Below are positions 1-34,048 of a DNA stretch of 34,048 nt, piece by piece. A model generated the notes under the pieces. That model was not told the origin of the DNA. It did no database searches and saw only the letters and a list, made by a program, of their open reading frames with translations. This DNA is from an uncultured Clostridia bacterium. Its GTDB lineage: Bacteria > Bacillota > Clostridia > TANB77 > CAG-508. The position numbers were made by a program, and so were the translations under genes. Position 1 is the first letter of the stretch; each line of letters opens with the position of its first letter. The stretch covers positions 1 through 34,048 of the forward strand of contig CALXRW010000017.1 in the NCBI GenBank assembly GCA_944390965.1. Reading direction: 5' to 3'.

Positions 1-182
<182 letters not shown>

Positions 183-190
<8 letters not shown>

Positions 191-222
191 ATAATACAAA
201 GCGTTTTTGCCTTGTATTATTT
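183..222 (-). terminator. Rho-independent terminator after tRNA-Ser(GCU)
   Basis: On the minus strand the sequence just after the tRNA CCA forms a hairpin with arms AATACAAG and CTTTGTATT around a GCAAAAACG-type loop. It is followed by a run of seven T (seven A at 184-190 on the plus strand). This is the normal end for a leftward tRNA transcript. Confidence 0.75.
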
Positions 223-312
223 TGGCGGAGTAGAGAGGGTTCGAACCTCCGCGCCCCTTTCGGGACCTAACTGTTTAGCAAACAGTCCCCTTCACCACTT
301 GGGTACTACTCC
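223..312 (-). tRNA. tRNA-Ser(GCU)
   Basis: The minus strand folds as a class II tRNA. The acceptor arm GGAGTAG pairs with CTACTCC, followed by discriminator G and an encoded CCA (TGG at 223-225). The anticodon arm is ACTGT-TTGCTAA-ACAGT, giving anticodon GCT. A long variable arm (GGTCCCGAAAGGGGC) and a T arm with GGTTCGAACC follow. The long variable arm and G73 are serine identity features. The serine codons read are AGC and AGU. Confidence 0.95.
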
Positions 313-358
313 ATATTATATTCAAATTTTTTTATAAGACGTAACCTAAACAAAAAAT

Positions 359-449
<91 letters not shown>

Positions 450-536
450 GTATGGCTACTAGCTAAACCAGCTAGCAGTATATATATTAACATTTTCTTA
501 CGTTTTTGTCAATAGGAAATTTTGTTAATTTTTAAG

Positions 537-1031
537 TTACTTTTGCATTGCTATTTGAATTGCCTGTTTTTCTTCTTCTGTAATTCTATATTTAGATTCT
601 CCTTTTATGATTGGTTTTGCATAAATATTAGATGCTTCACTTGAATATACTCCATTAAAAACAATTCCTGAATTTTCCTCATCTAATAAGGCAACTGCAA
701 AACTTAAATCACTTCCTACATCTTTAAATGCACTATATCTTATAATTCCTACTTTTTGAATACATTTCTTCATATTTTGATTGATGTCCTTACAAAAAGC
801 ATATAATTCTTGATTTTTACTATCTAGCTCTTCCAATTTACTTAACTGATGTTTTAAGATATCTTCTATATTATTTCCATTCCCCAATTTTTGAATAAAA
901 TTATAATATTCTTTTTTTGTTTTTTTCATATAAATTACATTTGTAATATACAGAATCAATAATATAATATTAATAAGAAGTATAATCCATAAAAATGTAT
1001 CTGTTCTCATAAATTCAACCATGTGATTCAT
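537..1031 (-). CDS. DUF4446 family membrane-anchored protein
   Basis: A 164-residue protein with one hydrophobic N-terminal segment (about residues 13-36), a charged coiled-coil-like stretch (about 40-90) and a conserved C-terminal domain. The C-terminal domain has the DUF4446 pattern: VGIIRYSAFKDVGSDLSFA, then ALLDEENSGIVFNG, YAKPI, and a final EEEKQAIQIA. Molecular function is unknown. In Clostridia the family sits next to parB, as here: it starts 14 bp after the parB stop and ends the leftward par transcript. The predicted topology is one membrane anchor with a cytoplasmic domain. Two close Met codons (1 and 4) leave the exact start open. Confidence 0.85.
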   Translation of the reverse strand: MNHMVEFMRTDTFLWIILLINIILLILYITNVIYMKKTKKEYYNFIQKLGNGNNIEDILKHQLSKLEELDSKNQELYAFCKDINQNMKKCIQKVGIIRYSAFKDVGSDLSFAVALLDEENSGIVFNGVYSSEASNIYAKPIIKGESKYRITEEEKQAIQIAMQK

Positions 1032-1045
1032 ATAATTCCTTCTTT

Positions 1046-1897
1046 CTATTTAATTAAAGATAGGATTCTTTCTAAATCTTCATTGGAATTATATTGTATA
1101 ATAATTTTTCCACTTCTCTTTCCTGCATCTAATTTTACTTTTGTTCCAAAAAAACCTTGAAAAGAATCTTGAATATCTCTATAAATTGCCTCATATTTAT
1201 CAATTTCTTCTTTTTTCATATTCTTCTTTACAGCAGATTTTTTCTCTACGTCTCTTATCACTTCTCCTCTATTAATAATTCCAACTGCTGCTTCATATTG
1301 CTTATCTGCATCTTGAATTGCCATTAATGCTTTACAATGTCCCTCTGATAACTTTCCTTCTAATGCTAAATCAATAACTCTTGGGTCTAAATTCAAAATT
1401 CTAACACTATTGGCAACAGTACTCCTTTTCATTCCTAAAATTTCTGCTGCTTGTTCCTGTGTTAATTCATATTGTGTAATTAATTGCTTAATTCCTCTTG
1501 CTTTTTCTATTGGATTTAGGTTTTCTCTTTGTATATTCTCAATTAAAGCAATTTCACTTTTGGTACGGGTATCAGCTTGCCTTACAATGGCTGGTATTTC
1601 TGATATTCCTGCTTTTTTAGCGGCTCTCCATCTTCTTTCTCCCGCAACAATTTCATAATAATTTTCTTGTTTACTTACAATAATTGGTTGTATTACCCCA
1701 TATCTTTTGATAGATGAAGCTAATTCTTCTAGAGATTCTTCATCAAAAATTTTTCTAGGTTGATTTCTATTTGGTTCAATTTCAATTAGTTTTAAATTTC
1801 TTACAACTTCACCTTCTTGTATTTCTTCCTCTTGTGGAATTGGATTATTTGCAAATAGTGCATCCAACCCTTTTCCTAATCCTGTTTTCTTTGCCAT
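1046..1897 (-). CDS. parB: Chromosome-partitioning protein ParB/Spo0J
   Basis: A CTP-dependent DNA clamp that loads at parS sites near oriC and works with ParA/Soj in chromosome segregation and SMC loading. The 283 residues show the family order. A basic N-terminus (GLGKGLDALF) precedes the ParB N-domain with GERRWRAAKKAG and ENIQRENLNPIEKA. A helix-turn-helix follows around 145-170 (TQEQAAEILGMKRSTVANSV), then a C-terminal dimerisation region. Length is typical. It starts 13 bp after parA and precedes the DUF4446 gene, so the three form one leftward operon. No parS-like palindrome was seen inside this window. Confidence 0.97.
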   Translation of the reverse strand: MAKKTGLGKGLDALFANNPIPQEEEIQEGEVVRNLKLIEIEPNRNQPRKIFDEESLEELASSIKRYGVIQPIIVSKQENYYEIVAGERRWRAAKKAGISEIPAIVRQADTRTKSEIALIENIQRENLNPIEKARGIKQLITQYELTQEQAAEILGMKRSTVANSVRILNLDPRVIDLALEGKLSEGHCKALMAIQDADKQYEAAVGIINRGEVIRDVEKKSAVKKNMKKEEIDKYEAIYRDIQDSFQGFFGTKVKLDAGKRSGKIIIQYNSNEDLERILSLIK

Positions 1898-1910
1898 TTT
1901 AATTCCTCCT

Positions 1911-2705
1911 TTATTTCATATGTTTCGCTTTTGTCGTGTTTTCATTCATTTTTAATAACTCTTTTGTAAATTTTTCATAACATTTTGCGCCTTTTGACCT
2001 TGGATCATATTCTGTAATTGGCATTCCAAAACTTGGTGCTTCACTTAATTTAACATTTCTTGGTATAATTGTTTTATATACTTTTTCTCCAAAATAATTT
2101 TTAACTTCTTTTACAACCTGATTAGATAAATTTGTTCTAGCATCATACATAGTAAGCAAAGCTCCTTCTATTTCCAAACTTTTGTTCAGGTGTTTTTTTA
2201 CTAAGTTAATAGTATTCATTAATTGTCCTAGCCCTTCTAATGCATAATATTCACATTGCAGTGGAATTAAAACACTATCTGATGCTGTAAAAGCATTTAA
2301 TGTAATAAGTCCTAGTGATGGAGGACAATCAATTATCATATAATCATACTTTTCTTTTATCTCATCTATTTTTTCTTTTAATCTTTGTTCTCTTGAAATC
2401 ATAGATACTAGTTCTACTTCAGCTCCGGCAAGATTAATTGTAGATGGACATACAAAAAGATTTTTAGTATTTGTCTTTCTAATAGCTTCTTCCATTGGTA
2501 CATCATTAATCATAACATCATAAATAGATATATCGATTTCTTTTTCTATTCCAAAACCACTTGTTGCATTTCCCTGTGGATCCACATCAATCATTAATAC
2601 TTTTTTCCCTTTTTTTGCAAGAACTGTACTTAAATTGATGGCAGTAGTTGTTTTACCAACTCCACCCTTTTGATTGGCAATTGCGATTACTTTTCCCAAA
2701 ATCAT
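1911..2705 (-). CDS. parA: Chromosome-partitioning ATPase ParA/Soj
   Basis: A MinD/ParA-type ATPase that binds DNA non-specifically in its ATP form. With ParB it positions origins, and in relatives it modulates DnaA. The 264 residues contain the deviant Walker A KGGVGKTTTAINL near the N-terminus, DVDPQGNATSG (A' box) and a Walker B region YDYMIIDCPPSLG. Length is normal for the chromosomal class. The ATG is preceded by GGAGGGATG-type ribosome-site sequence. The upstream gap carries a strong promoter with an inverted repeat. First gene of the parA-parB-DUF4446 operon. Confidence 0.97.
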   Translation of the reverse strand: MILGKVIAIANQKGGVGKTTTAINLSTVLAKKGKKVLMIDVDPQGNATSGFGIEKEIDISIYDVMINDVPMEEAIRKTNTKNLFVCPSTINLAGAEVELVSMISREQRLKEKIDEIKEKYDYMIIDCPPSLGLITLNAFTASDSVLIPLQCEYYALEGLGQLMNTINLVKKHLNKSLEIEGALLTMYDARTNLSNQVVKEVKNYFGEKVYKTIIPRNVKLSEAPSFGMPITEYDPRSKGAKCYEKFTKELLKMNENTTKAKHMK

Positions 2706-2729
2706 CCCTCCAAAAATTTTGACATATTC

Positions 2730-2758
2730 ATCATATAAAAATATGAGAAATATGTCAA
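2730..2758 (-). promoter_or_regulatory. parA promoter with flanking inverted repeat
   Basis: Reading leftward, TTGACA (2753-2758) and TATGAT (2730-2735) are separated by 17 bp, a near-consensus sigma-A promoter just upstream of parA. A 9-bp perfect inverted repeat, TTGACATAT and ATATGTCAA (2719-2727 and 2750-2758), brackets the promoter. One arm includes the -35 box, so the repeat could be an operator. Confidence 0.65.
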
Positions 2759-2803
2759 TAAATTTTATGAAATTTTATAAATTATTTTTCACCAGAAAAT
2801 ATT

Positions 2804-3523
2804 TTATATAATTGGTTCTTTAGTTGGTTTTCCGGCTTTTCTTGGATAAATCATTGGAGTTTTCTTTATTTTTTCAATTACAATTATGCTTCTACTTAAT
2901 TTTTCTTTTCCTATGGTAAATTCTTTTATTTCCTTTATTCTTCCACCTAATTTGCAAATAGCATTCTGTGCTTCTTTTATTTCTGTTTCTATATTATTTC
3001 CTTTCATACATAGAAAATTTCCTTGTAATTTTACAAATGGTAATCCATATTCTACTAAAACATTTAAAGGTGCTACTGCTCTTGAAACTGCAATATCAAA
3101 TGTTTCTCTATTTTTTTGTTCTTGTCCTTTTTCTTCTGCCCTACCATGAATAGCATTTATTTCCTGTAGTCCTAAATTTTGAATTACTTCCTTTAAAAAA
3201 GTAATTCTTTTATTAAGTGAGTCTAACAACACCATATGATTAGGTTGCATTATTTGAATCGGTATGCCTGGGAATCCTGCTCCTGTTCCAATGTCAATAA
3301 CATAACTATTTTCAGGAATCCATGGTAAAACAGTAACAGAATCTAAAAAGTGTTTTAATATAATTTCTTCCATATCTGTAATTGCAGTCAAATTCATCTT
3401 TTCATTCCATTGTATTAATAAATTTGCATAATCATAAAACCTTTTTTTCTGCATTTCTGTTAAGTTTATATTTTGTGTTGAAAAACTTTCCTCTAATTTT
3501 TGATAAAATATTTCCTCTTTCAT
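2804..3523 (-). CDS. rsmG: 16S rRNA (guanine-N7)-methyltransferase RsmG
   Basis: Transfers methyl from S-adenosylmethionine to N7 of G527 (E. coli numbering) in 16S rRNA; also called GidB. The 239-residue protein shows the N-terminal helical region with NLLIQWNEKMNLTAIT, the SAM-binding loop VIDIGTGAGFPGIP (about 72-85), LLDSLNKRITFL, and AVSRAVAPL later. Length and order match the family. It follows mnmG leftward, separated by a 135-bp spacer that carries one copy of the dispersed repeat described separately. Confidence 0.96.
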   Translation of the reverse strand: MKEEIFYQKLEESFSTQNINLTEMQKKRFYDYANLLIQWNEKMNLTAITDMEEIILKHFLDSVTVLPWIPENSYVIDIGTGAGFPGIPIQIMQPNHMVLLDSLNKRITFLKEVIQNLGLQEINAIHGRAEEKGQEQKNRETFDIAVSRAVAPLNVLVEYGLPFVKLQGNFLCMKGNNIETEIKEAQNAICKLGGRIKEIKEFTIGKEKLSRSIIVIEKIKKTPMIYPRKAGKPTKEPII

Positions 3524-3551
3524 ATCATCTTCATTCCTTCTTCATAATTTC

Positions 3552-3627
3552 TACTTCAAGTAGTTTCTTCGAAGAGTGAGCATTTAAAATCGTCCATACA
3601 TTTTTTTATAAATTACTTTACACTATC
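3552..3627 (-). repeat. Dispersed 76-nt intergenic repeat, copy B
   Basis: On the minus strand this segment aligns without gaps to 14043-14118, about 60 of 76 positions identical by eye. The first 29 positions differ at one base only (GATAGTGTAAAGTAATTTAT is shared). It lies between mnmG and rsmG in the direction of transcription, and the other copy lies between remB-like and gyrB, also with transcription. In this copy the outer helix AAGTAATTT/AAACTACTT has one mismatch. Confidence 0.75.
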
Positions 3628-3658
3628 AATATTTGAAATAAGCTAAAACAAATATATT

Positions 3659-5542
3659 TTAGTTTTTTTCTTTATTTTTCAATGTTTCTAAATAAATAAG
3701 TAATACTGAAATATCAGCAGGTGAAACTCCAGAAATTCTAGAAGCTTGTCCTACAGACCTTGGCATATGCTTATTTAACTTTTGTCTTGCTTCTAAGCAA
3801 ATACCTTTAATTTGATTATAATCAATATCTTGTGGTAACAATTTTCTTTCCAATTTTTTAAACTTCTCAACTTGTGCCATTTGCAGTTTAATATATCCTT
3901 GATATTTTACCTGAATTTCTATTTCTTCTTTTTCTTGCTTACTTAGTTCTTTTCTTTCCTTATCAATTTCGGCTAGTTTTTCATAATTTAACTCTGTTCT
4001 TCTTAATAACTCTGCAAGTTTAACTCCCCCTGTTATTGGACTCGATTGATTCTGTTTTAAAAATAAATTTACTTCTTCTGTTGGTTTTATGATTGTTTTA
4101 TTTAATCTTTCTATTTCTTTTTCTATATTTTCTTTTTTCCTTAAGAATTTTTGATATCTTTCTTCAGAAATTAGTCCTACTTTGTGTCCTATCTCTGTTA
4201 ATCTTAAATCCGCATTATCTTGCCTTAATAATAAACGGTATTCTGCTCTTGATGTCATCATGCGATAAGGTTCATTTGTTCCTTTAGTTACAATATCATC
4301 AATTAAAACACCAATATAAGCATCTGTTCTATCTAAAATAATAGGGTCTTTCCCATCTAATTTCAATGCAGTATTAATTCCTGCAATAATTCCTTGTGCA
4401 GCTGCCTCTTCATATCCAGAAGTACCATTAATTTGTCCAGCAAAAAATAAATTTTCTATTTTTTTAGATTCCAAAGACAATTTTAATTCTGTTGGGTCAA
4501 TGCAATCATACTCTATTGCATAAGCAGGTCTTGTGAATTCTACATGCTCCAACCCAGGAATTGTTCGATACATGGCGATTTGAACATCTTCTGGAAGAGA
4601 TGAGCTCATCCCCTGTACATACATTTCATCTGTATTTAATCCCATTGGTTCAATAAAAATTTGATGTCTTTCTTTATCACTGAATCTAACCACTTTATCT
4701 TCAATGGATGGACAGTACCTTGGCCCTGTTCCTTCTATTTTTCCAGAATAAAGAGGTGATCTATGTAAATTTTTCCTGATAATTTCATGTGTCTTTTCAT
4801 TTGTGTATGTTAAATAGCATGGAACTTGTTCTATTTGTCTTGGCTCATTTTCAAAAGAAAAAGGAACTATCTCTTTATCTCCTTCTTGTATTTCCATTTT
4901 TGAAAAATCAATACTTTTTTTATTAACTCTGGCAGGTGTTCCTGTCTTAAATCTTACCAACTGAATTCCCATGTTTTTTAAACATTCAGATAATTGATTA
5001 GCTGGAAATACTCCATCTGGACCACTTTCAAAAGAATTTTCCCCTATGAAAATTTTTCCTTTTAAATATGTTCCTGTAGCTAGTATAACACTTTTTACTT
5101 GATAAATAGCTCCTATATTGGTTTCAATTTCTTTTACTTTGCCATTTTCTACACCAATCCTTATGATTTCTGCTTGTTTTATAAAAAGATTGTCTTGCTT
5201 TTCTAGTGTATGTTTCATTTCTTCTTGATATCTTTTTCTATCTGCTTGTGCTCTCAATGAATAAACAGCTGGTCCCTTAGATGTATTTAACATCCTTGAC
5301 TGAATAAACGTTTTATCTATATTTTTTCCCATTTCTCCTCCTAAGCTGTCTATTTCCCTTACTAAATGACCTTTTGATGTACCTCCAATATTAGGGTTAC
5401 ATGGCATATTTGCAACTACTTCCAAACTAATAGAAAATAATAAAGTTTTCTTTCCCATTCTCGCTGTTGCTAAAGCTGCTTCACATCCACTATGTCCTGC
5501 ACCAACAACAGCAACATCATATTCTCCTGCTTCATATTTCAT
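3659..5542 (-). CDS. mnmG: tRNA U34 modification enzyme MnmG (GidA)
   Basis: FAD-dependent partner of MnmE. Together they install the 5-carboxymethylaminomethyl group on wobble uridine 34 of tRNAs ending NNA/NNG. The 627 residues begin with the FAD dinucleotide-binding loop [13 protein letters not shown] (about 13-25). They continue with [21 protein letters not shown] and [11 protein letters not shown], a second nucleotide site ending [18 protein letters not shown], and a helical C-terminal domain with [21 protein letters not shown]. Length is normal. It follows mnmE leftward after a 151-bp spacer that can form two competing hairpins. Confidence 0.97.
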
Positions 5543-5693
5543 ATATTGCTCTACTCCTTCTTATTAGTGTTTTTCCGGTTCTCTATGGAACAGAAAAAAT
5601 TGTTCTGTAAACTATTTGACAATATTGTTTTAAGTTATTTTTTGTTTTTGCTCATATTTTAGTTTATTTAACATATTTATTTTTTATGTTTTG

Positions 5694-7058
5694 TCATTTT
5701 CCCAAACAAAATCTTGCAAAAATTTCTTCAATTATCGATTCTGAAGCATTTTCTCCAGTTATTTCTCCTATTGATTCTAATGCTTCCTTCACAGGTATTG
5801 CAATCAAATCAATTGGTAATCCTTTTTGTATTGTTTCTAGTGCTTTTTCAATTGACTTTCTTGCTTTTGTAATAGCATTTTTATGTCTTACATTTGTAAT
5901 AAGTGATTCATCTTGTAATTGTATCTTATTTAGAGAAAATAAATTTATCATTTCTTGATACAATTCCTCAATTCCCGTTTTTTCTTTTGCTGAAATAGCT
6001 ATAATTTTATGCTCTTTATCAGGTATAATTGGCTTTTCTTTTTTCAAAATATCTACTTTATTTAATACAATAATGGCTTTTTTTCCTTTAATCATTTCTA
6101 ATATTTCTTTATCCTCTTCTTCTATTTGTTTATTACTATCTAAAATCGCAATAATCAAGTCAGCTTCCTCTGCCATTTCTTTTGCTTTCTCTATTCCAAT
6201 TTTTTCTACTTCATCCTTTGCTTTCCTAATACCTGCTGTATCAATAATTTTAAAAGGTACTCCTTCAATGTTTATATATTCTTCAATGGTATCTCTTGTA
6301 GTTCCTTCTATCTCAGTTACAATTGCTCTTTCTTCTCTTAGTAAACAATTTAAAAGAGAAGATTTTCCAGCATTTGGTCTTCCAATAATCGCCACTTTTA
6401 TACCATCTCTTAAAATTTTTCCTTTATCAAAACTTTTTTCTAATATTTGAAACTCTTTTAAAATTTGTTTTAAACTATTCTCTAAATCTAAATTAGTTAC
6501 CTCTTCTATTTCATATTCAGGATAATCAATTCCAACCTCAATAGTTGCCATTATTTCTAATAATTTTTCTTTTATTTTTTTTAAGTCATTTGACAAATAT
6601 CCTTCTAATTGATGCATAGAAGCTTTACTTTCTTTTTCTGTTTTTGCATTTAATATATCAATTACCGCTTCTGCTTGTGATAAATCTATTCTTCCATTTA
6701 AAAAAGCTCGTTTCGTAAATTCTCCAGGTTCTGCAAGTTTTGCTCCATTTTCTATACATAAATCTAATATTTGTTTCATAACAATCGTTGAACCATGGGA
6801 ATTAATTTCACACATATTCTCTGTTGTGTAACTTTTAGGTTCCATAAAATAAGAAACTAAAACTTCATCAATTACTTCATGTGTTTGTGGATTAACAATA
6901 TAGCCATATTTTATTGCATTTGCTACGGGAACAATACTTTTCCCACTTTTCGTTTTAAAAATTTTATCCAAAATATCAAAAGATTCTTTTCCACTCATTC
7001 GAATAATCCCAATTCCTCCAATTCCTGGTGCCGTAGAAATAGCGACTATTGTTGCCAT
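5694..7058 (-). CDS. mnmE: tRNA modification GTPase MnmE (TrmE)
   Basis: GTPase partner of MnmG in wobble-uridine modification; it binds the one-carbon folate unit in its N-terminal domain. The 454 residues show the folate-binding N-domain (TIVAISTAPGIGGIGIIRMSG). The G domain has GRPNAGKSSLLN (G1, about 223-234), TTRDT (G2), DTAGIR (G3) and NKVD (G4). The C-terminal helical domain ends in the invariant FCLGK motif, whose cysteine is catalytic. A GGAGG ribosome site precedes the ATG. It has its own promoter after a terminator that ends the jag transcript. Confidence 0.98.
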   Translation of the reverse strand: MATIVAISTAPGIGGIGIIRMSGKESFDILDKIFKTKSGKSIVPVANAIKYGYIVNPQTHEVIDEVLVSYFMEPKSYTTENMCEINSHGSTIVMKQILDLCIENGAKLAEPGEFTKRAFLNGRIDLSQAEAVIDILNAKTEKESKASMHQLEGYLSNDLKKIKEKLLEIMATIEVGIDYPEYEIEEVTNLDLENSLKQILKEFQILEKSFDKGKILRDGIKVAIIGRPNAGKSSLLNCLLREERAIVTEIEGTTRDTIEEYINIEGVPFKIIDTAGIRKAKDEVEKIGIEKAKEMAEEADLIIAILDSNKQIEEEDKEILEMIKGKKAIIVLNKVDILKKEKPIIPDKEHKIIAISAKEKTGIEELYQEMINLFSLNKIQLQDESLITNVRHKNAITKARKSIEKALETIQKGLPIDLIAIPVKEALESIGEITGENASESIIEEIFARFCLGK

Positions 7059-7146
7059 TTTTTCTCCTCCTTTATATCTTTGCTTTAAGTAATTTTCTAT
7101 ACTTCATCTACTCTATTATTTGATTTCCTATTTTATGACAACTGAT

Positions 7147-7175
7147 ATTATATCAAAAAAAACATACTTTCGCAA
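7147..7175 (-). promoter_or_regulatory. mnmE promoter
   Basis: Reading leftward, TTGCGA (7170-7175) and TATAAT (7147-7152) are separated by 17 bp. The pair lies between the jag terminator and the mnmE start, so the mnmE-mnmG-rsmG group probably starts here. Confidence 0.65.
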
Positions 7176-7214
7176 GATTTGAGAACAAAAAGCAGATTTT
7201 TTCTTTTAAAACAA

Positions 7215-7256
7215 AAATAGACAGAGTAACGAATCATTCGTTTCCTCTGTCTATTT
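7215..7256 (-). terminator. Rho-independent terminator after jag
   Basis: A 12-bp perfect stem (AAATAGACAGAG at 7215-7226 with CTCTGTCTATTT at 7245-7256) encloses a second 5-bp stem CGAAT/ATTCG. On the minus strand a T-rich tract follows. It lies 10 bp after the jag stop and separates the rpmH-to-jag transcript from mnmE. Confidence 0.85.
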
Positions 7257-7265
7257 ACTTTATTT

Positions 7266-7967
7266 TTACTTTAATGCAATTACTACTTTCCTCTTTGGCT
7301 CTTCTCCAATACTATAAGTCTTTACCTTATTATTTTCTTGTAGTTTACAATGAATTATTTTTCTCTCAAAAGCAGTCATTGGCTCCAATGTTACTTTTTT
7401 CCCAGTTCTTATTACTGTTTTTGCAATCTTTTCTGCTAATTCTTCTAATGTCTTGGATCTTTTTTCTCTATATCCTTCTATATCCAATAACACCTTTACT
7501 CTTTGTTCTAAACCTTTATTAGCAATTCCAGAAACCACAATTTGTAAACTGTTTAAAACTTCTCCTCTATATCCGATTAAAAAATTAATATTATCTCCCA
7601 TTAAAGATACTGTTATTAATTCATTTGTACACTTGATATTATATTTGATTCTTCCTGATAATTTTTCTGTAAAGTCTTTTAAAAATTTTTCTAAATTTTC
7701 TTCTGCTTGTTTTAATTCCTTTTCTCCAATTGGTTCATGATGTGGTATATCTTCATATTTTTTTTCAAATCTTCTATTTTCTACTCCTTCTTTTACTGTT
7801 AATTCTACTTTTACTACTCTTGGAGCTAGAATACTAAAAAAACTTCTTTTATCTTCTTGTTCTAATACTTTTATTTCTACCATATCTTTTCTCATTTTTA
7901 ATTCTTTAAGACCATTTTCAATTGCTTCTGTTGTAGTTTTTCCTTCTGAAATGATGCTTTTACTCAT
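7266..7967 (-). CDS. jag: RNA-binding protein Jag/KhpB (SpoIIIJ-associated)
   Basis: A single-strand RNA-binding protein linked to cell-division and envelope control in Gram-positive bacteria. The 233 residues contain a Jag_N domain (SIISEGKTTTEAIENGLKEL, with RSFFSILAP). A KH domain whose GxxG loop is GYRG (within DNINFLIGYRGEVLNSLQ) follows, then an R3H domain with R-x3-H as RKIIH (MTAFERKIIHCKLQ). The start overlaps the yidC stop by four bases, indicating translational coupling with the insertase, the standard arrangement. Confidence 0.95.
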   Translation of the reverse strand: MSKSIISEGKTTTEAIENGLKELKMRKDMVEIKVLEQEDKRSFFSILAPRVVKVELTVKEGVENRRFEKKYEDIPHHEPIGEKELKQAEENLEKFLKDFTEKLSGRIKYNIKCTNELITVSLMGDNINFLIGYRGEVLNSLQIVVSGIANKGLEQRVKVLLDIEGYREKRSKTLEELAEKIAKTVIRTGKKVTLEPMTAFERKIIHCKLQENNKVKTYSIGEEPKRKVVIALK

Positions 7968-8806
7968 TCTTGTTCATCCTCCTCTTTTTTTCCTATAAAA
8001 TGATTGATTACTAATCTTTCTATCATAACTAAAATATTATTCACCAACCAATACAAAGCTAAACCTAAAGGTGCAATAATTGCAATGGTTACAGACATAA
8101 GTGGCATTAACCACATCATATTCTTATTGGCTTGCTCAATTGCGTCCAATTCATTCTTTTCTCTATTTTCTTCTTTTTTCTTCTTTTTATTGTTCATATT
8201 TGAAGTAATTCTTATAGAAATAAAAGAAGAAATAATATATAATCCTGGAATCACATATACTTTCCAATTTGTATATTCTTGCATTGGAACACTATTTAAA
8301 TCCAATCCTAAGAAATTCATATTAAGATATACTCTATCGTCTGTATATCCTTTTTCTTTAATTATCGCTATTTCCGTATAATTCAAGTTTTTATTTTCTT
8401 CTTGATATTGTGTTTTTATTTCATCGGTATATTGTTGAATTAATTCAGGATCAACTTTTTTCATATGAGTAAGTGGTTTACTAACAATCAAGAAAATAGA
8501 AATTAATAGAACTAGTTGTATAATAGAGCTAAAACATCCTGAAAAAGGATTCATTTTTTCTCTTTTATACAATTCTATCATTTCCGTATTAATTTTTTCT
8601 TGGTTTCCCTTATATTTTTCTTGTATTTCTCTTGTTTTTTCTTGCATTTTTTGAGATTTTTTTAATGTTTTTTGTTGACTAATTGAGATTGGTAATAATA
8701 AAATCTTTAATATAATAGAAAATATAATAATTGCCAATCCATAATTATTCACAAATTCATATATAAAATTTAGTAAATATCCAAAAATATCTGCAATAAA
8801 ATCCAT
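7964..8806 (-). CDS. yidC: Membrane protein insertase YidC/OxaA1
   Basis: Inserts and folds membrane proteins, alone or with SecYEG. The 280 residues show five hydrophobic segments: about 5-38, 92-110, two in 185-205 and 235-255, and the last near 255-270. There is a cytoplasmic charged hairpin after the first long segment (QQKTLKKSQKMQEKTREIQEKY) and the Oxa1-type MNPFSGCFSSIIQ. It lacks a lipobox signal peptide, beginning directly with a hydrophobic helix, as in many clostridial homologues. The poorly conserved soluble loop around residues 112-165 is charged. The gene lies between yidD and jag. Confidence 0.95.
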   Translation of the reverse strand: MDFIADIFGYLLNFIYEFVNNYGLAIIIFSIILKILLLPISISQQKTLKKSQKMQEKTREIQEKYKGNQEKINTEMIELYKREKMNPFSGCFSSIIQLVLLISIFLIVSKPLTHMKKVDPELIQQYTDEIKTQYQEENKNLNYTEIAIIKEKGYTDDRVYLNMNFLGLDLNSVPMQEYTNWKVYVIPGLYIISSFISIRITSNMNNKKKKKEENREKNELDAIEQANKNMMWLMPLMSVTIAIIAPLGLALYWLVNNILVMIERLVINHFIGKKEEDEQE

Positions 8807-8862
8807 GCTTTTATCCTTTCTTTTGAAACAACAAAACTTTTAACATTAGTTTCAATATTTTT

Positions 8863-9081
8863 TTATTTTAAAGGGTCATATCCCCCTTTTGACCAAGGAT
8901 TACATCTTAAAATTCTTATTATTCCTAAATAACTTCCCTTTAAAGCCCCATATTTTTCAATAGCTTGTCTTGTATATTCTGAACATGTGGGCTCATATTT
9001 ACAATGTATTCCCAAATGTGAAAAAATTGGAGATAAAAATCTTTTATAAATCTTGATTAAGAATAATAAAATCTTTTTCAT
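8863..9081 (-). CDS. yidD: Membrane protein insertion efficiency factor YidD
   Basis: A 72-residue basic membrane-associated protein that assists YidC. It carries the family signatures YKRFLSPIF near the N-terminus, [15 protein letters not shown] with the conserved cysteines and [11 protein letters not shown] at the C-terminus. It overlaps the end of rnpA by four bases, typical of the rpmH-rnpA-yidD-yidC-jag cluster. Confidence 0.96.
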
Positions 9082-9404
9082 TGTATTCCTCTATTCAAAA
9101 TAAATTCTAAATCATTTTCAATTGTGGTAAAGTCCATTTTTTCTACGGATTCTTTATTTTTACACAAAAAAATAATATCATATCCTTGTTCTAATTGTGG
9201 TTCTATTTTTCTATATGCTTCACGAATCCATCTTTTTATTTTATTCCTTACAACTGCCTTCCCTATCTTTTTTTGAATCGCTATTCCAATTCTATTCCTA
9301 TCTTTGCCATTTGATTTTATATAGACCTTTAAAACTTTTCCATAATAACTTTTTCCTTTGGCTAAAACTACTTTAAATTCATAATTTTTTTTCAATGTTT
9401 CCAT
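9078..9404 (-). CDS. rnpA: Ribonuclease P protein component
   Basis: The protein cofactor that, with the RNA component, cleaves 5' leaders from tRNA precursors. The 108 residues show the N-terminal aromatic region ([21 protein letters not shown]) and the basic RNR-type helix [21 protein letters not shown]. Length is normal. The family is GC-poor and Lys-rich here, like its neighbours. It starts 64 bp after the rpmH stop and overlaps yidD. Confidence 0.96.
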
Positions 9405-9468
9405 ATAATTTTAGAAAAGAGAAGTAAGCCTATCTCACCTCTCTCCCAACTCTTCCCCTTTTATTTTC

Positions 9469-9603
9469 TTATGCACTTAATTTTTTTCTACCTTTTAAAC
9501 GTCTTGCTTTTAATACTTTTCTACCTGCTTTTGTTTTCATTCTTTTCATAAATCCATGTTCTTTTTGTTCTTGTCTATTCTTAGGTTGATATGTTCTTTT
9601 CAT
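9469..9603 (-). CDS. rpmH: 50S ribosomal protein L34
   Basis: A 44-residue gene. It begins [18 protein letters not shown] and ends [14 protein letters not shown], with the L34 hallmark F-M-x-R-M-x-T-x-x-G-R-x-V. It is the first gene of the leftward cluster, has a strong purine-rich ribosome site (GGAGGGAGGGACTGAA) directly before the ATG, and is divergent from dnaA across the origin region. Confidence 0.98.
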
Positions 9604-9682
9604 TTCAGTCCCTCCCTCCAAATTTGAAGCATTATCTATATTCTTCATTTATATATTTACTTAAAAATTATAAGGCATAGCT

Positions 9683-9712
9683 ATTATACATTAAATAAGT
9701 AGTAAATGTCAA
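9683..9712 (-). promoter_or_regulatory. rpmH promoter
   Basis: Leftward TTGACA (9707-9712) and TATAAT (9683-9688), both perfect consensus hexamers with an 18-bp spacer, about 80 bp upstream of rpmH. Confidence 0.8.
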
Positions 9713-9750
9713 TATTTTTTAAATTTTTCTTATCAAATTCTGATTTTATA

Positions 9751-9780
9751 TTGACTTTATTCTTTTTATTTTGATATGAT
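9751..9780 (+). promoter_or_regulatory. dnaA promoter
   Basis: Rightward TTGACT (9751-9756) and TATGAT (9775-9780) with an 18-bp spacer. The predicted start lies upstream of the DnaA-box cluster at 9831-9893, so DnaA bound there could repress its own transcription. Confidence 0.65.
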
Positions 9781-9830
9781 AGGAAAAATAATAGGGAAAT
9801 AAGGCTTTTATCGATTTACATAATAATGAT

Positions 9831-9893
9831 TGTTGATAACTTTTTGCCTATTTTTATGGAGTTATCAACACCTGTGGATAAACCTGTGAATAA
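9831..9893. other. oriC part 1: DnaA boxes upstream of dnaA
   Basis: Four 9-mers match or nearly match TTATNCACA. TTATCAACA occurs in both orientations (9831-9839 minus, 9862-9870 plus), and TTATCCACA (9873-9881) and TTATTCACA (9885-9893) are both on the minus strand. They lie directly before dnaA. With the larger cluster after dnaA this forms a bipartite origin like that of Bacillus subtilis. Confidence 0.85.
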
Positions 9894-9918
9894 CTTTTAG
9901 GAAGGATTGAAGAATAAA

Positions 9919-11256
9919 ATGGGGCAAGAAATGAATGAATTACTAACAAAAGCAAAAGATTTATTAAAAGGTGAACTTACTTCCATTTCCTATGAAACTT
10001 GGATTAAAACTTTAGAAATTGAAAGTATGACAGATTCCAAAATTGTGTTAAAAGCAAATTCTGATGTTCAAATGGATACTATTAATACAAGATATCATGA
10101 TTTAATTGTAAATACTTTTGCTGAAATTACGAAAAAATACTATGAAATTTCTTGTGTACTAGAATCAACAAAAGATTCTTTTACTTCAAATACATCTACA
10201 TCTATTAATTATGATGTTCCAGTATCTTCTAGTATTAATCCTAATTATACTTTTGAAACTTTTGTAGTGGGAAAAAACAATAGTTTAGCACATGCTGCAT
10301 CCTTAGCAGTTGCAGAAGCTCCAGCTAAAGCCTATAATCCTTTATTTTTATATGGTGGAGTTGGTCTTGGAAAAACACACTTAATGCATGCTGTTGCTAA
10401 TACTGTTTTAAAAAATGATAAATCTAAAAATGTTTTGTATGTTACTTCTGAAAAATTCACAAATGAAATCATTAATGCTATAAAAGACAACAAAACAGAA
10501 CAGTTTCGAAACAAATACAGAAATATTGATGTTTTATTAATTGATGACATTCAATTTATTGCAGGAAAAGATACCGTACAAGAAGAGTTTTTCCATACCT
10601 TCAATACATTAAGAGAAAACGGAAAACAAATTATTCTCTCTAGTGATAAACCTCCAAGAGATATTCAATTATTAGAAGAAAGACTAAAATCTAGATTTGA
10701 ATGGGGACTCATCGCAGATATTTCTGCTCCTGATTATGAAACAAGACTTGCTATCTTACGAAAAAAAGCTAGTTCTGAAAATATTGTAATAGATGATGAA
10801 ATATTAATGAATATTGCCAATAGAGTAGACACTAATATAAGAGAATTAGAAGGAGCATTAAATAAAATTATAGCACATGCTACATTAATTCCTGGTCCAA
10901 TTTCAAAGGAATTAGCAGAAAGAGCCATTAATGATATTGTTATGAAAAAAGAAAAAATAATTTCTATTGAATTCATTCAAGATACAGTTTGCAAATATTT
11001 TAACATTGATAAAAGAGATTTAAAATCATCTAACCGCTCTAATGATATTGCCTATCCAAGGCAAATTGCTATGTATCTATGTAAAACAGTAGCTCATCAG
11101 TCTTTTCCTGCAATTGGAAAAGAATTTGGTAAAAGAGATCATACTACAGTTATGCATGCTTACAATAAAATAGAAAAAGAAATAAAAGATATCCCCAATA
11201 CTAAATTAATTGTGGATAGTTTAAAAAATATTTTATTAAATGATGATTCATTTTAA
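9919..11256 (+). CDS. dnaA: Chromosomal replication initiator DnaA
   Basis: An AAA+ initiator that binds DnaA boxes, melts oriC and recruits the helicase. From ATG 9919 the protein is about 445 residues. An N-terminal domain (YETWIKTLEIE) and a short variable linker are followed by the AAA+ core. The core has Walker A GGVGLGKTHLMHA, Walker B VLLIDDIQF, sensor 1 ILSSDKPP and box VII RLKSRFEWGL. Domain IV carries the DnaA signature GKEFGKRDHTTVMHA. TTG 9907, ATG 9919 and ATG 9931 are in frame. TTG is only one base after AGGAAGG, and 9931 best matches family length, so the start is uncertain by a few codons. Confidence 0.97.
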   Translation: MGQEMNELLTKAKDLLKGELTSISYETWIKTLEIESMTDSKIVLKANSDVQMDTINTRYHDLIVNTFAEITKKYYEISCVLESTKDSFTSNTSTSINYDVPVSSSINPNYTFETFVVGKNNSLAHAASLAVAEAPAKAYNPLFLYGGVGLGKTHLMHAVANTVLKNDKSKNVLYVTSEKFTNEIINAIKDNKTEQFRNKYRNIDVLLIDDIQFIAGKDTVQEEFFHTFNTLRENGKQIILSSDKPPRDIQLLEERLKSRFEWGLIADISAPDYETRLAILRKKASSENIVIDDEILMNIANRVDTNIRELEGALNKIIAHATLIPGPISKELAERAINDIVMKKEKIISIEFIQDTVCKYFNIDKRDLKSSNRSNDIAYPRQIAMYLCKTVAHQSFPAIGKEFGKRDHTTVMHAYNKIEKEIKDIPNTKLIVDSLKNILLNDDSF

Positions 11257-11354
11257 ATAAAAAGAAAAGTACTATTTTTTCAAAAATGTTTGTTTGTTAA
11301 ATAAATGTTTGTAGTAATAAAACGTAAAATTACTTACGGAAATAATTTATACAG

Positions 11355-11521
11355 ATATCCACATACCATTGTGAATAACATGTAAATAAACTGTGTATAA
11401 ATGACTTATCCACTTCTATTTTTTTCCTATTGTGGATAAATTGAAAAGTTTTCCACAAAGTTATTAACATCATTTTTATTAGGGATATGAACTATTAACA
11501 CAGTTATCCACATTATCCACA
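11355..11521. other. oriC part 2: DnaA-box cluster between dnaA and dnaN
   Basis: The 319-bp dnaA-dnaN spacer holds no gene but at least eight DnaA-box-like 9-mers. Exact TTATNCACA sites are at 11370-11378, 11392-11400 and 11431-11439 (minus), and 11504-11512 and 11513-11521 (plus). The last two abut head to tail. One-mismatch sites are at 11355-11363, 11406-11414 and 11449-11457. AT-rich DNA between 11461 and 11500 could be the unwinding element. Confidence 0.85.
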
Positions 11522-11575
11522 TAGCCTACTACTATTACTACTAATATTATTTTATATTAAAAAAGGAGAACTGCC

Positions 11576-12694
11576 ATGAATATTATTTGTGAAAAGGAAA
11601 AAATCCTTAAAGCTATTAATTCCGTAGTTAAAGCTGTTGCATCTAAAACAACAATGCCTATATTAGAAGGAATTCTAATTCAAACAAATGATAAAGAAAT
11701 TAAATTAACAACCTATGATTTAGAAATAGGAATAGAATATATTATGGAAGCAGAAGTAAAAGAAGAGGGTAGTACAGTTGTTAATGCTATTATGTTTAGT
11801 GAAATTATCCGTAAATTACCAGATGTAGAAATTCATATCTATTTAAATGAAAACAATTTACTTGTTATTGAATGTGAAGGCTCTTTATATAAATTAGCAA
11901 CTATGAACCCTGATGAATTTCCTGAATTACCAAGAATTAATATTGAAAGTGCAATTGAAGTAGAACAAAATACACTAAAAAATATGATAAGAAAAACAAT
12001 TTTTGCAGTTAGTACAGAAGAAAATAGACCTATTTTTACAGGATGTTTATTTGAAGTATCTTCAAATTGTTTAAATGTTGTGTCAGTAGATGGTTTTAGA
12101 TTAGCTTGGAAAAAACAATTATTAAATGAAAAAGTAGGAGATTTCAAAGCAGTTATTCCTGGAAAGACTTTAATAGAAGTAAATAAAATTATATTAGACT
12201 CTTTTGATAAAATAAAAATTGGAGTATCTAAAAATCAAGCTTTGTTTGAAATGGAAAATTGCAAGATTGTTACTAGATTATTAGAAGGAGAATTTTTAAA
12301 TTATGCAAGTGTAATTCCTTCTAATTGGGAAACAAGAATAAAAGTAAATAAAAATCAGTTTCAAGATTGTTTTGAAAGAATTAGTTTAATTTCATCTTCA
12401 GTTACAGAAAAAGAAAAAAGATATCCTGTAAAATTAATGGTGGATATTGGTAAAATTACAATTGCTTGTACTAACCAAACAGGTGATGCAAAAGAAGAAA
12501 TGTATGTTGAAACAGAAGGAAAAAATATTGAAATTGGTTTTAATCCTAAATATTTTTTAGATTGTTTAAAGGTAATAGAAGATGAAGAAATATATGTAGA
12601 ATTGGGAACAAGTATATCACCATGCATTATAAGACCAATTGAAAAAACAGGGGATTATACTTATATGATTTTACCAATTAAGTTAAAGGATTAA
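11576..12694 (+). CDS. dnaN: DNA polymerase III beta subunit (sliding clamp)
   Basis: A ring-shaped processivity clamp that tethers the replicative polymerase to DNA. The 372 residues comprise three repeated clamp domains of about 120 each. Family stretches include VVKAVASKTTMPILEGILI near the N-terminus, TIFAVSTEENRPIFTGCLFE at the second-domain start, SVDGFRLAW, and the C-terminal YTYMILPIKL. AAAAGGAGAACTGCC precedes the ATG. Position directly after dnaA and oriC is canonical. Confidence 0.97.
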   Translation: MNIICEKEKILKAINSVVKAVASKTTMPILEGILIQTNDKEIKLTTYDLEIGIEYIMEAEVKEEGSTVVNAIMFSEIIRKLPDVEIHIYLNENNLLVIECEGSLYKLATMNPDEFPELPRINIESAIEVEQNTLKNMIRKTIFAVSTEENRPIFTGCLFEVSSNCLNVVSVDGFRLAWKKQLLNEKVGDFKAVIPGKTLIEVNKIILDSFDKIKIGVSKNQALFEMENCKIVTRLLEGEFLNYASVIPSNWETRIKVNKNQFQDCFERISLISSSVTEKEKRYPVKLMVDIGKITIACTNQTGDAKEEMYVETEGKNIEIGFNPKYFLDCLKVIEDEEIYVELGTSISPCIIRPIEKTGDYTYMILPIKLKD

Positions 12695-12710
12695 AAAAGA
12701 AGGTCCAAAA

Positions 12711-13760
12711 ATGTATATACAAAAATTAAGACTGAATCAATTTCGAAATTATGAATCTTTAGAAATAGAACTGGATAAAGAAAAAAATATTTTTTATGGA
12801 AATAATGCTCAAGGAAAGACTAATTTATTAGAAGCTATTTTTTTATCAGGATTTGCGAAATCTTTTAGAACACAAAAAGAAAAAGAATTAATTCAGAGTG
12901 GAAAAGAAGAGGCTATTGTAGAAGTATATTATCAAAGAAAAGATAGAGAAGGTAAAATTAGAATTGAAATTGGGGAAAAGAAAACATTCTTTATTAATGG
13001 AATAAAAGTAAAAAAATTAAGTGAGATTTTAGGAAAGATAAATTTAGTTTTCTTTTATCCTGATAGTATGGAAATGATTAAGCAAGGTCCAAATAAGAGA
13101 AGAAGATTTTTAGATATGATGATTGGACAATTAAAACCCAGTTATATTTATTATTGTAATCAATATTTAAAAACATTAGAACAACGAAATATTTATTTAA
13201 GACAAATTAAATTTGAAAATAAACCAGAAGAAATGCTAGAAATTTGGGATGAAAAATTAGCAGAATATGGTGAAAAAATTTTTAATGAAAGAAGACTGTA
13301 TTTAGAAAAAATAGCAGAAAAAATTGAGAAAATTCATAAAGATGTAACAGAAAACAAAGAAGTAATTTCAATAAAATATATGTCTTCTTATCAAGAAAAT
13401 TATTTAAAGGAGTTAAAAAATAAAAGAAAAATAGATATACAAAAGGGATTTACTACTTATGGAGTTCATAGAGATGATTTTTTAGTTTTTCTAAATGGAA
13501 GAGATTTAAGTGCATTTGGATCACAAGGACAACAGAGAAGTAGTGTTATTTCTTTAAAATTGACAGAATTAGCTATTATTGAAGAAGAAGTTGGAGAAAA
13601 ACCAATTTTGTTATTAGATGATTTTATGTCAGAATTGGATGAAAATAGAAGAAATCGTTTTTTGGAAAAAATTACACAAAATCAAGTTATTATTACCTGT
13701 ACAGAAAAATTAAAAGGAATAGAAGGAAAAACATTTCATGTCCAAAATGGAAAAATTTGA
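12711..13760 (+). CDS. recF: DNA replication and repair protein RecF
   Basis: An SMC-like ABC ATPase that acts at single-strand gaps with RecO and RecR to load RecA. The 349 residues show FRNYESLEIEL, Walker A YGNNAQGKTNLLEAIFL (about 29-45), the ABC-type signature FGSQGQQRSSVISLKL and Walker B PILLLDDFMSELDE. It starts 16 bp after dnaN, forming the usual dnaN-recF pair, and its stop lies 23 bp before the next small gene. Confidence 0.97.
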   Translation: MYIQKLRLNQFRNYESLEIELDKEKNIFYGNNAQGKTNLLEAIFLSGFAKSFRTQKEKELIQSGKEEAIVEVYYQRKDREGKIRIEIGEKKTFFINGIKVKKLSEILGKINLVFFYPDSMEMIKQGPNKRRRFLDMMIGQLKPSYIYYCNQYLKTLEQRNIYLRQIKFENKPEEMLEIWDEKLAEYGEKIFNERRLYLEKIAEKIEKIHKDVTENKEVISIKYMSSYQENYLKELKNKRKIDIQKGFTTYGVHRDDFLVFLNGRDLSAFGSQGQQRSSVISLKLTELAIIEEEVGEKPILLLDDFMSELDENRRNRFLEKITQNQVIITCTEKLKGIEGKTFHVQNGKI

Positions 13761-13783
13761 AAAAAAAGAAGGAATGTGATAAT

Positions 13784-14038
13784 ATGTATTTATTGCATAT
13801 TGGAAAAGATATTGTTATAGATGAAAATGAAATTATAGGAATTTTTGATTTAGAAGGTTTAAAAAAAACAAAAGTAGGAAAAGAATTTTTAGAAAATATA
13901 AAAGATGATTTAATTAAAATAGAAGAAAAAGAAAAAAGTTTAATTTTAGTTAAAAAAAATGAAAAGATTAAAGGATATATTTCTAATATTTTATCTGTAA
14001 CATTAGAAAAAAGATGTACAGAAAAATTATTTTCATAA
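13784..14038 (+). CDS. RemA/RemB-like small regulatory protein (DUF370)
   Basis: Taken from ATG 13784 (after GAAGGAATGTGATA) the product is about 84 residues. MYLLHIGKDIVIDENEIIGI followed by FDLEGL and a late LVKKNEKIKGYISNI matches the RemA/YaaB (RemB) family, which in Bacillus sits between recF and gyrB and acts in biofilm-matrix gene control. An upstream in-frame TTG overlapping the recF stop would add nine residues, but it lacks a better ribosome site. Confidence 0.8.
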   Translation: MYLLHIGKDIVIDENEIIGIFDLEGLKKTKVGKEFLENIKDDLIKIEEKEKSLILVKKNEKIKGYISNILSVTLEKRCTEKLFS

Positions 14039-14042
14039 AACA

Positions 14043-14118
14043 GATAGTGTAAAGTAATTTATGAAAAAATGTAGGGGCTATTAAAATCGCCCGTTCTTCG
14101 AAAAAATTACTTAAAACA
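14043..14118 (+). repeat. Dispersed 76-nt intergenic repeat, copy A
   Basis: Ungapped match to the minus-strand segment 3627-3552. It folds with an outer 9-bp helix, AAGTAATTT at 14052-14060 with AAATTACTT at 14104-14112, an inner GGGC/GCCC hairpin and an unpaired CTTCGAA conserved between copies. It lies in the spacer before gyrB, oriented with transcription. Fragments of its 3' end also appear upstream of mnmE and mnmG. Confidence 0.75.
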
Positions 14119-14130
14119 AAGATAGTTTAA

Positions 14131-16065
<1,935 letters not shown>

Positions 16066-16070
16066 AAATT

Positions 16071-16166
16071 AAGAGGCTATCCTAGAAAAGAAAAATATTG
16101 AAGAAATAAATTCAATATTTTGTACATCACAATGTACGATTTCTATAACTTAATGGATAGCCTCTT
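16071..16166 (+). repeat. Branched inverted-repeat structure after gyrB
   Basis: A perfect 12-bp outer stem, AAGAGGCTATCC (16071-16082) with GGATAGCCTCTT (16155-16166), encloses two perfect internal hairpins. These are AATATTGAA/TTCAATATT (16094-16119) and GTACAT/ATGTAC (16122-16137). The whole would fold as a three-way junction only 5 bp after the gyrB stop. No T tract follows, so it is not a textbook terminator. It could be an RNA 3' structure or a small mobile repeat. Confidence 0.6.
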
Positions 16167-16652
16167 ATCAATAAAGCTGATAAAAATTGTAGCTAAAACA
16201 AATTTACCTCATTTTCTTACCTAATATATATTGCTATATAAATAAGCAATTAACAAAATAAATTCATTATTCACTCGACTATAGATACAATATAAGTAGC
16301 CATATTCGTCCCAAAGGGACTAGTAACAACCACTAATTTTCCAATTTTTCAAGGAAAAAGAATAAAATTAAAAAATAGGAAAATATTAACTATAAATATA
16401 ATCTTAACTTTGACTGTAATACCTATTATAGAACCATATACTTATAAAAAATCAATATAGCTTTTCAACAAATATTATAATCTCATCTCCGGCTAAGTAT
16501 ACTCTAAAAAAGAATATAAATAACCTTTGCCCGAATAAGGATACACCTAAATAAAAAGATATATCATTACTCTTGGTTTAACTCATATCAACCTTACGCT
16601 ATTATTATATCCATATAAAAAAAATATATGCAAAAATAAATTTTGTCGAAAG
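16167..16652. other. Intergenic region without an intact gene
   Basis: About 490 bp with no convincing reading frame. A short hairpin GTCCC-AAA-GGGAC lies at 16307-16319. On the minus strand two short open stretches end in similar Val-Glu-containing peptides but are interrupted by stops, which may be remnants of an older gene. No family could be recognised. Confidence 0.4.
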
Positions 16653-16698
16653 CTGTCAATGAAAAATAATTGACAGATATAAAAACAGAAGATAAAAT
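16653..16698 (+). promoter_or_regulatory. Promoter with overlapping operator-like repeat for secretion operon
   Basis: TTGACA (16670-16675) and TAAAAT (16693-16698) are 17 bp apart, 26 bp before the gene starting at 16725. An 8-bp perfect inverted repeat, CTGTCAAT (16653-16660) with ATTGACAG (16669-16676), covers the -35 box. A repressor bound there would block the operon. Confidence 0.6.
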
Positions 16699-16724
16699 AA
16701 TAAAAAAAGAAAGGAGGAAAGATT

Positions 16725-16944
16725 TTGAAAGAAAAAGGGTTAACCTCTGTACAAGATTGGTTACCTTTTGAAGAAATTTTAGAAAGAGGAATTCTAAAAT
16801 TAAAAAATAATACATATGTGAAAATACTGAGAGTTTTTCCTATTAATTACCATTTAAAATCTAATTTAGAAAAAGAAGCAATTTTAAATTCTTATAAAAT
16901 ATTTTTACAAACATGCGATTTTGATCTTCAAATTTTAATTCAAA
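16725..16944 (+). pseudogene. 5' part of secretion-operon protein split by the element
   Basis: TTG start 7 bp after AAGGAGG. The N-terminal part reads LTSVQDWLPFEEILERGILK then INYHLKSNLEKEAILNSYK and FDLQILIQ. After AATTCAAA (16937-16944) the frame enters foreign DNA, adds about 24 residues and stops at 17015. Joining it to 30718 onward gives 220 + 392 = 612 nt, a complete frame of about 203 residues. The sequence resembles small proteins encoded just before VirB4-like ATPases in clostridial conjugation clusters; I cannot name a family with certainty. The interrupted gene is presumably inactive unless the element excises. Confidence 0.8.
16937..16944 (+). other. attL core of the integrated element
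   Basis: AATTCAAA is repeated at 30710-30717. Crossing over between the two copies deletes 13,773 bp and restores the interrupted gene in frame (LQILIQ followed by KEDLSHHIYK). An alternative core TTCAAATT (16927 and 30706) would also keep frame but shortens the protein by two codons. Confidence 0.75.
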
Positions 16945-17083
16945 GCAATAAAGATTATATTTTATTCAATTTTTATATAAATTCCCAATCCTTACAAATA
17001 AGTGGAAATGATTGATATTATTACCTTTCTAACTAATTTAAAAGATAAATTTAGATTAAATAAAATCGAATAAAATTAAGATG

Positions 17084-17160
17084 GTAATATACACATAATA
17101 TACAGGTAATATACAAGTAATATACACAAAGAGTTTAATGTAATATACAAGTAATATACA
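17084..17160 (+). repeat. Left array of 11-bp-spaced GTAATATACA repeats
   Basis: Copies start at 17084, 17095 (first base A), 17106, 17117, 17140 and 17151: four at exact 11-bp intervals, a 23-bp step, then two at 11 bp. The same 10-mer occurs twice at 30652 and 30663, also 11 bp apart. One helical turn between units and presence at both ends fit integrase arm-type sites. The block 17106-17139 also recurs partly at 17140 (34-nt period). Confidence 0.8.
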
Positions 17161-17179
17161 AATTAAGGAGGTAATCAAA

Positions 17180-17617
17180 ATATTAAAACCATTAGAATTT
17201 TATTATATAGAACCAAAATATATAAATTATTTAAGACAATTTGATAAAAAGATACCAACAAAAAATAGACCATATTTAAAAATAAATTTAAAAAATAAAA
17301 ATTATGATTATTTTTTACCTTTATATTCTCCAAAAGAAAAACATAAGAATTATTATATGAATAAAACTTTTTTTAGAATATATGATTATTATAATAATTA
17401 TATTGGTTTGATTAGGTTTGCTAATATGATACCTGTTCCTAAAAGGTATGCTAAAAAAATTAATTATAATTATTCTAATAAATTATACAAGGAATATTAT
17501 TATATTTCTAAACACCAAAATCAAATTTTAAAGAAGGTTAATTACACTTACAATAATTATTATAAATTAAAAGAATTGTGTGTAAATTTTAAATTATTAG
17601 AAAAGGTAATAATTTAA
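17180..17617 (+). pseudogene. ToxN/AbiQ-like type III toxin lacking a standard start codon
   Basis: ToxN/AbiQ enzymes are endoribonucleases held inactive by a repeat RNA. The open frame from 17180 gives 145 residues. It reads EFYYIEPKYINYLRQFDKKI, then the family core FLPLYSPKEKH (compare PLTSPKKWH in Pectobacterium ToxN), then IGLIRFANMIPVP and CVNFKLLEK near the end. This covers the whole fold. AAGGAGG (17165-17171) is 8 bp from codon 17180, exactly where a start belongs, but that codon is ATA. The next in-frame ATG (17357) would remove the N-terminal 59 residues. So it is either inactivated by a G-to-A change or expressed weakly from AUA. No adjacent antitoxin repeat of about 35 nt is evident. 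Confidence 0.8.
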
Positions 17618-17727
17618 AGTAACAAAGTAACTAAAAAATAAGATATATATTAATTATTTTTTTAATAAATATTATTATTTTCTTATTAATATATAGGAAG
17701 AATTTTGATTTTTTTTATAATAAAATA

Positions 17728-17749
17728 GAACTACAAATTAATGTAGTTC
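17728..17749. terminator. Hairpin terminator between convergent genes
   Basis: A perfect 8-bp stem, GAACTACA/TGTAGTTC, with a 6-nt loop lies between the toxN-like gene and the convergent gene ending at 17777. T-rich sequence follows on the minus strand, so it mainly serves the leftward gene and possibly both. Confidence 0.65.
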
Positions 17750-17776
17750 CAATTATAAATAATTATTTTAATATAA

Positions 17777-18373
17777 CTATATAGCAACATCTTCTGGTAT
17801 TTCTTCTTTAGGGATAGAATTAATATCTATTTTGTTTTCTTGATGTCTATGAATTGAGTTTACTATTTCATTTATAACCCTACTTCCTTTTTCTTCTATT
17901 GCATAGTAGAAATCGGAATCTTCTAATTTATGAATGTTCTCTGACTTAGTAGAATATGGTTTTTGTTCTTTTACAGTACTTAATCCAATAGTAATTCCCA
18001 TATGATACATTCTGTTTCTGTATATTTCTGTCATTTCTTCGATGTTTTGATATATTCTAATCATACCACCTTTACAAGAATAATTAAGTTTACCATCGAA
18101 TATGTAACAATAGCCGATAGTGGAAACTAAACTTCCAACAGTTATGTCTTTATCTAAATACACTACTGTTTCTAAATCCATATTTTTAAATGAAAGAGTT
18201 ACCTTTTTCATTTTGGGATTGTTAGGGTAATCTTCTATGGATTTAACATATGAAATATGTTCTTCTAACTCATAGTAGATACTTTCGTGATTTGAAAGTA
18301 GAGTAACTTCATTTCCTTTCTTATTTTCTTCAATGAAAATATTTTTTAATTTGCTTAATTTTGATGTTATCAT
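17777..18373 (-). CDS. Hypothetical protein
   Basis: A 198-residue soluble protein, acidic at the C-terminus (IPKEEIPEDVAI), without membrane segments or a recognisable catalytic motif. A predicted beta-rich middle (VTLSFKNMDLETVVYLDKDI, GYCYIFDGKLNYSCKGG) is followed by a helical part (IYQNIEEMTEIYRNRMYHMG). AAGGAGGAATTC precedes the ATG. It is transcribed leftward toward the element end, opposite to its neighbours. Function unknown. Confidence 0.7.
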   Translation of the reverse strand: MITSKLSKLKNIFIEENKKGNEVTLLSNHESIYYELEEHISYVKSIEDYPNNPKMKKVTLSFKNMDLETVVYLDKDITVGSLVSTIGYCYIFDGKLNYSCKGGMIRIYQNIEEMTEIYRNRMYHMGITIGLSTVKEQKPYSTKSENIHKLEDSDFYYAIEEKGSRVINEIVNSIHRHQENKIDINSIPKEEIPEDVAI

Positions 18374-18483
18374 GTTGAATTCCTCCTTAAATATTTATTT
18401 TTTGTTTAATAGTATTATTAAACTGTTTATAGGATAACATGGAAGTTTTGATTTAATTTTTAATTTATTTTTATTATTTTTGT

Positions 18484-18493
18484 GTGGTATAAA
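18484..18493 (+). promoter_or_regulatory. Half operator GTGGTATAAA
   Basis: In the 285-bp gap between the divergent genes at 18373 and 18659. The same 10-mer forms one arm of the perfect palindromic site at 25863-25885, the other divergent promoter gap of the element. It may be a weaker site for the same regulator. Confidence 0.4.
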
Positions 18494-18658
18494 TTATAAA
18501 TAGAAATAAAAATGTTTATAATAATTACCCATTTAATTTTTTAGAAATTAATCTTAAAATATAATTAATATACTAAAGATGAATTATCAGCCATATAGAG
18601 AATTTATATATAAATAAGTTCTCTAACCCCCATTTTATTATGAAAGAGGTAATAACAA

Positions 18659-19168
18659 ATGTGTTTAAAGAAATTAAAAGATTTAGAAAAAATAAATGGT
18701 TTAGAATTAAAAAATTATGATTTAATAATTGTAAACACTGATAATGAAGAAAAGGCAGAGAAAATTAAATATTTATCAAAAATTATTCCAAAATTTACAA
18801 TTGAAGATAATATAAAAATAGGAATATTAAATTCTATTATATCAATTAATTTAATTATAAAAATGATAATAAATAAACAAATTGAAATAAATAAATTAAA
18901 AAATTTATCAAAAGAACAAAATAATATAAAAATAAAAAATATTAAAAATATTATTAAATCTAATATTTATCTTAATTATGCCACAGAAACTACCACAAAT
19001 GAGATTATAGAAAAATGTAAATTTTTAAAAAATGCAAAGAAAAGAGATTTAATTATTATTTCTAATGTTAATAAAATAAAAGATTTTAACGAAGAAAATA
19101 AATATAAATTTTATAATGAATTAGAAAAACTAAGTCAACAATTAGAACTAACTATAATGATAATATAG
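18659..19168 (+). CDS. Hypothetical protein, possibly a degenerate DnaB/RecA-fold ATPase
   Basis: 169 residues, very rich in Ile, Lys and Asn. No Walker A is present. The C-terminal part, KKRDLIIISNVNKIKDFNEE followed by ELEKLSQQLELTIMII, has the spacing of the Walker-B strand, helix and next strand of DnaB-type helicases. It also resembles the end of the mini-ATPase at 22525-23013. AAAGAGGT lies 9 bp before the ATG. It may be a decayed or non-catalytic relative. Low certainty for the fold, good for the open frame. Confidence 0.6.
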   Translation: MCLKKLKDLEKINGLELKNYDLIIVNTDNEEKAEKIKYLSKIIPKFTIEDNIKIGILNSIISINLIIKMIINKQIEINKLKNLSKEQNNIKIKNIKNIIKSNIYLNYATETTTNEIIEKCKFLKNAKKRDLIIISNVNKIKDFNEENKYKFYNELEKLSQQLELTIMII

Positions 19169-19261
19169 ATGAAAAATATAATTGATTAAATTTGATTTAA
19201 AATATACTCCTATACAAAAATATAAAACTATCTTAATATATAAATAAGGGAGGTGCAATAG

Positions 19262-19528
19262 TTGAAATTTACAAATGAACAAATATTAGAAAAAATATAT
19301 AATAGTGGCATATTAGCAGAAATGGAAACATCTGAGAAATATAAAAAGCTACAACATGAGTATAATGTATTATTTGACAGTATAGAAGATGTAGAATTAA
19401 GGGAAAAATTTGTAAAATTAGAAGAACTAAAAAATAAAATGAATGGACAAAATGATTTTGACATTTTCAAATTAGGTTATGCAGTAGCAACAAAATCTTT
19501 AATAGAAGCACTAAATACAAAGACTTAA
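19262..19528 (+). CDS. Small DUF6809-like protein
   Basis: 88 residues from a TTG start, preceded by GGGAGGTG with six-base spacing. It is predicted all-helical: LEKIYNSGILAEMETSEKYK, a middle heptad-like region EKFVKLEELKNKM, then DFDIFKLGYAVATKSLIEAL at the C-terminus. The final F-x-x-G-x-x-x-A-x-x-L-x-x-E-A-L pattern resembles DUF6809-type small proteins found in many Firmicutes mobile elements. Function unknown. Confidence 0.6.
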   Translation: MKFTNEQILEKIYNSGILAEMETSEKYKKLQHEYNVLFDSIEDVELREKFVKLEELKNKMNGQNDFDIFKLGYAVATKSLIEALNTKT

Positions 19529-19577
19529 AATGACATTATAAATACATATTTTACTAAATAAAGAAAGAATAATAAAT

Positions 19578-19913
19578 TTACTTATTATTCTTTTTTAAAA
19601 TATATTCGATTAAATTATTAACAATTTCTTTATCATCACCAGACAAACTAGAAAGTCCATTTATAATTATTTTATTCTTATCATTATTAAAATCTATTAG
19701 CCCATTAAAAATAGTGTTTGGTTCAATTTCTAAAATATTGCAAATATCAATAATTGTATTAACAGCTAATCCTGATTTTCCACTTTCCACAAGGCTTATG
19801 AAATTAACTGATTTATTTAATTTCTCTGCTACATATTCTTGAGTATAACCTTTTAAAGTTCTAGCAGTTTTTATATTCTTTCCTATTTGTTCCAATACTT
19901 CATTTTGTTCCAT
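19578..19913 (-). CDS. XRE-family transcriptional regulator
   Basis: From ATG 19913 (AGGAGGG, five-base spacing) the protein is 111 residues. A Cro/CI-type helix-turn-helix occupies about residues 8-62: IGKNIKTARTLKGYTQEYVA, NKSVNFISLVESGKS, then TIIDICNILEIEPNTIF. The C-terminal tail DDKEIVNNLIEYILKK may mediate dimerisation. It is divergent from the membrane-protein genes at 20070, with a symmetrical site in between, and is the best candidate for the element's control protein. Confidence 0.88.
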   Translation of the reverse strand: MEQNEVLEQIGKNIKTARTLKGYTQEYVAEKLNKSVNFISLVESGKSGLAVNTIIDICNILEIEPNTIFNGLIDFNNDKNKIIINGLSSLSGDDKEIVNNLIEYILKKNNK

Positions 19914-19928
19914 AATGCCCTCCTCTTC

Positions 19929-19990
19929 CTTTAAAATATAGTATAACAATAGTATTTCTTTAAAAGAATAAAACTATACTTTAAAATATA
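19929..19990. promoter_or_regulatory. Candidate XRE operator region
   Basis: The divergent gap holds CTTTAAAATATA twice (19929-19940, 19979-19990; 50-bp spacing) and a near-perfect palindrome TTCTTTAAAAGAA (19956-19968) between them. This layout suits autoregulation by the adjacent XRE protein. Confidence 0.4.
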
Positions 19991-20069
19991 TAGGTAATAC
20001 TTGAATTATTAAAATATTACTGATATAATATAAAAAATTATTAAATTTTTGAAAGGAGAAGTAAAAGAA

Positions 20070-20660
20070 ATGAAAAAGAAAAAAGCAATAATAATTATAA
20101 TAATAATAATTGCAATACTAGTTGGAGTAGGTATAATATTATTAATTTCAAATAATAAAGAAACTAAACAAATTGGGGAAAATTCTTCAAATAATACAGT
20201 AGGAGAAAATACAAACCAATTACAACAAAAAAGAGAAACTGTATTTCAAGAAGTTTCAAAAGAAATGCAACAGTACGATATTACTTTAATAGATGTTGAA
20301 TTTGAAGAAAATTCTGACAATATTGTAAATTTGCTTGTAGAAAAAGAAACATCAACAAGGAAATGGAACTGGGATAAGATTGGAATACCTGAACAAAGTT
20401 ATAGCACTTTAGATAGTAGTTATAAAAGAGATGCAGCTAGTATATATGGTCCTGCTTATACAACTGTTGAAGAAGAACTATTTGCCATAGTTCCACAATC
20501 TGAAATAGAAAGTTTAAAAACTAAATTTCCAAACTCAAAATATGATTCTTTAAAAGATATACTTACTTTTAATAAATGGACTGGTTTTAAATATAATTGG
20601 ATAGAGAAAGTATCTACAAACAGTAATGAGATAACTACTAATAATATAGATAAAAAATAA
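20070..20660 (+). CDS. Hypothetical membrane-anchored protein
   Basis: From ATG 20070 (GAAAGGAG, 11-base spacing) the product is 196 residues. Lysines are followed by a strongly hydrophobic segment (about 6-27, mostly isoleucine), then a Ser/Asn/Thr linker and an extracellular domain of about 140 residues with KWNWDKIGIPEQSYSTLDSS and WTGFKYNWIEKV. No lipobox cysteine is present, so it is a single-pass anchor with N-terminus inside. No family recognised. It is followed after 62 bp by a second anchored protein with PASTA homology, suggesting a joint surface function. Confidence 0.7.
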   Translation: MKKKKAIIIIIIIIAILVGVGIILLISNNKETKQIGENSSNNTVGENTNQLQQKRETVFQEVSKEMQQYDITLIDVEFEENSDNIVNLLVEKETSTRKWNWDKIGIPEQSYSTLDSSYKRDAASIYGPAYTTVEEELFAIVPQSEIESLKTKFPNSKYDSLKDILTFNKWTGFKYNWIEKVSTNSNEITTNNIDKK

Positions 20661-20722
20661 TTATAATTTTAGACTTGATTTATATTGGTAATAAAAATTA
20701 TAAATGAATAGGGGAAAAGAAA

Positions 20723-21682
20723 ATGGAAAAAGAAAATAAAAATATTAGTAATGAGAAAAAGAAAGAAAATCAGAAAAAAATTAATAAAATAACTTTAATT
20801 ATTGTTGGAGTAATTTTAATAGCAATATTATTAATAATTGGAATATCATTAATAGCAAATAATATAAAGGAAAAACAAATAAAAGAATTAGAACAACAAA
20901 ATGAAAGGACAGTTCCTAATGTTGTAGGAATGACACGAAAGGAAGCAATAGAAGAATTAGACAAAAATGATTTAGACCATTTAGTATCTCCTTGGGATGT
21001 CATCGCCGATGATGCCTTAGTTATATCACAGGAGCCAGAGCCAAATACTAAAGTACAAAAAGGAGAACAAGTAGAAATTAAATTAAGAAAAGAAAATATT
21101 GAAGACTCAGATGTTTCTTTTACAGGTATGAGATTTAAAACTAATTGGTCAGATTTAAAAGACGAAATTGATAATTATAATAGTCAGATTTCAAATTTTA
21201 TAATATCAGATTGGGAAACAAGTAAACCTTATGGAGAAGAAATGACAAATTATACAATTACATTCAGTAAGTATAGAAATGCAACTATTGCAGAATCTTT
21301 AACAGGAGCATATGCAACACCTTATAAAGCTTTTTCATTCGAATTTGCTGTTGAAGATAAATCTGATAAAGTTGTAAGTGTATCTTATATCTTTTTAAAT
21401 ACAGAAAAATTTTCAGAATATATGGGATATTTTATATATTATTTATCAAAAATAGATGATACATTAGAAACTAAAATAGAAGATTTTATGTATCAATTAT
21501 CTAATGCTGTATCACAGAATAAAGATATAAATGATATAGATATTTGTACTTTTTATAGAGACAATATATTCTTAAATATTTCTGCTTTGAATAGTACTTC
21601 GACTGCCATATCGGTTTGTCCAGCTTCGGAAGAAGAAGTAAATTATGTTAAAGAAAATGGTCATTGGAGAAATTTTGAATAA
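20723..21682 (+). CDS. Membrane-anchored protein with PASTA domain
   Basis: 319 residues. A charged cytoplasmic N-terminus (1-24), one membrane helix (about 25-48) and one PASTA domain (about 62-128: VPNVVGMTRKEAIEELDKN, then VISQEPEPNTKVQKGEQVEI) are followed by an uncharacterised domain of about 190 residues. PASTA domains bind peptidoglycan fragments or uncrosslinked wall in Ser/Thr kinases and PBPs, but here there is no kinase or transpeptidase. AGGGGAAAAGAAA precedes the ATG. Likely co-transcribed with the gene at 20070, and closed by a strong terminator at 21773. Confidence 0.85.
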   Translation: MEKENKNISNEKKKENQKKINKITLIIVGVILIAILLIIGISLIANNIKEKQIKELEQQNERTVPNVVGMTRKEAIEELDKNDLDHLVSPWDVIADDALVISQEPEPNTKVQKGEQVEIKLRKENIEDSDVSFTGMRFKTNWSDLKDEIDNYNSQISNFIISDWETSKPYGEEMTNYTITFSKYRNATIAESLTGAYATPYKAFSFEFAVEDKSDKVVSVSYIFLNTEKFSEYMGYFIYYLSKIDDTLETKIEDFMYQLSNAVSQNKDINDIDICTFYRDNIFLNISALNSTSTAISVCPASEEEVNYVKENGHWRNFE

Positions 21683-21772
21683 TTTGACGTAAATACCCAT
21701 AATTTAAAAATGATGTACCAATAGTTCATAAAAAAATAATTATAATAATATTTATTAGCATAAGTTTTTTAG

Positions 21773-21819
21773 ATAACCAATGTAATACAATATCTATTTT
21801 ATTACATTGGTTATTTTTT
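21773..21819 (+). terminator. Rho-independent terminator after the PASTA gene
   Basis: A perfect 14-bp stem, ATAACCAATGTAAT (21773-21786) with ATTACATTGGTTAT (21801-21814), with a 14-nt loop and followed by a T run. It separates the membrane-protein pair from the recombinase group. Confidence 0.9.
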
Positions 21820-21943
21820 ATTAACTGCTACAATACCAATGAGTAGGAATATTCAGTTATAAAATTTTAAAATCAAATGTAATATAACCCATTTAGATTT
21901 GATATTAAACGTATTATAATGCAAAAAAAGGAGGTGTTAAAAA

Positions 21944-22504
21944 ATGAATAAAGTTCAACCAATTCGAGATTTAGAAAAGTTGGAAGAATTAAAAGAAGAA
22001 TTAAAGAAAAATGGAACGAGGGATTATATGTTATTTTATACGGGTTTAAATTCAGGTATGAGAGTATCAGATGTTGTAAAATTAAATGTAGATGATGTAA
22101 AAAGTTCTAATGGAGTTATGAAACCGTATATTACTATAATTGAAAAGAAAACTAAAAAAGTTAAAAGATTTCCTTTATGTAATGGCTTATTAATTAAAAT
22201 GGAGAAATATACTAAAAATATGAAACAAGGAGAATATTTATTTAAAAGTAGAAAAGGAGAAAATAAACCTATTACAACAGTACAAGCATATAGAATTATA
22301 AAAAGAGCTAGTGAAAGAATAGGTTTAAAAGATATTGGAACTCACACGATGAGAAAGTCTTTTGGTTATCATCATTATCAACAGTTTAAAGATGAGGCAT
22401 TATTGCAAACAATATTTAATCATTCATCTCCCTCTATTACTATGGATTATATAGGAATAACACAAGATGATATTGATATTAGTTATAAAAACTTTAGTAT
22501 ATAA
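21944..22504 (+). CDS. Short tyrosine recombinase (catalytic domain only)
   Basis: 186 residues corresponding to a phage-integrase catalytic domain without an arm-binding or full core-binding domain. Active-site residues are visible in order: Arg in NSGMRVSDVVKLN, a beta-hairpin lysine region EKKTKKVKRFPL, H-x-x-R in GTHTMRKSFGYHHYQ, His in IFNHSSPSITM and Tyr in MDYIGI. AAAGGAGGTG precedes the ATG. It is distinct from the full-length integrase at the right end, and is followed by a mini-ATPase and an ADP-ribosylglycohydrolase. Its target is unknown; it may invert or resolve DNA inside the element. Confidence 0.88.
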   Translation: MNKVQPIRDLEKLEELKEELKKNGTRDYMLFYTGLNSGMRVSDVVKLNVDDVKSSNGVMKPYITIIEKKTKKVKRFPLCNGLLIKMEKYTKNMKQGEYLFKSRKGENKPITTVQAYRIIKRASERIGLKDIGTHTMRKSFGYHHYQQFKDEALLQTIFNHSSPSITMDYIGITQDDIDISYKNFSI

Positions 22505-22524
22505 TATGAAAGGTTGTAATTTAT

Positions 22525-23013
22525 ATGAAAGTTAATTTTAATGAAGTATTAGATGTGGTAATAAATAATAATGGTAAAGTTATAATATTAAATGGAACAG
22601 CATGTGTAGGAAAAACAACTACTGCAGTTAAACTTGGAGAATATTTAAGTTATAATTTGAATATTCCTATTTTATATTTTTCTCCAAGTGTACCAAAAGA
22701 AATACTTGAAGGAGCTAGAATAACAAATAAATCAGAGAATTTTATAATAGATGATAGTGTAGGTATGACTATTAATGACATAAGAACTAAAATATTAAGA
22801 TTAAAAAAAGAAAGAAAAATAAAATATGTTATTATTGATGACATATTATTAATTGATTATTATAATAAGGAATGTAGGTCTTTTAAGGAACAATATCAAA
22901 AGATTATTGATGAATTAGTAAAAATATCTAAAGAATTAAAGATTACAGTTTTTATAACTAAAAGTATAAGAAAAAGGAATTTAGAAAATTACCAAATTAG
23001 AATAATAGGATAA
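22525..23013 (+). CDS. DnaB-like mini-ATPase
   Basis: 162 residues with a RecA/DnaB-type ATP-binding core. Walker A is NGTACVGKTTTAVKLGEYL (about 24-42), ILYFSPSVPKE follows, Walker B is KYVIIDDILLIDYY, and the last part ELVKISKELKITVFITKSI is typical of the DnaB helicase C-domain order. It lacks the DnaB N-terminal domain and the usual final SQL/R-finger strand is replaced by TKSIRKR. It may load onto DNA or act as a switch ATPase. It lies 20 bp after the recombinase and 12 bp before the ADP-ribosylglycohydrolase. Confidence 0.7.
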   Translation: MKVNFNEVLDVVINNNGKVIILNGTACVGKTTTAVKLGEYLSYNLNIPILYFSPSVPKEILEGARITNKSENFIIDDSVGMTINDIRTKILRLKKERKIKYVIIDDILLIDYYNKECRSFKEQYQKIIDELVKISKELKITVFITKSIRKRNLENYQIRIIG

Positions 23014-23025
23014 GGAGAAATGAAA

Positions 23026-23961
23026 ATGGATAAAGATATAACAAGTGGAATAATAGGTTTTACAGTTGGAGATATTTTAGGTGTTCCTGTTGAATTTAAA
23101 ACAAGAGAAGAATTAAGACAAAATCCTGTGTTGGATTTAAGAGAATATGGAACACATAATCAACCATTAGGGAGTTGGTCAGATGATACATCAATGACAT
23201 TAGCAACAATGGATTCTATAATACATAAAGGAAAAATTGATACGAATGATATAGCAGATAAATTTTTAAATTGGTTTAGAAAAAAAGAATACACTCCAAA
23301 AGGAAAAGTATTTGATATAGGAGACACAACAATACGAGCATTAGAAAAATATGAGCTAAAATTAGATGAAGCAAAAAATTGTGGTGGAAATAATGAATAT
23401 AGTAATGGAAATGGATCATTGATGAGAATGTTACCAATTTTATATTATTGCTTTAAAAAGGATTTAAAAGATGATGAAATATTAAAAATAGTTGAAGATG
23501 TTTCATCAATTACACATAGACATCCTATTAGTATTTTAGGTTGTTATATATATGTAAAGTTTGGAATCGAATTATTAAAGGGATATGATAAAATCCAAGC
23601 CTATTATAATATAAAAAATTTAGATTATAGTTTTTTTGATAATGATGCTATTAGTAAATATAATAGGATTTTAAAAGATGATATCTATACATTAAATTTA
23701 GATAATATAAGTTCAAATGGATATGTAGTAAGTACTTTGGAATCAGTTTTATATATATTCTTAACATCAAATGATTATAATAATACAATTTTAAGAGCAA
23801 TAAATTTAGGAGATGATACTGATACAATAGGAAGTTGTACAGGTGGATTATTAGGTTTTTACTATGGAATTGATAGTATAAAAGAAAATTGGAGAAAAAA
23901 TATATTGAAATATGATTATATCATAGATTTATGTAATAAGTTTGAAAAAATGTTTTTATGA
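23026..23961 (+). CDS. ADP-ribosylglycohydrolase family protein
   Basis: Start chosen at ATG 23026, eight bases after AAGGAG (ATG 23020 is too close to it). The 311 residues show the DraG/ARH binuclear-metal fold. N-terminal GIIGFTVGDILGVPVEF is followed by the metal motif GSWSDDTSMTLATMDSI (about 49-65), a central NGNGSLMRMLPI and the C-terminal metal motif NLGDDTDTIGSCTGGLLG (about 260-277). Such enzymes remove ADP-ribose from proteins, nucleic acids or small molecules. No ADP-ribosyltransferase lies next to it. Its tight linkage to the ATPase and recombinase suggests a common role, perhaps protection against host or phage ADP-ribosylation. Confidence 0.92.
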   Translation: MDKDITSGIIGFTVGDILGVPVEFKTREELRQNPVLDLREYGTHNQPLGSWSDDTSMTLATMDSIIHKGKIDTNDIADKFLNWFRKKEYTPKGKVFDIGDTTIRALEKYELKLDEAKNCGGNNEYSNGNGSLMRMLPILYYCFKKDLKDDEILKIVEDVSSITHRHPISILGCYIYVKFGIELLKGYDKIQAYYNIKNLDYSFFDNDAISKYNRILKDDIYTLNLDNISSNGYVVSTLESVLYIFLTSNDYNNTILRAINLGDDTDTIGSCTGGLLGFYYGIDSIKENWRKNILKYDYIIDLCNKFEKMFL

Positions 23962-24065
23962 AATGGTGTATATATAAACGAATGAGAGGTATTATAAGAA
24001 ATTGTATATTAATAATAAATATATTTAATTTTAAATTGTTACTTTGATACCTAATGTAAAAACAT

Positions 24066-24094
24066 TTGTTTTGCAAAACTAAATTTGTTATAAT
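24066..24094 (+). promoter_or_regulatory. Promoter of the 35-nt repeat RNA, with palindromic operator
   Basis: TTGTTT (24066-24071) and TATAAT (24089-24094) are 17 bp apart. The expected start near 24101 is the first base of the first 35-nt unit. A perfect 12-bp palindrome GTTTTGCAAAAC (24068-24079) overlaps the -35 box. Confidence 0.65.
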
Positions 24095-24100
24095 ATAATA

Positions 24101-24170
24101 ACCAAAAGTTTGTGTGGTTATGTAATTAAATATAAGCCAAAAGTTTGTTTCTCGAAGTTGATAAAAGTAA
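24101..24170 (+). ncRNA. Candidate type III antitoxin RNA (two 35-nt repeats)
   Basis: CCAAAAGTTTGT occurs at 24102-24113 and 24137-24148, exactly 35 nt apart, and the units keep partial identity to their ends. Type III antitoxins (ToxI, AntiQ) are RNAs of tandem repeats of about 34-38 nt that bind ToxN. Unit 1 can pair ATAACC with GGTTAT. Downstream at 24242 is DNA matching the start of the toxN-like gene. Supporting but not decisive: unit 2 has diverged, and only two units exist. Confidence 0.55.
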
Positions 24171-24241
24171 CAAAGTAACAATTAAAAAAAGTAATATAAA
24201 AATTAAAATAAGTATAACTATTAGGAATGTTATTAATATAT

Positions 24242-24300
24242 ATGAAGAAATTAGAAATTTTTATTATATAAACCAATATTTTAAAATAAAAATTCTACAA
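24242..24300 (+). pseudogene. Truncated, frameshifted toxN start
   Basis: Reading from ATG 24242, MKKLE is followed by a two-base insertion, after which NFYYINQYFKIK continues the ToxN N-terminal pattern. At DNA level ATTAGAA-TTTTATTATATA-AACCAA matches 17190-17220 closely, including the bases around the frameshift. The rest of the gene is missing, and a terminator follows at once. This looks like the residue of the toxin once paired with the repeat RNA. Confidence 0.6.
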
Positions 24301-24307
24301 ATAATAA

Positions 24308-24342
24308 AAAGGATAGCTGTAAAAATGACCAAGCTACCCTTT
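24308..24342 (+). terminator. Terminator of the antitoxin-like locus
   Basis: AAAGGATAGCT (24308-24318) pairs with AGCTACCCTTT (24332-24342) with one mismatch, followed by ATTTTAATTTTT. It closes the rightward transcript and faces the leftward gene that ends at 24432. Confidence 0.65.
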
Positions 24343-24431
24343 ATTTTAATTTTTACCAAAATATAAAGAAAGTATATTGTGTTAATGGTAATATGCTCCA
24401 TTTTTTAATTTTATTCTTAAATAATAATTTG

Positions 24432-25772
24432 TTAAGTTATGAATAAATTATCATTATTTCTGCCACCATACCAATATTTAGAAGAAGTATATTTATTTTT
24501 TGTTTCGCGAGGGAACTTCTTTTGATATTGCTTATCTACGATAGTAAGATATCTTTGAAGAATATACAAATATTTTTCATTTTTGCTATTACTATATTTC
24601 TCAAGTTCTTTTGTTTTAGCTTTTTTAATTTTTTCTAGCAGTTCATTGAAGTAAACTGTATTTTCATCTTTTTTTGCTATTCTGTTTTTTAATCTCATCT
24701 GTAAGTTTCCAAATAATATATCTGCATTAGATTTTCTTCTTGAATTTTTATGATAACTTATATATCTTCCAACATTAGCACAAGTTTTTAAATCGTTATA
24801 GATGACATCTTTTAAATCACAATCTTCAAAAGTTGTAATTTGTTTCAATTTTGTAAAAGTTTTTTTAGAATTAATTAAATTATTACAGTAAACATCATTT
24901 GCATGAGCAGGGACATAGTATTTATTGCAGTTCTTACATCTTTTTATACATTTTCTATTTAAAGTAAGATGATAAAAAGTAATGTAACATAGTTCTTCTA
25001 ATGTAGAGAATGTATATAAATATTTTTTAGGTTTAGCAGAGAAAAAACTGAAATCAAAATCTATTTTTACTTTTGGAAGTTCAAGAATATCATAATTTAA
25101 TTTTTTAATTTTTGATTTTTCATCTTTTTCTATAAAAGCATTTTCACAAATTTCTTTAATATTTTTAAAATTCTCTATCATAATTTTTAAAAATTTAATC
25201 CATAAATTATTTTCAAATTCAGGATTTTTTATTTCTTCCATATGCTCATAAAAAACTTTAGATTTTTGATTATCTGTTTCTTCTAATAATTTTATTAAAT
25301 AAGCTAGGTAAGGCCCTTTAATTTCTTCTATGAAAGAGGAAAAATTAGAAAATTCTTTGGAGATAATTGGGAAAATATCACTTTCTATAATAAATCTTTT
25401 TGGATTTGATCCAACTGCTATATAAGTTCTTTTCTGTAATATATCTCTTAAATCATTTTCAAGGCTAGGTATGACTTCGTTGTAGAAGTCTTTTTCAATA
25501 GAATATTTTTCAACATAACTTCTTAAACAATTGATTAACTCATTAGATTTATTTAAAAAGAATGATAAGGTTTCTCCTAAATTTGTGTTTATTAACTCAA
25601 GGCCACCAAACTGATTTGGAGCATATTCCATTATAAATGTTTTTTCACGAGTTATAACTTCTGTTATCGTAGCATCTGCATAATTTTCACTAACACATAA
25701 TTCAAATTTATATATATCTTTAGTATTAAAGTTAAATGGGATTATTTGATTAAAGTATTTTTTAAATTCCAT
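24432..25772 (-). CDS. Zinc-finger protein, DUF6076-like
   Basis: 446 residues, cytoplasmic. The N-terminal two thirds are helical without recognisable motifs. About residues 260-300 hold a zinc-binding pattern: CYITFYHLTLNRKCIKRCKN with CNKYYVPAHANDVYCNN, that is C-x2-C followed by a distant Cys. A Lys-rich helical tail contains the RRKSNADILFGNLQMRLKNR type of sequence. The arrangement resembles DUF6076 proteins known from Firmicutes mobile elements; function unknown. It is transcribed divergently from the DUF927 gene across a palindromic operator. Confidence 0.65.
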   Translation of the reverse strand: MEFKKYFNQIIPFNFNTKDIYKFELCVSENYADATITEVITREKTFIMEYAPNQFGGLELINTNLGETLSFFLNKSNELINCLRSYVEKYSIEKDFYNEVIPSLENDLRDILQKRTYIAVGSNPKRFIIESDIFPIISKEFSNFSSFIEEIKGPYLAYLIKLLEETDNQKSKVFYEHMEEIKNPEFENNLWIKFLKIMIENFKNIKEICENAFIEKDEKSKIKKLNYDILELPKVKIDFDFSFFSAKPKKYLYTFSTLEELCYITFYHLTLNRKCIKRCKNCNKYYVPAHANDVYCNNLINSKKTFTKLKQITTFEDCDLKDVIYNDLKTCANVGRYISYHKNSRRKSNADILFGNLQMRLKNRIAKKDENTVYFNELLEKIKKAKTKELEKYSNSKNEKYLYILQRYLTIVDKQYQKKFPRETKNKYTSSKYWYGGRNNDNLFIT

Positions 25773-25862
25773 TTTTATAGCTCCTTTTAACTTTTATTTT
25801 TCCATATTATACAATGGGAAAAATTAAAAGTCAACAATTTTACCACAAGAAAAATGGAAGAA

Positions 25863-25885
25863 GTGGTATAAATCGTTTATACCAC
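25863..25885. promoter_or_regulatory. Palindromic operator in divergent promoter gap
   Basis: GTGGTATAAA-TCG-TTTATACCAC is a perfect 10-bp inverted repeat with a 3-bp centre. It is midway between the starts of the genes at 25772 (leftward) and 25988 (rightward). One arm recurs at 18484-18493, and TACCAC also lies at 25840-25845. No T tract follows, so an operator is more likely than a terminator. Confidence 0.65.
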
Positions 25886-25987
25886 AAAAAATTATTTAAA
25901 AAAATTTAGAAAATAAATCAAAAAATGTATGTTTCAATAGTTATAGCTTGCAAGCCAAAACATATATAGAAAGAGAGGTAAATATCA

Positions 25988-27769
25988 ATGGCGGAATCAA
26001 ATAGTAAAAGTTATGTAGAGGTGGAATTAAAGGAAGAAAAACTAAAAATTTCTCTTCCAAAAGGCTACTTAAATCAAGATGATAAAAGCATAACACATAT
26101 AAAGAAAAAAGAAGATGATGATGAAAATAAAAAAGAAGTTGAGGAATTATTTAGTCCTATTTTAGTTGTACCAATTGAAGTAGTTAATAACATAGATAAC
26201 TATCAGGAGAAAATAAATCTAGCAATTAACAAATATGGTACATGGAAGATAGTTCCTGTCCCTAAAAAAGTAATATCATCTAAATCAGATATACTACAAC
26301 TTGCAGATTATGGAATACCTGTAAATAGTATTAATGCGAAAGAATGGGTAAAGTATTTTGAAAGATTTGAACAAGAATGTTTTATTACAGGTAAAATTCC
26401 AATTATAACAGCAGTTACTAAATTAGGGTGGAGAGAAAATTACACTAAATTTATTCCTTTTTGTGATGAATATTTAGTAGATGTGGATATTAACTTACAA
26501 AGAGTATTAGAAGCATATCATACTAAAGGTACATTGGAAGAATGGATTAATAGTATAAAGGATTTAAGAACAAATATATTATTTAGATTTATTCTCTCAA
26601 CATCTTTTGCAGGTCCTTTATTATCTATCATAGGACATAGGAATTTTGGTGTATATAATTATGGTGCTTCTAGAGCTGGTAAAACAGCGATGTTATTAAC
26701 AAGTCTGTCCATATGGGGAGAGGCAAAACAATTATGTTCAACATTTAACCATACGACAGTAGGAGTTGAAAGAATGGCTGAATTAAGAAATGATTTAATT
26801 TTAGGCATGGATGAAAGACAAATTCAAAAATCACAAACAGAATTAGAAAAACTAGTGTTCGTTTTATGTAGTGGAAAAGGGAAAGTAAGAGGTAATAAAA
26901 CAGGTGGTGTACAGTTAACAAGTACATTTAATATAATAATGTTAATGACAGGAGAAAGTACATTAGCAATAACAAATTCAACATCAGGAATAGGTACAAG
27001 GATATTGGAATTGGAAGGCTCACCTTTTAATTATGATGAAGAATTAAGCTCAAAAATGTATGAGATTACATCAAAATATTATGGAACTGCAGGTAGAGAG
27101 TTTATAAGGATTCTTATTGAAAAATATAGTAAGAATAACTACCAAGAATTGAAAAATAAATACGAAGAAATAAAAGAGACAATAAAGGCAGAAACAGAAA
27201 ATGATATTTCTTCTTATATTTCAAGTGTTTCATTAGTAGTATTAGCAGATATAATCGCTGGAAAAGAGTTATTTGGAGAAGATAATGAAGAAAAATCAAT
27301 ATCTATGGGATTAGAAATATTAAAGAAATTACCTACAAGTCAAGAAATAGATATAATTGAAAAATCATATAAAGATGTATATTCTTGGATATTATCTAAT
27401 AATAGTTCATTTGATATATATAAAGAACCTAAATCAGGGGATTTAACAGATGATGTAGTACATCAAGGTTTTGGAAAAAGTTTTGGATTATATGATAATG
27501 ATGTTTATTATGTTCATACGAACATTCTTAAAGATTGGTTTGATAAAAATAATTATTCCGAAAGAAAAATATTATCAGGTTGGGCTGAAAAAGGGTATAT
27601 TTTAACGAAAACCAATAGTAAAGGAAAAGTTGAAAATGCTATACAGAAAAAATTTAAAGGTAGAAATGCAAGAATGGTTGCTTTTCCTATGAAAGTAGCA
27701 CAAGCAACAGAAAATCAGAGAAAAAGAGTAGAAGAAGAGATAAAAAAAATGAAGATAGTGGAACTTTAA
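25988..27769 (+). CDS. DUF927 family ATPase/helicase-like protein
   Basis: 593 residues. The central P-loop domain has Walker A YNYGASRAGKTAMLLTSLSI (loop about 226-233), Walker B NDLILGMDERQ (about 268-278) and a sensor-like NIIMLMTGESTL, followed by GTRILELEG. The order is that of DUF927 proteins, related to superfamily 3/primase-associated helicases, often found with replication modules of plasmids, satellites and integrative elements. The C-terminal part (YVHTNILKDWFDKN, ILSGWAEKGYIL) looks like a winged helix. AGAGAGGTAAATATC precedes the ATG. It probably assists element replication together with the initiator downstream. Confidence 0.82.
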   Translation: MAESNSKSYVEVELKEEKLKISLPKGYLNQDDKSITHIKKKEDDDENKKEVEELFSPILVVPIEVVNNIDNYQEKINLAINKYGTWKIVPVPKKVISSKSDILQLADYGIPVNSINAKEWVKYFERFEQECFITGKIPIITAVTKLGWRENYTKFIPFCDEYLVDVDINLQRVLEAYHTKGTLEEWINSIKDLRTNILFRFILSTSFAGPLLSIIGHRNFGVYNYGASRAGKTAMLLTSLSIWGEAKQLCSTFNHTTVGVERMAELRNDLILGMDERQIQKSQTELEKLVFVLCSGKGKVRGNKTGGVQLTSTFNIIMLMTGESTLAITNSTSGIGTRILELEGSPFNYDEELSSKMYEITSKYYGTAGREFIRILIEKYSKNNYQELKNKYEEIKETIKAETENDISSYISSVSLVVLADIIAGKELFGEDNEEKSISMGLEILKKLPTSQEIDIIEKSYKDVYSWILSNNSSFDIYKEPKSGDLTDDVVHQGFGKSFGLYDNDVYYVHTNILKDWFDKNNYSERKILSGWAEKGYILTKTNSKGKVENAIQKKFKGRNARMVAFPMKVAQATENQRKRVEEEIKKMKIVEL

Positions 27770-27862
27770 AAGAAAGAAGAGAATAAAAAAGGCAGAATTT
27801 AATAAAACAAATGAATAACAAATGTTAAAAATGAAAGGAATGCTGTATTAAAAAATATTTAT

Positions 27863-27901
27863 CTACAATGATTTTGATTTTATTTATCAAAATCATTGTA
27901 G
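27863..27901 (+). repeat. Perfect 16-bp hairpin upstream of the initiator gene
   Basis: CTACAATGATTTTGAT (27863-27878) and ATCAAAATCATTGTAG (27886-27901) form a perfect stem with the loop TTTATTT. It sits 25 bp before the initiator start. GGTATAGG follows rather than a T run, so a terminator is unlikely. It is a candidate nick site/double-strand origin or oriT for the encoded initiator, or a translational control element. Confidence 0.7.
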
Positions 27902-27926
27902 GTATAGGTTAAAGGAGAGATGAGAA

Positions 27927-28856
27927 ATGAACGATTCAATATATCTATGTATAAAAGGGGTAAAAATAAATCAAATTCCTGAATTTTATAAAAAGTTCAA
28001 AAGGATTAGTGAAAATAAAATATATAAATATCATTATAAAGGTATATTATTTAATTATTTTTTGACTTCATGTTCACTATTAATTATGACTACATCAAGT
28101 AAAATACTTGGAAAAAATGATATTAAAGAAAGTGATGTTGATGAATTTGTTGAAAAATTAAAATCAATTATTTTAGAAATAGTTGACATAGATATAAAAA
28201 AGATAAAATTAAATGTTTGTAGATTTGATTATAAGGTAGATGTACCAATGGAAGATAAAGAAAGACATGAAATGTTTAATTTATTAAACAAACATAAAAT
28301 GAGGTATAGGTATATTAGAATGAGGAAAATATATCAAACAAGTATACATTTAGCAAATCATAGTAGCAGTAGAAATATTAATATATATGACAAAGGGGTT
28401 GAAAGTGGTATTCCAGAGTTTGAGAATGTAGTTCGTTTAGAATTACAAATTAAACATAGAGGAATCATAAGGTTATTAAATAAAGAAGAAAAACCAAGAG
28501 ACATTTATTACTATTGGGGAAAAGAAGCAATGGAGGAATTATTTTTTAAATATTTCGAGGGATTTCTTTATACAGGTACATATTATAAATTAGGACAAGC
28601 TATAAAAATAATTGAAAAATCTTCATATACAAGAACATTAAAAAAAGGTTTAATATCTTTTGTTTCAATAGTAAATAAAAATGGTATGTTAGGAGCTGAA
28701 AGATTTTTTAGTTACAATACTATAAGAAAATATGAAAAATTATTGGATAATATAAATGTTAATCCTATAACTATTGAAGATGATGCTGAAATAAATGAGA
28801 TGGAAAACTTATTAAAAAGAGCAAGAAGAATAGCAGAAGAAAAATATTTCAAATAA
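27927..28856 (+). CDS. Replication initiator, Rep_trans/G2P/MobT-like
   Basis: 309 residues. Features shared with Rep_trans (replication initiation factor) and filamentous-phage gene II-type initiators are VCRFDYKVDVPM (about 98-108), RNINIYDKGVESG (about 149-161) and VVRLELQIKHRG (about 168-179). These are the R-F/D, Y-x-K and R-x-E segments of the nuclease core. Proteins of this group nick DNA for rolling-circle replication, and relatives act as relaxases (MobT) of integrative elements. AAAGGAGAGATGAG precedes the ATG. The hairpin immediately upstream could be its target. The catalytic tyrosine could not be assigned with certainty. Confidence 0.7.
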   Translation: MNDSIYLCIKGVKINQIPEFYKKFKRISENKIYKYHYKGILFNYFLTSCSLLIMTTSSKILGKNDIKESDVDEFVEKLKSIILEIVDIDIKKIKLNVCRFDYKVDVPMEDKERHEMFNLLNKHKMRYRYIRMRKIYQTSIHLANHSSSRNINIYDKGVESGIPEFENVVRLELQIKHRGIIRLLNKEEKPRDIYYYWGKEAMEELFFKYFEGFLYTGTYYKLGQAIKIIEKSSYTRTLKKGLISFVSIVNKNGMLGAERFFSYNTIRKYEKLLDNINVNPITIEDDAEINEMENLLKRARRIAEEKYFK

Positions 28857-28968
28857 AAGAATTTAAAACTCACACAAAGGATTTTATATTAAGTTATTAT
28901 AAAAAAGTCTTTTGTGGAGCAGTATTGAGTGAAATAGGAGCAGATAAAATTATTTATGGAGGTAAAAA

Positions 28969-29199
28969 ATGAATTATAAAGAATATGTAGAAAAAAGAAA
29001 TAAAGAAAATAAAATAACAATAAAAAAGGCAAGTGAATTAATGGGAAAATCACAAAGTTTTGTAAGAATAGCAATGCAAAGAAATTTAATAAATATTGGG
29101 GTATGTTTAAAGAAAGAGGGGAGTAAAAGATACGATTATTATATAAATCCAAAACTATTTTATGAATATTTAGGGGAAAATAAAAAAAACATATTTTAA
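28969..29199 (+). CDS. Small HTH protein, candidate excisionase
   Basis: 76 residues. TIKKASELMGKSQSFVRIAM forms a helix-turn-helix, followed by a basic beta-wing region LKKEGSKRYDYYINPKLFYE, the layout of small excisionase/MerR-like winged helices. GGAGG lies seven bases before the ATG. The position directly upstream of the integrase, in the same direction, is standard for recombination directionality factors. No closer family assignment is possible. Confidence 0.65.
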   Translation: MNYKEYVEKRNKENKITIKKASELMGKSQSFVRIAMQRNLINIGVCLKKEGSKRYDYYINPKLFYEYLGENKKNIF

Positions 29200-29267
29200 A
29201 CCTTAGATTTATAAAAAAGTTTTCATATAATACCAAATAATTAAAGAAAGGGGGGAATAAATATATC

Positions 29268-30308
29268 ATGAAGAGAGCCAATGGAATGGGAAGTGTATAT
29301 AAAGCTGCAGGTAATAGAAGAAAACCTTATATTGTAAGGGTAACAAAAAAATTTGATGATAATGGAAAACAACTTTTTGAAATTTTAGGTGCATATGCCA
29401 CACAAAAAGAAGCTGAAAATATGTTAAATGAATATACTAAAAATCCATATAATCTTAATAATCGTCATATTACCTTTAAGGGTGTTTTTGATTTATGGAA
29501 AAAAGAAAAATATCCTAAAATAAGAGAGAATTCTGCAAAGGCTTATGATTCATCTTTCAATAAATATTGTAAAGATTTATGGGATATAAGATTTATAGAT
29601 CTTAGGTTAACTCATTATCAAACTTTAATTGATAATAGTAATTGTAATTATCCAACTAAAAATAAGATAAGAAACCTTTTAAGCCAATTATCTAAATTTG
29701 CTCTAAATAATGACATTGTGCTTAAAGATTATACAACAGCTATAGATATTGGAAAAAATACTAACACTCAAAAAAGAAAACCATTTACAAAAGAAGAAAT
29801 ACAAAAATTATGGGATAATGTTAACGAATTTAAATGGGTTGATAGTATTTTAATTCTCTTATATAGTGGCACTAGAATTTGCGAATTATTAGATACTGAA
29901 ATTAGTAATGTATTTTTAGATGAAAAATACCCATTTTTTGTATCTGGAAATAAAACAGATGCAGGAAGAGAAAGAAAAATACCTATACATAATAGAATTT
30001 TACCTTTGGTTAAAAATTATTATGAAAAAAATAAGGATAAAAAATATCTTATTACAAATCATAATGGAGAAAAAATGGATTATTACAATTATAGAAGGAA
30101 TAAGTGGGATGTTATAATGAAGGATTTTGGAATGGATTATACCCCACATTGTACAAGGCATACATTTATATCATTATTAAAAAGTAAAAGGGCTGACCCA
30201 TTAAATATAAAAAGAATTGTAGGTCATATTAGTAATGATGTGACTTCCGATGTTTATACCCATATTGATATAAAAGAACTATGGGAAACAGTAAATTTAC
30301 TTGACTAG
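29268..30308 (+). CDS. int: Tyrosine integrase of the element
   Basis: 346 residues. An N-terminal arm-binding (AP2-like) region, MGSVYKAAGNRRKPYIVRVT, is followed by a SAM-like core-binding domain (about 68-155) and the catalytic domain. Active-site residues are Arg203 (YSGTRICELLDTE), Lys229 (SGNKTDAGRERKIPI), His294 and Arg297 (TPHCTRHTFISLL), His320 (IVGHISND) and Tyr330 (VYTHIDIKELW). It belongs to the Tn916/phage-type group. GGGGGGAATAAATATATC precedes the ATG at 29268. Located 400 bp from the right junction, it should catalyse the recombination between the AATTCAAA cores. Confidence 0.95.
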   Translation: MKRANGMGSVYKAAGNRRKPYIVRVTKKFDDNGKQLFEILGAYATQKEAENMLNEYTKNPYNLNNRHITFKGVFDLWKKEKYPKIRENSAKAYDSSFNKYCKDLWDIRFIDLRLTHYQTLIDNSNCNYPTKNKIRNLLSQLSKFALNNDIVLKDYTTAIDIGKNTNTQKRKPFTKEEIQKLWDNVNEFKWVDSILILLYSGTRICELLDTEISNVFLDEKYPFFVSGNKTDAGRERKIPIHNRILPLVKNYYEKNKDKKYLITNHNGEKMDYYNYRRNKWDVIMKDFGMDYTPHCTRHTFISLLKSKRADPLNIKRIVGHISNDVTSDVYTHIDIKELWETVNLLD

Positions 30309-30316
30309 GATTAATG

Positions 30317-30365
30317 ATGATAGATATATTTGTTATGAAAAATAATATATCTATCATTTTTTTCT
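30317..30365 (+). terminator. Rho-independent terminator after int
   Basis: ATGATAGATATAT (30317-30329) and ATATATCTATCAT (30345-30357) form a perfect 13-bp stem followed by seven T. It ends the rightward element transcript before the right junction. Confidence 0.9.
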
Positions 30366-30709
30366 TTTTAATTTGAGAGATAAAATTTTTTCATTTTTGA
30401 GAAGAATATATATATATTAATAATTGATGAAAATGTATCATATTATTTCATACTATATTTTATAAAAAAAATTAAAATATATTAAAAATTTTAGTTACTT
30501 TACTACCAAATAAATTAAGAGGTTTCGAAGAAATACATAGCAAACATAATTTATAAAATATTTAATAAAAATAATAAAAAGAAGTTAAAGAATAGTATAT
30601 TTATATACTATTCTAACTAAAAATTAAATTAAATAAAATTAAATTAAATTAGTAATATACAGGTAATATACAAAATGTTCTAAAAAGATTGATAAATAAG
30701 TGTTATTCA
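30366..30709. other. Right end of the element, non-coding
   Basis: No gene. It holds an inverted copy (30489-30501) of a 13-mer found at 17624-17636, a stretch of alternating AAATT repeats around 30620-30650 and the two arm-like 10-mers. A tRNA or other known attachment gene is not present. Confidence 0.6.
30652..30672 (+). repeat. Right pair of GTAATATACA repeats
   Basis: Copies at 30652-30661 and 30663-30672, 11 bp apart, same orientation as the six left copies. They end 37 bp from the right core, in the position expected of integrase arm sites. Confidence 0.8.
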
Positions 30710-30717
30710 AATTCAAA
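30710..30717 (+). other. attR core of the integrated element
   Basis: AATTCAAA, matching attL at 16937-16944. The bases after it (AAGAAGACCTC) continue the interrupted gene in its original frame. Confidence 0.75.
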
Positions 30718-31109
30718 AAGAAGACCTCTCTCATCATATTTACAAAATTCAGAAACAATTAGAAATCGAAAATAATGAAAAAATTTCTCAAATTGCAAAC
30801 CAATATATTTTTTTTATTCAAAATAAAAATCTAGAAAATAAATCTTCATCAAAAAATTTTTTTATTCTTATAAAACAATCCCAAGAAAATTTAGAAACAA
30901 ATAAAGAAAATTTTTATATTCAACAATTAAATGAACAATATTTTAAAATAAAAGAATGTTTATATCGTTGTGGAAATCTTGTTTATGAAATTGAATCAAA
31001 TGAAGAAATAGAGCTTATTTTACAATCCTTTTTTAATTATCATAATTTCATAATAGGAGGTGAAAAGCGTTCTATATGTTTTTTAGAAAATCAAAAAAAG
31101 ACGAGTTAA
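30718..31109 (+). pseudogene. 3' part of the split secretion-operon protein
   Basis: With no start of its own, the frame runs from the right core as KEDLSHHIYKIQKQLEIEN, then QYIFFIQNKNLENK, CLYRCGNLVYEIESNEE and IIGGEKRSI, ending at TAA 31107. It overlaps the next gene's start by 34 bases, indicating translational coupling in the intact operon. The protein is soluble, helical and Lys/Asn/Ile-rich. Together with 16725-16944 it forms the complete gene. Confidence 0.8.
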
Positions 31110-32885
31110 AAAGAGCAGAAATTCTTGACGGAATTCGAACAAGAAAAGATTTTATTTCTCCTTCATATATCAATATAACAAATCCAAAATATTTAGAAAT
31201 TGATAATATTTTTTATTCTGGAATTATGATTACAAATTACTATCATGAATATACTGAATTAATTTTGAAAAATTTATTAGATATGAATAGTAATATGCAA
31301 ATTTCTATATTTTATGAAAAACAGGACACTTATAAAACTATTAAAGATATAACCTATCATATTGGAAATACAGGAGTGGATTTAGAAAGAAAGAACAAAA
31401 ACAGTCAAGATATTGACATGATAGCTTTTAGTCATGATGATGCCAAATATATAAGAAGAGAAATGCAAGTTAATAATGAAAATATGTATTTTTTATATAT
31501 TTATATCTGTTTATTTTCTGAGAATACAAAAGAATTAGAATATTTAATAAATAAAATAGAAGGAATATTAAATAGCAATGGCATGCAAACAAGAAGAGCA
31601 AATTTTAGGCAAGAACAAGTTTTTTTAAGTTGTTTACCTATGATGATAAATCATGAAGACATTAAAAATGTTTCTAAAAGAAATGTTTTAACAAATGGAT
31701 TACTTGCTACATATCCTTTTTTATCATCTTCTATTTTTGATGAAAATGGTATTTTTATAGGTTCTAATATTTATAATCAATCTTTAGTTTTTGTAGACCG
31801 ATATCAAACAGATAAATATAAAAATGCTAATATGTGTATTTTAGGAACAAGTGGCTCTCGGAAAATCTTTTTTCGTTAAATTATTAGCATTAAGATATAG
31901 ACTTTTGGGAATAGAGCAATTTATTATTGATCCAGATAGAGAATATACAAAATTATGTGAAAGTGTAGGAGGAACGATTATTAAAATAGGACCAAGTTCC
32001 AATACTTATATTAATGTATTAGATATTAGAGAAGAAAGTATTGAAGAAGAACAAGGATATTTAGCAACAAAACTAGCAAAATTAATTGGATTTTTTCACT
32101 TAATATTTGGAGAATTGAATGAAGAAGAAAAAGCTATTTTAGAAGAAAAAATTATTCTATGTTATCAGGAAAAAGGAATTACTTTTGATGATAATAGCTT
32201 ATATAGACAAAAAAAAGAAAATATTTCATCAAAACCTATTTTTAAAGAAAGCAAGGACATGCCAATATTAGAAGATTTATTTGAAATATTAGGAAGAGAA
32301 GAAAAAACAAAAAAATTTCAAACAAAATTAATACCATTTGTAAAAGGTTCTTTAAAATTTTTTAATCAACATACAAATGTAAAAATGGATGAAATATTTA
32401 TTGTAGCCGATGTATATGAATTAGGAGAAGATAATTTAAAATATGGAATGTATTTATTTACAGAAATTTTTTGGGACAAAATAAAAAAAAATAGAGAAGT
32501 AAAAAAAGCCATTTACTTAGATGAAGTTTGGAGATTAATTGGAGTGACGTCAAATAAAGAGGTTGCAAGTTTTATTTATAAAATATTTAAAACAATTAGA
32601 AAATATGGAGGAAGTGCTATCGCTATTACACAAGATATTTCTGATTTATTTAGTTTAGAAAATGGAACTTATGGAAAAAGTATATTAAATAATTCTAGTA
32701 TGAAAGCTTTTTTCTCTTTAGAAGAAGAAAATATATTATTGCTAAGCCAGTACACGAATTTGTCTGAAAAAGAAAAAATAGAAATAAAATCATTAAAAAG
32801 AGGAGAATGTTTAATGTTTGTAGGAGAGGATCACATTTTAGCAAAAATTGAAGCAGCAGATTTTGAAAAAAATTGTATTATGTAA
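31076..32885 (+). pseudogene. VirB4/TrsE-like conjugation ATPase with a frameshift
   Basis: VirB4-type ATPases energise type IV secretion and conjugation. Two open frames, 31076-31879 and 31851-32885, join into about 601 residues if one base is removed near 31859. The first then ends ILGTSGSGKSFFVKLL, restoring Walker A. Other marks are IDPDREYTKL, the Walker B AIYLDEVWRLIG, KTIRKYGGSAIAITQDISDL and a final KRGECLMF. AGGAGGTG is 13 bp before ATG 31076. The extra C lies within GGCTCTCGGAAAA. As sequenced the gene makes a protein truncated inside Walker A. Real mutation and read error cannot be distinguished here. Confidence 0.85.
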
Positions 32886-32934
32886 GAAAAAAAGTAGAAT
32901 AAAATATCGGAAAAAAAAGGAGTAAAATAAATTA

Positions 32935-34048
32935 ATGAAAAAGATTGTAACAGCACTTCGGTAATCCAAAATTAAATGAAATATTAAAGGAAAAAAACGA
33001 ATATGAAATTTTAGCACCAGATATTTCCTATCAAGATGGTGTTTTAGAAATATTAGAAAAAAATAAAAAAATTGATTTTTTAATTATTGGAAATCAGTTA
33101 GAAGGCGAATACTCTTTTTTTGAATTTATTTTAAAAATAAAAAAAATTAATATTTTATCTGAATTTATTATTATATTAGAAAATAAAAATGAAGAACTAA
33201 AAAATAAATTAATTGAAAAAGGTTTTTTTCAAATTTTTTATGAAGATGAAATAACAATATCAGAAATAATAAATATAATTAAAAATAAAATAATAAATAA
33301 AGAAAAAATAATTGAGGAAGAAATTATAAATTTAAAAAAAATGATTTTAGAAAATAATTTAAAAAAAGAAACAGAAAAACAGAATAAAATAATAGAAAAA
33401 ATAAAAACAAATATAAATAAAAAAATAAATTCAAAAATAAATAAAAAAAATAATTTAAAAATTGAAAATAAAATAATAACAATAATAGGAATTCCTTGTT
33501 CTGGAAAAAGTATTTTTTCAATTTTATTAGCAGAACAATTAAAAATAAAAAATAAAATTCTTTTATTAGATTTTAATTTAGAACAAAACGATTTAAGTAC
33601 AATATTAGGAAAGAAAAAATATTCTAAAAATATAATAAAAAAAATGAAAAATAATAATATAGAACAAATAAATATAAAAGATTTTATTATAAAAATAAAT
33701 GAAAAAATAGATTTAATTTCGGGATTAGATGTTTTTTTTACAGAAAAAATAGAAAAATATAAATTAAAAAATATGTTAATGGAATTAAAAAATAAATATG
33801 AAATTATTATAATAGATACTCCATCCGAGTATAAAAAAGAAGAATTAAAAATATTATTAAAAAATAAAAAAAAAATAATATTTTTATTAGAAGAAAATTT
33901 AATTAAAATAAAAAAAAAAAAAATAATATTAGATTATTATGAAAAAAATTGGAAAATAAAAAAAGAGAAAATAAAATTAATTTTTAATAAAAATAATAAA
34001 AACTCAATTCCAATATTTTTATTAAAAAAAATATTCAATAAAAATTAT
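32935..34048 (+). pseudogene. MinD/CpaE-like ATPase, frameshifted and cut by the window edge
   Basis: AAAAGGAG precedes ATG 32935. MKKIVTALR then meets TAA, but removing one C near 32959 gives MKKIVTALGNPKLNEILKEK and an open frame to the last base (about 370 residues). An N-terminal receiver-like region (DFLIIGNQLEG) is followed by a Lys/Ile/Asn-rich linker and a ParA/MinD-type ATPase with Walker A IIGIPCSGKSIFSILLAEQ (33487 onward), LLLDFNLEQNDLSTILG and Walker B EIIIIDTPSE. This resembles CpaE-like ATPases beside secretion or pilus ATPases. Composition becomes extremely A-rich toward the edge. Confidence 0.75.

Follow-up and report, generated by a model that had tools for sequence, protein, structure and literature searches.

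A solitary ToxN-family gene with ATA in the start position, just inside an integrative element in virB4, may be translated weakly from AUA

The analysed stretch of DNA (the window; 34,048 nucleotides from an uncultured Clostridia bacterium) holds a complete reading frame for a ToxN/AbiQ-family endoribonuclease (toxN, 17180–17617, plus strand), in which the triplet ATA occupies the start position. The gene is solitary, with no antitoxin beside it, and lies close to the left boundary of a 13.77-kb element, within that element, which is inserted site-specifically in virB4. We put it at about an even chance that toxN is an intact gene translated weakly from AUA, aided by a strong Shine-Dalgarno sequence, and that this initiation is sensitive to IF3 and keeps the product at a low level. 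The AUA start would then be repressed by IF3, as would infC of the same hosts, and the ToxN level would stay low, rising only when start-codon discrimination relaxes; RNase activity would be exerted at low dose. The product is probably made at a trickle or not at all.

The toxN frame is open for 145 codons and ends with TAA at 17615–17617. Read from 17165, its leader runs AAGGAGGT-AATCAAA-ATA-TTA-AAA-CCA, with the Shine-Dalgarno sequence at 17165–17172, ATA at 17180–17182 and eight bases between GGAGG and ATA (GGAGG-N8-ATA; all on the plus strand). Pairing of this site with the canonical 16S tail, an established sequence and not one read from the genome of the window, gives a duplex of –15.5 kcal/mol, which ranks 5th among 27 genes. 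The ideal ribosome site with ATA at the correct spacing that the first-pass annotation had described is thus clearly present. Gene-leading GGAGG sites in the window are followed by a canonical start within 4–12 nt except at toxN and at the virB4 site at 31056, where an ATG lies about 15 nt downstream. There is no in-frame ATG, GTG or TTG of toxN before 17357, which is already past the FLPLYSPKEKH catalytic motif. Genes with an IF3-controlled non-AUG start are marked by an optimally spaced AUN codon behind a strong Shine-Dalgarno sequence, where no canonical start is available, and toxN displays this arrangement. A different, conserved upstream start in homologues had been named beforehand as evidence against this reading, and it was found in part. 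When the sequences are aligned without gaps, the nearest relatives have their ATG one codon upstream of ATA (MKQYNFKFYYI versus K-ILKPLEFYYI), but the window codon in that column is AAA. ATA is thus the codon at the correct distance from the ribosome site, although it does not strictly share a column with the ATG of these relatives.

That the frame encodes a full-length ToxN-like toxin, as initially proposed, was confirmed by profile, solved-chain and fold matches. The product matches the Pfam ToxN_toxin profile over positions 1–155 of 159 (E 7.2e-26; 91.7 bits against a curated cut-off of 25), the PADLOC AbiQ profile (4e-23) and the sequences of solved ToxN/AbiQ chains (5e-13). A predicted-fold search returned ToxN/AbiQ as its top four PDB matches; the predicted structure, of moderate confidence (pLDDT 63), served solely to confirm the fold family. 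At the positions of the ToxN active site, K33/T52/S53/K55 (PMC8860590), the product carries R/Y/S/K, as do antitoxin-bearing relatives of the bacterial family, so that Lys/Arg33, Ser53 and Lys55, the residues that define membership, are present as R, S and K. Compared with ToxN/AbiQ type III toxins (PF13958; PDB 4ato, 2xd0, 7d8o, 4glk), toxN shares the full-length match, the fold class and the active-site Ser/Lys. It differs in having neither ToxI repeats nor a terminator, in the AUA at its start and in length, with 145 aa against about 170 aa. By these marks the product belongs to the ToxN protein family, but, judged by repeats and terminator, its gene is not part of a type III toxin-antitoxin operon.

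Within its clade, the window protein also diverges most and sits on the longest branch. It alone carries G34K, at the position of ToxN G37, which is Gly in all 26 others compared; Gly37 has a role in the ToxN fold (PMC8860590) and is a conserved fold position, not a curated requirement for family membership. Pairwise dN/dS between the window gene and its relatives is 0.11–0.32. Against the copy in assembly G207 there are 3 synonymous and 0 nonsynonymous changes, and since all 3 lie beyond 17532, where sequence differences start, they may stem from recombination.

The nearest relatives of toxN, at 62–73% identity, reside in other elements. Three such elements of about 24 kb lie inside virB4 and carry at the opposite end a large serine-recombinase-like protein, named from its N-terminal sequence and not by a profile search; for the G391 element the far end is on another contig, and the size and recombinase of this element are assigned by analogy. 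In window equivalents, the insertion points of the 24-kb elements are 32007–32019, in both orientations, and 32386. One further relative locus lies in virB4 at 32467 and three lie outside virB4. Several solitary ToxN genes directly adjoin virB4 junctions of unrelated elements.

Across the 10 loci of the toxN clade we found no repeats of 22–60 nt and no terminator upstream of the gene (best hairpin –1.2 to –6.3 kcal/mol). In contrast, each of the 23 more distant ToxN genes from this bacterial family is preceded by a terminator hairpin of –14.6 to –22 kcal/mol, and several of these carry repeats of 37–54 nt. The clade is therefore a solitary, antitoxin-less group of ToxN genes. ToxN genes without antitoxin repeats or a terminator were seen at L004, L005, L006, L007, L011, L012 and L013. 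The comparison of start codons in related elements that the first-pass annotation had called for gave a uniform picture: the close relatives all start with ATG, and the starts in about 70 other ToxN genes are ATG, GTG or TTG, with AUA, AUU or AUC in none. One distant ToxN gene (L050, G163:C5:66080-66562) has an ambiguous start, as its conserved N-terminus and the nearest ATG lie in different frames, and is possibly another start-damaged allele. Because the ATG-starting siblings are also without an antitoxin, antitoxin loss alone does not explain ATA; that loss came before ATA or independently of it. The suggestion that ATA serves to tolerate the loss of the toxin’s own antitoxin is weakened by these siblings and was not upheld.

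The carrier of toxN is a gut bacterium whose mobile element, the right end of which encodes a tyrosine recombinase, is inserted in a core virB4 gene. In the relatives examined (L113, L117, L071), this VirB4-type locus lies between gyrB and gyrA. At the empty site of two relatives (L052, L054), window position 16954 joins 30705 through a 17-bp imperfect repeat. The interrupted ORF, of 197 codons in intact relatives, is the N-terminal part of a VirB4-type ATPase, and comparison with these relatives identifies its 5' fragment, cut by the element, at 16725–16954 (plus strand). The left attachment site, attL (ATTCAAAGCAATAAAGA, 16938–16954), contains the host/element boundary at about 16950–16954, as indicated by the empty site and by the L058 host flank, which diverges from the window up to 16949 and is identical from 16950. 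The right site, attR (ATTCAAATTCAAAAAGA, 30705–30721), is placed by the empty site and by the right end of the element in G181. The rest of the virB4 locus occupies 30722–32885 (plus strand). There, a single additional base at the Walker A motif (31850–31880) splits the main ORF into ORFs 31076–31879 and 31851–32885; this is either real decay or an assembly error. The virB4 locus is interrupted at four different sites by at least two kinds of element, with tyrosine or serine recombinases.

Within the element, toxN is the first gene inside attL. It is oriented as virB4, and its leader overlaps probable arm sites for the integrase or excisionase, namely six copies of an 11-bp repeat (GTAATATACAx) at 17084–17160 (plus strand). 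The same repeat recurs at the right end as two copies at 30652–30672 (plus strand). Read as GTAATATACA, it is present in six copies within the left end and two within the right, and with one mismatch allowed there are 17 matches in the window versus 5.3 expected by chance. Towards the right end lie the integrase gene (29268–30308, plus strand; Pfam Phage_integrase, 2.6e-16) and, adjoining it, a small protein that is a putative excisionase by position and size only (28969–29199, plus strand). A hairpin terminator of about –15.7 kcal/mol, followed by a T run, comes after the integrase gene (30313–30361, plus strand). The frame at 27927–28856 (plus strand) is a putative rolling-circle replication initiator, with a weak G2P-like match (E 0.016) below the curated cut-off. 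The integrase, the direct-repeat ends, the empty site in relatives and the use of the same site in other hosts identify a site-specific integrative element. IMEs in traG, snf2 and Maff2 genes (PMC5704250) likewise insert site-specifically within a conjugation-type gene, at several sites and as several elements. Unlike in those IMEs, the target here is a virB4-type gene in the core gyrB–gyrA locus, and toxN lies against the junction.

The toxN ATA is identical in three assemblies, namely the window, G207 (CAMMLJ010000033.1) and G349 (CALXPX010000073.1), and the upstream DNA is identical in G207 and G349. Up to 16949, the gyrB–virB4 flank of G349 belongs to another host background, with gyrB about 80% identical, and from 16950 onwards G349 is identical to the window. 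Because the allele is shared by three assemblies with two different host flanks, a sequencing error that hides an ATG, against which the first-pass annotation had cautioned, is ruled out and ATA is real. G207 carries a near-identical full element, on a contig (L057, G207:C33) of 13,784 bases that is the element alone and ends where the host would begin, and its assignment to the G207 genome therefore rests on binning. The virB4 of the G207 genome itself is intact, and the contig ending at the element ends suggests that the element was present in more than one host background in the sample. In G181, where the integrase is 100% identical, the element abuts a further, different virB4 at its right end. 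The stretch of G181 that might hold the left half (L118 8001–20000, G181:C3) is masked as N, and the ATA comparison covers the window, G207 and G349. With identical left ends in two host flanks and a third flank at the G181 right end, the ATA allele has travelled with the element, and the identity of the three left ends shows recent spread of the element between host lineages. Further genus-wide searches found no extra copy of the ATA allele. Searches for relatives in phages and viral contigs found none, the viral scan with a 15-base pattern being unspecific, and plasmid relatives were below 60% identity only.

Support for initiation at AUA comes from infC. In the genome of the window, infC has GGAGG, eight bases and ATA, a spacing equal to that of toxN. 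Among 31 genomes of the family, the genome of the window and 30 relatives (L239 and L240–L269), infC starts with ATA in 26, ATT in three, ATC in two and ATG in none; in three of these genomes a stop in the same frame lies immediately before this codon and excludes any start farther out. AUA is thus a working start in this lineage. The gene infC is essential, and in other bacteria IF3 represses its non-AUG start; such control by IF3 is also documented for sigR of Streptomyces (PMC5472188). Three S. aureus genes, infC, ccpN and citZ, start at AUA with an extended Shine-Dalgarno sequence, and measured AUA/AUU sites yield about 10–30% of AUG output (PMC13009471). Since infC of the same genome and family uses AUA, AUU or AUC, AUA initiation of toxN is plausible; it would be weak and is expected to be IF3-sensitive. 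The toxN leader resembles infC and its relatives in this respect, ccpN and sigR, in having AUA behind a strong Shine-Dalgarno sequence. Unlike these housekeeping or regulatory genes, toxN is a toxin gene on a mobile element, and its IF3 control is putative. Of the two fates originally proposed for the toxin, silencing or low-level AUA initiation, the latter is made more plausible by the infC starts, and silencing is a close rival.

An ordinary type III toxin-antitoxin operon, with the upstream 11-bp repeats as a shortened ToxI, could be argued from the seven near-copies directly upstream of toxN and from two 21-nt units that lie 34 nt apart. We give this reading almost no weight. The same repeat also lies next to attR, at the opposite element end, its unit measures 11 nt instead of 34–36 nt (PMC5086642), and no Rho-independent terminator lies between the repeats and toxN, where the best hairpin reaches –1.2 kcal/mol against the values above for the 23 true systems; nor are there tandem repeats of 22–60 nt period upstream of toxN in the window. 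Repeats at both element ends fit integrase arm sites, which they probably are, and argue against an antitoxin array, and the ToxI candidate was rejected for that reason. It is likewise most improbable that ToxN starts at another codon, such as ATT 17162 or TTA 17183. Distant relatives do have ATG or TTG in the column of TTA 17183, but this codon stands 11 nt away from GGAGG and is not known to start translation efficiently, ATT 17162 is upstream of the Shine-Dalgarno sequence, and the spacing of ATA is optimal.

The close rival to weak functional expression is that a point change removed the start codon, so that toxN is in effect not made and is carried as a dead allele by a recently spreading element. 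We favour weak expression and hold this loss to be somewhat less probable. The retained full frame and strong Shine-Dalgarno sequence, the low dN/dS and the use of AUA as a start in the lineage all speak against a dead gene. However, ATA is limited to one element lineage among the ToxN genes compared, and the window protein alone replaces the invariant fold glycine, on the longest branch; moreover, as the element spread recently, a dead toxN would have had little time for decay to show. A further extension of weak expression, in which IF3 replaces the antitoxin as the brake on ToxN and a drop in initiation fidelity, for instance under stress or phage attack, sets the toxin free, seems doubtful to us.

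If the AUA start is used, toxN would be the first case known to us in which a toxin from a toxin-antitoxin family is restrained by its start codon and not by an antitoxin. Gene finders would miss such a gene, because no standard start precedes the catalytic motif. As infC starts with AUA, AUU or AUC throughout the family, the IF3 hypothesis can be tested directly, and the presence of a solitary ToxN clade on elements with repeated insertion into virB4 leads one to ask what role these toxins may play.
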